Of a DNA stretch of 64,000 nt, positions 1 through 64,000 are shown in pieces. A program made the position numbers and the translations under genes. The first letter of the stretch is position 1, and each line of letters opens with the position of its first letter. Source of the stretch: Actinomycetota bacterium (GTDB taxonomy: Bacteria; Actinomycetota; Thermoleophilia; Gaiellales; Gaiellaceae); assembly GCA_005884005.1 (NCBI GenBank), contig VAWI01000022.1:1-64000 (forward strand). Direction: 5' to 3'. The notes under the pieces are model-generated. The model worked only from the letters and a program-made list of their open reading frames with translations. It did not search any database and was not told the DNA's origin.

Positions 1-1082
1 ACCGCAGCGTCGTCCGCGCCGGCGGGCTCGCCTGGGAGTACTACTTCCGCTTCGAGGGCGGACAGCCGCCATGGATCTCGGGGATGGCTCAAGCGGTCGC
101 GGCGCAGGCGCTGTCCGGCGCCGGCACGCTGCTCGCCGACCCGACGCTGACTGCCGCGTCGCAGCGCGTCTACAAGACCGTGCCGTCGTTGACCCGCTCC
201 GTCCAGGCCGGCCCTTGGATTCGGCTCTACGCCTTCAACAACGAAACCGTCCTGAACGCCCAGCTACAGACGATCGTCTCGCTGCAGGATTACGCCGGGC
301 GAACCGGCGACCAGGCCGCGACCGCCCTGGTCTCCCGGCTGCAGGTCGCCGCCACCGGAATGCTCCCGCGTTTCGACACCGGCTACTGGTCGCTTTACTC
401 GCTCGGCGGCGCCGAGGCGCCCCTCGACTACCACCAGTACGTCGTCCGCTTGCTGGGGATCCTGTCGAGGCGGACCCAGGACCCGACGCTGACCACTTAC
501 GCCCAGCGTTTTGGCGACGATCTGCGGCAGCCGCCGGTCGTCAATGAGGGCCCGGCGCCGGGCGCGATCTATCCGTGGCCGCAGGACGGCTACCGCGATT
601 ACGCGCGTTACGTCTTCTGGGTCTCCAAGCGCTCCACTGTTCGGCTGCAGATCGACCACGCCGGCTCGCCGGTCGTCGTCTCGCGCGGGTGGCACACGAT
701 TCTCTGGAGCCCGGGACCGATCCAGCCGGGCCAGTACACGCCGAACCTGCACGCGTCCGACGTCGTCGGCAACGCCTCCGACACCGACCTGCCGCCGGTG
801 GAAGTCCGCCGCGACACGCAGGCACCCAAGATCAACGCCTCGCTCGCGGCACGCAGGCTTTACTGGCGCGGCACCGATGACGCCTCGCCGTGGATGGGAC
901 TCAAGGTCGTGATCAGGCGGCCGGGCGCGGTGCGTACGCTCTGGCTGGGCAAGCAGACCTTCCGAGGCTCGGCGCTGCTCGCCGCGCCGCGAGGAGTCTG
1001 GAGCGCGACGCTCTTCGCGGCTGACTCATCGGGCAACACGGCGAAGGTCCCGCTCGGTTCTCTGCGCGTAACCAGGCCGTAG
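1..1082 (+). CDS. D-glucuronyl C5-epimerase, C-terminal part (5' truncated)
   Basis: The reading frame is already open at base 3 and runs off the left edge, so only the last 359 residues are seen. The first visible residues carry WEYYFRFEGGQPPWISGM, the strongly conserved block of the C-terminal domain of heparosan-type glucuronyl C5-epimerases, which invert C5 of uronic acid residues in a polysaccharide. A helix-rich (alpha/alpha) part covers roughly the next 150 residues. The last 150 residues are rich in beta-type sequence and look like Ig-like modules (GWHTILWSPG, then DTQAPKI and SSGNTAKV), typical of secreted wall-associated proteins. A role on an exported uronate-containing polymer fits the sugar-nucleotide dehydrogenases elsewhere in the window. 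The first internal ATG (84) lies inside the conserved block and is not a real start. Confidence 0.85.
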   Translation, partial: RSVVRAGGLAWEYYFRFEGGQPPWISGMAQAVAAQALSGAGTLLADPTLTAASQRVYKTVPSLTRSVQAGPWIRLYAFNNETVLNAQLQTIVSLQDYAGRTGDQAATALVSRLQVAATGMLPRFDTGYWSLYSLGGAEAPLDYHQYVVRLLGILSRRTQDPTLTTYAQRFGDDLRQPPVVNEGPAPGAIYPWPQDGYRDYARYVFWVSKRSTVRLQIDHAGSPVVVSRGWHTILWSPGPIQPGQYTPNLHASDVVGNASDTDLPPVEVRRDTQAPKINASLAARRLYWRGTDDASPWMGLKVVIRRPGAVRTLWLGKQTFRGSALLAAPRGVWSATLFAADSSGNTAKVPLGSLRVTRP

Positions 1083-1089
1083 GCACGGC

Positions 1090-1095
1090 TAACCT
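1090..1095 (+). promoter_or_regulatory. -10 element of prfA
   Basis: TAACCT lies 7 nt before the prfA ATG with no Shine-Dalgarno between them, suggesting a leaderless transcript. No clear -35 element is seen. Confidence 0.4.
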
Positions 1096-1102
1096 CTCCG
1101 TC

Positions 1103-2152
1103 ATGGCTGCCATGCAGGACCTCGTCGAGGAGGTCGAGCGCTCCTTCGCGGAGACCCAAGAGCGTCTTTCGGACCCCTCTGTCTACAACGACCACCGCGA
1201 AGCGGCGGAGGTTGGGCGGCGCCTGAAAGAGCTCGAGGCGGCGCACAGGCTTGCGACGGAATGGCTCGAGGCGTCTTCCGACCTCGAGGCCGCACGCGGC
1301 GACGGCGACCTGCGCGAGCTCGTGCCGGAGCTCGAGGAGCGAGTCGACCGGCTCGAGCAGGACCTGAAGCTCGCGCTGGTCGAGTCCGATCCGGCCGACC
1401 GCAAGGACGTGATCGTCGAGATCCGGCAGGCGGCCGGCGGCGACGAGGCAGCGCTGTGGGCAGGCGATGTCTTCCGGATGCTGACCCGCTACGCCGAGCG
1501 GCGTGGCTTCAAGTGGGAGCAACTCGGGTCGAGCCCGAACCCGACCGGCGGCTTCCAGAGCATCAGCTTCGCGGTCAAGGGCGACGGCGCCTACTCGATC
1601 TTCAAGTGGGAGGGCGGCACCCACCGCGTCCAGCGGGTGCCGGTAACGGAATCTCAAGGGCGGATCCACACCTCGACCGCAACTGTGGCCGTGATGCCCG
1701 AGGCCGAGGACGTCGACGTCGAGATCAACGACAACGATCTCAAGATCGACGTCTACCGCTCGACGGGGCCGGGTGGGCAGAGCGTCAACACCACGGATTC
1801 CGCCGTGCGGATCACGCATCTGCCGACGGGCACGGTCGTCGCGATGCAGGATGAGAAGTCCCAGCTCCAGAACAAGACGAAGGCGCTGCGGGTGCTTCGC
1901 GCGCGGCTCTACGAGCTCGAGCGGGAGAGGCAGGCGGCCGAGCAGGCTGCGACGCGGCGCTCGCAGATCGGCTCGGGCGAGCGCGCGGAGAAGATCCGCA
2001 CCTACAACTATCCCGAGAACCGCGTCACCGACCACCGCGTAAAGCTGACCGTGCACAACCTCGACCGTGTGCTCGAAGGCGAGCTGGACGAGTTCACCGA
2101 GGCGCTCCAGAGCGAAGAGCGGCGCCAGGCGCTCGAGACCGCAGCAGTCTGA
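1103..2152 (+). CDS. prfA: Peptide chain release factor 1 (RF1)
   Basis: RF1 reads UAA and UAG in the ribosomal A site and triggers peptidyl-tRNA hydrolysis. The 349-residue length is typical. The codon-recognition tripeptide is PVT at about 180-182 (VPVTESQGRIHTS), an accepted variant of PxT and not the SPF of RF2. The catalytic GGQ is at 224-226 in STGPGGQSVNTTDSAVRITH; the residue after GGQ is Ser rather than the His of E. coli. The N-terminal 100 residues are coiled-coil-like and highly charged. prmC, which methylates the GGQ glutamine, follows after one base, so the two are probably co-transcribed. Start ATG 1103 is chosen because a TAACCT hexamer lies just upstream; ATG 1112 is an alternative. 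Confidence 0.97.
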   Translation: MAAMQDLVEEVERSFAETQERLSDPSVYNDHREAAEVGRRLKELEAAHRLATEWLEASSDLEAARGDGDLRELVPELEERVDRLEQDLKLALVESDPADRKDVIVEIRQAAGGDEAALWAGDVFRMLTRYAERRGFKWEQLGSSPNPTGGFQSISFAVKGDGAYSIFKWEGGTHRVQRVPVTESQGRIHTSTATVAVMPEAEDVDVEINDNDLKIDVYRSTGPGGQSVNTTDSAVRITHLPTGTVVAMQDEKSQLQNKTKALRVLRARLYELERERQAAEQAATRRSQIGSGERAEKIRTYNYPENRVTDHRVKLTVHNLDRVLEGELDEFTEALQSEERRQALETAAV

Positions 2153-2153
2153 A

Positions 2154-2993
2154 ATGACCGTCGGCGAAGCTCTCGCGCACGGTACCCACGTGCTCGCGGA
2201 AGCGGGCATCGACACGGCTCGGCTGGAGGCCGAGTTGTTGCTCGCGAAGGCCTGCGATGACTGCGCTCGCGCCCTGCTCTACATGGAGCTGCGGCGCGAG
2301 CTCACGCCCGAGGCAGAAGAGGGCTACGAGGCGCTGCTCGCCCGGCGGGCGCGCCGGGAGCCGCTCGCATACATCCTCGGCCACTGGGGCTTCCGGCGGC
2401 TGACACTGAAGACGGACAAGCGGGCGCTCATCCCGCGGCCGGAGACCGAGATCGTCGTCGAGCGGGCCCTCGAGCACCTGGACGGGGTGGGGGAGCCGAC
2501 CGTGCTCGACGTCGGCACGGGGACGGGGGCGATCGCGCTCGCGATCGTCGACGAGCATCCGCGGGCGCGGGTAACCGCGATCGACGCCTCGGAGGACGCA
2601 CTGGCGCTCGCGCGCGAGAACCTCGACCTGCTCGGGATCAACGGACGAGTCAGGCTCGTCGAGCACGACCTGACCGAAGGCCTCGGCCATGACGCATTCG
2701 ATCTCGTCGTCTCCAACCCGCCGTACGTCGAGCCGGAAGACATCGAGACGCTGCAGCCGGAGGTTCGCGACTGGGAGCCTCGGATCGCTCTCGTCTCGCA
2801 CGGCGCGACCGAAGCGGTCGCCCGCGCGGCGACGGAGGCGCTGCGGCCCGGCGGCTGGGTCGTCTTGGAGATCGCCGAGAACCAGGCGGCGAACGTCGCC
2901 GGCTTGCTGCGTGACCTCGGCTACGAACACCTCAGGGTCTCACCGGACATGGCGGGGCGCGACCGCGTGATCGAGGCGCAGTGGAGTCGCTGA
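2154..2993 (+). CDS. prmC: Release factor glutamine N5-methyltransferase
   Basis: PrmC (HemK family) uses S-adenosylmethionine to methylate the glutamine of the GGQ motif in RF1 and RF2. The 279-residue protein has an N-terminal helical substrate-binding domain (about 1-85) and a Rossmann methyltransferase domain. The SAM-binding loop DVGTGTGA is at 119-126 and the catalytic NPPY motif at 188-191 (VVSNPPYVEPED). An in-frame upstream extension to 2067 only overlaps prfA, so the ATG one base after the prfA stop is chosen. The 3' end overlaps tsaC by 13 bases, indicating translational coupling in a prfA-prmC-tsaC operon, a common bacterial arrangement. Confidence 0.96.
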   Translation: MTVGEALAHGTHVLAEAGIDTARLEAELLLAKACDDCARALLYMELRRELTPEAEEGYEALLARRARREPLAYILGHWGFRRLTLKTDKRALIPRPETEIVVERALEHLDGVGEPTVLDVGTGTGAIALAIVDEHPRARVTAIDASEDALALARENLDLLGINGRVRLVEHDLTEGLGHDAFDLVVSNPPYVEPEDIETLQPEVRDWEPRIALVSHGATEAVARAATEALRPGGWVVLEIAENQAANVAGLLRDLGYEHLRVSPDMAGRDRVIEAQWSR

Positions 2994-3607
2994 GGGGCAA
3001 CGGGGAAATCGATCACGCGGTCGCCGCGCTTCGGTCCGGGCGGCCGGTGATCCTGCCGACCGACACGGTCTACGGTCTCTGCGCGAATCCCTACAGCGAG
3101 GAACCCGTTCGCCGTGCCTACAAGCTGAAGGGCCGCGATCCGCATCAGCCGTCGGCGTTGCTCGCGAGCGACGTCGACATGCTGCTCGAGTGCCTGCCCG
3201 AGCTCCGAAGCCGCATCGGGCCGGTGCTGAGGAGCCTGCTGCCGGGGCCGTTCACGCTCGTCGTTCCCAATCCGGCCAGGCGCTACCCCTGGCTGACGGG
3301 ATCGAACCCGGTTGCGATCGGCGTGCGTGTGCCCGACCTGCCCGCGCCCGCCGATGCCGTCTTGGCGCGCGTCGGCGCAGTGATGGCGACGAGCGCGAAC
3401 CGTCACGGCGGGCCGGATCCCGCGTCCTTGGAGGAGGTGCCTCCGGAGCTTCTCGCCGGCTGCGCCGCCGCGATCGACGCCGGCGAACTCCCAGGCATTC
3501 CCTCGACCGTGATCGATCTCACACGCGACGAGCCAGAGCTGCTGCGCGAGGGGGCGGTCACCGCGGAGGAAGCGCTCAAGCGGGTTGCCGGCCTGGTCGC
3601 CGAGTAG
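2981..3607 (+). CDS. tsaC: L-threonylcarbamoyladenylate synthase (Sua5/YrdC/TsaC)
   Basis: This enzyme makes threonylcarbamoyl-AMP from threonine, bicarbonate and ATP, the first step of the t6A37 modification of ANN-decoding tRNAs. The 208-residue protein is a single YrdC domain without the Sua5 C-terminal extension. Visible family blocks are PTDTVYGLCANP (about 26-37), the KLKGRDPHQP block (about 48-57), the LLPGPFTLV block, and ATSANRHGG near the C-terminus. The GTG start overlaps the end of prmC in another frame, which supports coupling; a slightly later start is possible because the first ten residues are not conserved in the family. Confidence 0.93.
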   Translation: MESLRGNGEIDHAVAALRSGRPVILPTDTVYGLCANPYSEEPVRRAYKLKGRDPHQPSALLASDVDMLLECLPELRSRIGPVLRSLLPGPFTLVVPNPARRYPWLTGSNPVAIGVRVPDLPAPADAVLARVGAVMATSANRHGGPDPASLEEVPPELLAGCAAAIDAGELPGIPSTVIDLTRDEPELLREGAVTAEEALKRVAGLVAE

Positions 3608-3637
3608 CATTTGATTACCCGACCCAGGAGCGCCCGC

Positions 3638-4930
3638 ATGGCCGTCGCCGAGGAAACTTTCCAGCACCTGCGCACCGCCGGACTGACCGACGTCGATCCC
3701 GAGATAGCCGAGCTCCTCGGCCGCGAGCTCGAGCGCGAGCGCAATCAGATCGAGCTGATTGCGTCGGAGAACTTCACCTGGCCGAGCGTCTTCGAGGCCG
3801 TCGGCAGCGTGCCGACGAACAAGTACGCGGAGGGCTATCCCGGTAAGCGCTACTACGGGGGCTGCGAGGTGGTCGACGAGATCGAGCAGCTCGCGATCGA
3901 CCGGGCGAAGGAGCTTTTCGGGGCCGAGCACGCGAACGTGCAGCCGCATGCGGGTGCGCAGACGAACATGGCCGTCTACATGGCGGCGCTCCAGCCGGGC
4001 GACACGATCCTCTCGCTCGAGCTCTCGCACGGCGGGCATCTCACGCACGGGCTGAAGGTCAACTTCTCGGGGCGGCTGTACACGATCGTCCACTACGGCG
4101 TGTCGCGGGAGACCAATGTGGTCGACTACGACCAGGTGCTCCAGCTCGCCAAGGAGCACCAGCCGAAGCTGATCGTCTGTGGAGGCTCCGCCTACCCGCG
4201 GACGGTGGAGGCCGACAAGTTTCGGGCGATCGCGGACGAGGTCGACGCGTTGCTGCTCTGCGATATGGCCCATTTCGCCGGTCTCGTGGCGGCCGGGCTG
4301 CATCCGAACCCGGTCGAGCATTGCCACTTCGTCACCTCGACCACGCACAAGACGCTCGCGGGGCCGCGCGCCGGCTTCATTCTCTGCAGCGAGGAGTACG
4401 CGCAGGCGGTCGACCGCGCAGTTTTCCCGGGGATTCAGGGCGGGCCGCTGATGCACACGATCGCGGCGAAGGCGGCGTGCTTCAAGATTGCGGCGACGGA
4501 GGCCTTCCGCGAGTACCAGGGTCAGATTCGCAAGAACGCCGATGTGCTGGCCGAGACGCTGCAGCAGGGCGGGCTCGACGTCCTCACCGGCGGCACCGAC
4601 ACGCACCTGCTCCAACTCGACCTACGCTCGACCGAGTGGACGGGCAAGGAAGCGGAGGAGCGCCTCGCGGAGGTGAAGCTGACCGTCAACCGCAACACGG
4701 TGCCCTTCGACGAGCGGCCGCCGACAGTCGCCTCCGGCGTCCGGATCGGCACGCCGGCGGCCACGATGCGCGGCTTCGACGAGCCCGACTTTCGCGAGGT
4801 CGGGCAGGTGATCGTCGAGGCGCTCGGGGCGAGCCCGGATCTTGGCGCGCTCGCGGCTCGGAGTGAGGCGCTCTGCGCGAAGCGGCCGCTGTACCCCGGC
4901 TTCCGCGGCTTCACGACCTACGTGGCGTGA
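3638..4930 (+). CDS. glyA: Serine hydroxymethyltransferase
   Basis: GlyA is a cytosolic PLP enzyme that interconverts serine and glycine and loads one carbon onto tetrahydrofolate, feeding purine, thymidylate and methionine synthesis. The 430-residue length is typical. The PLP-binding lysine is about K238 in [14 protein letters not shown], and the cofactor aspartate block [11 protein letters not shown] is about 206-216. Other hallmarks are [20 protein letters not shown] (61-80) and [10 protein letters not shown] (101-110). ATG 3638 is chosen over ATG 3611 because AGGAG at 3626-3630 is well spaced from it. The stop overlaps the GTG of upp (GTGA), so the two are translationally coupled. Confidence 0.97.
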
Positions 4931-5559
4931 GCGGCGAGCTCACGGTCGTCTCGCATCCGCTGGTGCAGCACAAGCTGTCGTACCTGCGCGACAGGGAGAC
5001 GCCGACCGTCCATTTCCGCAAGCTCGCGAACGAGGTGACGCTGCTGCTCACCTACGAGGCGACGAAGGACTTTGCCACCGAGCCGGTCGAGATCGAGACC
5101 CCGATCGAGCGGATGACGGCGGCGCGAATCTCCGGCAAGAAAGTCGCGGTCTGCCCGGTGCTGCGGGCCGGGCTGGGAATGCTCGACGGAGTGTTGTCGC
5201 TCGTCTCGAGCGCCAGGGTCGGCTTCCTGGGCATGTATCGCGACGAGGAGACGCTGCAGCCCGTCGAGTATTACGTGAAGCTCCCCGGCGACCTCGACCA
5301 GCGCGATGCGATCGTGCTCGATCCGATGCTCGCAACCGGCAACTCGAGCGTGGCAGCGCTCGCGACCGTGAAGAATGCGGGAGCGCGTTCGCTGATCCTC
5401 GTCTGTCTCGTCTCGGCGCCGGAGGGAATCGAGCACGTACACGCCGAGCACCCTGACGTCCACATCGTCACCGCCGCCGTCGACCGCGGGCTCGACGAGC
5501 GGGGCTTCATCGTCCCGGGCCTCGGCGATGCCGGCGATCGGCTGTACGGCACTCGCTAG
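4927..5559 (+). CDS. upp: Uracil phosphoribosyltransferase
   Basis: Upp salvages uracil by joining it to PRPP to make UMP. The 210-residue length is normal. The PRPP-binding loop [10 protein letters not shown] is at 131-140, the [13 protein letters not shown] block at 76-88, and the C-terminal uracil-binding block [12 protein letters not shown] ends the protein. The GTG start overlaps the glyA stop by three bases (GTGA), giving a coupled glyA-upp pair. It ends 58 bases before the convergent end of the minus-strand sugar operon. Confidence 0.97.
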
Positions 5560-5617
5560 AACGTCCACCGAGGCTAGGGGGCCCTGTGGCATCCGGACCG
5601 GCTCCAAGGCACGCGGC

Positions 5618-5866
5618 CTAGTCCCAGTCGTCGAGGGCGCGTACCCGTGGCCACGGGCGGCGCATGACCCGGCGATAAGCGCGAACCCCGAGGAAGAGGT
5701 GCGTCCCGATCTCCCCGAGCACGGCCGCGAGCATCAAGAACCCTCCGGTCCGCCAACGGGTGAGTACGGCGCCGTAGCCGCCGACGACCAGCAAGAGAAG
5801 CCACGCCGGGCTGAGCCGCCACAGCAGCTCATCGAGCCGCGGCAACTCATCTCGCAGCGTGCTCAC
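5618..5866 (-). CDS. Small two-helix membrane protein at the end of the sugar operon
   Basis: This 82-residue protein is not recognised. It has two hydrophobic segments (about 21-36, LLLLVVGGYGAVL; about 42-60, FLMLAAVLGEIGTHLFLG) and a basic C-terminal tail (RAYRRVMRRPWPRVR), so it is probably a small inner-membrane protein. The GTG start overlaps the stop of the upstream CapD-fusion gene (GTGA), marking it as the last gene of that operon. The longer frame upstream of this start overlaps the real gene in another frame and was discarded. A role in the envelope pathway is inferred only from position. Confidence 0.6.
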   Translation of the reverse strand: MSTLRDELPRLDELLWRLSPAWLLLLVVGGYGAVLTRWRTGGFLMLAAVLGEIGTHLFLGVRAYRRVMRRPWPRVRALDDWD

Positions 5867-7890
5867 TCGCTCGGCGCTTCGGCCCCGCTGCGAGTCGGTG
5901 CGAGCAAGCCGGGCCTCTGCATCGCCTCGAGCCAGATCGCGCGAGCTTCTTCGCGGCCGGCGCCGCTCGGCAGGCGCTCGATCACCCAGGCGGCGCCGAC
6001 TGTCGGGATTTCTCCCTCGATCGCGCAGATGCCCTGGTGGCGCTCGTCGCTGAGCGCCTCCCCGGGACCCGTGAGCACTTCGCTGAGCGTCTCGCCGCGA
6101 CGGATGCCGAGGAGCTCGATCTCGGTTTCGCCGCCAGGCCCCGCCAGCCGCCAGATCCGCTCCGCGAGCTCCCCGACAGTCAGCATCACAGGGTCGGGCG
6201 GGCTGCAGAGCGACACGCCTTCGCCCGCCAGCAACGCGGCCTGCGCCACGAGACACGCCGCGTGCGACATCGTGATCCAGTACCGCACCATGCCCGTGTC
6301 CGTGACCGTCAGCGGCACTCCGGCGCGGGCCTGGGTGAGGAAGATCTCCGAGGCCGCGCCGGCCGAGCCAAGCACGTTTACGAGTCGAACGGCCGTCCGC
6401 TGCGCGCCGGCACGCCGGGCCGCGAACGCAGTCAACTGCTCCATGAACCGCTTCGTCCGTCCGTAGAAGCTTTGCGCGAGCGCCGCCTTGTCGGTCGACG
6501 CGACGACGACCGTCTCGACGCCCGCGGCCTCGGCGGCTCGCAGCACGTTCCAGGAGCCGTGGAGATTTGTGTCGACGAACTCCTCCGGGAAGATCTCGGC
6601 CCAGTCGACGTGCTTGTACGCGGCGAGATGGAAGACGATCTCGGGCTTCGCGGCGGCGAGCTCTCGCTCGAGCCGGCCCGGCTCGCGGACGTCGCAGAGG
6701 ACGTGGTGGAAGCGGTCGAGCGTCTGCGGATCGCGGGCGCGACGATCAGCGATCAACGAGGACTCGTGCCCGTCGACGAGCGTGATCCGCTCCGGCCGGA
6801 AGCCACCGAGGAAGGTCGCGAGCGCGCCGCCGATCGAGCCGCCCCCGCCGGTGAGCAGGATCCGGCGACCGCCGAAGCGCTCCTGGAGCTCGAGCACGGA
6901 CGGGACGGGATCGCGGCGCTCGAGCACCTGCTGCCAGTCGAATGAATCCGTCGGCACGCGGCGGCGGGCAGGCTTCGGCTCAACGGGAGGCAGCTCCAGG
7001 GCCCGTTCGATCGCCCGATACGCACGCTTCATCTCCACGGAGCGCGCCGGATCGGCCTCGTTGATCTCGGCGACGACGAACGGCACCAGCTCGCCGAGCC
7101 TGCGCACGACGGGGTCGAGCTCGAGCTCCCCGGACCCGTACGGGAGGCCCTCGCCGAGCAGGCCATGTGCGTCCGACACGTGTGCGACCTCTGCGTGTGG
7201 CCCGAGCTCCTCCACGTAGCGGCCGAGCTCGAGTTCTTCATCCCACGGATGTGCGAACAGGCCGGGATAGACGGTTGCGAAGGAGCGGAAGAGGGCCGCG
7301 TGCGAGGTGTCGATCGTGAACCCGAGCTCCGGCACGCGTTCACGCCACTCGAGGAGGTCGCGCCAGTGGCCGCCGACAGGGGAGAGGAAAACGCCGCGGG
7401 TCCGCATCCGAAGGATGGGCGGAACGTTCTCGATCAGCGGATTCACGCCCCGGCGCAGGCATGCCTTCGCGTAGAAGCCGAGGAACTCCTCGACCGCGCC
7501 CGCGTCGACCGCGACCGAGGACCGGAACTCGTCCGGCGAGAGGGGAATGAAGAGATGGATCGTCAGCACGGGGGAACCGACCCGCGCAGCAAACTCCGCG
7601 CTTCGCTCGATCCCGCTGCGCGCCTCGTCGTCCAGGCGGTCGACGCGGACGAACGCGCCACTCGGCCAAGCGACCGGCGCCTCGGCCGTTATGGACAGCT
7701 GATGGAGGTGTACACCTACATCACTCACTGTCTGAACGGCACGGTCGATGGCGTCATCGTCGGCCACGTCGGCAGGCATCAGGGCGATCTCAATGCCGCG
7801 CCAGTCGCCGCCGTCGAGACGGTCGGCCAACTGGTCAGGCACTGGGGCTGCCTTCAACAGCGTCACCGAGCGCGGCGAGTTCGCCTTCAT
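5863..7890 (-). CDS. Fusion protein: xylose-isomerase-like TIM barrel + CapD/FlaA1-type nucleotide-sugar SDR
   Basis: A 675-residue protein with two enzymatic parts. Residues about 25-300 look like a sugar-phosphate isomerase/epimerase (AP-endonuclease-2-like) TIM barrel: IHLFIP (111-116), IENVPP (153-158), DTSH (194-197), HVSDAHG (237-243) and Glu near 275 are plausible metal ligands. A Pro/Arg-rich linker (301-315) leads to a polysaccharide-biosynthesis SDR of the CapD/FlaA1 type. That part has the NAD(P) loop GGGGSIGG at 348-355, HLAAYKHVDWAE near 421-432, TDKA at 466-469 and the catalytic YGRTK at 476-480. Family CapD proteins are UDP-HexNAc 4,6-dehydratase/epimerases. The ATG overlaps the upstream gene's stop (ATGA). 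The substrate and the benefit of the fusion are unknown. Confidence 0.8.
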   Translation of the reverse strand: MKANSPRSVTLLKAAPVPDQLADRLDGGDWRGIEIALMPADVADDDAIDRAVQTVSDVGVHLHQLSITAEAPVAWPSGAFVRVDRLDDEARSGIERSAEFAARVGSPVLTIHLFIPLSPDEFRSSVAVDAGAVEEFLGFYAKACLRRGVNPLIENVPPILRMRTRGVFLSPVGGHWRDLLEWRERVPELGFTIDTSHAALFRSFATVYPGLFAHPWDEELELGRYVEELGPHAEVAHVSDAHGLLGEGLPYGSGELELDPVVRRLGELVPFVVAEINEADPARSVEMKRAYRAIERALELPPVEPKPARRRVPTDSFDWQQVLERRDPVPSVLELQERFGGRRILLTGGGGSIGGALATFLGGFRPERITLVDGHESSLIADRRARDPQTLDRFHHVLCDVREPGRLERELAAAKPEIVFHLAAYKHVDWAEIFPEEFVDTNLHGSWNVLRAAEAAGVETVVVASTDKAALAQSFYGRTKRFMEQLTAFAARRAGAQRTAVRLVNVLGSAGAASEIFLTQARAGVPLTVTDTGMVRYWITMSHAACLVAQAALLAGEGVSLCSPPDPVMLTVGELAERIWRLAGPGGETEIELLGIRRGETLSEVLTGPGEALSDERHQGICAIEGEIPTVGAAWVIERLPSGAGREEARAIWLEAMQRPGLLAPTRSGAEAPSE

Positions 7891-8789
7891 TCCCTAGTCG
7901 CTCCCTTTCGCGTCATCCGAGGACGCGTAGCGTGTTGAGCAGCGGGCTGGTTTTGGAGCCAGTCGACATAGCGGCGGATTCCCTCTTCCAGGGACAGGTT
8001 CAAGGGTAACGGGGCCTCCGGAGCGGCCTGGTAGCTCTCGTTCTCGCCTGCCGGCAGCTCCCCTCCCGGTGTCTCGATCGGAACCGAGGACCCGGCCGCG
8101 TCCCTCACGAGCTCCGCAGCAATTCGAAGTGGCGTCGAGCGGCCGCTTGCGATCAGGACGGTCTCGTTCCAGCGTCCCTCGGCGACCCGCGCCTCGATCG
8201 CGGTGAGGGCGTCGTCGACGTAGACGAAGTCCCGGCTGCGTTCGGGGTCGCCGACGATCACGATCGGCTCGCCCTCGAGGGCTCGGGCGGCGAACGAGGC
8301 GATCGCGCCCGTCGCACCTTCCCAGGCGACCTGGCCGGGCCCGTACACGGAGGTCAGCCGGGCGACGAGCGTGGGCGCCTCATGCAGGCGGCAGGCCTCT
8401 TCGCCGAGGCGCTTTGAGTGGGCGTAGGGATCTGCCGGCGGGACGAGCGCCGCCCGCACAGTCGACGGATAGACGAGTCCGGCGCCGTGCTCGAGGCAGC
8501 CCTCGAGCAGGTTCAGGGTCGTGCCCACGTTCTCGCGGACGGCCCGCGCCGGGTCCTCGCGTGCGCGCGCCGGATCCGGGATCCCGGCGAAATGAAGCAC
8601 GGCGTTGCAGTCAGCGATCAGCTCGCGCGAGGCCGGATCGCCGGCGTCAGAGCGAACATCGGCCGTAACGCCTGCGCGCTCGGAGCCGCCCGGTCGCCCG
8701 AGTCGCACCACTTCGTGCCCGTGTTCCTCGAGCAACCTCGAGGCGCGCGAGCCGAGGAAGCCGGTCGCGCCGGTAACGAGGACTTTCAT
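7887..8789 (-). CDS. NAD-dependent epimerase/dehydratase (extended SDR)
   Basis: A 300-residue extended short-chain dehydrogenase/reductase of the nucleotide-sugar epimerase/dehydratase type. The cofactor loop is TGATGFLG (6-13), and the catalytic Ser and Tyr/Lys are in PSTVRA (about 108-113) and YAHSK (Y122, K126). LTSVYGPGQ is the conserved block after beta-strand 7. ATG 8789 is chosen because it begins right at the Rossmann fold and overlaps the previous stop (ATGA). Its position between another SDR and the CapD fusion suggests it acts on the UDP-sugar made by the dehydrogenase at 9623-10933. The exact sugar cannot be read from sequence. Confidence 0.85.
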   Translation of the reverse strand: MKVLVTGATGFLGSRASRLLEEHGHEVVRLGRPGGSERAGVTADVRSDAGDPASRELIADCNAVLHFAGIPDPARAREDPARAVRENVGTTLNLLEGCLEHGAGLVYPSTVRAALVPPADPYAHSKRLGEEACRLHEAPTLVARLTSVYGPGQVAWEGATGAIASFAARALEGEPIVIVGDPERSRDFVYVDDALTAIEARVAEGRWNETVLIASGRSTPLRIAAELVRDAAGSSVPIETPGGELPAGENESYQAAPEAPLPLNLSLEEGIRRYVDWLQNQPAAQHATRPRMTRKGATRE

Positions 8790-9619
8790 CCGCCGAGGTA
8801 GTCCGCCACCCGGTGCCGGTACGAGAACGGCGACGCAAACGTGAACGCGGCCGGTTCGCAAACCTTCTCGCGGCGGGCAAACGCTGCGACTTCGGCGACC
8901 GTCATCGTTTCGGCGGCAACGTTCTCCGTTCCCGGCTTCGCCTCGAGCAGGATCCGGGCCGCATCCTCGATGTGGACGACGCCGATCGTCGCCCGCCCGC
9001 CGTCGTCGAGCGGCAGCTCGTCACCGACCGCCGCGCGCCGCCGGAACTTGTCGACGACCGTCTGCGACTCCGCCGCATCATGCTCGACCGGGCTAGGCCC
9101 GTAGACGATCCCAAGCCGCATGACGGCAAGCCCGAAGCCGTGGCGCGCCGCCTCAATCGCCAGCGCCTGCTCGCCGTAGATCTTCGAGAGGTGCGCGAGA
9201 TCGCTTTGCGGTCCGTAGGGCGTCTCCGGCCCGACGTCGCCCGTCAGCCCGCCGCCGTAGACGTGCAGCGACGAGCCGAAGACGAGCAGCGGCACCCCCG
9301 CCTGGCCGACCGCGCTTCCCACTCGGCGCGTTCCCGTCACGTTCGTCTGCTCCGTGTAGTCCGGGTCGCGCTCCGAGAGCGGCCGCGAGGCCTGGGCCGC
9401 CAGCAGGTAGACGACGTCGGGTCGCCCTGTAAGCAGGCCCCCGAGGTCCTCGCGGATGTCTGCGGTCTCGACGCGAGCGCCGGCCGCGGCGAGCCCGTCG
9501 AGCTGTGACCGCTCGGTCGCAAACCAGTTGTCCGCGAGCACGACCTCGTGTCCCTGACCGAGCGCGAGCTCCCCGAGCTTCGCGCCGATGTACCCGGCCC
9601 CGAGGACCAGGAGCCGCAC
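8786..9619 (-). CDS. NAD-dependent epimerase/dehydratase family protein lacking the usual YxxxK
   Basis: A 277-residue Rossmann protein of the extended SDR family with the loop GAGYIGAKLG at 7-16. The region normally holding the catalytic YxxxK reads PYGPQSDLAHLSK: the Lys (146) is kept, but the residue four before it is Ala142, and the nearest upstream Tyr is 135, eleven residues away. LGIVYGPSP follows as in active relatives. The protein could use another base, be a distinct subfamily, or be non-catalytic. The GTG start is three bases after the stop of the dehydrogenase gene, and the 3' end overlaps the next SDR, so it belongs to the operon. Confidence 0.75.
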   Translation of the reverse strand: MRLLVLGAGYIGAKLGELALGQGHEVVLADNWFATERSQLDGLAAAGARVETADIREDLGGLLTGRPDVVYLLAAQASRPLSERDPDYTEQTNVTGTRRVGSAVGQAGVPLLVFGSSLHVYGGGLTGDVGPETPYGPQSDLAHLSKIYGEQALAIEAARHGFGLAVMRLGIVYGPSPVEHDAAESQTVVDKFRRRAAVGDELPLDDGGRATIGVVHIEDAARILLEAKPGTENVAAETMTVAEVAAFARREKVCEPAAFTFASPFSYRHRVADYLGG

Positions 9620-9622
9620 GAG

Positions 9623-10933
9623 CTAGATCTGGTGGACGGTCGGCCCGTCCGGCACCGCGTGCCGCGTGTCGACGATCAGGCGCGCGTGATCCCAGAGCGG
9701 CCGCTCCGAGAAGACGGTGTGTGGCGTCAGCACCACCACGCAGTCCGCCGCTCCGACCTCGTCCTCCGACCACTCGACCGACCGGTGCGTCGCCCCATCG
9801 AGCTCGACCTCCGAGACCCACGGGTCGCAGTAGCGAACGTCCCCGCCCCGCTGGATCAGCTGCCGCATGATCTCGAGCGAGGGGGACTCGCGGGTGTCGT
9901 GGACGTCGGCCTTGTACGCCATCCCCAGCAGCAGCAGCCGCGAGCCCTTGATCGGCTGCTCGGCCTCGTTCAGCGCGTCCGAGATTTTCTGGACCACGAA
10001 GAGCGGCATCGCCGCGTTGATCTCGTGCGCCGCCTCGATCAGCCGCGCCGAGTAGCCGTATTCGCGCAGCCGCCAGGCCAGGAAGTGTGGGACGACGGGG
10101 ATGCAGTCGCCGCCGAGGCCGGGGCCGGGGAAGTGGGGGAGAAACCCGAACGGCTTCGAGGAGGCGGCCTCGATTACTTCCCACGGTGAGATTCCGAGGC
10201 GGTCGCACATCAGTGCCAGTTCGTTCGCCAGCGCGATGTTGACCGCGCGGAATGTGTTCTCGTGCAGCTTCGCCGTCTCGGCGACCATCGGGCTCGAGAC
10301 CGGCTGCACCGTGTCGACGATCTGCTCGTAGAGCAGCGCGGTGCGGCGCAGGCACTCCTCGGTCACACCGGCGACCAGCTTCGGCGTGTTCTTGATCGTG
10401 AACGTCGCGTTACCTGGATCGACGCGTTCCGGCGCATAGCCGAGGAAGAAGTCCTTGCCGGCCGTACCGCCCGAGCGTTGCTCGAGGATCGGCAGCACGA
10501 CTTCCTCCGTCGTGCCCGGGTGCGTGGTCGACTGCAGCACGATCAGCATCCCCGGCTTGATGTTCGAGCCGACCGACTCGGCCGCGGAGACGATGAAGTT
10601 GAGGTCGGGCGTGCGCGTCTTCGACAGCGGCGTCGGCACGCAGATCGTCAGGGCGTCGAGCTGGGCGACGGCGGCGTAGTCGGTCGTCGCGCTCAGCGTC
10701 GCCTCGAGGTTCTCGTAGCGCTCCTCGGGCACGTCCACGAGGTACGAGACGCGGGACTGAACGGCGCGGACACGCTGCTCGTTCAGATCGATACCCGTGA
10801 CGTCGAACCCGGTCTCGGCGAAGGCCATCGCGAGCGGCAGACCGGCGTAGCCGAGGCCGACGATCCCGATCGCCGCGGTGCGCTGGGCGATTCGCTCGTC
10901 GAAGGTCGTTTCCGGTGAGAGAACCTTGCTCAA
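9623..10933 (-). CDS. UDP-N-acetyl-hexosamine 6-dehydrogenase (WbpA/WecC/TviB type)
   Basis: A 436-residue nucleotide-sugar dehydrogenase that oxidises C6 of a UDP-HexNAc to the uronic acid, with two NAD+ per turn. The NAD loop is GIVGLGYAGLP (23-33), and the catalytic cysteine is C277 in GPGLGGDCIPV. That GLGGDCIPV form marks the WecC/WbpA/TviB group rather than UDP-glucose dehydrogenase (GFGGSCFPKD). The C-terminal UDP-binding block GMAYKADVHDTRESPS is present. It is the first gene of the minus-strand operon 10933-5618. Start TTG 10933 is supported by TAGCCT 10 nt upstream. The product is probably UDP-GlcNAcA or UDP-ManNAcA. Confidence 0.92.
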   Translation of the reverse strand: MSKVLSPETTFDERIAQRTAAIGIVGLGYAGLPLAMAFAETGFDVTGIDLNEQRVRAVQSRVSYLVDVPEERYENLEATLSATTDYAAVAQLDALTICVPTPLSKTRTPDLNFIVSAAESVGSNIKPGMLIVLQSTTHPGTTEEVVLPILEQRSGGTAGKDFFLGYAPERVDPGNATFTIKNTPKLVAGVTEECLRRTALLYEQIVDTVQPVSSPMVAETAKLHENTFRAVNIALANELALMCDRLGISPWEVIEAASSKPFGFLPHFPGPGLGGDCIPVVPHFLAWRLREYGYSARLIEAAHEINAAMPLFVVQKISDALNEAEQPIKGSRLLLLGMAYKADVHDTRESPSLEIMRQLIQRGGDVRYCDPWVSEVELDGATHRSVEWSEDEVGAADCVVVLTPHTVFSERPLWDHARLIVDTRHAVPDGPTVHQI

Positions 10934-10943
10934 GAGGCTGTGC

Positions 10944-10949
10944 AGGCTA
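10944..10949 (-). promoter_or_regulatory. -10 element of the sugar operon
   Basis: On the minus strand TAGCCT ends 10 nt before the TTG start at 10933. A small dyad (CTGGTT / AACCAG, 10955-10960 and 10967-10972) lies just upstream. The 155-nt gap to the divergent 11089 gene holds no other gene. Confidence 0.45.
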
Positions 10950-11074
10950 GCAACCTGGTTTGCAGGAACCAGTATCGGCGGCGCCGCTCAATTCCTGCAC
11001 GCGACCCGAGGCGTCGCTAGCGATGGCGGCTCGGGGCCCGGTGGTGGCTTTGCCGCTGCGACCGGCCGTTTCGG

Positions 11075-11080
11075 TATAAC
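11075..11080 (+). promoter_or_regulatory. -10 element of the WecA-type gene
   Basis: TATAAC lies 8 nt before ATG 11089, with a possible -35 TTGCCG at 11050-11055 (19-nt spacer). No ribosome binding site fits between, so the mRNA is probably leaderless. Confidence 0.5.
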
Positions 11081-11088
11081 CGGTCGCA

Positions 11089-12267
11089 ATGTCCTTCCCG
11101 GACTCGGTGCACGCGCTCGTTCGCGACACGACGGCGGTCTGGGGGTTCGTGACGGCTGCGGGCATCGTGCTCCTGCTGACGCCCCTCGTGGCGCGACTCG
11201 CTCCGAGGATCGGCGGCGTCGACGACAGTCACGACCGCCCGCGCGTCCACGGCGGACGCCCGATCCCGCGCATCGGCGGCCTCGCAATCGTGATCGGGAT
11301 AGCCATGCCGATGGCCGTCTTCATCAAACCCGAAGGACGCTACCTCGGGATCCTGCTCGGGACGTTGATGGTCGCCGCGCTCGGCCTGATCGACGACATC
11401 AAAGGGATCAACGCGAGCGTGAAGATGGCAGGGATCGTCGTCGCGGCGCTGATTCCAGTCGTGGCGTTCGGAATGACCTGGAAGAACGTCGGCCTTCCGC
11501 TCGTCGGCAACTTCGACCTCGGCTGGGCGGCCTATCCCCTGACCATTTTCTGGATCGCGGCGCTCGCCAACCTCGTCAATCTGATTGACGGAATGGACTC
11601 GCTGGCGTCCGGCATCGTCGCGATCGCCGCGGGCTCGTTCGCGATCCTTGCTGCGTCTTTCGAACGCGCCGACGCCGCCGCGCTTGCCGCGATCATCTGC
11701 GGCGCCTCGCTCGCCTTCCTCCGTTACAACTTCCACCCGGCCCGGGTGTTCATGGGCGACACGGGCGCGCTCGCGCTGGGCTTCCTGCTCGCCTGCGTCG
11801 CCGTCCAGGGCGTTCTGAAGACGGCCGCGACGATCGCGCTCGCCGGGCCGCTGCTCGTGATGGCGGTGCCGATCCTCGACACCTCGTTCGTGATCGCGAA
11901 GCGGCTCAAGTACAAACGCTCGCCGTTCGCCCCCGACCAGAACCACTTCTACCACCGCTTCATGCGAATCGGGTATTCGCAGCGGCGCACGGCGGCATAT
12001 CTGCATCTCTGGGCGCTGCTCCTGGCCGCGTACGCCCTGCTCCTGCGATTCGAGCCGCCCCGGCCGCTCGGTCATTGGCAGCGTGACAACACCTTGATCG
12101 CGCTCGGGGTCGGAATCGTCGTGCTCGCCGCGTCCGTCTGGATGGTCTACACGCTGGAGATTCTCAAGTCGCGCCACCTCCAGGTGCTGCGGCGCGGCAA
12201 GCTCGGGGAGGAGCCGGAGCGCGAAGAGGCCGTCGAACGGGCGCTGAGCGCGGGCAGCCGTCGCTAG
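11089..12267 (+). CDS. MraY/WecA-family undecaprenyl-phosphate sugar-1-phosphate transferase
   Basis: This 392-residue polytopic membrane enzyme transfers a HexNAc-1-phosphate from UDP-sugar to undecaprenyl phosphate, starting a lipid-linked envelope polymer. About ten or eleven hydrophobic segments are seen. The family's acidic motifs are present: GLIDDIKG (D102-D103), NLVNLIDGMDSLA (161-173) and FMGDTGAL (221-228). The cytosolic His motif is DQNHFYHRF (about 283-291). These fit WecA/TagO-type enzymes better than MraY, which uses UDP-MurNAc-pentapeptide. It is transcribed divergently from the uronate-sugar operon and likely primes the same or a related polymer. Confidence 0.9.
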   Translation: MSFPDSVHALVRDTTAVWGFVTAAGIVLLLTPLVARLAPRIGGVDDSHDRPRVHGGRPIPRIGGLAIVIGIAMPMAVFIKPEGRYLGILLGTLMVAALGLIDDIKGINASVKMAGIVVAALIPVVAFGMTWKNVGLPLVGNFDLGWAAYPLTIFWIAALANLVNLIDGMDSLASGIVAIAAGSFAILAASFERADAAALAAIICGASLAFLRYNFHPARVFMGDTGALALGFLLACVAVQGVLKTAATIALAGPLLVMAVPILDTSFVIAKRLKYKRSPFAPDQNHFYHRFMRIGYSQRRTAAYLHLWALLLAAYALLLRFEPPRPLGHWQRDNTLIALGVGIVVLAASVWMVYTLEILKSRHLQVLRRGKLGEEPEREEAVERALSAGSRR

Positions 12268-12272
12268 TCAAG

Positions 12273-13277
12273 CTAGAGCGGAACTGCAAGCCGCAGCAGG
12301 TCGGCAGGGTCGCGCCGCCCGCGCCGCTCCCGGACGGCCGGGCTCTTTTCGACGACGAGCTCGGCCGGGTCGCGTAGGAAGCGGACGCGGCCCTCGGCAA
12401 CGAGCTGCTCGTCGACGGCGCCGACCCGGCCCTCGAAGATCGACCAGACCGGGGTCCCCAGCACGGCGGCCTCGCGGATCATCGTCCCGCCTGCCGAGAC
12501 CACGAGATCGGCGAGCGCCGCGAGGCTGCGCCCATCGACCGCGCGCTCGGGTACGACCAGGCTCGCGTCCAGCTCGCGCAAGCTCCGGCGCTGCTCGTCG
12601 GTCCGTGCGAGTACGACCACCTGCGCCCCCTCGTCCAGCAGCCGGTGCAGCACCCGCGGCAGCAGCTCGTTCTCGGAACCGCCGAGGTAGAGCGCGTACG
12701 AGGGCGCCGTGCGAACGACGGCGATGACGCCGCTGCGGTCGAGTCCGAGCTCATCGAGCACGGACTCGTCAGGTTTGAAGTCTCCTAGGTAGTACTCCTC
12801 CTTCAGTCCCGGGTAGCGAACGAGCTTGGGCGGGCGGGCGCCATACGGAGCAAGGCGCTCGGCCGGGATCGCGTCCGGCACGAGTACGCGCGTCGCCAGC
12901 CGGCAGTTGAGCTCGTGCTGGAGACGTGCCCACTCGTAGTCGAACATCGTCGTGTTCGGAATCCTGAGCAGGCGGCCGACCGGCGGTAGGTCAGTCGAGC
13001 CGTGGGCGAGGCCGTAGTCGAACCGCTTGCCGCGTGCGAACGCGAAGACCTGCGCCGTCCGGGACGCCGCCGCGAGCGCCTTGCCGACCCGGCTTGCGCC
13101 TCCGTACTGGCCGATCGCCGTGTACGGGTGGCTCCAGTCGTCGAGGAGCTCGGTCGTGTGCGAGAGTGGCCGCGCGGTGAGGGTCACCTCGTGACCGCCC
13201 GTCTCCAGCAGCTCGACCAGTGGCCGCAGGACGACGACATGCGCCGGGTTGGTCAGGTCGACCCAGACGTGCGCCAT
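12273..13277 (-). CDS. DUF354 family protein (glycosyltransferase-like)
   Basis: A 334-residue protein with the opening VWVDLTNPAHVVVLRPL, typical of DUF354 proteins, which resemble GT-B-fold glycosyltransferases and UDP-GlcNAc 2-epimerases. Further family-like blocks are HGSTDLPPVGRLLRIP, the KEEYYLGDFKPD block and the C-terminal SAGGTMIREAAVLGTP, a nucleotide-sugar-binding-like segment. Such genes are often in surface-sugar loci of archaea and actinobacteria. The upstream GNAT gene's stop overlaps its ATG by one base (TGATG), so the three genes 14502-12273 form one unit. The enzymatic activity is not established. Confidence 0.75.
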   Translation of the reverse strand: MAHVWVDLTNPAHVVVLRPLVELLETGGHEVTLTARPLSHTTELLDDWSHPYTAIGQYGGASRVGKALAAASRTAQVFAFARGKRFDYGLAHGSTDLPPVGRLLRIPNTTMFDYEWARLQHELNCRLATRVLVPDAIPAERLAPYGARPPKLVRYPGLKEEYYLGDFKPDESVLDELGLDRSGVIAVVRTAPSYALYLGGSENELLPRVLHRLLDEGAQVVVLARTDEQRRSLRELDASLVVPERAVDGRSLAALADLVVSAGGTMIREAAVLGTPVWSIFEGRVGAVDEQLVAEGRVRFLRDPAELVVEKSPAVRERRGRRDPADLLRLAVPL

Positions 13278-13789
13278 CAGTCCGGCCGCTCGATCGAGTA
13301 GCGGACGACGTCGAGCTCGCGGTAGCGCGTCGAGCCCTCGAGTGTCATCCCGAGCTTCTCCATCACCCGCCGCGAGGCCGCGTTTCCCGGCATCGCGACT
13401 GCGACGACATGGTCGAGGCCGTCATCCCAAGCCGCCACGAGCACTGCGGTCGCGGCTTCGCTCGCGTAGCCGCGGTTCCAGGCGGAGGGAACGACGTGGT
13501 AGGCGAGCTCGATCTGCGGCCCTTCCCAGTTCAGCGGGAAGAGCCCGACGCCGCCGACCGGCCGGCCGCTCTCGCGTTCCTCCAGCGCCCAGAAGCCCCA
13601 GCCGTCGCGGCCCCGTCCTCGAAGGGTCTCGAGCCGACCGCGCGTCTCGTCGACCCTTGCCTTGGCGCCGCCGGGGATGAACCGCATCGCCTCGGCGTTT
13701 CCCCAGAGCTCATGCAGCGGCCCGGCGTCGCGCTCCGGTTCGAACGGCCGGATGACGAGGCGCTCGGTCTCGAGCGGGAGCCGGATCAC
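13277..13789 (-). CDS. GNAT family N-acetyltransferase (RimJ/RimL-like)
   Basis: A 170-residue acetyltransferase beginning LETERLVIRPFEPERD, typical of the RimJ/RimL subgroup. The acetyl-CoA-binding region is WNRGYASEAATAVL (about 112-125), and VAMPGNAASRRVMEKLGM is the conserved last-helix block. It probably acetylates an amine on a small molecule or protein N-terminus; the substrate is unknown. The GTG start overlaps the hydrolase stop (GTGA), and its stop overlaps the DUF354 start, so all three are coupled. Confidence 0.85.
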   Translation of the reverse strand: MIRLPLETERLVIRPFEPERDAGPLHELWGNAEAMRFIPGGAKARVDETRGRLETLRGRGRDGWGFWALEERESGRPVGGVGLFPLNWEGPQIELAYHVVPSAWNRGYASEAATAVLVAAWDDGLDHVVAVAMPGNAASRRVMEKLGMTLEGSTRYRELDVVRYSIERPD

Positions 13790-14502
13790 GCAGACTCGAG
13801 GAAGCGGATGAGGGTCTCGGTGTAGCCGGGCGCGCGCGGAATGCTGTGCCCGGCACCCGGCACGACGGCGCGCCGCGCGCCGAGCCGCTGCTCGAGGACG
13901 TCGGCGACGGCATCGAACGCCGGGTTGTGCCCTCCCGTGACAACGAGCTTTGGAAACGGCGCCCTCGCAAGCGCGTCGAGCGGGATCTCAGCCTCGTGAG
14001 GGGGACGCTCAACCATCGCCGCGCGCGCCCCGGCTTCCAGCGGCGGCGGCAATGGATCGGAAAGCTTCAGCGAGCTGCCCACGAGTGGAAGAAAGTAGGC
14101 GAGGTACTCCCGCGGCTCGCCGGGAGCGACGCGCATCTTCGCAAGAAATTCCTCAACGTCCGGGTTTCCCCGCGCGACGCCGAATGCCGGTGGCTCGTTC
14201 ACAGTCAACGATCTGACAGGCTGCTGCGCCGCGATCAGGAGGGAGATGACGCCGCCGTAGGAGTGGCCGACCAAATGGTCGCCGGCGCGGACAAGCTCGC
14301 CGATCTCGGTCGCTTGCTGTTCGAAATCCGCTCGCTGGAGGGGTGGATTCGGCGGGTAGCCGGGCCGATCGACGATCGCCAACTCGAAGCGCTCCGCGAG
14401 CGACCGGAGCGATTCCCAGGTCGCGGCGCCGTTCCCGACGCTCCCGTGGACGAGGACGACCCGCGGCCCGCTGCCGATCGTCTCGACGTGGAAGTCGGGC
14501 AC
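13786..14502 (-). CDS. Alpha/beta hydrolase
   Basis: A 238-residue alpha/beta-hydrolase with the oxyanion block VVLVHGSVGNG near the start, the nucleophile elbow GHSYGG (Ser nucleophile) and the late His in PGAGHSIPRAPG. No secretion signal is seen; substrate unknown. A longer frame reaches 14640, but its N-terminal 46 residues do not look like family sequence. A TATCTT hexamer (minus strand, 14510-14515) ends 7 nt before GTG 14502, which decides the start. It heads a three-gene operon with the GNAT and DUF354 genes. Confidence 0.85.
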   Translation of the reverse strand: MPDFHVETIGSGPRVVLVHGSVGNGAATWESLRSLAERFELAIVDRPGYPPNPPLQRADFEQQATEIGELVRAGDHLVGHSYGGVISLLIAAQQPVRSLTVNEPPAFGVARGNPDVEEFLAKMRVAPGEPREYLAYFLPLVGSSLKLSDPLPPPLEAGARAAMVERPPHEAEIPLDALARAPFPKLVVTGGHNPAFDAVADVLEQRLGARRAVVPGAGHSIPRAPGYTETLIRFLESA

Positions 14503-14509
14503 GGGCGCA

Positions 14510-14515
14510 AAGATA
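14510..14515 (-). promoter_or_regulatory. -10 element of the hydrolase-GNAT-DUF354 operon
   Basis: Minus-strand TATCTT ends 7 nt before GTG 14502, fitting a leaderless transcript and deciding the start codon. Confidence 0.5.
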
Positions 14516-14518
14516 GAC

Positions 14519-14545
14519 GGCTGCGCCGGCCAAGCCGGCACAGCC
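14519..14545. repeat. Hairpin (inverted repeat) between divergent units
   Basis: GGCTG-C-GCCGGC / GCCGGC-A-CAGCC with a 3-nt loop forms 11 base pairs around one mismatch. It lies between the hydrolase and atp promoters. A run of seven or more T at about 14604-14611 follows at a distance. It may insulate the two units; function not shown. Confidence 0.45.
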
Positions 14546-14648
14546 TCCGGGCGGCATTCCAAGCAACGCCTCAGACGGCTGAACAAAGTAGGCCGAAAAA
14601 CCGCTTTTTTTGTGGAGAAATGGCCGCTTTCGCATGTCACAAGCCTGC

Positions 14649-14654
14649 TATGCT
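14649..14654 (+). promoter_or_regulatory. -10 element of the atp operon
   Basis: TATGCT ends 7 nt before ATG 14662. No Shine-Dalgarno precedes that ATG, so a leaderless start is likely. It would drive atpZ-like, atpI and atpBEFHAG. Confidence 0.45.
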
Positions 14655-14661
14655 CGCGGCG

Positions 14662-14865
14662 ATGGAGCGCCGCCCCCGCCCGACGTTCGAGCCGGCGGGA
14701 GCAGGCATGCTTCTCGTGTCCACGACCGCGGTTTCGGTCGGCACCGGAGCGCTCGTCGGTTGGGCCGCCGGCTTCGTCGGCTACGGCATCCTCGGCGGCG
14801 CGATCGTGGGCGTCCCGGCCGGAATCGCGGCGGTGTATTTCCGTTATCGCGAGGCGCTCTCGTGA
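14662..14865 (+). CDS. AtpZ/AtpI-type small membrane protein, first gene of the atp operon
   Basis: A 67-residue protein with a basic start (MERRPRPTFEPAGAG) and two Gly-rich hydrophobic helices (about 16-35 and 38-58). This pattern fits AtpZ-type proteins (putative F0F1-ATPase subunit) that often precede atpI; they have been linked to ion supply or c-ring assembly. It is too short to identify by motif alone, so the call relies on place and helix pattern. ATG 14662 is preferred over ATG 14650 because a TATGCT element overlaps the earlier one. Its stop overlaps the GTG of the next gene (GTGA). Confidence 0.6.
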   Translation: MERRPRPTFEPAGAGMLLVSTTAVSVGTGALVGWAAGFVGYGILGGAIVGVPAGIAAVYFRYREALS

Positions 14866-15257
14866 GGACGACCACGCTGGGCGCGCCGCGTCCCGTTCCG
14901 GGCCGGCTGTTGCCCGTTGCCGCGGGGGCCGGGGTGATCGTCCTGGCGTTGCCTGTCTTCCTCGTAGCCGACTGGCCGTTCGCAGGCTGGGCGATCGCGG
15001 CGATCGTGTGGGTCGGAGTTCAAGGCCTCGGCGTCATGCTGGCGCGCGTGCGCCCCTCCGCGGATAACCTCGCGGCCTCAAGCGTGCTGGCGTTCGGAAT
15101 GATGGGGAGGCTTCTCGCGGTGCTGGTCGTGCTCGTCGCCGTCGCGGCGTCGAACCGCACGGTCGGGCTTGCCGCTGCGCTTTTGTACGGACTCGCTTAC
15201 ACGGCGGAGCTCGCCGTCTCGATCGCCAGCTACTACGCGCAGGAGCCTAAACCGTGA
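14862..15257 (+). CDS. atpI: ATP synthase protein I-like membrane protein
   Basis: A 131-residue protein with four hydrophobic segments (about 18-37, 39-60, 72-97 and 100-125), between the atpZ-like gene and atpB. AtpI proteins assist c-ring assembly of the F0 sector and are poorly conserved in sequence, so the call depends on position, size and topology. The GTG start overlaps the previous stop, and its own stop overlaps the GTG of atpB (both GTGA), showing tight translational coupling through the start of the operon. Confidence 0.65.
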   Translation: MRTTTLGAPRPVPGRLLPVAAGAGVIVLALPVFLVADWPFAGWAIAAIVWVGVQGLGVMLARVRPSADNLAASSVLAFGMMGRLLAVLVVLVAVAASNRTVGLAAALLYGLAYTAELAVSIASYYAQEPKP

Positions 15258-16123
15258 CGAAATGGAAGGTCGCCCCGCTGAGCGTGATCGTAGGAGCCGT
15301 ATGGCTGCTCAGCGTTCCGGCGCCCGCCTTCGCGCGGGGCACGTTCGACCCGACGACGGAGTTCGAGCAGCACGACTGGATTCCGATCCATCTGGGCCCC
15401 CTCAACCTCTCGATCACCAAGGCGGTGGCCTATCTGTTGATCGGCACCGCCCTGACGATCCTGCTCGGGCTCTTCCTGATGCGTTCGCGCCTCGCGTTGC
15501 TGCCGGATCGACGGCAAACCATCGGCGAAGCGATCTACGAGGTGACACAGGTCCAGATTGCCGAGCAGGGCCTGCCCGGCAAGGCGATCGGCCGCTGGTT
15601 CCCGTATGTCGCCTCACTCGCTCTCTTCATCTTCACCGTCAACCTGATCGGCTTCCTGCCGCTACCCCTCACCGGTGAGACCTGGCACGGCATACCTGTT
15701 TGGGGAATCTATGCAGCGACGTCGTCGCTTTCGGTGACGCTTGCGCTCGCCCTGCTGACCTTCGTGTTCACGCATTTCGAGGGGATCCGCTGGAACGGGC
15801 CGGTCCGATACTTCAAGAGCTGGATCCCCGAAGCCCCGAAGCCGCTGCTCGCCCTCATCGTTCCGCTCGAGATCCTCGGTCAGTTCATGCGCTTGATCTC
15901 GCTCTCCGTCCGACTGTTCGCGAACATGCTCGCGGGTCACATCCTGATCCTGACGTTCATCGGCCTGATGTTCATCCTCCAGTCGCTCGCGCTGCTGCCG
16001 GTGATTCTCTTCGCGAGCGCGTTCTACATCTTCGAGGTCGGAATCGTGGTCGGGATCCAGGCCTTCATCTTCGCTGCACTGTCCGCCATCTACATCGGCT
16101 CGGCAATCGAGCCAGCACACTAG
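15254..16123 (+). CDS. atpB: F0F1 ATP synthase subunit a
   Basis: Subunit a forms the two proton half-channels beside the c-ring. The 289-residue protein has several membrane helices. The essential arginine is R220 in ISLSVRLFANMLAGH, and the last helix carries FEVGIVVGIQAFIFAALSAIYIG. The first 28 residues look like a cleavable signal segment (WLLSVPAPAFARG) ahead of a periplasmic loop, seen in some actinobacterial AtpB proteins. The GTG start overlaps atpI. A strong GGAGGG immediately after the stop serves atpE. Confidence 0.97.
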   Translation: MTKWKVAPLSVIVGAVWLLSVPAPAFARGTFDPTTEFEQHDWIPIHLGPLNLSITKAVAYLLIGTALTILLGLFLMRSRLALLPDRRQTIGEAIYEVTQVQIAEQGLPGKAIGRWFPYVASLALFIFTVNLIGFLPLPLTGETWHGIPVWGIYAATSSLSVTLALALLTFVFTHFEGIRWNGPVRYFKSWIPEAPKPLLALIVPLEILGQFMRLISLSVRLFANMLAGHILILTFIGLMFILQSLALLPVILFASAFYIFEVGIVVGIQAFIFAALSAIYIGSAIEPAH

Positions 16124-16131
16124 GAGGGACC

Positions 16132-16392
16132 ATGTCCACGCTTCTCGCTGCCACTACAGGCGACGTCACAAAGGCCGGAAAGGCGATCGGCCTCGCGCTT
16201 GGCGTCGGCCTCGGCGCGCTCGGTGCCGGCGTCGGCATCGGCAACATCTTCGGCTCGATGATCCAGTCCGTTGCCCGCCAGCCGGAGCTCCGCGGCGAGC
16301 TCCAGGGCATCCAGTGGCTCGGCTTCGCTCTGACCGAGGCGGTCGTCTTCTACGGCCTGCTCGGCTCGATCCTGGCATACGTCCTCGTCTGA
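16132..16392 (+). CDS. atpE: F0F1 ATP synthase subunit c
   Basis: Subunit c forms the rotor ring. The 86-residue protein has two helices: the first with the Gly-rich packing motif GVGLGALGAGVGIGNIFG (about 24-41), the second with the ion-carrying carboxylate E69 in GFALTEAVVFYGLL. The polar loop holds RQPEL (49-53), which contacts gamma/epsilon. The residues after E69 (Ala, Val) lack the Ser/Thr ligands of sodium-type rings, so protons are the likely ion. ATG 16132 has GGAGGG (16123-16128) at ideal distance. The stop overlaps atpF (TGATG). Confidence 0.97.
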   Translation: MSTLLAATTGDVTKAGKAIGLALGVGLGALGAGVGIGNIFGSMIQSVARQPELRGELQGIQWLGFALTEAVVFYGLLGSILAYVLV

Positions 16393-16916
16393 TGCTCATC
16401 GCCTCCAACGCGCTGATCCAGGTCACGCCGGGGCTGATGATCTGGACGATCGTCTGCTTTCTGATCACTCTCTACGTCCTGAAGAGATTTGCGTTCGGGC
16501 CGATCCAGAAGCTGATCGACGAGCGCCGCGAGCGCATCCGCCGCGCCCTCGACGAGGCGGACGAGGCCCGCCAGGAGGCGCGCAAGCTGCTCGAAGAGCA
16601 CCGCAAGCTGATCGCCCAGGCGCGCGGTGAGGCGGAGGATATTCGCTCGGTGGCGAGGCATGAGGGCGAGGCGCAGCTTCGACGCGTCAAGGAAGAGGCC
16701 GAGGCCGACCGCCAGCGCCGGCTCGAAGAGACGAAGCGGCAGATCGAGGCTGAGACGCGGCGTGCGCTCGAAGCGATCAGGGCCGAGGTGGCCGAGCTCA
16801 GCTTGATCGCCGCTGAGAAGGTGACGCGGGGCGCTCTCGACGACAAGGACCAACGCCGCCTGATCGATGAAGCGATCGGCGAGCTCGATTTCAGCGTCCT
16901 GGAGAAAAACGACTAG
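16392..16916 (+). CDS. atpF: F0F1 ATP synthase subunit b
   Basis: Subunit b is the peripheral stalk holding F1 to F0. The 174-residue protein has one N-terminal membrane helix (about 12-32, LMIWTIVCFLITLYVL) followed by a long charged coiled coil (about 40-150) with repeated EEA/REA patterns. ATG 16392 overlaps the atpE stop by one base; the upstream extension in the same frame merely overlaps atpE. atpH begins directly after the stop. Confidence 0.95.
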   Translation: MLIASNALIQVTPGLMIWTIVCFLITLYVLKRFAFGPIQKLIDERRERIRRALDEADEARQEARKLLEEHRKLIAQARGEAEDIRSVARHEGEAQLRRVKEEAEADRQRRLEETKRQIEAETRRALEAIRAEVAELSLIAAEKVTRGALDDKDQRRLIDEAIGELDFSVLEKND

Positions 16917-17450
16917 ATGGCCGTAGCGCACCGCACGTATGCGCGCGCCCTCTTCGAAGCGGCGAGGGACGAGGGCAGGCTCGATCCCGTTCGCGAAGAG
17001 CTCGGCGACTTCGTCGAGGCGCAGCGCCAGGTGCCGGAGCTCCGTGGGCTGCTCCGCAACCCGCAAATCGACCACCGCGCCAAGGCGGCGGCGCTCGAGG
17101 AACTGCTTGGCGGCGACGAGAAGCTCGTCCGCAACTTCCTCCTCTTGCTCGCCGAGAAGAACCGCGCCGGCGAGATCGAGGAGATCGCGCGCGAGTTCGA
17201 CCGGCTCGTCGCTCGGGCAGAGGGCATCCTCGACGTCGAGCTGACCACAGCCGTCGAGCTCTCCGACGGGGAGGCGCGCGGCGTGATCGCCCAGATCGAA
17301 AAGGCTTCCGGCCGCAAGGTCGAGGCGACGCAGCGCGTCGACCCCGACCTGATCGGCGGCCTCGTCCTCCAAGCCGGCTCGTTGCGCCTCGACGCCAGCG
17401 TGCGCGGCCGCCTCGACCGGCTCCGCCAAGAACTCACGACAAGGAGATAA
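16917..17450 (+). CDS. atpH: F0F1 ATP synthase subunit delta
   Basis: Subunit delta (OSCP) links the peripheral stalk to the top of the alpha3beta3 head. The 177-residue protein begins [19 protein letters not shown], the standard helix-1 block, and ends with the family's [23 protein letters not shown] segment. It begins with the base after the atpF stop. AAGGAG at its 3' end (17441-17446) is the ribosome binding site for atpA. Confidence 0.95.
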
Positions 17451-17454
17451 CGCT

Positions 17455-18987
<1,533 letters not shown>

Positions 18988-19878
18988 ATGGCCACCGTCC
19001 AGGACCTAAAGCGGCGGATCCGCTCCGTCGGCAACACACAGAAGATCACCAAAGCGTTCGAGCTCGTTGCCTCGGCCCGGCTGCGCCGCGCCGAGGCGCG
19101 CATCGAGGCGATGCGGCCCTACGCCGACCGGATGCTCGAGCTGATGGGCGTCACAGCGCGCGCCGCCGGCTCGGTGCGGCTGCCGCTCTTGGAGCGGAGG
19201 GACGATGTGCATCGCGTCGCACTGTTGCCGATCACCGCCGACCGCGGACTCGCCGGAGCGTTCAACGCCCAGGTGCTGCGCCGGGCGTTCGCGCTCGAGC
19301 GCGAGCTGCGTGGGGACGGCCTCGAGGTGAAATGGCTCGCCACGGGACGCCGCGGCCGCTCGACGCTGACGTTCCGCGGGTACGACCTGATCCAGGTGTG
19401 GCAGGGGTTCAGCGAGCGCCCCGAGTACGCCGACGCACAGGCGATCGCACGGAAGGCCGCAGAGCTGTACGCAAACGAAGAGGTCGACCGCGTCGTCGTC
19501 GTCTACAACCGCTTCAAGTCGGCGCTAGTCCAGGAGGTCACCGTCCAGGATCTGCTGCCCATCCCCGAAAAAGTGATCGAGGGCGGCGAGGAGGACGCGG
19601 AGCAGGCCGCCTTGCGCGGCGACTTCATCTACGAGCCGGAGCCGGAGCAGATCCTCGAGCGCCTGCTGCCCGTCTATGTCGAGACCGAGCTTTACCGCGC
19701 ACTACTCGAGTCCGCGGCGTCCGAGCAGGGCGCACGGATGACCGCGATGCGCAACGCCTCCAGCAACGCCGGCGACCTGATCGCGAGCCTGACCCTGGCG
19801 ATGAACAGAGCGCGTCAGGCTGAAATCACGCAAGAAATTCTGGAAGTGGTCGCAGGCGCCGACGCTCTTACAAGCTGA
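18988..19878 (+). CDS. atpG: F0F1 ATP synthase subunit gamma
   Basis: Gamma is the central rotor shaft. The 296-residue protein begins VQDLKRRIRSVGNTQKITKA and ends MTAMRNASSNAGDLIASLTL plus a short tail, the two conserved coiled-coil termini. Unusually for an atp operon, the next gene is not atpD. Two strong inverted repeats (19886-19920 and 19941-19965) follow at once, and an ABC-importer cluster separates atpG from atpD by 7.4 kb. Confidence 0.96.
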   Translation: MATVQDLKRRIRSVGNTQKITKAFELVASARLRRAEARIEAMRPYADRMLELMGVTARAAGSVRLPLLERRDDVHRVALLPITADRGLAGAFNAQVLRRAFALERELRGDGLEVKWLATGRRGRSTLTFRGYDLIQVWQGFSERPEYADAQAIARKAAELYANEEVDRVVVVYNRFKSALVQEVTVQDLLPIPEKVIEGGEEDAEQAALRGDFIYEPEPEQILERLLPVYVETELYRALLESAASEQGARMTAMRNASSNAGDLIASLTLAMNRARQAEITQEILEVVAGADALTS

Positions 19879-19885
19879 GGGTGAT

Positions 19886-19920
19886 CCTCGGCCGTGCCGA
19901 CATGCGCTGCACGGCCGAGG
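19886..19920 (+). terminator. Terminator-like hairpin after atpG
   Basis: CCTCGGCCGTG and CACGGCCGAGG form a perfect 11-bp stem with a 13-nt loop, starting 7 nt after the atpG stop. There is no T run, as is common in high-GC actinobacteria. Confidence 0.65.
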
Positions 19921-19940
19921 CGTGACTAGCGACGGAGCTC

Positions 19941-19965
19941 GCGGGGGAAACCGGGTTTCCCCCGC
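19941..19965 (+). terminator. Second terminator-like hairpin after atpG
   Basis: GCGGGGGAAAC and GTTTCCCCCGC pair perfectly over 11 bp with a 3-nt loop. Together with the preceding hairpin it should end most atpB-G transcription before the ABC cluster. Confidence 0.65.
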
Positions 19966-20033
19966 GCTATGACGGCCTAACCAGAGTCGAGTGACCCGCG
20001 TCTAAATGGATAGCGGCGTCATCTTGGCGCCGG

Positions 20034-20039
20034 TATATT
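20034..20039 (+). promoter_or_regulatory. -10 element of the ABC-importer cluster
   Basis: TATATT ends 10 nt before GTG 20050. No ribosome binding site precedes the GTG, so the transcript is probably leaderless; the -35 is not clear. Confidence 0.5.
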
Positions 20040-20049
20040 CCGAAAACCG

Positions 20050-21132
20050 GTGCCGACGTCCGAAAGAGACCGAGAAGTTCTCGGCGCGCAGGCCGGGCTC
20101 GCCTCGGCGGTCGCGGTCGAGACAGGCAGCGAGCTAGGCGAAATCGAACAGGTCCGCGCCCGCGGCTACTGGGAGCAGGTCTGGCGACGCTTCCGTCGTG
20201 ACAAGGTCGCGATCGGCGGCGGCATCTTCATCGTCTTGCTGTTCCTCATCGCATTCGCCGGCGCTCCGCTGGCGAAGGACTGGCTCGGCCACGGGCCGAA
20301 CGACGTCTATCCAGGCACCGCGCTCGATCCGCAAACCCAGCTTCCGGTGGGACCGTGGGCACACTTCAGGTCCGGCCCCGGGGGCCTCCCGTGCGTGAGC
20401 GGCATCCCTTGCAAGAGTCAGCTCTTCATCCTCGGAGCCGACTCGCAGCTCGGACGAGACGAATTCCTCCGTTTGCTCTACGGGGCGCAGACCTCGCTCG
20501 AGGTGGCGATCGGAGCCACCGTGTTGTCGATGTTCCTCGGCGTGTTGTTAGGAGCGATAGCCGGGTACTTCGGCGGCGTCATCGACGCGCTGATCTCACG
20601 GCTCACCGAGATCGTCATGGCATTCCCGATTCTCCTCTTCATCGTCGCGTTGGCAAGCACGGTCGGTCCACGGCTCAATGACTTCACGCTCGGGATCTTC
20701 GGCAAGGGGGTGCTCACGCTCGTCTTCGTGATCGGCCTCTTCGCGTGGTACTACCCTGCGAGGATCATCAGGGCGCAGATCCTCTCACTGCGCGAGAAGG
20801 AGTTCGTCGAAGCCGCTCGGATGGTGGGTGCGAGCGACTGGCGAATCATCCGCTCCCATCTGCTGCCGCACCTCGTCGCGCCGATCATCGTCTACTCGAG
20901 CTTGATCATCGCGCAGAACGTCTTGCTCGAGGCCGGGCTCTCATTCCTCGGGATCGGAATCCCGCTGCCGACGGCGAGCTGGGGGAACCTGCTCTCGTCG
21001 GCACCCGACTACTACCTCACGCAGCCGTGGCTGATGCTCTGGCCCGGCTTCGCCGTGTTGCTTGCAACCCTTGCGTTCAATCTCCTCGGCGACGGCCTCC
21101 GCGACGCGTTCGATCCTCGCGGCGCGCACTGA
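20050..21132 (+). CDS. Peptide-type ABC transporter permease (DppC/OppC)
   Basis: A 360-residue inner-membrane permease. An N-terminal cytosolic stretch and first helix (about 55-75, GGGIFIVLLFLIAFAG) are followed by a periplasmic insert and a five-helix BPD-transporter core. The EAA loop is REKEFVEAARMVGASDWRIIRSHLLPHL, and the C-terminal GISLPTASWGN-type block (GIGIPLPTASWGNLL) is typical of DppC/OppC. Its partners are the permease at 23069 and the ATPases at 24055 and 25077. It is the first gene of the cluster, placed before the binding protein, which differs from the usual A-B-C-D-F order. Confidence 0.9.
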   Translation: MPTSERDREVLGAQAGLASAVAVETGSELGEIEQVRARGYWEQVWRRFRRDKVAIGGGIFIVLLFLIAFAGAPLAKDWLGHGPNDVYPGTALDPQTQLPVGPWAHFRSGPGGLPCVSGIPCKSQLFILGADSQLGRDEFLRLLYGAQTSLEVAIGATVLSMFLGVLLGAIAGYFGGVIDALISRLTEIVMAFPILLFIVALASTVGPRLNDFTLGIFGKGVLTLVFVIGLFAWYYPARIIRAQILSLREKEFVEAARMVGASDWRIIRSHLLPHLVAPIIVYSSLIIAQNVLLEAGLSFLGIGIPLPTASWGNLLSSAPDYYLTQPWLMLWPGFAVLLATLAFNLLGDGLRDAFDPRGAH

Positions 21133-21279
21133 CCGATCGTTCCCATGATTCCCAGTAGCCATGCGGCTTCCGGGCGCTAACTAAATCCTCTTAAGTGCGT
21201 CTTAAAAACAATGGCGTGGAACCTACGCGTCCAAGAGCACGCGACCAAGCGGGCTCATCTGTTTACTGAAAGGAGTGGC

Positions 21280-22941
21280 ATGCATAAGAGGCTGTGGCTT
21301 TCGGTCGTCGCTGTGGCGATCGGTGCAGCCCTGCTCGTCGCCGCGGGCTTCGCTTCCCCGGCGAACAGCAGCATCAGTGGCGCAAAGAGCTCCTTCGCGG
21401 GAGCGAAGACGGGCGGCACACTGAGGCTCAACATGTCCAGCTCGGACGTCGATTACATCGATCCCGCGCTGGCCTATTACCAGTTGAGCTGGGACATCCT
21501 GTACATCGCCTGTCGACCGCTGCTCAACTACCCGGACAAGCCGTCCCCCGCGGGGTCGCGGCTCTTCCCGGACGGTGCGGCAGCGTTCCCGAAGGTGTCG
21601 AACGGGGGCAAGCTGTACACCTTCAAGATTCGCAGCGGGATGAAGTTCTCGAACGGTGTCCCGATCACGGCGAAGAGCTACAAGGCTGCTTTCGACCGTG
21701 ACGCGAACCCGAAGATGGAGTCGCCGGCAGTTCCGTTCTTCAGCGACATCGTCGGTGCGACGGACGCTCAGGGCAACCCGAAGACGCCGGTCAGCGGGGT
21801 CAAGGCGAAGGGTCTGACGCTGTCGGTCCGCCTCACGAAGGCCGGCCCGGACATCCTTTCTCGGATGGCCATGCTCTTCTTCTGCCCGGTTCCTGCTCCG
21901 GGGCAGAAAGGCGCACCTTCGGTCACCTCGCAGGGCGTCAACACGTTCCCCGGCTCGGGTCCGTACTACGTTGCGGCCCGCACGCCCGGCGGTCCGATCC
22001 TGATCAAGCGGAACAAGTTCTACAAAGGCCCGCGTCCGCACAATGCGAGTGCGATCAGCGTCGTCTCCGTCAACACGAACGTCGACACCAGCTTCACCCA
22101 GGTCCAGCGTGGGGAGATCAACTACGACATGGGCGGCCTGCCACCGACGGCACACGCGGGGCTGGCGAAGAAGTACGGCATCAACAAGCAGCGGTACTTC
22201 GTCCATCCTGTAATCGCGACGCGCTATCTGGGTCTCAACAACCAACGGCTCTTCAGGAACACCAAACTGCGAAAGGCCGTGAACTACGCGCTCGACAGGA
22301 AGGGCATGATCAACCTCCGTGGCGCCTATGCGGGCCACCCAACCGATCAGCTTCTCCCTTCGAACTTGCGCGGGTACAAGAACGCGGGCATCTTCCCGTT
22401 CCGCCCCAACTTCACGCAGGCGAAGAAGCTTGCTGGAAGCGGGAGCCGGAGCGCGGTCATGTACACCACGACGAGCCCGATCGGTGTCAACCAGGGCACG
22501 CTCGTCCAGGCCGACTTGAAGCAGATCGGCATCGACGTCAGCGTCAGCAAGTTCGGCACCGGAACCATGTACAAGAAGTGCGGTACGAAGTCCGAGGCGT
22601 TCGACATCTGCAACGTCGGTTGGATCGCGGACTACCCGGACCCGTTCGACTTCATGAACGTTCTCCTCAGCGGAGAGTCGATTCACGATTCGAACAACAA
22701 CAACTACTCGTACTTCAACAACGCGAAGTACAACCGCCAGATGGATGCGGCGGCCAGGCTCTTCGGGCCGAAGCGTTTCAGCACCTACGGGTCGCTGGAC
22801 ACGACGATCATGAAGAACGCCGCCCCGATCGCCGCTTGGGACAACGACAACGACCGCGAGTTCATCTCGGGCAAGACGGGCTGCTACACCAACCAGCCGG
22901 TCTATGGCCTTGCTGACCTCGCGCTCCTCTGTCTCAAGTAG
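21280..22941 (+). CDS. Peptide-type ABC transporter substrate-binding protein
   Basis: A 553-residue family 5 extracellular solute-binding protein (DppA/OppA type). The N-terminus (MHKRLWLSVVAVAIGAALLVAAG) is a signal segment without a lipobox Cys, so it is either released or held by an uncleaved helix. Family blocks include GGTLRLNMSS, VDYIDPALAYY, the FKIRSGMKFSNGVPITA block (typical family 5 signature) and TKLRKAVNYALDRKGM. ATG 21280 is chosen because GAAAGGAG (21268-21275) precedes it and the signal peptide starts here. A 15-bp terminator hairpin after the stop would raise its level relative to the permeases downstream, as expected for a binding protein. Confidence 0.92.
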   Translation: MHKRLWLSVVAVAIGAALLVAAGFASPANSSISGAKSSFAGAKTGGTLRLNMSSSDVDYIDPALAYYQLSWDILYIACRPLLNYPDKPSPAGSRLFPDGAAAFPKVSNGGKLYTFKIRSGMKFSNGVPITAKSYKAAFDRDANPKMESPAVPFFSDIVGATDAQGNPKTPVSGVKAKGLTLSVRLTKAGPDILSRMAMLFFCPVPAPGQKGAPSVTSQGVNTFPGSGPYYVAARTPGGPILIKRNKFYKGPRPHNASAISVVSVNTNVDTSFTQVQRGEINYDMGGLPPTAHAGLAKKYGINKQRYFVHPVIATRYLGLNNQRLFRNTKLRKAVNYALDRKGMINLRGAYAGHPTDQLLPSNLRGYKNAGIFPFRPNFTQAKKLAGSGSRSAVMYTTTSPIGVNQGTLVQADLKQIGIDVSVSKFGTGTMYKKCGTKSEAFDICNVGWIADYPDPFDFMNVLLSGESIHDSNNNNYSYFNNAKYNRQMDAAARLFGPKRFSTYGSLDTTIMKNAAPIAAWDNDNDREFISGKTGCYTNQPVYGLADLALLCLK

Positions 22942-22970
22942 GAGAGGTTGGGATCGGTAGTTGAGTTCCA

Positions 22971-23004
22971 AAGTGAGGCGCCGGCGCAAGCCGGCGCCTC
23001 ACTT
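22971..23004 (+). terminator. Strong hairpin between binding protein and permease genes
   Basis: A perfect 15-bp stem (AAGTGAGGCGCCGGC / GCCGGCGCCTCACTT) is closed by a GCAA tetraloop and followed by a pyrimidine-rich CTCT. It lies within the cluster, so it may act as a partial terminator or as a 3' stabiliser of the binding-protein mRNA. Confidence 0.75.
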
Positions 23005-23068
23005 CTCTGCAGCCATTCGACCTTCGAAGCGCTAGAGTCCGGCTCACCCTGCTCTCGGTGATGCATCA

Positions 23069-24040
23069 GTGATTCGCTACCTGATACGGCGACTTCTGTG
23101 GGCGGTCGTGCTGTTCGTGGCCATCACGATCATCACCTACATCATCTTCTTCATGATCCCGACCGACCCGGCGCGCAAGGCCTGCGGCCAGCTCGTGACC
23201 CCCGCCTGCGTGAAGAGCGCGCGCCACTACCTTGGGCTCGACAGACCTGTCTACATCCAGTACTACAAGTTCCTCGAACGGCTTGTCGTCCACCAGTCGC
23301 TCGGCCGCTCGTTCGCCAACCGCCAGAACATCAACTCGATCATCGGCAGAGCAGCGCCGATCACCGCATCGCTCGTCTTCGGAGGAGCGGTCACCTGGCT
23401 CCTGCTCGCAATCCCGATCGGAATCCTGTCGGCATTACGGCCGCGAACGCTCTTAGACAGGTCAGCGATGGTCTTTGTTCTGGTCGGGATCTCGGCGCAC
23501 CCAGTCTGGATCGGACTGATCTTCAGCTGGTTTTTCGGCTACAAGCTCGGCATCACGCCGATTGCGGGCTACTGCGAGGCGTTCAGTCCCCCGCAGGGCG
23601 CCGCCTGCGGCGGCGTCGTGCAGTGGTTCTACCACATGATTTTGCCGTGGATTACGTTCGCGATCCTGTTCGCCGCGCTCTACGTGCGCATGATCCGTGC
23701 GAACGTCATGGAGACGCTGAACGAGGATTACGTACGCACCGCCCGGGCCAAGGGAGCTCCCGAGTCGCGCGTAATGTTCAAGCACGTGCTCCGAAACGCG
23801 ATGTTGCCGGTCGTGACGATGCTTGGGATGGACATCGCACTCGGTCTCGGCGGAGCCGTCTTTACCGAGAGCGTCTACAGCCTGCACGGGCTCGGGCAAA
23901 CGCTCGTGCAAAGCCTCTCGGGGGACGACTTGCCGACGACGCAGGGGATCGTCGTCTTCGGCACCCTGGCAATCATCGTCTTCAACTTGATCGTCGACTT
24001 GTTATACGCATTCATCGATCCGCGTATCAGGCTCACCTAG
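23069..24040 (+). CDS. Peptide-type ABC transporter permease (DppB/OppB)
   Basis: A 323-residue permease that pairs with the 20050 gene product. It starts with the DppB hallmark MIRYLIRRLLWAVVLFVAIT and has about six helices. The EAA loop is NEDYVRTARAKGAPESRVMFKHVLRNAML, and the block GGAVFTESVYSLHGLGQTLVQSL is specific to DppB/OppB. The periplasmic region has four Cys in two pairs (KACGQLVTPAC; YCEAF and AACGG), an unusual extra that may form disulfides. The start is GTG 23069; no good ribosome binding site is seen. Confidence 0.9.
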   Translation: MIRYLIRRLLWAVVLFVAITIITYIIFFMIPTDPARKACGQLVTPACVKSARHYLGLDRPVYIQYYKFLERLVVHQSLGRSFANRQNINSIIGRAAPITASLVFGGAVTWLLLAIPIGILSALRPRTLLDRSAMVFVLVGISAHPVWIGLIFSWFFGYKLGITPIAGYCEAFSPPQGAACGGVVQWFYHMILPWITFAILFAALYVRMIRANVMETLNEDYVRTARAKGAPESRVMFKHVLRNAMLPVVTMLGMDIALGLGGAVFTESVYSLHGLGQTLVQSLSGDDLPTTQGIVVFGTLAIIVFNLIVDLLYAFIDPRIRLT

Positions 24041-24054
24041 TCTAGGAGCTGGAA

Positions 24055-25076
24055 ATGGCCCTGCTCGACGTCAAAGACCTAAAGACCTACTTCCGGACCG
24101 ATGACGGCATCGTGAAGGCCGTCGATGGCGTCAGCTTCTCGGTCGAGAAGGGCCAGACGCTCGGGATCGTGGGCGAATCAGGCTCGGGCAAGAGCGTTAC
24201 CTGCCTGACGATCATGGGCCTGAACCCGAAGAAGAACACGATCTCGAGCGGCGAGGCTCGCTTCAAGGACGAGGATCTGCTGCACATGAGCCCCCGGCGC
24301 CTGCGTCAGATCCGGGGGAACGACATCGCGATGATCTTCCAGGATCCGATGACGTCGCTAAACCCGGTGCACAAGATCGGGGACCAGCTCGCCGAGGCGG
24401 TCCTGCTTCATCAGGACGTGACGAAGAAGCAGGCAAAGACCCAAGCTCTCGAGCTTCTGAAGGCCGTCGGCATCCCGCGGGCGGAGCGCCGGCTCGGCGA
24501 CTATCCGCACCAATTCTCGGGCGGCATGCGTCAGCGAGTGATGATTGCGATGGCACTCGTCAACGACCCCGACGTGCTGATCGCCGACGAGCCGACGACG
24601 GCGCTCGACGTGACGACGCAGGCGCAGATCCTGACGCTCATGAACAACCTCCAGAAGGATTTTGACAGCGCGATCATCATCATCACCCATGACCTCGGGG
24701 TTGTCGCGGAGACGGCGGACGACGTCGTCGTCATGTATGCGGCCGAGGTCGTGGAGCAGGGATCTGTCGACTCGATTTTCCGCCGGCCGCACATGCCATA
24801 CACGTGGGGCCTGCTTGGCTCCCTGCCCCGGCTCGACACCGATCTCGAGCGTCTCGTCCAGATCAAGGGGCAGCCGCCCTCGCTGCTGAACCCTCCGCAG
24901 GGATGCCGCTTCCATCCGCGGTGCCCATACGTGATGGACATCTGCAAGAAAGAAGACCCGCCGCTCAAACCGGTCACTGACGACCCCGCCCATCTCGCCG
25001 CGTGCCATCTGGACGAGGAGACGAAGGACCGTGAGGCCCAGAAGCTGATCGAAGGCACCCTGGCGGCGGCAAGCTG

Positions 25077-25077
<1 letters not shown>
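24055..25077 (+). CDS. Peptide-type ABC transporter ATP-binding protein (DppD/OppD)
   Basis: A 340-residue ABC ATPase. Walker A is GESGSGKS (about 40-47), the signature FSGGMRQRV, Walker [12 protein letters not shown] and the switch His in [10 protein letters not shown]. The C-terminal oligopeptide extension has the four-Cys block [20 protein letters not shown] typical of DppD/OppD proteins, where it can bind a cluster or metal. AGGAG lies about 7 nt before the ATG. The stop overlaps the next ATPase gene (TGATG), so the two ATPases are made in equal amounts. Confidence 0.94.
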
Positions 25078-26159
<1,082 letters not shown>

Positions 26160-26171
26160 GGCCAAGCCGAT

Positions 26172-26528
26172 ATGGAGCGAGCGGTTTTCGTCGCCGGGCT
26201 CAGGCGGTTCCTGGCCGTGTTCGGCATCGCAGTGGCGGCGGTCGCCGTTTTTTCGGTGGTCGTCGGAATCATCGTCGGCGCCCGCCTGACGCGCTCGATT
26301 GCGCTCGGCTACTACCTCTCCGGCGCGGCTCTCCTGATCGGCGGGTTCTTCGTTGGCAACAGGGGGCCGGTACGCGCCAACCGCAATCAGCCGATACCTA
26401 TCTTTGGCACCCGTTTCGTACGCTGGGCGACGCCCGAGGAGCTCGACGAGGCAATCAATACGTCGGCCGTTTACGTGTCGCTCGGGTTCGCGCTAATCCT
26501 CGTCGGCGTTCTGGCCGACACCGTTTAG
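26172..26528 (+). CDS. Small membrane protein of unknown function
   Basis: A 118-residue protein with three hydrophobic segments (about 11-35, 43-61 and 97-115) and a polar middle that includes GTRFVRWATPEELDEAINTS. No family is recognised. It follows the importer by 12 bases and may be co-transcribed with it, although its helices do not resemble transporter subunits. It lies in the stretch separating atpG from atpD. Confidence 0.65.
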   Translation: MERAVFVAGLRRFLAVFGIAVAAVAVFSVVVGIIVGARLTRSIALGYYLSGAALLIGGFFVGNRGPVRANRNQPIPIFGTRFVRWATPEELDEAINTSAVYVSLGFALILVGVLADTV

Positions 26529-26567
26529 CAACTCCTTCGTCGGCTTTTGCTAACTAAGACCAGTTGT

Positions 26568-26573
26568 TACCGT
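26568..26573 (+). promoter_or_regulatory. -10 element of the anti-sigma-like gene
   Basis: TACCGT ends 10 nt before GTG 26584. A -35-like TTGCTA is at 26547-26552. Confidence 0.4.
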
Positions 26574-26583
26574 CAGAAACGGT

Positions 26584-27048
26584 GTGGGAGCCTTGACGCA
26601 ACTTGACCATCAATGCGCACGAACCCGAGAGCTGCTTTCGCTCGAGCTCGACGGTGAGCTCTCGCAGCTCGATTCTGCTCGCCTCGAGTCGCATCTCGCC
26701 CACTGCCCGCAGTGCAGGGCGCTGAAGACCGAGCTGGCCGGCCTGACACTCGCGCTCCGTACGGCTCCGCTCGAGCAACTCGAGCGGCCGATTTCGCTCC
26801 CCCGACGCATGCGCTGGTCGCTCCGCCCACTTCAGGTCGGCGCCGCGGCCGCGGCCATAGCGATCGCTGCGGGCCTCGCCGGCTTGAGCGGGACGGTCCG
26901 CGGGCACGCTCCTGCCCAGCCGCGCTTCGTCTCCGGCACGAGCGGGCCGGCGGACAGCCTCAATGCGCTCCGGACCCTCCGCCGGCCGGGGCTGATTCCG
27001 CAGGTGCAGGTGCCCGTCGGGCGCGCCGGCGGCCGACCGACCGTCTAG
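26584..27048 (+). CDS. Zinc-finger (zf-HC2) anti-sigma-like membrane protein
   Basis: A 154-residue protein with an N-terminal putative zinc-finger of the ZAS/zf-HC2 type: a Cys-Glu-Leu helix (CARTRELLSLELDGELS) followed by HLAHCPQC, the H-x3-C-x2-C core of redox and envelope-stress anti-sigma factors. One membrane helix (about 82-102, GAAAAAIAIAAGLAGLSG) follows, and a short extracytoplasmic tail rich in Pro, Gly and Arg ends it. No ECF sigma gene is adjacent, so a partner must lie elsewhere or the protein serves another role. The GTG start fits the -10 element upstream. Confidence 0.7.
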   Translation: MGALTQLDHQCARTRELLSLELDGELSQLDSARLESHLAHCPQCRALKTELAGLTLALRTAPLEQLERPISLPRRMRWSLRPLQVGAAAAAIAIAAGLAGLSGTVRGHAPAQPRFVSGTSGPADSLNALRTLRRPGLIPQVQVPVGRAGGRPTV

Positions 27049-27178
27049 ACCCGCCCGAACGCCGGGCTTCGTAACGTCGCGGGCCGTAGCGAGACGAGTA
27101 CGCTGAGTCCCGATGCCGGTTCCTTCCCTCGTCTCCTCGTACGTCTGAAGCCTGGATCACGCCGACCGGGTGTCGGCC

Positions 27179-28787
<1,609 letters not shown>

Positions 28788-28791
28788 TTAA

Positions 28792-29223
28792 GTGGCTGAC
28801 GGCCGCCGCACGTTCTCGATCTCGCTGACGACGCCCGACGGAGCGGTCTTCGAGGACGAGGTTGAGATGGTCATCGTCCCGGGTGCGGCCGGGGAGATCG
28901 GAGTGCTCGCTCGGCACGCACCGCTGATCGCGCTCTTGCAGGCCGGATCGACGCGGGTTTACACGAACAGGGAGGCGCAGGAAGTGCAGGAGTTCGCCAC
29001 GGGTCCCGGGTTCTTCACGGTCGAGAGGGACCGGGCGCTGGCCCTCGTCGACACCGCGGTGAACGTCCGCGAGATCGACCCGGCGGCCGCCGAGGAACAG
29101 CTCGAGCAGGCGAAGGCCGAGCTCGAGCGCGTCGAGCGCGGCGAGTCGGAGGCCGATAGCTGGCAGCTCGAGCAGCGGATCAAGGCGGCCGAGAACCAGC
29201 TGACAGCGGCGGGTAGAAGCTGA
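28792..29223 (+). CDS. atpC: F0F1 ATP synthase subunit epsilon
   Basis: Epsilon couples the rotor to F0 and can inhibit ATP hydrolysis. The 143-residue protein has the N-terminal beta-sandwich with PDGAVFEDEVEMVIVPGAAGEIGVLARHAPL-type family blocks, then the two-helix C-terminal domain (about 90-143) rich in Glu/Ala/Leu. The GTG start is 4 bases after the atpD stop, and its own stop overlaps the next ATG (TGATG), so the MetE-like gene downstream is translationally coupled to atpC. Confidence 0.94.
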   Translation: MADGRRTFSISLTTPDGAVFEDEVEMVIVPGAAGEIGVLARHAPLIALLQAGSTRVYTNREAQEVQEFATGPGFFTVERDRALALVDTAVNVREIDPAAAEEQLEQAKAELERVERGESEADSWQLEQRIKAAENQLTAAGRS

Positions 29224-30131
29224 TGCAGGCTTTCGCGCCTGGGATCTATCCGCGCTCCGAGCAGCTCGTTCAGGCGACCCGCGACCTCGATCGGGGCCGG
29301 ACCTCGCCGGAGGCCGTCGACGAGCAGGTCGAGCGCGATCTAGCCGAGCTCCTTTCCGTCCAGCAGCAGGCCGGCCTCGACCTGCTGTCCGACGGAATGC
29401 TGCGCTGGCAGGATCTGTTCCGCCCCGTGCTCGAGGCCGGCGAGGGCCTGGAGACGGGGGCACTGACGCGTTTCCTCGACACGAACACCTTCTATCGAGC
29501 TCCGCACGCGACGACTGCGACCCCGAAGCTCGCGGCGCCGCTCGAGAAGCGCTTCGTCGCTTCCTTGCCCGCGCCTCGGCTGGTGACGCTGCCGTCGCCG
29601 TTTGCGCTCTCCCAGGGCACGGGGGTTCCGGCTCTGACGATCGCCGAGAACGTCCTCAGACCCGCGCTGGCGGCGATCGACGCCGAGCTCGTCGTGCTGG
29701 CGGAGCCGTTCTTCGGCCGCGAGGAAGCCACTTCGCCGACCGAGCTCGCGGAACCACTTGCCGCTCTTGCCGGCGGGCCCAAGCTCGCCCTGCAGCTGAC
29801 CTTCTGCGACGCGCGAAAGCCGCTCGAGCAGGGACTCGGCGAGTTGCCGGTCGACGCGATCGGGATCGACTTCTACGGCACGCATCTCTCGGACGTCCCG
29901 AAGGGCTTCGACAAGCTCTTGCTCGCGGGCGTCATCGATGCGCGCAGCTCTACGCTCGAGGATCCGCGCGAGCTTGCTTCCTTCGCCGACCGCCTACACA
30001 ACGAGCGGGAGGTCGAGAAGGTCGCGCTCGTTCCAAACGGCGACCTCCAGTTCGTCTCCGAGCGGATCGCTCGCGAAAAGCTGCTGCGGCTCGGGAAGGT
30101 CAAGACCGCTACGGTGCAGGCTGCCGCCTAG
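29223..30131 (+). CDS. MetE-family protein, N-terminal-barrel-like
   Basis: A 302-residue protein resembling cobalamin-independent methionine synthase (MetE) TIM barrels: PGIYPRSEQLVQATRDLDRG at the start, LLSDGMLRWQDLFRP (about 55-69), RFLDTNTFYRAP, and late VIDARSS, which matches the MetE block with 'GV(I/V)xxR'. The zinc-ligand His-x-Cys and the late Cys of the catalytic MetE half are absent. Its neighbour at 30208 has those residues, so the two appear to be a split MetE-like pair. A hairpin (30135-30158) lies between them. Coupling to atpC by stop-start overlap is odd for a methionine gene. Confidence 0.7.
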   Translation: MQAFAPGIYPRSEQLVQATRDLDRGRTSPEAVDEQVERDLAELLSVQQQAGLDLLSDGMLRWQDLFRPVLEAGEGLETGALTRFLDTNTFYRAPHATTATPKLAAPLEKRFVASLPAPRLVTLPSPFALSQGTGVPALTIAENVLRPALAAIDAELVVLAEPFFGREEATSPTELAEPLAALAGGPKLALQLTFCDARKPLEQGLGELPVDAIGIDFYGTHLSDVPKGFDKLLLAGVIDARSSTLEDPRELASFADRLHNEREVEKVALVPNGDLQFVSERIAREKLLRLGKVKTATVQAAA

Positions 30132-30134
30132 CCA

Positions 30135-30158
30135 CGAAAAATGCTGACGCATTTTCCG
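30135..30158 (+). repeat. AAAATGC-type hairpin, copy 1
   Basis: CG-A-AAAATGC / GCATTTT-C-CG around a 4-nt loop. Nearly the same 22-nt sequence recurs at 37757-37779 after ahcY, with the same internal A/C mismatch; a related longer hairpin is at 39813-39843. It may act as a terminator or processing site between the two MetE-like genes. Confidence 0.6.
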
Positions 30159-30207
30159 CGGGAACTGGTTTGTGACATTGCTTCGCTTGTCAGAAGAGGG
30201 AGAAACA

Positions 30208-31365
30208 TTGAAGCTCCTAACCCATGAGATAGGTTCGCTAGCGAAGCCACCTTGGCTCGTGAAGACCTCGGCGGGCTCGCCGCTGGAGGAAAGCGACATC
30301 GAGCATGCTCGCAGGTGGGGAGCGAAGCTCGGGGTCGACGGGCACGAGGAACTGGTCGAGACTCTCGAGCGAGGAAACCCCGACAAGGCCGAGCTCGGGC
30401 GCTGGGCGAGCCGCTACGCCCTCAGGCTGCTCGAGAGCGCCGGAATCGAGGTCGTCTACGACGGTGAGCAGCAACGCACCGAGATGTACGCCTGGGCGGT
30501 GGAGCACTCGAACGGCTTCGAGCCGCGTGGCACCGTCCGGAGCTTCGACAACAAGTACTACTCGAAGTCGGCCGTGACCGCGGAGCCTTCCTTGCGCGAG
30601 CCCTACCACAACGACGAGTTCGCGTTCTTGCAGTCGGTCGCGAACCACGACCTCAAGATCCCGGTCACGGGCGCCTACACGATCGCCGTCTGGTCGTACG
30701 ATGAGCACTTCGGGCCTCAGAGCGGCCGGATCGGTGCGGGCCACGGGCGCAGCGAGGAGCTCGCAGCCCGGAGAGAGTTCGCCAACGACCTGGCGCGGAA
30801 CGTGATCAGGCCCAACCTGGAGTCGCTGATCGAGCTGGGCGCCAAGTGGATCCAGATCGACGAGCCGGGGGCTTCCACCGAAGCGGACGAGCTCGACATC
30901 TTCGTCGAGAGCTTCAACGAGAGCGTCGAAGGGCTCGACTGCTTCTTCTCGACGCACCTCTGCTTCTCGGACTACGACCTTTTCTTCCCTGCGATCGAGC
31001 AGATGCACGGCTGCAAGCAGTTCTGCGTCGGGTTCGCGAACTACGACAGTCGCGAGCTCGGCACGTCGGGTGCCGACCGGCCCGGCTACGAAGTGATCTC
31101 GAAGTTCCGCGACCTGCCCTACGAGCCCATCCTCGGCCTCGGCGTGCTCGACATCCACACGGATTTCGTCGAGTCTCCCGAGCTGGTCCGCGACCGGATT
31201 CTCTATGCCACGGAGGTCTTCGGCGATCCCGAGCGAATCCACGTTTGTCCCGATTGCGGTCTCCGCACGCGCAGCTGGGAGGTGGCGTACGAGAAGCTCA
31301 GGAACATGGTCGAAGGAACGAAGCTCGCCGAACAGGCGCTCGCGACGGCAGGAGCAACCACCTAG
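30208..31365 (+). CDS. Cobalamin-independent methionine synthase-like catalytic protein
   Basis: A 385-residue MetE/UROD-superfamily protein likely to transfer a methyl group to homocysteine via zinc. Visible zinc-ligand candidates are His and Cys in FSTHLCFSDYD and the late Cys in HVCPDCGLRTRSWE, which correspond to E. coli MetE H641, C643 and C726. IQIDEPG corresponds to the MetE IQIDEPA block. Classical MetE has about 750 residues in one chain; here the catalytic half is a separate gene. TTG 30208 is chosen because GAGGGAG (30196-30202) precedes it and the HEIGS family start follows; GTG 30172 is an alternative. Confidence 0.75.
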   Translation: MKLLTHEIGSLAKPPWLVKTSAGSPLEESDIEHARRWGAKLGVDGHEELVETLERGNPDKAELGRWASRYALRLLESAGIEVVYDGEQQRTEMYAWAVEHSNGFEPRGTVRSFDNKYYSKSAVTAEPSLREPYHNDEFAFLQSVANHDLKIPVTGAYTIAVWSYDEHFGPQSGRIGAGHGRSEELAARREFANDLARNVIRPNLESLIELGAKWIQIDEPGASTEADELDIFVESFNESVEGLDCFFSTHLCFSDYDLFFPAIEQMHGCKQFCVGFANYDSRELGTSGADRPGYEVISKFRDLPYEPILGLGVLDIHTDFVESPELVRDRILYATEVFGDPERIHVCPDCGLRTRSWEVAYEKLRNMVEGTKLAEQALATAGATT

Positions 31366-31397
31366 CCGAAGCCGTGGTTATCCTGCGGCAGCGGTGG

Positions 31398-31416
31398 GCG
31401 CCTTCGGGGCGCTTTT
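31398..31416 (+). terminator. Terminator after the MetE-like pair
   Basis: GCGCC / GGCGC with a 5-nt loop is followed by TTTT, 32 nt after the stop at 31365. Confidence 0.55.
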
Positions 31417-31424
31417 GCACATCT

Positions 31425-31586
31425 GTACCCCTTCCAGCAATGAACACTCGTTTCTGGCCCGCTAGCACGCTTCACCAGAGTCCACCCTCGACCTTGCCCA
31501 GGCTTCTAGCCTGCGGGGCGGTCGAGTGCGGCCTCTGGTTCGGTGCTAGCGACCCAGAAAGTGAGCGACATCACTGGAAGGCGTAC
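31425..31586. repeat. Long imperfect palindrome (copy A) upstream of the LCP gene
   Basis: A 162-nt near-continuous hairpin. Outer arms 31425-31468 and 31543-31586 are 44-nt inverted repeats matching at 31 of 44 positions. Inside are perfect stems 31461-31468/31543-31550 (8 bp), 31474-31480/31533-31539 (7 bp), 31487-31493/31520-31526 (7 bp) and 31499-31504/31508-31513 (6 bp, 3-nt loop). A second copy with the same order of stems lies at 60154-60323, with paired base changes in at least two stems. It may be an ERIC-like repeat or a structured leader RNA. It ends 20 nt before the ATG of the LCP gene. Confidence 0.7.
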
Positions 31587-31606
31587 CGGTACCGGCACCG
31601 GCACCA

Positions 31607-33535
31607 ATGAGAACGACGCTGAAAAGAGGAATCGGGCGGGGGGCGGACCTCAATGGCAACGGCCATGCGGTGCTGCCTCCCGGCGTGCTGACGCCGATCG
31701 CGCTCTACCGGCAGCCGCCTCAGGGAGGCCGAAGCATCCGCCGGCGCCTGGCCGGTTTCTTCTTCTGGCTGCTCGTGCTGGTGGCGATGGTCGCGGGGGG
31801 CGCAGTCGGTGGGCTGTACCTCTATGGCCACGACTTCGCGTCCGCGACGGCGCCGCATTCCCGCGCGATGAAACGCGCGGCGAAGCGACTCGACTACGCC
31901 GCTCCCGGCAAGCCTGCGATCGCGCTCGTCCTCGGGACCGACCACCGCTTCATCGACGGCAAGGCACCGGGCCGCTCGGACACGATGATGCTCATCCGCA
32001 CCGACCCGGCGAGTCACACGGTCTCGCTGCTCTCGTTCCCGCGCGACATGAGGGTCGAAATCCACTGCCCCGGACGGGCTCCCTGGTTCGACAAGATCAA
32101 CGCCGCGTATCCAACCTGCGGGCCCAGCGGCTCGCTGGAGACGATCAAGGCGCTGACGAACGTCCCGATCAACTATCTGGTCAGCGTCAACTTCGTCGGT
32201 TTCATCCAGGTCGTCGACAAGCTCGGAGGGGTCTACATGGACGTCGACCGGCGCTACTTCAACGACCACACGGGACCGACCGGTTACGCGGCGATCAACC
32301 TCCAGGCCGGCTACCAGAGACTAAGCGGCAAGCAGGCGCTCGACTTCGTTCGCTACAGACATACGGACTCCGACCTCTTCCGCGTTGCCCGCCAGCAGGA
32401 GTTCGTCCGAGCAGCGAAGGAGCAGCTCGCCCGCTACTCGAGGTTCCATGTCTCGAGCCTCCTCGGTGCGATCAAGAAGAACGTGGAGATCGGCCGCGCC
32501 GGTGGTCGCGGCGTCGACCTCTCGACGATGCTGAACTATGCGCTCTTCTTCCACGGCCTGCCTGGTGGCCACTTCGTGCAGGTGCGAATCCAGGGCCTCG
32601 AAGGCTTCTCCGATCTGACGACGGCGCAACAGAACATCACCAACGCAGTGCAAGAGTTCATGAACCCCGATCCCGCGGCGCCCCAGAAGGCGAACGCGGC
32701 CGCTCTGAACGAGAAGTACAAGCCGAAGGTGGATGGGATCAATCCGAAGTCGGTCTTCGTGACCGTCTTGAACGGCAACGGCATCACCGGTTCGGCGTCG
32801 GTCGCAGGGACGCAGCTGCGTGAGCGGAGCTATCAGATCTTGCAGCCGCCGGACTCGCTCCCCGCCGACTCGCCCGACGGGTGGAATCACACGCGTACCC
32901 GCGTCTTCTACGACCAGACGCAGAAGAATGCCAAGGCGGCCGCGCAGCAGGTCGCAAAGCTCTTCGCCGACGCGTCGACCGGACCGATGACTCCGAGGTT
33001 CCGCCCATTTGCGAACGGCGCCGAGCTGGTCGTGGTCGTCGGCAAGAGCTATCAGGGCTCGCTGATCGGGTCGAGTCCGTCCGCACCGCCGCCGCAGCAC
33101 CAGGCGCCGCACACGATCCACTATCCGAGCGCCTCGCTGTCGCAGATGCGGGCGATCCGGCGCAAGCTGCCGTTCCGGGTCGAGTATCCGACCGTGATCG
33201 ACCGGAACTCGCGGGTGGATCCGGAGCCACCGAACCCGCGCGTCTACACGGTTCAGGGGCACAAGATGGCTCGGCTGGTCTTCACGACCGGGGTGAACGG
33301 TCAATACTGGGGAATCCAGGAGACGAACTGGGGCGCCGCGCCGGCGCTCTCGGAAAAGAACTTCATCCGGCATTTCGGCCACCGGACATTCGAGTTCTTC
33401 TACTCCGGCCAGCACCTCCACATGGTCGTCCTGAAGGAGAACCGCGCCAGCTACTGGGTCGTGAATACGCTCGACGACGCGCTTTCGCCCGAGACGATGA
33501 TCGAGATCGCGCGCGGGCTTCGGCCCGTAAGGTGA
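31607..33535 (+). CDS. LytR-CpsA-Psr (LCP) family wall-polymer ligase
   Basis: LCP enzymes move undecaprenyl-linked glycopolymers onto peptidoglycan outside the cell. The 642-residue protein has a basic cytosolic start, one membrane helix (about 48-72, FFFWLLVLVAMVAGGAVGGL), then the LCP domain with RSDTMMLIRTDP, LLSFPRDMRVEI, DKLGGVYMDVDRR and FVRYRHTDSDLFRVARQQEF, whose Arg/Asp residues bind the lipid pyrophosphate. A LytR C-terminal domain follows (about 380-485, VTVLNGNGITGSA). A further 150 residues are unassigned. The stop overlaps the GTG of ugd (GTGA). Palindrome copy A lies directly upstream. Confidence 0.9.
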   Translation: MRTTLKRGIGRGADLNGNGHAVLPPGVLTPIALYRQPPQGGRSIRRRLAGFFFWLLVLVAMVAGGAVGGLYLYGHDFASATAPHSRAMKRAAKRLDYAAPGKPAIALVLGTDHRFIDGKAPGRSDTMMLIRTDPASHTVSLLSFPRDMRVEIHCPGRAPWFDKINAAYPTCGPSGSLETIKALTNVPINYLVSVNFVGFIQVVDKLGGVYMDVDRRYFNDHTGPTGYAAINLQAGYQRLSGKQALDFVRYRHTDSDLFRVARQQEFVRAAKEQLARYSRFHVSSLLGAIKKNVEIGRAGGRGVDLSTMLNYALFFHGLPGGHFVQVRIQGLEGFSDLTTAQQNITNAVQEFMNPDPAAPQKANAAALNEKYKPKVDGINPKSVFVTVLNGNGITGSASVAGTQLRERSYQILQPPDSLPADSPDGWNHTRTRVFYDQTQKNAKAAAQQVAKLFADASTGPMTPRFRPFANGAELVVVVGKSYQGSLIGSSPSAPPPQHQAPHTIHYPSASLSQMRAIRRKLPFRVEYPTVIDRNSRVDPEPPNPRVYTVQGHKMARLVFTTGVNGQYWGIQETNWGAAPALSEKNFIRHFGHRTFEFFYSGQHLHMVVLKENRASYWVVNTLDDALSPETMIEIARGLRPVR

Positions 33536-34953
33536 CGCTTGTGAACAGGCAGGGCAAAGAGCCGATCGCGATCTTCGGCGCCGGTTGGGTGGGGCTCGTC
33601 ACCGGCGCCTGCTTCGCCGAGCTCGGGCATGAGGTGACGATTCGCGACATCGTCCCGGAGAGGGTCGAGCGGCTACGGGCCGGTGAGGTGCCATTCTTCG
33701 AGCCCGAGCTGGAAGACCTGGTGAAGCGGAATGCCGACCGGCTGACGTTCACGCTTGACGCAGCGGAGGCCGCCGCCGCCGCGGAGCTCGTGTTCGTCTG
33801 CGTCGACACGCCGCCGACCTACTCGGGTGATGCCGATCTCTCGCGTGTGTGGACAGTGATCGACGAGCTGCCGCGGCTGGAGCGCCGCACGATCCTGGTC
33901 ATGAAGAGCACGGTGCCCGTCGGCACCGGCGAGAAGGTGCGCGCGGCGCTCGAGGCCCGCGGGCTCAGCCACATCGGCTACGTGTCGAATCCCGAGTTTC
34001 TCGCGGAAGGGGGTGCCGTCGAGGATTTCCTCCACCCCGACCGGGTTGTGATCGGCTCGTTCGCGGAGGCCGACGGCGACCGCGTTGCGGCCCTCTACGA
34101 CCGCCTGGACACTCCCATCGTCCGCGCAGACGTCGCCTCGGCGGAGATGATCAAGCTCGCCGCGAATGCTTTCCTGGCAACGCGAATCAGCTTCATCAAC
34201 GAGATCGCGAACGTCTGCGAGGTCACCGGCGCCGATGTCGAAAAGGTCGCCGAGGGCGTCGGCCTCGATCACCGGCTGGGGCCGCACTTCCTTCGCGCCG
34301 GCGTTGGCTTCGGTGGTTCGTGTTTTCCCAAGGACACGAACGCACTGAAGCAGCTCGCCTCAAACTCGGGTTACCACTTCCAGCTGCTCTCGGCCGTGAT
34401 CGAGGTCAATGAGCTGCAGAAGCGGCGGGTGATCAACAAGCTCCAGAAGTACCTGGGCCGGCTCCGTGGAAAACGGATCGCGCTGCTCGGCCTCGCGTTC
34501 AAGGCCAATACGGACGACATGCGCGAGGCGCCGTCGGTCGTGCTCGCGTCGAGACTGCTCGCCGAAGGCGCGGACGTCCGTGCCTACGACCCGGTCGCGA
34601 GGCCCGGCGACCTTGTCCGCGGCGTCTCGCTCTGCGATTCCGTCGCCGAGGCGGTTCGCGACGCCGACGCGGCCGTGATCGTCACCGACTGGGACGAGTT
34701 CCGGTCGCTTGCCTCTGCTGAGGTTCGCGACACGATGCGACGGCCGCTGATCATCGACGGCCGCAACCTGCTCGACCCCGACGCGACCCGCGCGGCCGGT
34801 TTCGACTACGAGGGCATCGGCCGCGCCTCATCGCCGCTCGCAGCGTTGCCGGAGACGGCGGACCGCGACGCCGGCCGCGAAACGGCTGTCCGCGCAAGCG
34901 GACCAGCGGAGAGGTCTGGGGGACCGGGAGGTTCCCCAGACATGTCGAGCTAG
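33532..34953 (+). CDS. ugd: UDP-glucose 6-dehydrogenase
   Basis: A 473-residue NAD+-dependent dehydrogenase making UDP-glucuronate, the donor for uronate-containing polymers. The NAD loop is IFGAGWVGLVTG, the catalytic Cys is in GVGFGGSCFPKDTNAL, and the C-terminal UDP-binding block is LGLAFKANTDDMREAPS. The GSCFPKD form distinguishes it from the UDP-HexNAc enzyme at 9623-10933. The last 45 residues are a Gly/Ser/Arg-rich tail beyond the usual end. GTG 33532, which overlaps the LCP stop, is chosen; GTG 33541 is also in frame. Confidence 0.93.
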   Translation: MTLVNRQGKEPIAIFGAGWVGLVTGACFAELGHEVTIRDIVPERVERLRAGEVPFFEPELEDLVKRNADRLTFTLDAAEAAAAAELVFVCVDTPPTYSGDADLSRVWTVIDELPRLERRTILVMKSTVPVGTGEKVRAALEARGLSHIGYVSNPEFLAEGGAVEDFLHPDRVVIGSFAEADGDRVAALYDRLDTPIVRADVASAEMIKLAANAFLATRISFINEIANVCEVTGADVEKVAEGVGLDHRLGPHFLRAGVGFGGSCFPKDTNALKQLASNSGYHFQLLSAVIEVNELQKRRVINKLQKYLGRLRGKRIALLGLAFKANTDDMREAPSVVLASRLLAEGADVRAYDPVARPGDLVRGVSLCDSVAEAVRDADAAVIVTDWDEFRSLASAEVRDTMRRPLIIDGRNLLDPDATRAAGFDYEGIGRASSPLAALPETADRDAGRETAVRASGPAERSGGPGGSPDMSS

Positions 34954-34956
34954 CCT

Positions 34957-35649
34957 GTGGAGGCGATCATCCTGGCAGGCGGCAAGGCCGAGCGCCTAGG
35001 CGAGGCCGGGGGCGGGCTGCCGAAACCACTCGTGTCGGTCGCCGGGCGCCCGCTGGCCGCCTGGCAGGTTGGTCTGCTCGGCCGCGCTGGAGTCGACCGT
35101 GTAATCGTCAGTTGCGGCGCCGGAGCTGGTGAGCAGTTCGCGGCCGCTCTCGGCGGCCTCGGCGTCGAAGTCGCGATCGCCGAGGAGCCCGAGCGGCTCG
35201 GGCGAGGAGGGGGTATCCGCTTTGCGGCGGGTCAACGCCAGGAGACGGGCGACGTCCTCGCGCTGAACGGGGACGAGCTGCTCGACATCGACTTCGCGGG
35301 CCTGCTCGAACATCACCGTGCCAACGCAGCTGCCGCAACGATCACCGTCGCGCGCCCGAAATCACCGTTCGGGGTCGTCGAGCTCGAGGACGACCACGTC
35401 ACCGGCTTCGCGGAGGGCGGGACGATCGATTGCTGGGTCAGTTGCGGCGTCTACGTCCTCGGGGAGGACGCGCTCGCGCGGTTCCCCGAGCGGGGCGATC
35501 ACGAGACGACAGCGTTCCCGGCCCTGGCCGCGGAAGGGAAGCTCGGCGCCTTTCACCACGACGGGTTGTGGCTGACCGTCAACACGCCGAAGGACCTGCG
35601 CCGCGCCGAGGAATACATCAACGCGCACCCCGAATGGCTCGAGGCGTGA
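34957..35649 (+). CDS. Sugar-phosphate nucleotidyltransferase (GDP-mannose/glucose-1-P type)
   Basis: A 230-residue nucleotidyltransferase with the NTP-binding start AIILAGGKAERLGEAGGGLPKPLVSVAGRPL and the metal-binding block LALNGDELLDID. Length and blocks fit the HddC/RmlA/ManC-like group that activates sugar-1-phosphates with NTP. It begins three bases after the ugd stop and is followed by a cupin of the mannose-6-phosphate isomerase type, so it may serve a mannose or heptose route. The exact sugar is not determined. Confidence 0.85.
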   Translation: MEAIILAGGKAERLGEAGGGLPKPLVSVAGRPLAAWQVGLLGRAGVDRVIVSCGAGAGEQFAAALGGLGVEVAIAEEPERLGRGGGIRFAAGQRQETGDVLALNGDELLDIDFAGLLEHHRANAAAATITVARPKSPFGVVELEDDHVTGFAEGGTIDCWVSCGVYVLGEDALARFPERGDHETTAFPALAAEGKLGAFHHDGLWLTVNTPKDLRRAEEYINAHPEWLEA

Positions 35650-35679
35650 GGCGCCCCTTGCAGTGCCTCGTCGAGGGCG

Positions 35680-35685
35680 TAGGAT
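35680..35685 (+). promoter_or_regulatory. -10 element of the cupin gene
   Basis: TAGGAT ends 9 nt before GTG 35695; no Shine-Dalgarno is present. Confidence 0.45.
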
Positions 35686-35694
35686 CGCCCAACA

Positions 35695-36111
35695 GTGGAG
35701 AGGCCGTTGTCGTCGCCTAATCTCGAAGGGCTCGATCGCTTCTCCTTCCAGCCCGACAAGGTCGACAAGCCGTGGGGTCACGAGCTCATCTGGGCGAAGG
35801 CCGAGGGCTATGTGGGCAAGCTCCTCTTCGTCCAGGCAGGGCAAGCGCTCAGCCTCCAGTTCCACCGGGAGAAGGACGAGAGCTGGTATGTCCTCGAGGG
35901 TCGTGCCGAGCTGCAGCTCGGCGAAGCCGGCCAAGCAGTCCTGACGAGGGAGATTGTCGGCCCCGGCGTTGCCTTTCGCTTCCGGCCGGGCACCGTGCAT
36001 CGCGTGCGCGCCATCGAGGATACAACCATCCTCGAGGTCTCGACGCCTCAGCTGGACGACATCGTCCGCCTCGAGGACGAGTACGGCCGCGAGGGCACCG
36101 TGCAACCCTGA
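35695..36111 (+). CDS. Cupin protein, mannose-6-phosphate isomerase type II-like
   Basis: A 138-residue single cupin domain. KPWGHELIWAKAEGYVGKLLFV is the standard start of the type II mannose-6-phosphate isomerase/ManC cupin. The metal-binding block is LQFHREKDESWYVLEGRAEL (His, His-like Lys, Glu), and the second motif is RFRPGTVHRV. Metal ligands would be H, E and the later H. It may isomerise a hexose phosphate or be a sugar-binding cupin. It follows the nucleotidyltransferase by 45 bases but has its own TAGGAT element. Confidence 0.8.
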   Translation: MERPLSSPNLEGLDRFSFQPDKVDKPWGHELIWAKAEGYVGKLLFVQAGQALSLQFHREKDESWYVLEGRAELQLGEAGQAVLTREIVGPGVAFRFRPGTVHRVRAIEDTTILEVSTPQLDDIVRLEDEYGREGTVQP

Positions 36112-36122
36112 CACAAGTGTGT

Positions 36123-36128
36123 TAACGT
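36123..36128 (+). promoter_or_regulatory. -10 element of merR-ahcY, with upstream dyad
   Basis: TAACGT ends 9 nt before ATG 36138. The sequence ACAC-AA-GTGT (36111-36120) just upstream is a short dyad that could be an operator. Confidence 0.4.
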
Positions 36129-36137
36129 CATCAGTCG

Positions 36138-36461
36138 ATGGAGTCGCTGACCGTCGGTCAGGCCGCCGCGCGCACCGGCTGGTCTCCTCGGATGCTCCGC
36201 TACGTGGAGCGTGCCGGGCTCGTGGTCCCCGCCCGTAGTGCGAGCGGCTACCGCCAGTACGGCCTACTCGAGCTCAACCAGCTCCGTTCGCTGAGCGATC
36301 TTCGCCGCCGCTTCGGCGTCGGGATCGACGAGCTCGCGTTCACGGTACGGTTGCAGCAGGAGCCGGCCCTTCGGGCCGCCGTCGAGACGTGGCTCGCCGG
36401 AACCCAGCTCTCCGCCCTCGACTGGGAGCAGCGCAAGCACGAGCGTCTGCTCGCCGCCTAG
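36138..36461 (+). CDS. MerR family transcriptional regulator
   Basis: A 107-residue DNA-binding protein. The N-terminal winged helix is ESLTVGQAAARTGWSPRMLRYVERAGLVVPARSASGYRQY-like, the standard MerR layout, followed by a short helix and a small C-terminal region without Cys or other obvious effector ligands. It lies 24 bases upstream of ahcY and is probably co-transcribed, so it may regulate methyl-cycle genes or itself. The dyad at 36111-36120 is a candidate target. Confidence 0.85.
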   Translation: MESLTVGQAAARTGWSPRMLRYVERAGLVVPARSASGYRQYGLLELNQLRSLSDLRRRFGVGIDELAFTVRLQQEPALRAAVETWLAGTQLSALDWEQRKHERLLAA

Positions 36462-36485
36462 TGATCACAAGGACGAAAGGACCGA

Positions 36486-37754
36486 ATGGCCACCACCAAG
36501 CGTCATGACGTGAAAGATCTCTCGCTCGCGCCCGAGGGGGTGCGCAGAATTGCCTGGGCCGACCGGCACATGCCCGTGCTCGCCGCCATCCGCGACCGCT
36601 TTGAGAACGAACAGCCGCTCGCGGGTTACCGGATCGCTGCCTGCCTCCACGTGACGAGCGAGACAGCGAATCTCATGCGGACGCTCAAGGCCGGCGGCGG
36701 GGACATCGTGCTCTGCGCGTCGAATCCGCTCTCGACCCAGGACGACGTCGCGGCCGCGCTCGTCGATGAGTTCGACGTCTCGGTCTTCGCGATCAAGGGC
36801 GAGGACAACGACACCTACTACCAGCACATCGAGGCTGCGGTCGACCACAAGCCCCAGTTGACGATGGACGACGGCGCCGACGTGATCGGGGTCCTCCACT
36901 CACACCGCCGCGAGCAGCTCGGCGACATTCTCGGAGGAATGGAGGAGACGACCACGGGTGTTATCCGCCTGAAGGCGCTCGAGCGCGACGGTGCGCTCGG
37001 CTTCCCGGTGATCGCGGTCAACGACGCGAACACGAAGCACATGTTCGACAACCGCTACGGGACCGGTCAGTCTACGATCGACGGGATCATCCGCGCGACC
37101 AACGTCCTTCTCGCCGGCGCCACCTTCGTCGTCGCAGGCTACGGCTGGGTCGGCAAGGGCGTCGCCCTTCGCGCCCGCGGCATGGGTGCGCACGTGATCG
37201 TCACCGAGGTCGATCCGCTCAGGGCGCTCGAAGCGACGATGGACGGGTTCGAGGTGCGGACGATGGACAGGGCCGCCGAGACCGGAGACATCTTCTGCAC
37301 CGCGACGGGCGACAAGTCAGTGATCACGCGCGAGCACATGGAGCGGATGAAGGACGGAGCGATCCTCGCCAACACCGGCCACTTCAACGTCGAGATCGAG
37401 ATCCCGGCGTTGCGCCAGCTCGCGACCGAGACGCGGAAGGCCCGTGAGTTCGTGGAGGAGTTCGAGCTAGAGAACGGCAAGCGCCTCTACCTCGTCGCGG
37501 AAGGACGGCTCGTCAATCTGTCGTCCGCGGAGGGCCATCCTGCCTCCGTGATGGACATGTCCTTCGCCAATCAGGCCCTGGCGGCGGAGTACGTCGTCAC
37601 GAATGCCGCCAACCTCGAGCGCCGCGTTTACCCGGTGCCGAGCGAGATCGACAGCGAAATCGCCCGGCTGAAGCTCGCCACGATGGGAATCGAGATCGAC
37701 ACCCTCAGCGAGGAACAGGCCAAGTACCTCGCATCCTGGGACGAAGGAACTTAA
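36486..37754 (+). CDS. ahcY: Adenosylhomocysteinase
   Basis: AhcY hydrolyses S-adenosylhomocysteine to homocysteine and adenosine using bound NAD+, clearing the product of SAM-dependent methylation. The 422-residue length fits the short form lacking the 40-residue loop of other AhcY proteins. Key blocks are [19 protein letters not shown] (about 55-73), the NAD loop [28 protein letters not shown], and [26 protein letters not shown] lies 5 nt before the ATG. Homocysteine produced here would feed the MetE-like pair at 29223-31365. Confidence 0.96.
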
Positions 37755-37755
37755 C

Positions 37756-37780
37756 CCGAAAAATGCTGCGCATTTTCCGG
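37756..37780 (+). repeat. AAAATGC-type hairpin, copy 2 (after ahcY)
   Basis: CCG-A-AAAATGC / GCATTTT-C-CGG with a 3-nt loop, beginning 2 nt after the ahcY stop. It is nearly identical to 30135-30158, including the A/C mismatch, and probably acts as a terminator. Confidence 0.6.
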
Positions 37781-37819
37781 CTGGCTGGCTTCTACCTTCA
37801 CTTGGCTCGGTAGATCGAA

Positions 37820-38557
37820 TTGAAGGCAATTGTTCTCGCAGCGGGCTACGCCACCCGGCTCTACCCGCTCACGCTCGATCAGCCCAAGCACCTGCTCGAG
37901 GTCGGCCGACGACCGCTCCTCGAGCGACTGCTCGCGCAGCTTGCGGAGATCGGGCAGCTCGAGCACGTCTACGCGGTCACGAACGCGAAGTTCGCTGACC
38001 GCTTCCGTGATTTTGCGTCGGCCTGGCGGGGGCCGTTCGACCTCTCCGTCGTTGACGACGGGACGACGAGCGACGACGACAAGCTCGGCGCAATTGGCGA
38101 CCTCGCGCTCGTGATCCGCCAGGAAGCGGTCGACGACGACCTGATCGTCGCCGCCGGCGACAGCATCTTCAGCGAGCCCGAGCTCGATGCCTTCGCCCGG
38201 CTTGGGCAAGAAAGGGATTCGCCGGTAATCGCGGTCTACGATGTCGGCAGCCCGGAGGCGGTCAAGCCGTACTCGGCGATCACGACTGACGAGCAGGGGC
38301 GGATCGTCGCCTTCGAGGAGAAGCCCGAGCGGCCCGACACAACGCTCGCGGGCATCGCGTTGTACTTCTATCCGCGCCCGGTGCTGCCGCTGATCCGGCG
38401 CTATCTCGAGGAAGGCAACAACCCCGACCAGCCCGGACGGCTGGTGCAGTGGTTGTACCCGCAGCTGCCGGTCTACGCATGGCAGGTACCCGGCCGCTGG
38501 TACGACATCGGCTCGCCGGAGACGCTCGCGCAGGCCGACCGCGAGTTCAGCGCTTAG
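37820..38557 (+). CDS. Sugar-phosphate nucleotidyltransferase
   Basis: A 245-residue nucleotidyltransferase with the start KAIVLAAGYATRLYPLTLDQPKHLLEV-type signature (nucleotide-binding loop with Arg and Lys), the metal block IVAAGDSIF and the late block GRWYDIGSPETLAQADREF. It fits the RmlA/GlmU-N group that makes NDP-sugars from sugar-1-phosphates; the sugar is unknown. The start is TTG 37820, the only start codon near the family N-terminus. It stands alone after the ahcY hairpin. Confidence 0.87.
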   Translation: MKAIVLAAGYATRLYPLTLDQPKHLLEVGRRPLLERLLAQLAEIGQLEHVYAVTNAKFADRFRDFASAWRGPFDLSVVDDGTTSDDDKLGAIGDLALVIRQEAVDDDLIVAAGDSIFSEPELDAFARLGQERDSPVIAVYDVGSPEAVKPYSAITTDEQGRIVAFEEKPERPDTTLAGIALYFYPRPVLPLIRRYLEEGNNPDQPGRLVQWLYPQLPVYAWQVPGRWYDIGSPETLAQADREFSA

Positions 38558-38607
38558 GCTCGCCCGTCCTGCCGGAGCGTGTCCTCGTGCCTGGCACGGC
38601 GGGACGG

Positions 38608-39068
38608 TCAGAGGTTCCAGCTCGCTTCGCCCGCGAAGCGGGAGATCACGCGTCCCTCGCCGCCCGCGAATGGCACGACCTCGACGTGCTGGGTGCGGAC
38701 GAGCTCGACGCCGCCGGTCTCGACCAGGACGTGCCGACCGTCATGCGACAGGCCTTCGGCGACGCCTCGGAAGCCGAAGCGACCGATCTGACGCAAGGTC
38801 TTCGTCTGCGGATCGACGGCGTACGGAGGCGATCCGAACTCGTTGATGAGGCCGGCGAGCAGAGCTCCGTTCGACCAGGCCACCGGCTCGAGGCCGCTGA
38901 TTCCCTGGCCCAGGACGCGCGCCGGAAGCGGCCCACCGAGCGAGCGCCGATTGCCTCCGTCAGGGTCCATCCTCCAGAGATCGCCTTCATCGCGGCAGGC
39001 TGCTTCGAGCCTCCGCAACCGGTGAGGGCGAGGGCCGCCGTTGCCGCAGCCGCCAGGAGAAGTTTCAC
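38608..39068 (-). pseudogene. Decayed lipoprotein with TolB/WD40-like beta-propeller remnant
   Basis: A lipoprotein signal peptide starts at GTG 39068 (VKLLLAAAATAALALTGCGG, lipobox Cys at residue 17). About 25 codons later the sensible frame jumps: DEGDLWRMDPDGGNRRSL onward, in a different frame down to 38608, reads as 128 residues of a TolB/WD40-like propeller (DLWRMDPDGG, GVAEGLSHDGRHVLVE). The first half of a normal propeller is missing. A deletion that also shifted the frame explains both. It lies between the nucleotidyltransferase and comF. Confidence 0.65.
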
Positions 39069-39110
39069 GTTCGTGATTCTTTCCTGACGAAGACGCCACG
39101 GAACGCGCCG

Positions 39111-39116
39111 TAGCTT
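39111..39116 (+). promoter_or_regulatory. -10 element of comF
   Basis: TAGCTT ends 6 nt before ATG 39123. Confidence 0.4.
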
Positions 39117-39122
39117 CCGAGG

Positions 39123-39776
39123 ATGCTCGACCTGCTCCTGCCGCAGCGCTGCGTGGTCTGCGGTTTGGGGGGTACGCAATTCTGCTCCACCTGCCTTACC
39201 CGCCTGCCTCGGATCGAGCCGCCCCTCTGCGAACGCTGCGGCACGCCGACCGCGTGGCCTGTGCGCCGCTGCCGGGAATGCGCGGGCCGGCGGCTCGCGT
39301 TCGCAAGCGCCCGCGCCGCCGTCCTCTACGACGACGCCGTCCGGGCACTCGTCGCCGCGTGGAAAGAGCGCGCCTTGCGGCGTCTCGCTGCGGGGGCCGT
39401 CTCGGTTGTGATCGAGGTCGTTCCGCCGCCAAAAGCGGACGTCGTCACCTTCATCCCGCCCGACCCGGATCGCGAGCTGAAGCGAGGCCATCACCCGCCC
39501 CGACAGCTGGCCGAACAACTAGCCCGCCGCTGGGAGCTGCAACTTGCCACGCCGCTTCGCCGCCGGGCCGCGCGGCGACAGCGCGGGCTCTCGCGTGCCG
39601 AGCGGCGCCGCAATGTCGCCGGCGTCTTCAGCGCGAAGGGCGCGGTCCCGAGGTCCGTCGTCCTGATCGACGACGTCTTCACAAGCGGTGCGACCGTCAA
39701 CGCCGCCGCCTCCGCGCTACGGAAAGCGGGAGCAAGGCGAGTCGAAGTCGTCACGTTCGCCCGAGTTGTCCGCTGA
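39123..39776 (+). CDS. comF: ComF family phosphoribosyltransferase-like protein
   Basis: A 217-residue protein with an N-terminal double zinc-ribbon (QRCVVCG, FCSTC, CERCGTP, CRECAG; eight Cys) and a C-terminal type I phosphoribosyltransferase fold. The PRPP-binding loop is VVLIDDVFTSGAT. ComF proteins take part in DNA uptake in naturally competent bacteria, but they are also widespread in species without known competence. The central block RGHHPPRQLAEQLA is family-typical. It stands alone, with a strong hairpin downstream (39813-39843). Confidence 0.9.
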   Translation: MLDLLLPQRCVVCGLGGTQFCSTCLTRLPRIEPPLCERCGTPTAWPVRRCRECAGRRLAFASARAAVLYDDAVRALVAAWKERALRRLAAGAVSVVIEVVPPPKADVVTFIPPDPDRELKRGHHPPRQLAEQLARRWELQLATPLRRRAARRQRGLSRAERRRNVAGVFSAKGAVPRSVVLIDDVFTSGATVNAAASALRKAGARRVEVVTFARVVR

Positions 39777-39812
39777 TTCGTCTCCCGAGCAGAGCGACAG
39801 GACAAAACAAGC

Positions 39813-39843
39813 TCGAGAGAAATGCGACCAGCATTTCTCTCGA
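39813..39843 (+). terminator. Terminator-like hairpin after comF
   Basis: TCGAGAGAAATGC and GCATTTCTCTCGA form a perfect 13-bp stem with a 5-nt loop. The AATGC/GCATT core echoes the hairpins at 30135 and 37756. Confidence 0.65.
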
Positions 39844-39857
39844 CAAGAGTAGTCCGC

Positions 39858-39863
39858 TAGATT
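39858..39863 (+). promoter_or_regulatory. -10 element of hpf
   Basis: TAGATT ends 6 nt before GTG 39870, consistent with a leaderless mRNA. Confidence 0.45.
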
Positions 39864-39869
39864 TGAGTC

Positions 39870-40394
39870 GTGCAGCTTCGCGTGAAGGGCCGCGGGGTCG
39901 AGGTCACCGACGCGATCCGCTCGTATGCCGAGAAACGCCTCGGCAAGCTCGAACGGCAGCTGCCCGATCCCAAGATCGAGCTGCAACTCTCAGCCGAGCA
40001 GAATCCGTCGATCAAGGACAGCCACGTGGCGGAGGCAACGGTGTGGACCAAGGGGCCGGTGCTGCGCGCTCGCGAGAGCTCCCAGGACGTCCGTGCCTCG
40101 ATCGACCAGCTCGTCGACAAGCTCGAGCGCCAGGCCACCCGCTACCGGGAAAAGAGAGGCCGGCGCCGTCGCCCCGGCCGGCAGGCACCCGACGAAGGAC
40201 TCCAGATGCCCGAAGAACCGCAGATCGTCAGGACGAAGCAGTTCGCAGTCAAACCAATGAATGCCGAAGAAGCAGTGCTCCAACTAGAGCTGGTCGGTCA
40301 CGACTTCTTCGTCTTCCGCAATGCCGACTCGAACGAGGTCAACATCGTCTACCGCCGCCGACAGGGCGGCTACGGCCTGATCGAGCCACAGTAG
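39870..40394 (+). CDS. hpf: Ribosome hibernation-promoting factor, long form
   Basis: Long HPF binds the 30S subunit and joins two ribosomes into inactive 100S dimers in slow growth. The 174-residue protein has the N-terminal S30AE domain (about 1-95, VKGRGVEVTDAIRSYAEKRLGKLERQL) and a linker rich in Arg/Pro. The C-terminal dimerisation domain is about 118-174 (IVRTKQFAVKPMNAEEAVLQLELVGHDFFVF block). The two-domain layout excludes the short HPF/YfiA form. The next gene starts 2 bases after the stop. Confidence 0.94.
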   Translation: MQLRVKGRGVEVTDAIRSYAEKRLGKLERQLPDPKIELQLSAEQNPSIKDSHVAEATVWTKGPVLRARESSQDVRASIDQLVDKLERQATRYREKRGRRRRPGRQAPDEGLQMPEEPQIVRTKQFAVKPMNAEEAVLQLELVGHDFFVFRNADSNEVNIVYRRRQGGYGLIEPQ

Positions 40395-40396
40395 CC

Positions 40397-40942
40397 GTGG
40401 GGCTCTTCAGGCGCGAGAGCCTCCACGAGCGGCTCGCGCGGGAAGGCGGGCTCGCCGAGCCGAGCGGCGTGCGGGCTGCCTGGGACGAAGCCGGAATTCA
40501 CGGCACGGCCAGGGCGAGGGAGTGGGATCTTGTCGCCACCGTCGCGGCGCCGGAGATCCAGGGCGACGCGGTGGATTTCGTGGCGCTTCCCGACGGCTCT
40601 CTGCTCGTCGAGGAGGAGCAGGGTGACGCCAACCTCGAGCCTCTGGCGACCGCCGTCGAGCAAAAGCTCCAGCCGCCCTATCGTGCGCGCGGCGCGCGCC
40701 AGACAGATGTGCTCTGGGCCGTTTCCGCCCGGCGGATCGAGACCGCGCGGTTCGAGGCCGACGGGGAGCGGGTCGACCTGACGGAGACGGCTGACGGCAA
40801 GATCCTGCGCGTCGACGGCATGCCCGTGTTCGGGAGCATCCCTGCCCTGGAGCAGCTCGGCGAGCCGGCCGGCCCGTCCTACGCGGTTCACGCTCAGCGC
40901 CTCGATGCCGATCTCTGGGAGGTCCGGGTTGCGACACTCTGA
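40397..40942 (+). CDS. Conserved hypothetical protein between hpf and secA
   Basis: A 181-residue soluble protein starting at GTG 40397 ([18 protein letters not shown]). No domain is recognised. It has no signal peptide or membrane helix and is rich in acidic residues ([18 protein letters not shown]). It starts two bases after hpf and probably shares its transcript. Codon use matches its neighbours, and the long frame upstream of the GTG overlaps comF and hpf in other frames. Confidence 0.65.
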
Positions 40943-40947
40943 GTCGC

Positions 40948-40953
40948 TACCCT
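40948..40953 (+). promoter_or_regulatory. -10 element of secA
   Basis: TACCCT ends 9 nt before ATG 40963; no ribosome binding site is seen. Confidence 0.4.
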
Positions 40954-40962
40954 GAATCTTTC

Positions 40963-43653
<2,691 letters not shown>

Positions 43654-43676
43654 CCGGACGGCGGCGACATGGTTGT

Positions 43677-43707
43677 AGGGACAGTCCCTTCAGGGCTGTC
43701 CCTGAAG
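43677..43707 (+). promoter_or_regulatory. Mutually exclusive hairpins between secA and prfB
   Basis: Hairpin 1 pairs AGGGACAG (43677-43684) with CTGTCCCT (43696-43703), with a nested CCC/GGG. Hairpin 2 pairs CTTCAGGG (43688-43695) with CCCTGAAG (43700-43707) over a CTGT loop. They share bases and cannot form together. They lie 24 nt after the secA stop and 32 nt before the prfB ATG. A terminator/antiterminator or start-control role for prfB is possible. Confidence 0.5.
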
Positions 43708-43738
43708 CGGGTTGAGCTGTCGCTAGCATCAGGGAGTC

Positions 43739-44846
43739 ATGACCGAGCCGACTCAGCAGCCCCTGGAGCACCAGCTCGAGGAGATCGGGACCCAGCTTGC
43801 CTGGGTCCGTGATTACCTTTGACCCGGAGAGGCTGAGGCGTCGCATCGCCGAGCTCGAGGAGGAGCTCGGCGCACCGGGATTCTGGGACGACCAGCAGCG
43901 CGCGGCGCGGGTTTCGGCCGAGCACGCGCGCCTTGCCAAGCGGCTCGAGCGCTACGAGCGGCTGTCACGCGACTATGAGGACGCGCGGGAGCTCTTCGCC
44001 ATGGACGGCGAGATGGCCGACGAGATCGCCGTCTCGGTCGCGCCGCTTCGGCGTGAGCTCGACCTGCTCCAGGAGGACGCGCTCTTCACCGGCGAGTACG
44101 ACGGCGGCGACGCGGTCGTTACGATCCACGCCGGGACGGGCGGCACCGACGCCCAGGACTGGGCCGAGATCCTGCTGCGCATGTACCTGCGCTGGGGCTC
44201 CGGCCGCGGCTTCCAGGCCGAGTTGGTCGAGGCGAGTCCGGGGGAGGAGGCGGGGCTGAAGTCCGCCACCTTCACGGTCAAGGGGGAGAACGCCTACGGA
44301 ATCCTCAAGGCCGAGCGCGGTGTCCACCGGCTCGTCCGGCTGTCGCCGTTCGACCAGGCACATCGCCGCCACACCTCCTTTGCGCAGGTGATCGTCAGCC
44401 CGCTGCTGCCCGAAGACGAAGACGTCGAACTGGACGAAGCCGACCTTCGAATCGACACCTACCGGGCGAGCGGCGCCGGGGGGCAGCACGTCAACAAGAC
44501 GGACTCCGCCGTGCGAATCACCCACATCCCGACCGGGATCGTCGTCCAGTGCCAGAACGAGCGCTCCCAGGCCGCCAATAAGCAAACGGCGCTGCGGATC
44601 CTCAAGTCCCGCCTGGCCGAGCTCGAGCAGGAAAAACGCGAGCAGGAGTTGGCCCGCGAGCGCGGCGCTGCCCAGCAGGCCGACTTCGGCAGCCAGATCC
44701 GCAGCTACGTCCTCCAGCCCTACCAGCTCGTCAAGGATCACCGCACCGGGCACGAAACCGGCAATACGCAGGCAGTTCTCGACGGCGACCTCGACGAGTT
44801 CATTCATGAGTACCTGCTCGCCAAAGCGGCGGGCAAGGCGATGTAG
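43739..44846 (+). CDS. prfB: Peptide chain release factor 2 (RF2), with programmed +1 frameshift
   Basis: RF2 reads UGA and UAA. ATG 43739 opens a 27-codon frame ending CTT TGA C (43817-43823): MTEPTQQPLEHQLEE... then a UGA stop. Reading resumes in the +1 frame at GAC 43821 (DPERLRRRIAELEEEL), giving a 368-residue product. This is the classical RF2 autoregulatory slip site. The RF2 recognition tripeptide is SPF (RLSPFDQAHRRHTSF), and the catalytic GGQ is in GAGGQHVNKTDSAVRITH. The AGGGAG before ATG is the ribosome binding site. The stimulatory AGGGGG upstream of the slip site in E. coli is replaced here by CGTGAT. A TTG start in the main frame at 43797 is not needed. Confidence 0.95.
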
Positions 44847-44922
44847 ATCCGGAGGCTTGGCTAGACTCTTCTGCTCGAAGCCCTACCGGAGCGACCCTGG
44901 TGGCCGCTCGCTTGACCCGGTG

Positions 44923-45693
44923 ATGGACACAGACCTGAAGACAGACACTCCGCTCGCCGTCGTCGAACGCCCCGAGGTGGACGGCGAGCTGCCGACGCCG
45001 AGCGCCGGCGCGATGATCGTCTTCGACGCTGTGCGCAAGATCTACGAGCCGAACGTCGCTGCGCTCATCGATGTCTCCTTCGTGATCGAGAAAGGCGACT
45101 TCGTCTTCGTGGTCGGCGCTTCGGGCTCGGGCAAGTCGACGGTGATCCGGCTGGTACTGAAGGAGATCGAGCCCACGGCCGGCAAGATCGTCGTCGGCGG
45201 CCGCGACCTGACCCGCCTGAAGCGTTCGAAGGTGCCGTTTCTGCGCCGCAACATCGGCTGCGTCTTCCAGGACTTCAAACTGCTCCCGGACCGCACGGCG
45301 GCCGAGAACGTCGCCTACGCGCTGAAGGTGCAGGGTGAGGGCAGCAGCTCGATCCGCCGCAAGGTGCCGGAGGTGCTCAACCTCGTCGGGCTTGCACACA
45401 AGATGAGCTCGCTTCCCGATGAGCTCTCGGGCGGCGAGCAGCAGCGCGTTTCGATCGCACGCGCCGTCGTCAACCACCCGCCGCTCTTGATCTGCGATGA
45501 GCCGACCGGAAACCTCGATCCGGACACCTCGGTCGGGATCATGCAGCTGCTCTACCGGATCAACCGCGCCGGCACCACGGTCGTGATGGCGACGCACGAC
45601 CGCGAGATGGTCGACAAGATGCGCCGCAGGGTCATCGCGCTCGACGACGGGCGGCTGGCCCGTGACGAGCGCCGCGGGGGATACGCCTCGTAG
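44923..45693 (+). CDS. ftsE: Cell division ATP-binding protein FtsE
   Basis: FtsE is the ATPase of the FtsEX complex, which activates peptidoglycan hydrolases at the septum. The 256-residue protein has Walker A GASGSGKS, the FtsE-typical FLRRNIGCVFQDFKLLPDRTAAENVA block, the signature LSGGEQQRV and Walker B LLICDEPTGNLDP. The first 30 residues (before MIVFDAVRKIYEP) are an extension that most FtsE proteins lack; ATG 45012 would give the standard length. Its stop overlaps the ftsX GTG by one base. Confidence 0.94.
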   Translation: MDTDLKTDTPLAVVERPEVDGELPTPSAGAMIVFDAVRKIYEPNVAALIDVSFVIEKGDFVFVVGASGSGKSTVIRLVLKEIEPTAGKIVVGGRDLTRLKRSKVPFLRRNIGCVFQDFKLLPDRTAAENVAYALKVQGEGSSSIRRKVPEVLNLVGLAHKMSSLPDELSGGEQQRVSIARAVVNHPPLLICDEPTGNLDPDTSVGIMQLLYRINRAGTTVVMATHDREMVDKMRRRVIALDDGRLARDERRGGYAS

Positions 45694-46574
45694 TGGCTCG
45701 ATTCAAGCTCCTGCTGTCCGAGGCGGTCCGCTCGCTGTTCGCGAACGTCTCCACGACCGCCGCGGCGACGATGACAGTCCTGATCGGGATGTTCCTGCTC
45801 GGCTTCCTGATCGGGCTCTCGACCTGGGCTTTCTCGCTCAGCAACCACTACAAGCACGAGCTCGTCGTGAAGGTCTACTTCGACCACGGCGTCGCCGATC
45901 ACGGCAAGGAAGTCAGCGACGTTCAGAGCAAGCTGGCCGCGAACCCGCTCGTCAAGTCCGTGACGCCGGTCTCGGCCGAAGCAGGCCTCGCGCAGATGCG
46001 GAAGAAGAATCCCGAGCTCTTCAAGGGGTCGACGCTCCCCTACAACCCGCTCGGGCCGGCGCTGACCGTGCAGCCGAAGCGCGGGGAGGACACGGTGAAG
46101 ATCGCCGACACTCTGCAGCCGCTCCCTGCCGGGGTGCACGACGTGAACTACGGCAAGAAGACCGCACACAAGTTGCTGACGGCCGCCAAGGTGATCGACA
46201 TCTTCTTCGTCCTCGCGGTGATCGTCCTGCTGGTCTCCTCGACGCTGCTGATCGGAAACACGATCCGGTTAGCGATCTTCTCACGGCGACGCGAGATCGA
46301 GGTGATGAAGCTCGTCGGCGCGACGAACTGGTTCATTCGCGGGCCGTTCATGCTCGAAGGCCTGATCACGGGCCTCGTCGGCTCGCTCGCGGCGATCTTG
46401 CTGCTCGTGCTCGGCAAGGAGATCGCACTGCCACGGATCATGCCGCACGTGATTCGCGCCTCCGACATCCACGCCTGGCCGTTCGGTCTGACGGCGTTGA
46501 TCATCCTCGGCACGGGGCTGCTGCTTGGCGCGGCCGGCTCCGGCTTGACGATCCGCAGATTTCTTCAGGTCTAG
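45693..46574 (+). CDS. ftsX: Cell division protein FtsX
   Basis: FtsX is the membrane partner of FtsE. The 293-residue protein has one helix near the N-terminus (about 18-45, TTAAATMTVLIGMFLLGFLIGL), a periplasmic domain (about 50-165) and three helices at the C-terminus (from about 166). FSRRREIEVMKLVGATNWFIRGPFMLEG is the conserved FtsX cytoplasmic loop. The GTG start overlaps ftsE by one base. The RNase R-like reading frame follows almost at once and has no canonical start between the two. Confidence 0.94.
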   Translation: MARFKLLLSEAVRSLFANVSTTAAATMTVLIGMFLLGFLIGLSTWAFSLSNHYKHELVVKVYFDHGVADHGKEVSDVQSKLAANPLVKSVTPVSAEAGLAQMRKKNPELFKGSTLPYNPLGPALTVQPKRGEDTVKIADTLQPLPAGVHDVNYGKKTAHKLLTAAKVIDIFFVLAVIVLLVSSTLLIGNTIRLAIFSRRREIEVMKLVGATNWFIRGPFMLEGLITGLVGSLAAILLLVLGKEIALPRIMPHVIRASDIHAWPFGLTALIILGTGLLLGAAGSGLTIRRFLQV

Positions 46575-46642
46575 AACCGGTTGTTGTAGAGCTCGCCCGG
46601 CGCGGAAAGCTGCTCGTCGGCGAGCCATATTTCACCCCCGGC

Positions 46643-48220
46643 GTGCCAATCGTGGTCGACCGCAAGGGCGCGGGGGACGCGCGACCCGGCGATCTCGCCG
46701 TCGTGTCCGGCCGGCGCGGGCGCGCACGCGTGCAGCGGGTGCTGGGCTCGGCCAAGCGGATCGAGAACGTACTCGAGGCCCTGCTCCTCGATACCGGGGC
46801 GCGACAGGGGTTCGAGCCCCATGACGCCCCGGCGCCGGCGCTCGAGGGGCGGGTGGATCTCCGCGATGAGCTTTCTTTCACGATCGACCCGGAGACGGCC
46901 AAGGACTTCGACGACGCGCTGACGCTGAAGCGGGACCGCGCGTACGTTCACATCGCCGACGTCTCGTACTTCGTCACGGTCGGTACACCGCTCGACCGCG
47001 GCGCGGCGGAGCGCGCGTTCTCGACCTACGTGCCGGGGCGGGTCGCGCCGATGCTGCCGCCCGATCTCTCCGAAGACCTCTGCTCTCTACGACCGCACGA
47101 GGATCGCCTCTGCGTCACGGTCGAAATCCCGCTCGCGGGCGGCGAACCCAACTTCTACCGCTCCGTCATCCGCAGCCGCGAGCGGTTCACCTACGGACGA
47201 GCCGAGGCCATCCTCGCCGGCCGCGAACGCGCGGAGCCCGACCTCACCGGGGCGCTGAAACGCGCGGAGGCGGTTTCGACCGACCTGCGCGAGCGGCGCT
47301 TCGCGCGAGGCGCTCTCCGCGTCGAGTCGCCCGAGATCGAGTTCGAGTTCGACGACCGCGGCGGCATCGCACGCGCCTGGCGCGCCGAGGAGGCGCACTC
47401 GCACATGCTCGTCGAGGAGCTGATGATCCTCGCGAACGAGCGCGTGGCCTCGCTGCTCGCAGGCCGTCGCCGCGAGGCGCTGTTCCGAGTCCACGAGCGG
47501 CCGGAGCCGCAGGCTGTCGAGCTGCTGCTGGCGAAGCTCGGCGACCTGAAGGTGCCGACGCCGGCCGCGCCGAAAGACCTCTCGGCCGCGGACGCCGCGG
47601 CGCTCGCCGCCGAGGCGAGCGAGCTCGTGACCGACTACTCGGCGAAGTCGGGGCGGGGAAGAGAGGCTTTCCCGTCGCTCGTGTTGCGCGCGCTGAAGCA
47701 GGCGCGCTACGACCCGCGGAACCTCGGCCACTCCGGGCTCGCAAGCTCCGCGTACTGCCATTTCACCTCGCCGATCCGCCGTTACCCGGACCTCGTCGTC
47801 CACCGCGCCCTGCTACGCGAGCTCGGCGCATCGGACGAGCCGCCGCCGGAAGACCTCGGCGATCTCGCCCAACATGCATCCGAGCGAGAGCGAGCCGCCG
47901 CCGATGTCGAGTATCGCGCGGACGACATCTGCCTGGCGTGGCTGCTCGACGCCGAGCTGTACGAACGGGGCTGGGACGATCCCTTCGAAGGGGAGATCAT
48001 CGGCGTCATCGGCTCCGGTCTCTTCGCCCGCTTCGGCGACGTCTTCGAGGGTTTCCTGCCCGCGCGCCGCCTTGCCGGCGACTACTTCGAGCTCAACGAC
48101 GTCGGCACGGCCTTGGTCGGCCGCCGCGGCGGCGGCACGTTTCGGCTCGGCGATCCGATCGAGGTCCGCGTCGAGTCGATCGACAAGCCCGCGGGCAAGG
48201 TCGAGCTGGCGCCCGGCTAG
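46643..48220 (+). CDS. rnr: RNase R/II-family 3'-5' exoribonuclease
   Basis: An RNB-domain exoribonuclease (about 525 residues from GTG 46643). The catalytic metal site is IDPETAKDFDDALTLKR. Other RNB blocks are VADVSYFV-type HIADVSYFV, HSHMLVEELMILANERVA and YCHFTSPIRRYPDLVVHR. The C-terminal S1 domain includes GEIIGVIGSGLFARFGDVFEGFLP. Homology-like sequence (VVVELARRGKLLVGEPYFTPG) continues upstream to about 46571 in frame, but that stretch has no ATG, GTG or TTG; AUU 46559 is the only unusual candidate. RNase R degrades mRNA freed by trans-translation, so its closeness to smpB and ssrA fits. Classical RNase R has extra N-terminal domains, missing here. Confidence 0.85.
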   Translation: MPIVVDRKGAGDARPGDLAVVSGRRGRARVQRVLGSAKRIENVLEALLLDTGARQGFEPHDAPAPALEGRVDLRDELSFTIDPETAKDFDDALTLKRDRAYVHIADVSYFVTVGTPLDRGAAERAFSTYVPGRVAPMLPPDLSEDLCSLRPHEDRLCVTVEIPLAGGEPNFYRSVIRSRERFTYGRAEAILAGRERAEPDLTGALKRAEAVSTDLRERRFARGALRVESPEIEFEFDDRGGIARAWRAEEAHSHMLVEELMILANERVASLLAGRRREALFRVHERPEPQAVELLLAKLGDLKVPTPAAPKDLSAADAAALAAEASELVTDYSAKSGRGREAFPSLVLRALKQARYDPRNLGHSGLASSAYCHFTSPIRRYPDLVVHRALLRELGASDEPPPEDLGDLAQHASERERAAADVEYRADDICLAWLLDAELYERGWDDPFEGEIIGVIGSGLFARFGDVFEGFLPARRLAGDYFELNDVGTALVGRRGGGTFRLGDPIEVRVESIDKPAGKVELAPG

Positions 48221-49152
48221 CGCTTGGGCTTCGGGGCCGGTAGCGGCGGCGTCGCGATATGCGGCACCTTCACCTTCGGCCCGGCGCCCGGGCGCAGCAC
48301 CATCTTCGTACCCGGCTCGTAGTAGCGAACCGGGAAGGCGTTGTAGACGAGGCGGCCGGTCTTCGTGGCAAGGATGCGCCGGTAGGGATCGTATGCCGTG
48401 GTACCGACGTTCAAAGGCGTGCCGGCGGCCGTGTAGAGGAGCACGTCGTGCAGCAACCTGCCGTCGCGCGAATACGGATAGATGTTGTCGACGGGAGCGC
48501 CGTTGTAGGCGAGCCCCGGCACGGGCTCGGTCTGGATGAAGACGCGGGTCGCGACCTCCGGTTGGGCGCGGTGGGAAAGATGAACTGCGACGGGAACCAG
48601 GGTCGCGAGCAGCACGATGTTCAAGACGGCGAGCGGGAGGCGTGTTCGCGCCACCCCTCTGTTCCAGAGCCCGAGTGCGATCGACGCCGCGACCGCAACG
48701 AAAATCGCAGCGGCACCAAGCTTCGCGTTCCCGATCCGCGGCACGGCGCCATGCGATGTCGACCAGCTTGCATTCGCGGCGAGGGCGAGGGCGGCGACAG
48801 CGACGTAGCCGCGGACGGCCCACGAGATCGGCGCGAGCTCACGCAGGAACCGCAGCGACGTGGTGACCTGCCGGCTGCCGGCCAGACGCTCGATCGTCTC
48901 GCGCAGCCCGGCAGCCGGCGGTTCGGTAGACGGATGCAGACCGGCGGCCGACAGCAGCTCCGCGGCGAAATCCTCTGGCGGGCCGAGTTGCGCCGCGACT
49001 GACCCTTCGGTCTCGGAAGCGGTCTCGTGCAGCGACGCCTCGACCTCCGCAAGCAGGTCGTCGCGCTCCTCGGCCGGCACGTCGGAGAGCGCTGCGCGGA
49101 CGCGTGCCAGATAGGTCTCGACATCGGAAGGAACATGAGCTGCTGTCGTCAC
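48217..49152 (-). CDS. HAAS-domain membrane protein paired with PadR
   Basis: A 311-residue protein. The N-terminal 60 residues (VETYLARVRAALSDVPAEERDDLLAEVEASLHE) fit the HAAS (DUF1700-like) domain that usually partners PadR regulators. Three or four membrane helices follow (about 117-134, 145-165 and 175-193), and a C-terminal extracytoplasmic domain ends it. Function is not known; such pairs often sense envelope state. The GTG start overlaps the padR stop (GTGA). The 3' end converges on the RNase R gene with a 3-nt overlap. Confidence 0.75.
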   Translation of the reverse strand: MTTAAHVPSDVETYLARVRAALSDVPAEERDDLLAEVEASLHETASETEGSVAAQLGPPEDFAAELLSAAGLHPSTEPPAAGLRETIERLAGSRQVTTSLRFLRELAPISWAVRGYVAVAALALAANASWSTSHGAVPRIGNAKLGAAAIFVAVAASIALGLWNRGVARTRLPLAVLNIVLLATLVPVAVHLSHRAQPEVATRVFIQTEPVPGLAYNGAPVDNIYPYSRDGRLLHDVLLYTAAGTPLNVGTTAYDPYRRILATKTGRLVYNAFPVRYYEPGTKMVLRPGAGPKVKVPHIATPPLPAPKPKR

Positions 49153-49484
49153 GCGGTCACCTCCACGTCGGTTTCGAGCAGGGTCGAAAGCGTCTGGGAA
49201 AACTCGGCCCAGGCGGTGCGTGCCTCAGCAAGCTGCGCGCGGCCTCGGGAGGTAATCCCGTAGTAGCGCCGGTGCGGCCCCTCGTCGGACGGCTCGACGT
49301 AGGACGTGAGCGCCCCGGCCCGGTAGAGCCGCCGCAGGGTGCCGTACACGGACGCGTCGCCGACGTCGGTCAGTCCGGCTGCTCGCAACCGCCGCAGGAC
49401 GTCGTAGCCATAGCCGTCCTGCTCGGCGACGACCGCTAGCGCTGCCGCGTCGAGCGTTCCCCGGAGTAGCTGGCTGCGGTCCAC
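49149..49484 (-). CDS. PadR family transcriptional regulator
   Basis: A 111-residue winged-helix protein. The LLRGTLDAAALAVVAEQDGYGYDVLRRL opening, ASVYGTLRRLYRAGALTSY and the block GPHRRYYGITSRGRAQL are standard for PadR. GTG 49484 is chosen because a TAGTAT element (minus strand, 49496-49501) lies 11 nt upstream and the family N-terminus begins here. It likely represses itself and the HAAS partner. Dyads (49498-49520, 49495-49529) overlap both its promoter and that of the divergent smpB. Confidence 0.85.
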   Translation of the reverse strand: MDRSQLLRGTLDAAALAVVAEQDGYGYDVLRRLRAAGLTDVGDASVYGTLRRLYRAGALTSYVEPSDEGPHRRYYGITSRGRAQLAEARTAWAEFSQTLSTLLETDVEVTA

Positions 49485-49494
49485 TAGCGCGAGC

Positions 49495-49531
49495 GATACT
49501 ACTGCGTAGTGAACAGTAGTGCAAGTATCTT
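49495..49531. promoter_or_regulatory. Overlapping padR/smpB promoters with dyads (candidate PadR operator)
   Basis: Minus-strand TAGTAT (49496-49501) serves padR, and plus-strand TATCTT (49526-49531) ends 7 nt before smpB ATG 49539. Inverted repeats ACTACTG/CAGTAGT (49498-49504, 49514-49520) and GATACT/AGTATC (49495-49500, 49524-49529) overlay both. Confidence 0.5.
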
Positions 49532-49538
49532 CTTCGTG

Positions 49539-50000
49539 ATGGCGAGGGACGGGGAGAAGCTGATCGCGGACAACCGCCGCGCGCGGCACGACTACCACCT
49601 GCTCGACCGCTACGAGGCCGGCCTGCAGCTGACCGGAACCGAGGTTAAGTCGCTGCGCGACGGACGCGTCACTCTCGGCCAGGCTTACGCCGACCTCCGA
49701 GACGGCGAAGTCTGGCTGATCGGCGCGCACATCGACGAGTACGCCCAGGGAAACGTCGCCAACCACGAGCCCGAGCGAGACCGGAAGCTGCTCCTGCACC
49801 GGCGCGAGATCGAATCCCTGATCGGCCAGGTGCAACAGAAGGGCCTGACGCTCGTGCCGACGCGTATGTACTTCAAGAACGGCCGCGTGAAGCTCGAGCT
49901 GGCAGTCGGGCGCGGCAAGGAGCAGCGGGACAAGCGCCGGGACATCGCCAAGCGCGACGCGGAGCGCGACATCGAGCGGGCGCTCAGGCGCCGTCGCTGA
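49539..50000 (+). CDS. smpB: SsrA-binding protein SmpB
   Basis: SmpB binds tmRNA and places it in the A site of stalled ribosomes. The 153-residue protein has the standard blocks ADNRRARHDYHLLDRYEAGLQLTGTEVKSLRDGR and the C-terminal basic tail (KEQRDKRRDIAKRDAERD...). ATG 49539 is preferred to upstream GTG starts because the family start is near here and TATCTT is 7 nt upstream. It lies about 560 bases from its RNA partner ssrA. Its 3' end overlaps the convergent GNAT gene by 17 bases. Confidence 0.95.
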   Translation: MARDGEKLIADNRRARHDYHLLDRYEAGLQLTGTEVKSLRDGRVTLGQAYADLRDGEVWLIGAHIDEYAQGNVANHEPERDRKLLLHRREIESLIGQVQQKGLTLVPTRMYFKNGRVKLELAVGRGKEQRDKRRDIAKRDAERDIERALRRRR

Positions 50001-50535
50001 TCCGTAGCTCGAACTCGACCTCCTCGCCGTCCTCCTCGTCCCAGTGCCGGCCCGTTCGCTCGAACCCAAGACGCCTGACGAGCGCCAGTGAGGGCTCGTT
50101 CTCGGGCGAGATCGACGCCACGAAGTGCCGAATGCCGTGCTCACTCGAGGCCCAATCGATCAGAGCGCGCACGACCTCGGTCGCGTAGCCGCGGCGGCGG
50201 TAGGACTCGAAGATCGAGTAACCGACCTCGACGGCGTCAGGCGCTTTGACTACGTTGACGCCCGGTGGCCCATGGAAACCGGCGTGGCCGACCATCGGCC
50301 GCTCGCCATTTGGCAGCACGACGGCGTAGACGAACCATTCCTGGGTCTCGGGCCGCTCGCGCATCTGGCGCAAGCGAAAGTTCAGGAAGCCGCGGTCGTG
50401 CGCGTCCGGCCAGTCTTCCGGCAGGCTCAATCCTGCCGCGACCTCGGCGTCGCGACGGCGCTCGGCGAGCAGCGCGTCGATGAAGTCCGGCGAGATCGAG
50501 ACCAGCTCCAGGCGCTCGGAACGAATCGAAGCCAT
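49984..50535 (-). CDS. GNAT family N-acetyltransferase
   Basis: A 183-residue acetyltransferase of the RimJ/RimL-like group: SERLELVSISPDFIDALLA start, VGYSIFESYRRRGYATEVVRALIDWA (acetyl-CoA loop) and SISPENEPSLALVRRLGFERTG. Substrate unknown. It starts at ATG 50535 beneath a minus-strand TAGCCT that overlaps the ssrA promoter. It is convergent with smpB, sharing 17 bases of coding sequence. Confidence 0.85.
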   Translation of the reverse strand: MASIRSERLELVSISPDFIDALLAERRRDAEVAAGLSLPEDWPDAHDRGFLNFRLRQMRERPETQEWFVYAVVLPNGERPMVGHAGFHGPPGVNVVKAPDAVEVGYSIFESYRRRGYATEVVRALIDWASSEHGIRHFVASISPENEPSLALVRRLGFERTGRHWDEEDGEEVEFELRISDGA

Positions 50536-50541
50536 CGATCG

Positions 50542-50551
50542 AGGCTACAAT
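50542..50551. promoter_or_regulatory. Overlapping divergent -10 elements of the GNAT gene and ssrA
   Basis: Minus-strand TAGCCT (50542-50547) ends 6 nt before the GNAT ATG, and plus-strand TACAAT (50546-50551) precedes the mature tmRNA end by 13 nt. The two hexamers share two base pairs, so the promoters should compete. Confidence 0.45.
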
Positions 50552-50564
50552 TTGCAGGACATAC

Positions 50565-50927
50565 GGGGGCGACCTGGTTTCGACGTGGTCGATTCTCCGG
50601 CAGAGTTGCAAGCCGAGGTCCCCGGTCGGCCTCGTAAAACAACCGGGAAACAACGTAAGTGCGGATAACGATCACGCACTCGCTCTAGCTGCCTAATCAG
50701 TAGCTGAGCGCGTCGCTCCGAACTCGGCCCGTGGTTCGGGTAGCGGCGTCAAAAACGGGCTCGGCGCCTAGGGAGAGCCAATCGCCCGAAGCGCGACACC
50801 AAAGGATGGCTAGCCCGGCGGTTGGTCGGCTGCCAACCGGCCGGCGGGCGAAACTCAACGGCAGCCTAAGCTTGTAGACGCTCTGGCGGTGCGACCGCGG
50901 ACGCGGGTTCGATTCCCGCCGCCTCCA
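50565..50927 (+). ncRNA. ssrA: Transfer-messenger RNA (tmRNA)
   Basis: The 5' end GGGGGCGACCTGGTTTCGAC and the 3' end GGTTCGATTCCCGCCGCCTCCA are the universal tmRNA termini. The acceptor stem GGGGGCG pairs with CGCCTCC (one G-U). The T-arm carries GGGTTCGATTCCC. The discriminator A is followed by CTC, so CCA is not encoded. The tag frame starts at the resume codon GCG 50661 and reads ADNDHALALAA before TAA at 50694-50696. The LAA end is the ClpXP-type degron. A strong terminator follows. It acts with SmpB to rescue stalled ribosomes. Confidence 0.96.
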
Positions 50928-50930
50928 CTC

Positions 50931-50996
50931 CGCCTCGAAGCCAGGCTACGGCTGCACCGTAGCCATGATGACTTCGAGGCGATTTGTCTTCTTTGA
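50931..50996 (+). terminator. ssrA terminator
   Basis: A perfect 10-bp stem (CGCCTCGAAG / CTTCGAGGCG, 50931-50940 and 50972-50981) encloses an 8-bp hairpin (GGCTACGG / CCGTAGCC, 50944-50964), followed by a T-rich ATTTGTCTTCTTT. Confidence 0.75.
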
Positions 50997-51009
50997 CAAA
51001 CGCTTTCGA

Positions 51010-51036
51010 GCCGCGCCCGCACAGGTTGGGCGCGGC
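51010..51036 (-). terminator. Terminator of the beta-propeller gene
   Basis: GCCGCGCCC and GGGCGCGGC form a perfect 9-bp stem with a 9-nt loop, 21 nt beyond the stop of the minus-strand gene at 51058. Confidence 0.55.
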
Positions 51037-51057
51037 GATAGCCGAGCCAGGTCCGCG

Positions 51058-52419
51058 CTAGGGGATGGACACCTTCGCCGCGTAGAGGTCGAACTGGTGC
51101 AGGGTCCCGTCCGGGTTGTCGCCCGTGCTGTTCGAGTTGTCCGACCAGGCCGGCCAGAACGCGCCTGACACGAACGCTGCGTGCGTGTAATCGCCCGTGT
51201 CGAAGAAGCTGTCTGCATCGACCGCGTTCGAGGTTCCCGCGCTCACCTGGAAGTTCGGCGCGAACGTCGTGCCGCCGTTCGTGGAATCGGTGGCCCAGAT
51301 CTGGAAGTCGTCGTTCGGGATCGCATCGGTGTCTCCACTTCCGCCGATCCCCAAGTCGTTTCGCGTGTCGTACCAGGACACAGCGACGTCGCCGCTCGAC
51401 TGGTCGAGTGCGATCGCGGGGTTGTACTGGCTGTTGGTCGTGAGGTCGTCGTTCAACTTGATCGCGGGCGACCAAGTTGTTCCGTTGTTGCCGGAGTACT
51501 GGAACATGATGTCCGTGTTGTCGCTCTCGTTCGGCGTTTCCTGCGTCCAGACGAGGTAGACCCGGCCGGTATGGGCGCTGCCGCTCCGATCCCAGGCGAG
51601 ATTCGCCTCCGCGTCGACCGAGCGGTTCGGCTGAGCCGGGATGAAGTCGAACCCTCCGACATGGCTGTGTGCGACCACGGTCGGCTTCCCGAACCCGGCC
51701 GGGCCCAGGCCGTCGGGGTCAACGGCCGTGTAGATGTCCGCTCCGCCCTGGCCGTTCGTCGCATTCTGGTAGGTCACCATCACCTGGCCGGCCGGCCCAA
51801 CCGCGGTGTCGCCGTAGTCGCCGTTGCCGGGGCTGGGAACGTTCTCCGGCGTGCTGAAGCTTCCGAATTGGCCGAGCCCGGTCACTGGTGCCCCGAATGC
51901 CTGGATCTGGTTTCCGGGGGAGCGCGTAAAGCTGACCCAGACGCTGTTCGGCCCGACCGCGATCGAAGGTTGGTCGCCGAACTTGGTCTGGAGGTCCGCA
52001 ACCTTCGTGAACGAGCTACCGCCGTCGGTGGAGAGCGCGACGAGGACGTCGCCGTTGGTGTTGACGAGGTACGTCATCCAGAGGTTTCCGAAGCGGTCCC
52101 AGGCGAGCTGCTGATCGCAGCAGATCTCCCCGAGCGGGTCGCCGGCCGCGCCGATTACTCGTCGCGTCCACGTCTGGCCGTCATTGAAGGACACGCCTAC
52201 TGCCAGCCCAGCGACGACGTCCGGCAGCGTCGACATCGCGACGACGTTCGAGGGGTTGGTCGGATTGACGGCGATCGCGTTCTCCGCCTCATTGCCGGGC
52301 ATGGCGGTCACGTTGAAGTTCGAGGGCGGCGCCGCCGCCGCCAGCGTTGCCGTGGCTAACGCAACGGCGAACCCCAGCACGATCGCGGAGGACGTGGAAA
52401 TGAGAAATCGGCTGCGCAT
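51058..52419 (-). CDS. Secreted sialidase-like (BNR/Asp-box) beta-propeller protein
   Basis: A 453-residue exported protein. The N-terminus (MRSRFLISTSSAIVLGFAVALATATLAAAA) is a signal peptide. At least four Asp-box-like repeats are seen: SFNDGQTWTRR, STDGGSSFTKV, SGNNGTTWSPA and STNGGTTFAPN, as in sialidases and other six-bladed propellers. The catalytic Arg triad and Tyr/Glu of true sialidases are not evident, so it may be a sugar-binding or other propeller. It is a single gene with a leadered start (GGAGAGAGGGGAG ahead of the ATG). Confidence 0.75.
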   Translation of the reverse strand: MRSRFLISTSSAIVLGFAVALATATLAAAAPPSNFNVTAMPGNEAENAIAVNPTNPSNVVAMSTLPDVVAGLAVGVSFNDGQTWTRRVIGAAGDPLGEICCDQQLAWDRFGNLWMTYLVNTNGDVLVALSTDGGSSFTKVADLQTKFGDQPSIAVGPNSVWVSFTRSPGNQIQAFGAPVTGLGQFGSFSTPENVPSPGNGDYGDTAVGPAGQVMVTYQNATNGQGGADIYTAVDPDGLGPAGFGKPTVVAHSHVGGFDFIPAQPNRSVDAEANLAWDRSGSAHTGRVYLVWTQETPNESDNTDIMFQYSGNNGTTWSPAIKLNDDLTTNSQYNPAIALDQSSGDVAVSWYDTRNDLGIGGSGDTDAIPNDDFQIWATDSTNGGTTFAPNFQVSAGTSNAVDADSFFDTGDYTHAAFVSGAFWPAWSDNSNSTGDNPDGTLHQFDLYAAKVSIP

Positions 52420-52684
52420 TTGCTCCCCTCTCTCCTTGAACCCAGAGTGCGGGATCGTAGCTCCGTCGCGGAGAGATAGTCAAACCGCTATCGGCGTTAT
52501 AGACGTCCACGTCCGTGCCGTCACAGGCCAAACCGACGGCGTCAACGGTCCGCTGGGCCAGCCTCCGCCGGAGACGTCGGCTCTTGCGACTGGCCGATCG
52601 CCCGCACGAAACACGGCCAGGTTGGAGCGCCGGCGAGCCGACTAGGAGTTTGATCTGCGCGCTGGCCCGGGAGTTCGGCGGAGC
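52420..52684. other. Divergent intergenic region
   Basis: This 265-base gap between the propeller gene (minus) and the nucleotidyltransferase (plus) holds no gene I can support. On the minus strand TATAAC occurs near 52495-52500, a possible distant promoter for the propeller gene. Confidence 0.4.
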
Positions 52685-52690
52685 TAGGAT
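52685..52690 (+). promoter_or_regulatory. -10 element of the nucleotidyltransferase gene
   Basis: TAGGAT ends 8 nt before GTG 52699. Confidence 0.45.
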
Positions 52691-52698
52691 CGCCGAGC

Positions 52699-53472
52699 GT
52701 GTTCACAGTCGAACAGCGAAACGCGCTGCGTGCGCGAATGCTCCAGCTCGCGGAGGCAGACGAGCGCGTCGTCGCCGGAGCCGCTGTGGGCTCGCTCGCT
52801 GTCGGAAGCGGCGACCGCTTCTCCGACTTGGACCTCACTTTCGGGATCGCTGACGGTGTGCCGGTCGCGCACGTTCTCGACGGCTGGACGCGCATGCTTA
52901 CCGAGGAGCTTGACGCGGTACAGCTCGCCGACCTAAAGGCGGGCCCGACCATCTACCGCGTATTCCTGCTGCCAGACGCACTGCAGTTCGATCTCTCCAT
53001 GACATCGGCGACGGAGTTCCGCCCCGCAGGGCCGCGATTCCAGCTTCTCTTTGGCAAGACGGCTGCCGACGAGTCCGAGGTTCCTCGCCGGTCGCAGGGG
53101 GGCCTCTTCATTCCCACGCCCCCGGTCGCAGGGGAGATCTTCGGGTGGGGCGTCATCTATGCGCTGCACGCACGGGCGTGCATCGAGCGTGGCCGCGTGT
53201 GGCAGGCGGAACATTACGTCGGCGCGGTGCGCGATCATGCCCTCTCGCTCGCGTGCCTCCAGCGCGGGCTACCGGCCGTGCAGGCGCGTGGCTATGACCA
53301 GCTTCCGCCTGAGACTCTCGCGGGCTTCGACCGCACACACGTCGCGTCGGTGGAGCCCGACGCACTACGCAGAGCACTCGCCGCCTCTGCTCTCGCCCTC
53401 TTCAACGAGGGTGCGGAAGCGGACTTGCCGGACGTGGATGTAGTCGCAGAGCGCCTCGCTGAGCTTCATTAG
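52699..53472 (+). CDS. Nucleotidyltransferase-fold protein
   Basis: A 257-residue protein with the DNA polymerase beta-type nucleotidyltransferase motif GSLAVGSGDRFSDLDLTFG (about 31-49), where G-S and D-x-D bind the nucleotide and metals. Helical regions follow. It resembles streptomycin/aminoglycoside-type adenylyltransferases in overall size, but a resistance role is not shown. It is alone, with its own TAGGAT element; no toxin or HEPN partner is adjacent. Confidence 0.75.
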   Translation: MFTVEQRNALRARMLQLAEADERVVAGAAVGSLAVGSGDRFSDLDLTFGIADGVPVAHVLDGWTRMLTEELDAVQLADLKAGPTIYRVFLLPDALQFDLSMTSATEFRPAGPRFQLLFGKTAADESEVPRRSQGGLFIPTPPVAGEIFGWGVIYALHARACIERGRVWQAEHYVGAVRDHALSLACLQRGLPAVQARGYDQLPPETLAGFDRTHVASVEPDALRRALAASALALFNEGAEADLPDVDVVAERLAELH

Positions 53473-53624
53473 GTGGATCATGGCGAGGATTCGCCCGCCA
53501 GCCATTCGCTTCTCCGGGTAGAGCAAAAAGTCGTCGGGTTCTGGTGAGCGGTCCAGGAAAGGAAGAGGCGAGAGCGCATAGTGCTCACAGGGGGTAGTGG
53601 TAGCGTGACCCGGCGAGGTCTGAA

Positions 53625-54194
53625 GTGAGCTGGGGAGTCATCGTTCTCCTTCTGGCCGCTGGAATCGCCGGGCTGACCCAGGCCTTCCTGGTTCGCGCCG
53701 GTAAATACCGCGGCTTCTACGCCATCTACCAGACGAACGCGCCGCCCTGGGTCCGCAACAGGGCATTCGCCGGGCTTCCCGTCGGGGTGTTCCTGATCGC
53801 CGGCGCCGCCGCCATTGCGTTCTCGGACGCGGACATCCGCGTCGGCGCCGGCCTCATGGTCATACCAATCCTGCTCGGCCTCGCCCTCTCTGTTGTCTGG
53901 CTCTTCAAGCCGCCTGAGTTCATGAAACCGGAGTGGCTGCGGGCCGTCGAGAGCGGTGCCGCACCGGAGCCGGCATCGTCGTTTCCAATGGGCGTTCCCG
54001 GCCGGAGCGGCGCGCGGCGGATCTATCTGCCGCCGCCTGTCTACTGGAGTCTGTGGGCGGCGACGGTCGCGGTGTTCGTGCTGTGGCTCACCCTCGGCTG
54101 GTCGTGGAGTGTGTTGGTGGGTCTCGGCGCTGCGATCTCCACGCTCGCGGCGTCGACGCCCCGCCGCGCGGGTTCCGCTGGCGGCAACTCGTAG
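53625..54194 (+). CDS. Polytopic membrane protein of unknown function
   Basis: A 189-residue protein with about five hydrophobic segments (about 2-24, 45-64, 67-90, 134-150 and 152-170). The soluble middle (about 95-130) is rich in Pro, Ala and Ser. No family is recognised. The GTG start has GAGGT a few bases upstream, and TAGCGT (53601-53606) may be the -10. The 152 bases before it carry nothing else recognisable. The next gene starts 217 bases on. Confidence 0.6.
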   Translation: MSWGVIVLLLAAGIAGLTQAFLVRAGKYRGFYAIYQTNAPPWVRNRAFAGLPVGVFLIAGAAAIAFSDADIRVGAGLMVIPILLGLALSVVWLFKPPEFMKPEWLRAVESGAAPEPASSFPMGVPGRSGARRIYLPPPVYWSLWAATVAVFVLWLTLGWSWSVLVGLGAAISTLAASTPRRAGSAGGNS

Positions 54195-54411
54195 AACAAG
54201 CCGTTCCGCGAGCAGTCACTTGCGAGACGGATTCGACGGGGGACGCACGCCGCGATCGGCTTCCGCGACGACATCTGGCACGCCGCCCAGACGGGCTCGA
54301 TCGCGCTTGCCGGCGCCCACCCGGCTGTGACTCAAGACCCCATTCGTTTCGGTCGATGCAGTTGGCGTGTTTGGAATCGCGCCCCTTCAGGTACCGCAAA
54401 GGAGAAGTTTC

Positions 54412-55086
54412 GTGCTCGTCCAGTGGCCTGTCCCGATCGTCGTCTCGCGGGGGGCGCTCGTCCCTCTCGGCGTCTTCGCGCTCCTGTTTGTCGCCTTCAG
54501 CGGCGGTTCGAAGCCCTCTGTTCTCGCCGCCGCGGCAGTTCTCGGCGGTGTCGGGGGCGTCGTCTCGCTGATCGTCCACGAGCTCGGCCATGTCAGCATC
54601 GCGCGGAAGCTTTCGGGGGTCAGGCCTGAGAAAGTCTCAGTGATGTGCCTCGGCGCGGCCGCGCACCTCGACGGTTCCTATCGAAACGGCCGCGAGCAGG
54701 CGCGGATGGCGCTCGGGGGCCCCGAGGCATCCTTTGCCTTCGCGCTCGCACTGACCGTTCCGCTCTTTCTCCCGGCCCCGACTTCCCTGAAAATCGGCGC
54801 GCTTGGGCTCGCTCTGCTGAACGTCGGCATCGGAGCTTTGAGCTTGCTGCCGGTGCACCCACTCGACGGCCACAAGCTCGTGGTCGGGCTCGTCTGGTGG
54901 GCGGTCGGATCGGAGGCCAGGGCGCGGCGGATCATCAAGCGCGTTGGAATGGGCTTGCTCGCCGTCGATTTCACGATGGTCGTGATCATGCTGGCGGAGA
55001 GGCCCGTGCTCGGCGCGTCCGTTGCCGCCGTCGCCGCGGTCGCCTACGGGCAGAAGCACCTGGTTCGAACGCTGCACCGCGCTTAA
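54412..55086 (+). CDS. M50-like membrane metalloprotease (site-2 protease family)
   Basis: A 224-residue polytopic protein with the zinc motif HELGH in VSLIVHELGHVSIARKLSGV and the third-ligand motif LLPVHPLDGHKLVVGLVW, which corresponds to the NPxDG motif of S2P/M50 proteases. About five or six hydrophobic segments are seen. S2P-type enzymes cut membrane-bound regulators such as anti-sigma factors; the orphan zinc-finger protein at 26584 is one imaginable client. GTG 54412 is chosen because AAAGGAG (54398-54404) is 7 nt upstream; a longer start at 54367 lacks one. Confidence 0.8.
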   Translation: MLVQWPVPIVVSRGALVPLGVFALLFVAFSGGSKPSVLAAAAVLGGVGGVVSLIVHELGHVSIARKLSGVRPEKVSVMCLGAAAHLDGSYRNGREQARMALGGPEASFAFALALTVPLFLPAPTSLKIGALGLALLNVGIGALSLLPVHPLDGHKLVVGLVWWAVGSEARARRIIKRVGMGLLAVDFTMVVIMLAERPVLGASVAAVAAVAYGQKHLVRTLHRA

Positions 55087-55149
55087 GCGCGCCTTGAACC
55101 CCCGATGGGGTGTCGAGAGCCCCGCCGGCGCGGGCGATCTATTGAGTCA

Positions 55150-55968
55150 ATGCGGGACCGGCTTCGCCATGCCCTGTTGATCGCAGCCGCCGTAAGCGGC
55201 GTTGCGATCTTCATCGCCTTCGCCTTCTACGAGAGGCCAGGACTCGGGCTGGGCCACTTCTACTACGTCTCGATCATCCTCGCCGCGCTGGCGACCGGGC
55301 CGGCGATCGGCGCCGGCGCCGCCGGGCTCGCGACCGTGCTGTTTGCGATCGGCGTCGTTATCAACCCGCAGATCTCGCCGAGCGAGGTGCTGACCACTAG
55401 CACCGTCATCCGGTTTCTCACCTACATGACCGTCGGCATGGTCACCGGCTACTTCGCGAAGCGAAATCGGCTCCTGCTGGCCGACCTGGAGCTTCTTGCC
55501 GAGCGCGACGCTCTCACAGGGCTGCCTAACACGCGCGTCTTTGAGCGGGCGATCGGCGACCTCCTCGAGCGAGATCAGCCTTTCGCGCTCATCGTCGGCG
55601 GCGTCCACGAGCTCGCGCCGAAGGCCGGCCGTACCGACATCGACGCAGACGACGTGCTCCGCCGGGTGGCCACGCGGCTAATGCCCGCGCTTTCGGCCGG
55701 CGACCAGGTCGTCCGGGTCGGGGAGGACGCGTTCGCGGTCCTGACGTACGCCGGGAGCTCACGCGAGGCCGGAAAGATCGCGGCTCACTTGCAGAGCAGG
55801 CTCGCCGCCGACGGGTTCACTGTCACGTTCGGCTGGGCCGCGTACCCACAGGACGGCTCGAATGCGCTTTCGCTCTACCGGGCCGCCGACGAGCGACTGT
55901 ACGCGCGTCGCCTCATCCACCGCCAGACGACGGTGGTGCCGCTGCAGGGCTCCGCTACGTCAAGCTAG
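55150..55968 (+). CDS. Membrane-anchored degenerate GGDEF protein
   Basis: A 272-residue protein with four or five N-terminal hydrophobic segments (about 8-110) and a C-terminal GGDEF-like domain. The domain entry RDALTGLPNTRVFERAI is standard, but the active-site loop reads RVGEDAFAVL in place of RxGGDEFxxL (GEDAF). Glycine and glutamate changes at the catalytic loop predict loss of diguanylate cyclase activity, so a GTP- or c-di-GMP-binding or dimerisation role is more likely. The gene overlaps the convergent oxidoreductase gene by 9 bases. Confidence 0.8.
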   Translation: MRDRLRHALLIAAAVSGVAIFIAFAFYERPGLGLGHFYYVSIILAALATGPAIGAGAAGLATVLFAIGVVINPQISPSEVLTTSTVIRFLTYMTVGMVTGYFAKRNRLLLADLELLAERDALTGLPNTRVFERAIGDLLERDQPFALIVGGVHELAPKAGRTDIDADDVLRRVATRLMPALSAGDQVVRVGEDAFAVLTYAGSSREAGKIAAHLQSRLAADGFTVTFGWAAYPQDGSNALSLYRAADERLYARRLIHRQTTVVPLQGSATSS

Positions 55969-57012
55969 CCGGATTACGCGGCGCTCGCGGGCGGATTCCC
56001 TCGCGGCGTCGAGTACCTCGAGCTCGGCCACGACCTCATCAGCGTCGACGGGTGGCGGGGCGCTCTCGCGCAGCGCGAGCACGACGCCCTCGTAGAACCG
56101 CTGGTAGCCACCGGGAGCGGTCGGAATCCGGCGAGCTTGGGTTCCGGCGCCGAGCAGTCCCCACCGGTCCTCGGGCTCTCGGCCCCAGAGTGCATCGTCT
56201 GGTTTGCGCCCTGCACGCATGGACTCCTCCTGGACGTCCAGGCCGTACTTGACGTAGGCGGCACGGCTGCCGAGCACCCGAAAACGCGGCCCCGGCTGGG
56301 CTGCGACGGCGCTCATCCACAGATGCGATCGGACACCCGACTCGTGCGTCAGCGCGACGAAGGTATCGTCGTCCGTCTGGGCGCCTGAGCGGCGGATGTC
56401 CACCTCGGCATTGACGTGCACGGCGGGGCCGAAGAGGCAGAGCGCTTGATCCACCAGGTGGCTGCCGAGATCGTAGAGCAACCCGCCCGCGTCCTCGGCT
56501 TCGCCCGACTCGCGCCAGCCGGCTGAGAGCTCCGGTCGCCAGCGCTCGAAGCGGGACTCGAACCGCGCGACCTGCCCGAGCGCGTCTTCCTGCAGCAGCC
56601 CACGCAGGGTCAGGAAGTCTCCGTCCCAGCGGCGATTCTGAAAGACCGTCAGCATCACCCCCTGCTCGCGCGCGTCCCGCACCAGCGAGCGGCCCTCCTC
56701 TGCGCTCGCTGCGAGCGGCTTGTCGACCACCACGGCGAGACGGGCCTCGATCGCCGCGCGCGCAAGCGGAACGTGGACGCGGTTCGGCGCCGCGACGACG
56801 ACGAGGTCGAGATCGCCGGCCCGCTCCCAGACCTCCCGTGGCGAGTCCAGCAGCGCTGCCCCGGGATGGTCGCGGCGGGCGCGCGACCGCCGCTCGTCGT
56901 CACGAGTGACGATCGCGGCGAGCTCGAGGCCGTCCACGGCTGCGATGAGTGGCGCATGGAAGACCGCTCCCGCCAGGCCGTAGCCGAGCAGTGCGACGCG
57001 AATGGCGGTCAC
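55960..57012 (-). CDS. Gfo/Idh/MocA family oxidoreductase
   Basis: A 350-residue NAD(P)-dependent sugar-type oxidoreductase. The Rossmann start is VALLGYGLAGAVFHAPLI, the block VDKPLAA (EKP-type, with catalytic Lys) follows at about 95-101, and GGLLYDLGSHLVDQAL (about 193-208) is the second-domain substrate block. VFQNRRWDGDFLTL is also family-typical. Such enzymes act on inositol, glucose-derived or amino sugars. GTG 57012 is supported by a TATAAC 8 nt upstream on the minus strand. Confidence 0.88.
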   Translation of the reverse strand: MTAIRVALLGYGLAGAVFHAPLIAAVDGLELAAIVTRDDERRSRARRDHPGAALLDSPREVWERAGDLDLVVVAAPNRVHVPLARAAIEARLAVVVDKPLAASAEEGRSLVRDAREQGVMLTVFQNRRWDGDFLTLRGLLQEDALGQVARFESRFERWRPELSAGWRESGEAEDAGGLLYDLGSHLVDQALCLFGPAVHVNAEVDIRRSGAQTDDDTFVALTHESGVRSHLWMSAVAAQPGPRFRVLGSRAAYVKYGLDVQEESMRAGRKPDDALWGREPEDRWGLLGAGTQARRIPTAPGGYQRFYEGVVLALRESAPPPVDADEVVAELEVLDAARESARERRVIRLA

Positions 57013-57020
57013 GGCCGCCC

Positions 57021-57026
57021 GTTATA
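57021..57026 (-). promoter_or_regulatory. -10 element of the oxidoreductase gene
   Basis: Minus-strand TATAAC ends 8 nt before GTG 57012, within the short gap after the gene ending at 57042. Confidence 0.45.
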
Positions 57027-57041
57027 TCTCGCAGGGTCCTC

Positions 57042-57413
57042 CTAGTTGAGCGAGAGCTCGAGAACGGCGCAGTTATCCTTGTACTCCTCGGCGGCCCGGT
57101 CGAGAACTGCGACCACCTTGTCCTGCGTCTGGCGTGGATGATCGTTCCAGTCGACCAGGGAGTCGGTTTCGATCAAGTCCGCCAATGCGAACAGCGCAGA
57201 TCCAAGCTCGGCGAGCGGCATCTCACCCGTGAGCGACGCCTCGCGTTCCAGGACGGCAACCATGGCGCCGAGCAAGGACCAGCTCGCGGCCTTCTCGTCC
57301 CACGGGTCGACCTCGAAGCCGTTGACGTCGCGGGCATCCGCGCCATTGCACCAAGAATCGGCGACAAGCTTTCGCGCGTCCTGCAGGAGCCGACGACCCC
57401 GCGATTCCGTCAT
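57042..57413 (-). CDS. Hypothetical protein (DUF6197-like)
   Basis: A 123-residue soluble protein. The layout SWCNGADARD ... ASWSLLGAMVAVLE ... LVDWNDHPRQTQDKVVAVLDRAAEE resembles DUF6197 proteins, in which a conserved W-C-x-G and a late W-N-D are typical. Function unknown. It precedes the oxidoreductase gene by 30 bases but the latter has its own -10 element. Confidence 0.55.
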   Translation of the reverse strand: MTESRGRRLLQDARKLVADSWCNGADARDVNGFEVDPWDEKAASWSLLGAMVAVLEREASLTGEMPLAELGSALFALADLIETDSLVDWNDHPRQTQDKVVAVLDRAAEEYKDNCAVLELSLN

Positions 57414-57460
57414 TGTCCCAGCGCGTCCCCGACTGTGGCGAGCCTAAACAACGTCAGCGA

Positions 57461-57466
57461 TAGGAT
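57461..57466 (+). promoter_or_regulatory. -10 element of the 57476 gene
   Basis: TAGGAT ends 9 nt before ATG 57476. The same hexamer is used at 35680 and 52685. Confidence 0.45.
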
Positions 57467-57475
57467 CGCGTATGA

Positions 57476-57811
57476 ATGGAAGAGCGAGAACGACGGATCG
57501 GACGCAACGAGGCGCTGTTCCGCGAGGTCAACGAGCGGATCGAGCGCGTCAGCGGAGCGCTGCAAACGGGCACCGACTCGATGACGATCCTGTGCGAGTG
57601 CGGGAATGAGTCCTGCGTCGAGCGCATCGAGGTTTCGGTGTCCGATTACGAGCGAATCCGGAAGGATCCGAAACTCTTCTTTGTCCACTCAGGGCACGCG
57701 AAGCCCGAAGTCGAGACGGTCGTCGAGGAGCACGAGGGGTACGACGTCGTCCGCAAGAACTCCGGCCCAGCCGCCGACATGGCGCGCGAGCTCGATCCGC
57801 GCAGCGATTAG
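57476..57811 (+). CDS. Conserved hypothetical protein with CxCxxxxC motif
   Basis: A 111-residue soluble protein. The central part, ILCECGNESCVERIEVSVSDYERIRKDP followed by FFVHSGH, resembles a small actinobacterial family with three Cys (CxCxxxxC) and a late His, which could bind a metal. An N-terminal helix (about 1-25) is highly charged. Function unknown. The stop overlaps the convergent lectin-like gene by 4 bases. Confidence 0.6.
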   Translation: MEERERRIGRNEALFREVNERIERVSGALQTGTDSMTILCECGNESCVERIEVSVSDYERIRKDPKLFFVHSGHAKPEVETVVEEHEGYDVVRKNSGPAADMARELDPRSD

Positions 57812-58470
57812 CCGAGCGCGGAAAAGCCGGAGCTGTCGCGCGTGACCCCGGCGCCGAGGCGCTCGGCATCCGCGAGAGCGGCCCACCGGCCCGAATGAAG
57901 CGTCGAGACGGCTTCGAACCGGTAGGCGTAACGGTTGCAGGTCGCGTGGCCCGCCGCCCAGCTCTCGGCGGTGACGACCGGCCGCCAGGACCCCCCGGTC
58001 GTCGGCAGATACGCGGCCTCGCCGACCCGGTGCTCGTTCACGAACGCTAGCCAGACGTCGCGACCGGTCTCGACGACGCGAACCCGGTAGCGGCGGCCGA
58101 CAACGGCGGGCCCCAGGTCGGCGAAGCGGCGCGCGTGGCCCCGCGAGACCTCCTCGACGTAGAGGCGTAGCCCGACCTGGGGGAAGGCGGCGATGCCCGC
58201 CTGCAGCCATTCACTCTCGCCGCGGGGGCCTTCATGGATGCCGCCGACGCCGACCCAGGCCGCCGCGTGCCCAGTCGGGACGGCCGCCGGCGCCGACGCC
58301 GAGATCGTCGCGGCGACGCCATTCGATCCGTCGCGGCCGGCATAGCCCGCGTAGCTGTAGCCGAGCGTGCACGGCCGCACGCCGGCCTGCGACGGTGACG
58401 CCAGAGACGGCGCGACGACCAACGAAGCGACGACGACGAGCGCCGCGGCTGCGACTGCCTTGCATCTCAA
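57808..58470 (-). CDS. Secreted lectin/eqolisin-fold-like protein
   Basis: A 220-residue exported protein. Residues 1-29 are a signal peptide (AAAALVVVASLVVAPSLASPSQA). The mature part has AAWVGVGGIHEGPRGESEWLQAGI, which resembles the beta-sandwich of G1 (eqolisin) peptidases and concanavalin-like lectins, and a late block TTGGSWRPVVTAESWAAGHATCNRYAYRF. The catalytic Gln/Glu pair of eqolisins cannot be confirmed, so it is called by fold only. GGAGGAAGGGG lies a few bases before the ATG. Confidence 0.6.
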   Translation of the reverse strand: MRCKAVAAAALVVVASLVVAPSLASPSQAGVRPCTLGYSYAGYAGRDGSNGVAATISASAPAAVPTGHAAAWVGVGGIHEGPRGESEWLQAGIAAFPQVGLRLYVEEVSRGHARRFADLGPAVVGRRYRVRVVETGRDVWLAFVNEHRVGEAAYLPTTGGSWRPVVTAESWAAGHATCNRYAYRFEAVSTLHSGRWAALADAERLGAGVTRDSSGFSALG

Positions 58471-58516
58471 CTGAGTCCCCTTCCTCCCAGGGGAAACGGT
58501 ACGACACTCGGGCGGG

Positions 58517-59662
58517 TTACGGCAAGTCGCCGACCGGCTCCGCGGAGCGGGCGCGCGTGGCGACCCAGGTCGCGAGACAGATGCCTGCGAGGATCAGATA
58601 GGCGGCCGAGTCTCCCGCCGCGCCGGCCAGAGCGCCGCCGGCGGCCGGCCCGATCAGCGCGCCGATGCCCCAGCAAGCGTTCATGAGACCGAACGCGAGC
58701 CCCTGCGCCACGCCGGCTTGTTCCGCCCCGTGCGAGATCAGCGCGAGGCCCGGCGTGTAGAAGGCGCCGTAGGCGATGCCGGAGGCCAAGACGAGCGGCG
58801 CAATCAGCGCCGGCTGTGTCGCCCCGGCGAGGGCGACCGAGACGATGATGGAGCCGATGAGCGCAGCCCGAACCGGCCGCATCCGGCCGTGGCGGTCGGT
58901 CAGGCGGCCGAGCATCGGATTCAGGATGGTCTCGAGCCCCGTCGTGGCGAGGAAGAGCGCACCGATAGCGATCGTGCCCCAGCCGTGCTCGCTCAGTCGC
59001 AGCGGGACGAGCACGATCAGGACGCCGAAGAGCAGTGCGGGCAGCGTGATCAGCCACAGTCCGACCAGAAGCGGTCGTTCTCGCAAGGCGAGCAACCCGG
59101 CCCGCAGGGCCTGCCGATCGGGCGCGACTCCGGGAGTCGTCGCGGCCCAGGCCACGAGCGCAGCTCCGACGACAGTGACCCCGAGAAAGGCCGCGCGTGT
59201 TCCGACGATGCCCGCGAGGGCCCCGAGCACCGGGCCCAGCAGCGCGCCGAACACGGCGGCGCCCATCGCCGTGCCGAGCAGCTGGCCGCGACGATCGCGT
59301 GGGGCCGAGGCGATCACCCAGGCGAGGCCGCCGGCCCACGAGAACGAGCTGCCGATGCCCTGGAAGAAGCGCGAGATCCCCAGCCCCCAGACATTTCCTG
59401 CGAGCGCAAAGCCGAGGCTCGCGGCGGTCATCAGCGTCAAGCCGACGAGGACGGTGCGTTTGGCCCCGAGCCGCGTGGTTGCGAATCCAGCTGGAATCGC
59501 GCCGAGCAGCGTTCCCGCCGCGTAGGTCGAGATGAAGACGCCGGCGCCGGCCTTCGAGAGGTCGTACTTGTGCGCGAAGTGGGGGAGTAAGGGCGTCAGC
59601 GCGGTGAAGAACAGCGTGTCGACCGCGACGACCACGCTCACGAGCACAAGCAAGCGGCGCAT
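58517..59662 (-). CDS. Major facilitator superfamily transporter
   Basis: A 381-residue polytopic protein with about twelve hydrophobic segments. The loop 2-3 motif is [17 protein letters not shown] (G-x3-D-R-x-G-R/K type), and the matching loop 8-9 motif is [13 protein letters not shown]. This fits a drug- or metabolite-exporting MFS member; substrate unknown. ATG 59662 is supported by TAGCTT 7 nt upstream on the minus strand. It is divergent from the cyclophilin gene. Confidence 0.88.
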
Positions 59663-59669
59663 GCCGACG

Positions 59670-59675
59670 AAGCTA
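59670..59675 (-). promoter_or_regulatory. -10 element of the MFS gene
   Basis: Minus-strand TAGCTT ends 7 nt before ATG 59662. Confidence 0.4.
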
Positions 59676-59692
59676 TCAGCGCTGTCTTTCGG

Positions 59693-59698
59693 TACGGT
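59693..59698 (+). promoter_or_regulatory. -10 element of the cyclophilin gene
   Basis: TACGGT ends 8 nt before ATG 59707. Confidence 0.4.
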
Positions 59699-59706
59699 GC
59701 CGCTCG

Positions 59707-60165
59707 ATGAGCACCGCGACGATGCACACGAACCACGGCGCGATCGAGCTCGAGCTCTTCGACGAGGATGCGCCGAAGACGGTCGAGAACTTCCGGAAGC
59801 TCGCCGCCGACGGCTTCTATGACGGCGTCATCTTTCACCGCGTGATCAAGGACTTCATGATCCAGGGCGGCGACCCGACCGGCACGGGGACGGGCGGGCC
59901 CGGCTACACGTTCGAGGACGAGTTCAACGACCACAAGGTCGAGCGCGGTGCGCTGGCGATGGCCAACGCGGGCCCGAACACGAACGGCAGCCAATTCTTC
60001 ATCGTCACCACCGATGCGGCTCCGTGGCTGGACGGCAAGCACACCGTTTTCGGGCGCGTGACCGGCGGCATGGACGCCGTCGACTCGATCGAAGGTACGG
60101 AGACGGACGCGGGCGACAAGCCGCGCCCGGACGCCGTGATCGAGCGCGTCGAGCTAGTGGCCTGA
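59707..60165 (+). CDS. Peptidyl-prolyl cis-trans isomerase (cyclophilin type)
   Basis: A 152-residue cytosolic cyclophilin that isomerises X-Pro bonds. Active-site blocks are [22 protein letters not shown] (Arg, Phe, Gln), [17 protein letters not shown] and [16 protein letters not shown]. It has no signal peptide. Its stop lies inside the first arm of palindrome copy B (60154-60323), so transcript ends are probably shaped by that structure. Confidence 0.95.
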
Positions 60166-60323
60166 CCGGCAACGTTCGCCGGCTCCCCGGCCCGCGATCA
60201 CGCGGCGCCAGAGTCCACGCTCGCCCTTGTCAAGGCTGCCAGCCTTGCCTGCGGGCGATCGCGGCCTCTTGACTTGGTGCTCGCGACCCAGGAAGCGGGC
60301 AGCGTTACCGGCCAGGCCACTAG
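60154..60323. repeat. Long imperfect palindrome (copy B)
   Basis: Outer arms 60154-60173 and 60304-60323 pair at 18 of 20 positions. Inside are stems 60194-60201/60277-60284 (7 of 8), 60208-60213/60266-60271 (5 of 6), 60221-60226/60253-60258 (6 bp) and 60231-60237/60241-60247 (7 bp, 3-nt loop). The order and spacing match copy A at 31425-31586, and paired changes keep the stems. The first arm overlaps the cyclophilin stop. A 23-nt stretch of the left arm (60161-60183) recurs as a direct repeat at 60327-60349. Confidence 0.7.
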
Positions 60324-60326
60324 CGA

Positions 60327-60349
60327 CCTGACCGGCAACGTTCGCCGGC
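60327..60349 (+). repeat. Direct repeat of the left arm of palindrome B
   Basis: The 23 bases 60161-60183 are repeated exactly here, 166 bases downstream. The repeat itself folds (GGC / GCC and CCTG / CAGG arms), so the region contains tandem hairpins. Confidence 0.7.
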
Positions 60350-60537
60350 CAGGCCACAGCTTCGTAACGCTTTTTAGAGCATTTGTGACGATTCGCACGA
60401 CCGGCTAACCCCGGCGGCGGGTTTTCGTCTAAGTCTTCTCGGAAAGGTCAACAGACCAGGGCGCGCCCTTTGTGCCGCAGCGCAGGCCGTGCCCGCCGCC
60501 ACCACTTGACGTCAACCACGAACCGGGGGTCCAACAC
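60350..60537 (+). promoter_or_regulatory. Long leader region of the RPF-like gene
   Basis: About 190 bases without a gene. It includes the sequence GACCGGCTAACCCCGGCGGCG (60399-60419) and several GC-rich complementary blocks (for example GGGCGCGCCC at 60459-60468). Wall-hydrolase genes of this type often carry a c-di-AMP riboswitch, and GGCTAACC is reminiscent of its 3' part, but I do not see its other conserved blocks in order. Confidence 0.3.
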
Positions 60538-61098
60538 GTGTCTGCAAAAAAACGCTGGCTGTTGCTGTTAATGAGCGTCTTCGCGCTGACTGCGGGAGTT
60601 GCCCGCGCCGCTGAATCACTCTCGGCGCGGAAGGTTCTGATGCACGCCGCCGAGCATCGACGGCACGCGAAGAAGCAGAGGCACCTGAACTCCCGTCTGA
60701 TCCACCGGCTTCGCGCTGAAACGTGGCGCTGGCAGGCGCTGATGGGGAGAGCCAGAACTCACCGTTCGGCCACGCCGAGCACGAAGGCCGTCCTGCGTTT
60801 CTGGGTCCGCGCCGCCGGCCGCGCGTATGTCCAAGCGATTCACCCGCCGCACAAAGGCGCGTGGCTTTGCATCCACCGCTACGAGGGCTCCTGGCGCGAT
60901 TCAGGCGATCCGTATTGGGGCGGCCTCCAGATGGACCGGGGCTTCATGTCCGGCTACGCGCCGCGCTACCTGCTTCGCCGGGGTCTGGCCGATCACTGGT
61001 CGCCGCTCGAGCAGATGTGGGTCGCGGAGCGCGCCTACCGCAGTGGAGGCGGGTTCTACGCATGGCCGAACACGGCACGGGCGTGCGGATTGATCTGA
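60538..61098 (+). CDS. Secreted RPF/transglycosylase-like protein
   Basis: A 186-residue exported protein starting at GTG 60538. Residues 1-24 form a signal peptide (WLLLLMSVFALTAGVARAAE), and a basic, probably helical region (about 30-70) follows. The C-terminal 75 residues resemble the resuscitation-promoting-factor/transglycosylase domain: CIHRYEGSWRDSGDPYWGGLQMDRGF (candidate catalytic Glu in RYEGSW) and WSPLEQMWVAERAYRSGGGFYAWPNTARACG. It probably cleaves peptidoglycan glycan strands. It has a long untranslated leader next to palindrome B. Confidence 0.8.
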   Translation: MSAKKRWLLLLMSVFALTAGVARAAESLSARKVLMHAAEHRRHAKKQRHLNSRLIHRLRAETWRWQALMGRARTHRSATPSTKAVLRFWVRAAGRAYVQAIHPPHKGAWLCIHRYEGSWRDSGDPYWGGLQMDRGFMSGYAPRYLLRRGLADHWSPLEQMWVAERAYRSGGGFYAWPNTARACGLI

Positions 61099-61122
61099 GC
61101 GGCTTTGGGGGAGAGTAGGGGC

Positions 61123-62169
61123 ATGCCCGACGAGCAGATGCGAGCGTTGCTGGAGCACGGAGAGGAGCAGGGCTGCCTCAACCTCTCGCAGTTCAGCGAG
61201 TTCGTGCAGGAGCACGAGCTCGACGAGGGACAGCTGGCCCATCTCTACGAAGAGCTCGAGGCCCGTCACATCGAGCTCACCGACGACTGCGCGCGGAACG
61301 AAACCGAGACCGAGTCGACCTTCGTGAACGGGGACCTCGCCATCGCGACGACCGACGCTCTCCAACTGTTCCTGAACGAAGCGGCAAAATGGCCGCTGCT
61401 GACCGCAGAGGAGGAGGTTGAGCTCGCGAAGCGGATCGAGCGCGGCGACCAGGCGGCGAAGGAGCGAATGATCAACTCGAATCTCCGCCTCGTCGTGTCG
61501 ATCGCGAAGCGCTATCAGGGCCACGACCTGCACCTGCTCGACTTGATCCAGGAGGGGATCATCGGCCTGATTCGAGCAGTCGAGAAATTCGACTGGCGAC
61601 GTGGGTTCAAGTTCTCGACCTACGCGACCTGGTGGATCCGCCAGGCCGTCCAGCGCGGCGTCGCGAACAAGTCGCGGACGATTCGGATCCCCGTCCACAT
61701 CGTCGAGCGCGAGCAGAAGATGGCCCGCGCCGAGCGCGAGCTCGCGACCCAGCTCGGCCGGATACCGACAGAGCAAGAGGTCGCGAGGCGGGCGAAGCTG
61801 CCGTTGAAGCAGGTCCGCGAGGTCCGACAGATCGCCCGTGCGGTGACGAGCCTCGACAAGCCGATTGGCGCCGAGAACGAAGGCTCCTTCGGCGAGCTCG
61901 TCCCGGCCGACCAGGAGACTCCGGAAGAGGAGGTCACCTATAGCCTCCAGGAAGAGGCTCTGCGGCAGGCGGTCGACGAGCTGCCGGAGCGTGAGCGCAA
62001 GATCGTCAAGCTCCGGTACGGCCTAAACGGAGACCGCGACCCGAAGTCGCTCGACGCGATCGGCCGGGAACTCGGAATCACGCGTGAGCGCGTCCGTCAG
62101 ATCGAGGCGGCCGCGCTGGAGCGTCTCGCGGTCAACCGCGAGCTCGACGCGGTCTCGGACGCGGCCTAA
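61123..62169 (+). CDS. RpoD/SigA-type sigma-70 factor
   Basis: A 348-residue sigma factor with all main regions. The N-terminal 70 residues look like a short region 1.1, followed by region 1.2 ([30 protein letters not shown]), region 2 ([52 protein letters not shown]), region 3 and region 4 ([11 protein letters not shown], with the [18 protein letters not shown]). The SNLRLVV and [12 protein letters not shown] blocks mark group 1/2 sigma-70. Whether it is the sole primary sigma or a group 2 copy cannot be told here. ATG 61123 is chosen over 61105 because of the upstream AGTAGGGG. Confidence 0.92.
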
Positions 62170-62214
62170 ACCCCATCACGCGTTTTTCCTCGCCACGTCG
62201 GGAATAGGTGCGGC

Positions 62215-62691
62215 GTGGCGCGTGTCGCACGTCGAGGTCTGATCTGGCTCGGCTGGTGGTGCGTCCTCTGGCCGCTCTGGCTTGTCTTCGTCGGGGCGTG
62301 GGATCTCGTCGACGCGGTCGCCGGAATCGCGGCCGCTGCGATCGCCGCGATCGCCGCGCTCGTCGTGCATGAGCTCGGACTGCTCTCCTTCACGCCGCGT
62401 GCGCGCGCGTTCGCGGGCCTTGGGCGCGTGCCGCTGCAGGTAATCGTCGACTTCGGGATTCTCGTCGCGGCGCTGGCGCGGACGCTCGCGGGCCGGCCCG
62501 TGCGCGGCGTCTTTCTGGCCAAACAGCTGCCGGCGGGCGGTTCGGGGCACGAGGCGGCCTTCGCCCGCGCCTTGGCGGCCGTCGCCGCCACCTACAGCCC
62601 TAATGCCTATGTCGTCGATGTCGACCTCGAGCGCAACGCGGCCCTGATGCACGATCTGGTCCGGAACCACGCCTCCGAAGCGCCGCTATGA
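62215..62691 (+). CDS. mnhE: Na+/H+ antiporter subunit E (MnhE/MrpE)
   Basis: A 158-residue membrane protein with two or three N-terminal helices (about 9-28, 32-50) and a soluble C-terminal half, typical of MrpE. The SPNAYVVDVDLERN block is a degenerate form of the family's TPGT...D segment. It is part of the Mrp complex, which exchanges cytosolic Na+ for H+. The GTG start lies 45 bases after the sigma gene. The stop overlaps mnhF (ATGA), the first of a run of such overlaps. Confidence 0.85.
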   Translation: MARVARRGLIWLGWWCVLWPLWLVFVGAWDLVDAVAGIAAAAIAAIAALVVHELGLLSFTPRARAFAGLGRVPLQVIVDFGILVAALARTLAGRPVRGVFLAKQLPAGGSGHEAAFARALAAVAATYSPNAYVVDVDLERNAALMHDLVRNHASEAPL

Positions 62692-62939
62692 ACGTGTACC
62701 TGATCGCGGCGACGGCTCTGATCGCGGCGATCGCGCCGTGTCTGGTCGTCTGTGCCCGCGGCAGCGTGATGGAGGCGATCGCCGCGCTCGAGCTTTGTGG
62801 GACGCTGACGACGCTCGCACTGATCTGTCTCGCCGAGGGCTTCCACCGCCAGGCGTACTTCGGGGTCGCTCTCGTCTGCTCGGTGCTCGTCTGGATCGGC
62901 GGGCTCGTGTTCGTGCGTTTCGCCGGCCGGCTGAAATGA
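62688..62939 (+). CDS. mnhF: Na+/H+ antiporter subunit F (MnhF/MrpF)
   Basis: An 83-residue protein with three membrane helices. The MrpF layout (helix, V-x-A-x-G-S block as VCARGSVMEAIAALELCGT, two more helices) is visible. It overlaps both neighbours by ATGA. It is part of the Mrp Na+/H+ antiporter. Confidence 0.87.
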   Translation: MNVYLIAATALIAAIAPCLVVCARGSVMEAIAALELCGTLTTLALICLAEGFHRQAYFGVALVCSVLVWIGGLVFVRFAGRLK

Positions 62940-63286
62940 GCCCCTTCAACCTCGCCGTCACCGCGCTGCTCGCCGCGGGGGTCGCCTGCGAGGTCCTCTG
63001 CGCACTCGGCGTGCTCGTGATGCGCGGCCCGTTCCAGAAGCTCCACTACGCGTCGGCCGGAACGACCGTCGGGGCGTTCTTCATCGGCTTGGCGATTGTG
63101 GCGCGAGAGACGTTGCACGCAGGCGGGGCGGTCGAGGTCTCCGCCGGCGGGCTCGAGGTGCTTGCCGCGGTCTGCTTCATGTTCCTGCTCGGGCCCGCGG
63201 TGACGATCCTGACGGCGCGTACGGCGCGCCGGCTCGAGCACGAGCCGGTGGAGATCACCCCCGCCGAACTGGAGCGCGGCTCGTGA
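62936..63286 (+). CDS. mnhG: Na+/H+ antiporter subunit G (MnhG/MrpG)
   Basis: A 116-residue protein with three helices. The family block is RGPFQKLHYASAGTTVGAFFIGLAI, matching the conserved P-x-x-x-x-R-H-A-x-x-x-x-x-T pattern of MrpG with some changes. ATG 62936 overlaps the mnhF stop; the stop overlaps the next GTG. A short charged tail (about 96-116) ends it. Confidence 0.87.
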   Translation: MSPFNLAVTALLAAGVACEVLCALGVLVMRGPFQKLHYASAGTTVGAFFIGLAIVARETLHAGGAVEVSAGGLEVLAAVCFMFLLGPAVTILTARTARRLEHEPVEITPAELERGS

Positions 63287-63525
63287 TCCCGCTGCAGGTC
63301 GTGCTGCTCGTGCTGATGGGAATCGTGGGCACGACGGTCGTGCTGGCCCGAGATCCGTTGCGGCAGGCGATCGTGAACAGTGTCTACGGACTCGTCGCCG
63401 TCCTACTCTTCGTCGTCTTCCAAGCGCCGGACGTCGCGCTCTCCGAGCTCGTGGTCGGCACCGTCGCGATGCCGCTCGTCCTGCTCGTCGCGATCCTGAA
63501 GGTTCGCCGGAAGGGCGGCCGCTGA
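63283..63525 (+). CDS. DUF4040 / MbhD-like Mrp subunit
   Basis: An 80-residue protein with two or three helices: VVLLVLMGIVGTTVVLARDPLRQAIVNSVYG, then FQAPDVALSELVVGTVAMPLVLLVA. The APDVALSE block is the DUF4040 signature, found in the C-terminal part of MnhA or as a separate MbhD-like subunit. Here it is a separate gene between G and B, seen in Mbh/Mrp-type clusters where MnhA is split. The stop overlaps the following mnhB frame. Confidence 0.82.
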   Translation: MIPLQVVLLVLMGIVGTTVVLARDPLRQAIVNSVYGLVAVLLFVVFQAPDVALSELVVGTVAMPLVLLVAILKVRRKGGR

Positions 63526-64000
63526 GCAGGCGGCTCCGGCTCGGCGTCTTCGCGGCGACTGCGCCGGTCTTCGCCGCGCTCGTCTTCTGGGGGCTCGCGG
63601 GGCTGCCGGACTTTGGCCACTACAACCACGCCTACGGCAAAATCCTGAACCGGGTAGCACCGGTCGAGCGGCACACATCGAACGTCGTCTCGGCGACCAC
63701 GTTCGACTACCGCGGCTTCGACACTCTCGGCGAGGAGTTCATCCTCTTCGCCTCGGCGATGGGTGTCGCGTTGTTGCTCCGCGACACACGCGACCGAAAG
63801 TCGGAGCGGCCTTACGACCGGGTCGACAACGACGCCGTCCAGCTCCTGGGGATCCTGATGGTGCCGGTCACGGTGCTGCTCGGGCTCTGGCTGGCGGCCT
63901 ACGGCTACATCACACCGGGCGGAGGCTTCCAGGGCGGAGTCGTGCTCGCCGCAGGCCTCGTGCTCCTGTGGGCGGCGGGCAGGTACCGGGCCTACCGGGC
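63522..64000 (+). CDS. mnhB: Na+/H+ antiporter subunit B (MnhB/MrpB), 3' truncated
   Basis: An open frame runs from the end of the previous gene off the right edge. The conserved block is YGYITPGGGFQGGVVLAAGLVLLWAA, the MnhB hallmark. The N-terminal part (GFDTLGEEFILFASAMGVALLLRD) resembles the MbhE-like C-terminus of MnhA, so it is a fused E-B type subunit. No ATG, GTG or TTG lies near the start; CTG 63522 overlaps the previous stop (CTGA) in the same way as the GTGA and ATGA junctions around it and is the likely start. The gene continues beyond the window. Confidence 0.8.
   Translation, partial: MSRRLRLGVFAATAPVFAALVFWGLAGLPDFGHYNHAYGKILNRVAPVERHTSNVVSATTFDYRGFDTLGEEFILFASAMGVALLLRDTRDRKSERPYDRVDNDAVQLLGILMVPVTVLLGLWLAAYGYITPGGGFQGGVVLAAGLVLLWAAGRYRAYR

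Follow-up and report, generated by a model that had tools for sequence, protein, structure and literature searches.

The window, i.e. the whole stretch of 64,000 nucleotides from a Gaiellaceae genome that was analysed, contained two long palindromes, and their positions are listed in Table 1 together with those of the adjacent genes. In the following, "top" is the strand reading AGTGCCCC...GGGGCACT (the plus strand of the window), and "bottom" is its complement (minus). Both palindromes were located where a first-pass annotation, made from the sequence alone, had reported them, and both folded far better than shuffled sequences, none of which equalled the native value: -98.3 kcal/mol (z -8.3) for copy 1 and -123 kcal/mol (z -5.3) for copy 2. 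The paired base changes described between them were also correct by inspection (T31463-A31548 versus G60196-C60282, and A31491-T31522 versus C60224-G60255). On the other hand, the actual unit was not a 162-nt hairpin, as proposed there, but an element of ~164 nt with the ends AGTG...CACT in a CTAG-type target, and a third, short derivative fused to copy 2 had been overlooked. The fold of this derivative was -29.8 kcal/mol in the bottom strand versus -16.3 kcal/mol in the top strand, and its match to the covariance model was weak (E 0.048). Using the same model, copies 1 and 2 scored 148 and 142.5 bits, respectively, on the minus strand, versus 75.9 and 64.4 bits on the plus strand. The ends of copy 1 had drifted away from AGTG...CACT, and in the genome G003 the orthologous gene was likewise preceded by a copy in the corresponding position (locus L063). 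The cyclophilin ORF ran into copy 2, whose first bases supplied its final codons and stop. Concerning the wall-related neighbours that had been assigned to both copies, the LCP gene was confirmed, whereas the "RPF-like" gene after copy 2 had no Pfam match at E<=1e-5. A sequence resembling an intrinsic terminator (31395-31417, GGGCGCCTTCGGGGCGCTTTT; by inspection) was located just before copy 1, and the window also contained a tmRNA gene (50565-50930, plus strand; RF00023, E 4e-78).

Table 1. Hairpin element copies, conserved core and adjacent genes in the window.
Feature	Position	Strand	Remarks
Hairpin element, copy 1	31424..31587	- (better-folding strand)	Flanked by a MetE-type gene and the LCP gene; diverged
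LCP (LytR-CpsA-Psr) gene	31607..33535	+	Downstream of copy 1; PF03816, E 1.2e-38
Cyclophilin-type peptidyl-prolyl isomerase gene	59707..60165	+	Ends inside copy 2; PF00160, E 5.7e-55
Hairpin element, copy 2, with CTAG flanks	60154..60323	-	Element body 60156-60321; BLAST and covariance model
Conserved core, left half in copy 2 (CACGCGGCGCC)	60199..60209	+	Among the most conserved columns of 66 copies
Conserved core, right half in copy 2 (ACTTGGTG)	60272..60279	+	Bottom strand CACCAAGT; consensus CACCAAGC
Short tandem derivative	60322..60358	-	Both element ends, middle lost; TAG common with copy 2

BLAST with copy 1 detected 14 significant copies in the 2.7-Mb genome to which the window belongs, and the covariance model, for which the bottom strand had been used, gave 19 matches, some of which represented the opposite strand of a copy already listed; in total, there were about 15-19 copies. 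All four genomes of the genus carried the element, and each gave 13-28 BLAST matches, which included fragments and second strands; since contigs end inside element copies (C72 and C68 of G002), such draft-genome copy numbers are lower bounds. Within the family, 34 of 61 genomes carried the element; across the class, a plain DNA search found it in 38 of 299 genomes, every one of which belonged to this same family. With a covariance model, the kind of search that the first-pass annotation had proposed, diverged relatives were also detected in additional genera and in two of the other families of the class. The named records with the element were soil and sediment Actinobacteria MAGs, one of them labelled Gaiellaceae. 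Variants and relics ranged from 38 to 332 nt in size. A form of ~333 nt, in which the outer stem was the same but the apex differed, occurred in several species (L097:1501-1833, G059, and G233), and a form of ~235 nt was found twice in G023. No autonomous partner with the same ends was detected in searches of these MAGs for IS630 and IS110 transposases, and the candidates for a larger autonomous version proved to be a truncated half copy (the single-ended match in G018:C274), the ~333-nt form (G059), and a shorter form (G013). A search of the open-access literature on Gaiellales and Thermoleophilia retrieved no description of the element; this hairpin family is apparently undescribed and, as far as these searches show, new.

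The whole element formed a single long imperfect hairpin. When 55 divergent copies were compared on the bottom strand, 94.8% of cells were standard pairs (36-44% in slid controls), two-sided changes were found in 43 of 68 pairs (20.9 in shuffles), and 266 cells contained such changes (53.6 in shuffles), so that covariation was overwhelming. Some wobble pairs were nearly fixed (columns 16/161, 37/138, and 61/113). Pairing was thus maintained by compensatory change, and it was the pairing of one strand, the minus strand in the window, that was maintained. The energy of the consensus was -137 kcal/mol for the top strand and -179 kcal/mol for the bottom strand, and the bottom strand was more stable in all of the 128 copies with both RNA parameters (-118.6 versus -95.9) and DNA parameters (-63.1 versus -50.2), although these copies are homologous and do not represent 128 independent tests. 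This asymmetry arose because the intermediates that spread were A.C on the top strand and hence G.T on the bottom strand: the ratio of A.C to G.U on the top strand was 317:71 for all variants together and 34:34 for the very rare ones (<=2 copies). A mutational bias would also appear among the rare variants, which were balanced, and no excess of G-to-A was found at unpaired sites. Two conserved columns, counter to the asymmetry, resembled G.U on the top strand. The general trend was shared by the 332-nt form, whose apex is different (-218.6 for the bottom versus -161.7 for the top strand), and by 19 of the 20 distant relatives, whose outer stems are unrelated; the latter comparison is partly circular because their strand was chosen by the model. 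The core (CCAAGC opposite GCGCCGCGT on the minus strand) kept a constant distance from the ends in spite of the variation in the surrounding stems: CCAAGC began 44 nt from the 5' end of the bottom strand in 104 of 128 copies, and most of the 20 distant relatives had the same offset on the same strand.

The element is dispersed, and is or was recently mobile, because near-identical copies (97-99% in G003) occurred at unrelated loci, tandem copies were found (sharing their CTAG), and orthologous sites were empty in relatives. At L044, for example, the filled site read CCCATAG...CACTAATGG and the empty orthologous site CCCTAATGG; a search with joined flanks revealed the same behaviour at L003 and L027. 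TGATG was present at the orthologous empty site in relatives of four further loci (L174, L175, L163, and L194), and T^GA at that of L183. The insertion point was YT^RR, often CT^AG (mostly so outside co-directional operons), and there was no duplication beyond an ambiguous T. This site was deduced from the base preceding T at exact junctions (C24, T12, G6, and A2), compared with the third-position background of the same genes (C2107, G1781, T234, and A193). The left end of the element places AG after the T of T^RR, by which an interrupted stop codon becomes TAG, and the right end, CACT, gives back a T before the RRTG of the next gene. Insertion into an overlapping stop/start therefore leaves both reading frames intact, and the new TAG stop accounts for the many copies that coincide exactly with a stop/start junction in an essential operon.

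The target site bears directly on whether the element is a classical MITE, in which a transposase acting on double-stranded DNA (IS630/Tc1-mariner or IS5-like) would recognize terminal inverted repeats and duplicate TA or CTAG, while the pairing would be due to template switching in replication, which corrects quasi-palindromes. The element is indeed short, dispersed, multi-copy, and without a coding gene, it has terminal inverted repeats, and most of its flanks are TA on both sides; TA duplications are described for ERIC and YPAL (PMC2759123). A TA duplication was, in fact, favoured on three sites (L044, L003, and L027), and the non-TGATG empty sites alone are compatible with it, but it was contradicted by the TGATG empty sites, which give no TA on the left and exclude duplication of either TA or CTAG; a one-base T duplication is indistinguishable from none. 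Most relatives have TAATG at L185 and L216, and some GATG right flanks may have changed after insertion. Furthermore, quasi-palindrome correction would neither retain mismatches at constant positions nor prefer one of the strands, and an IS630 partner was rejected since no DDE_3 match was found in 11 of 12 genomes. We therefore regard a classical MITE as unlikely.

A total of 117 independent insertions were classified by the direction of their neighbours, as approximated from codon GC phase: 76 were along both neighbours (sense), 18 against both (antisense), and 23 divergent or convergent. The difference between sense and antisense was significant (76:18, p = 1e-9), with ratios of 72:14 in subfamily A and 4:4 in subfamily B. 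Among the sense insertions, the upstream stop was formed at the left junction in 47/76, the start codon was located <=2 nt from the right junction in 45/76, and both features were found in 32/76. The antisense insertions also respected the junctions (stop, 13/18; start, 9/18; both, 6/18). Copies lay singly between housekeeping genes, and the neighbours confirmed with Pfam included rpsL/rpsG, rplF/rplR, rpoA/rplQ, clpP/clpX, gap/pgk, secY/adk, and def, as well as tsf with a gene of the amino-acid-kinase family (pyrH by position). In many sense copies (e.g. L044, L054, and L183), the right arm contained GGAAGGGG or GGAAGGAG a few nucleotides before the start codon, and this segment may replace the ribosome-binding site.

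The first-pass annotation had offered two readings of the palindromes, an ERIC-like dispersed repeat and a conserved structured RNA tied to wall genes. The former was right in kind, given the many copies, unrelated genes, empty sites, and strong covariation. The latter did not survive: neighbours were of every kind, and the link to wall genes was rejected in view of the ribosomal protein, Clp, RNA polymerase, and glycolysis genes among them. A conserved RNA in a broader sense, either an mRNA hairpin acting in cis (processing or coupling) or a small RNA from the bottom strand, would account for the covariation with wobble pairs, the one-orientation bias in operons, and the position of GGAAGGGG just before many start codons. 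Nevertheless, the better-folding strand was opposite the mRNA in about 80% of the operon copies, empty orthologous sites and unrelated neighbours are difficult to reconcile with such a function, and comparison with Rfam gave chance-level matches alone, far below the gathering scores. Movement of the RNA by reverse transcription was also rejected, since RVT_1 was absent from the element-bearing genomes and found in only 1 of 61 genomes (G045), which is without the element. These results leave an RNA function little probability.

These observations point, with some confidence, to a non-autonomous element of ~164 nt that is propagated through a folded single DNA strand, by a logic similar to that of REP and attC. 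An element handled as a folded single strand would be expected to show just this combination: a fold maintained in only one strand, a constant core between stems that are free to vary, a cut site at the base, and no duplication. The single-strand step is based on strand-asymmetric conservation; tolerance of G.T alone does not separate DNA from RNA. In this process, a strand-selective recombinase encoded elsewhere would recognize the folded strand via the core and wobble positions, and would cut at the hairpin base, adjacent to CT. The excess of sense insertions in operons may have arisen because insertions were lost when they brought the stronger-folding strand into the mRNA or into the template of the lagging strand. 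More tentatively, the element may represent a new class of single-strand-folded mobile elements: the whole element would be a strand-marked hairpin that hardly varies in length and keeps its core in place, the recombinase would differ from RAYT, integron integrase, and IS110 alike, and the YT^RR target would make stop codons safe harbours. If so, such safe harbours would have allowed spread through essential operons without gene breakage.

If the element were a giant REP mobilized by a RAYT-type Y1 transposase (TnpA-REP), much of this logic would be shared, because TnpA-REP uses one folded strand, needs the stem mismatches of Escherichia coli REP, and cleaves at a CT adjacent to the hairpin (PMC8266576), and Y1 genes were present in most of the element-bearing genomes tested; however, none of 30 Y1 loci carried the element (at least one has REP-like repeats of its own), four element-bearing genomes (G013, G014, G024, and G028; 91-93% complete) had no Y1 match, and the single-contig genome G020 had three Y1 matches and no element. 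Since neither the Y1 loci nor genome presence was associated with the element, RAYT was rejected as the mover, and this explanation appears very improbable, slightly more so than an RNA function. In G003, a Y1 transposase gene was flanked by other REP-like repeats (GGGACAGTCCC; L146:1337-1403 and 1907-1973), probably a separate REPtron.

For most small palindromic repeats of bacteria, neither a mover nor a reason for their shape is known. Hundreds of copies in one family provide a statistical fingerprint of the working strand, the cut place, and the recognized part, by which enzymes acting on folded single strands become testable against a defined substrate; the junction of an element circle would read CACTAGTG. 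The insertion rule also explains how the element lies between ribosomal protein genes without breaking either. The element in the window is a dispersed mobile hairpin of Gaiellaceae-type soil bacteria and not a wall-gene RNA, and the evidence for strand-specific folding and stop-codon insertion is unusually clear.

Several known systems resemble the element in part. The bridge-RNA system of IS110/IS621 has CT at its crossover point and relies on a structured non-coding nucleic acid of about the same length; in contrast, the element has no recombinase gene, and IS110, found in 21 of 61 genomes of the family, did not track with the element and was rejected as its mover. ERIC, YPAL/RU-2, and other palindromic MITEs of enterobacteria (127-168 bp; PMC2759123 and PMC10969869) are similar in size, whole-length hairpin, frequent location near gene ends, and lack of coding capacity. 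By their descriptions, they differ in the reported TA duplications, compared with YT^RR without duplication, and strand-specific conservation is not mentioned in the passages considered. REP/RAYT repeats are palindromes of 20-40 nt tagged with GTAG or CGTC (PMC3733652 and PMC8266576). They are also dispersed extragenic hairpins with one active strand, functional stem mismatches, CT beside the hairpin, and tandem pairs, whereas the element is ~164 nt, has a fixed internal core, shows neither tag at its ends (AGTG...CACT in CTAG), and is without a linked transposase. The integron integrase uses the folded bottom strand of attC as its substrate (PMC2727003), and attC, like the element, has fixed structural features with a variable apical part. 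One folded strand is likewise selected in the element, a likeness in logic only: attC is a site on a gene cassette, whereas the hairpin described here is the whole dispersed element.
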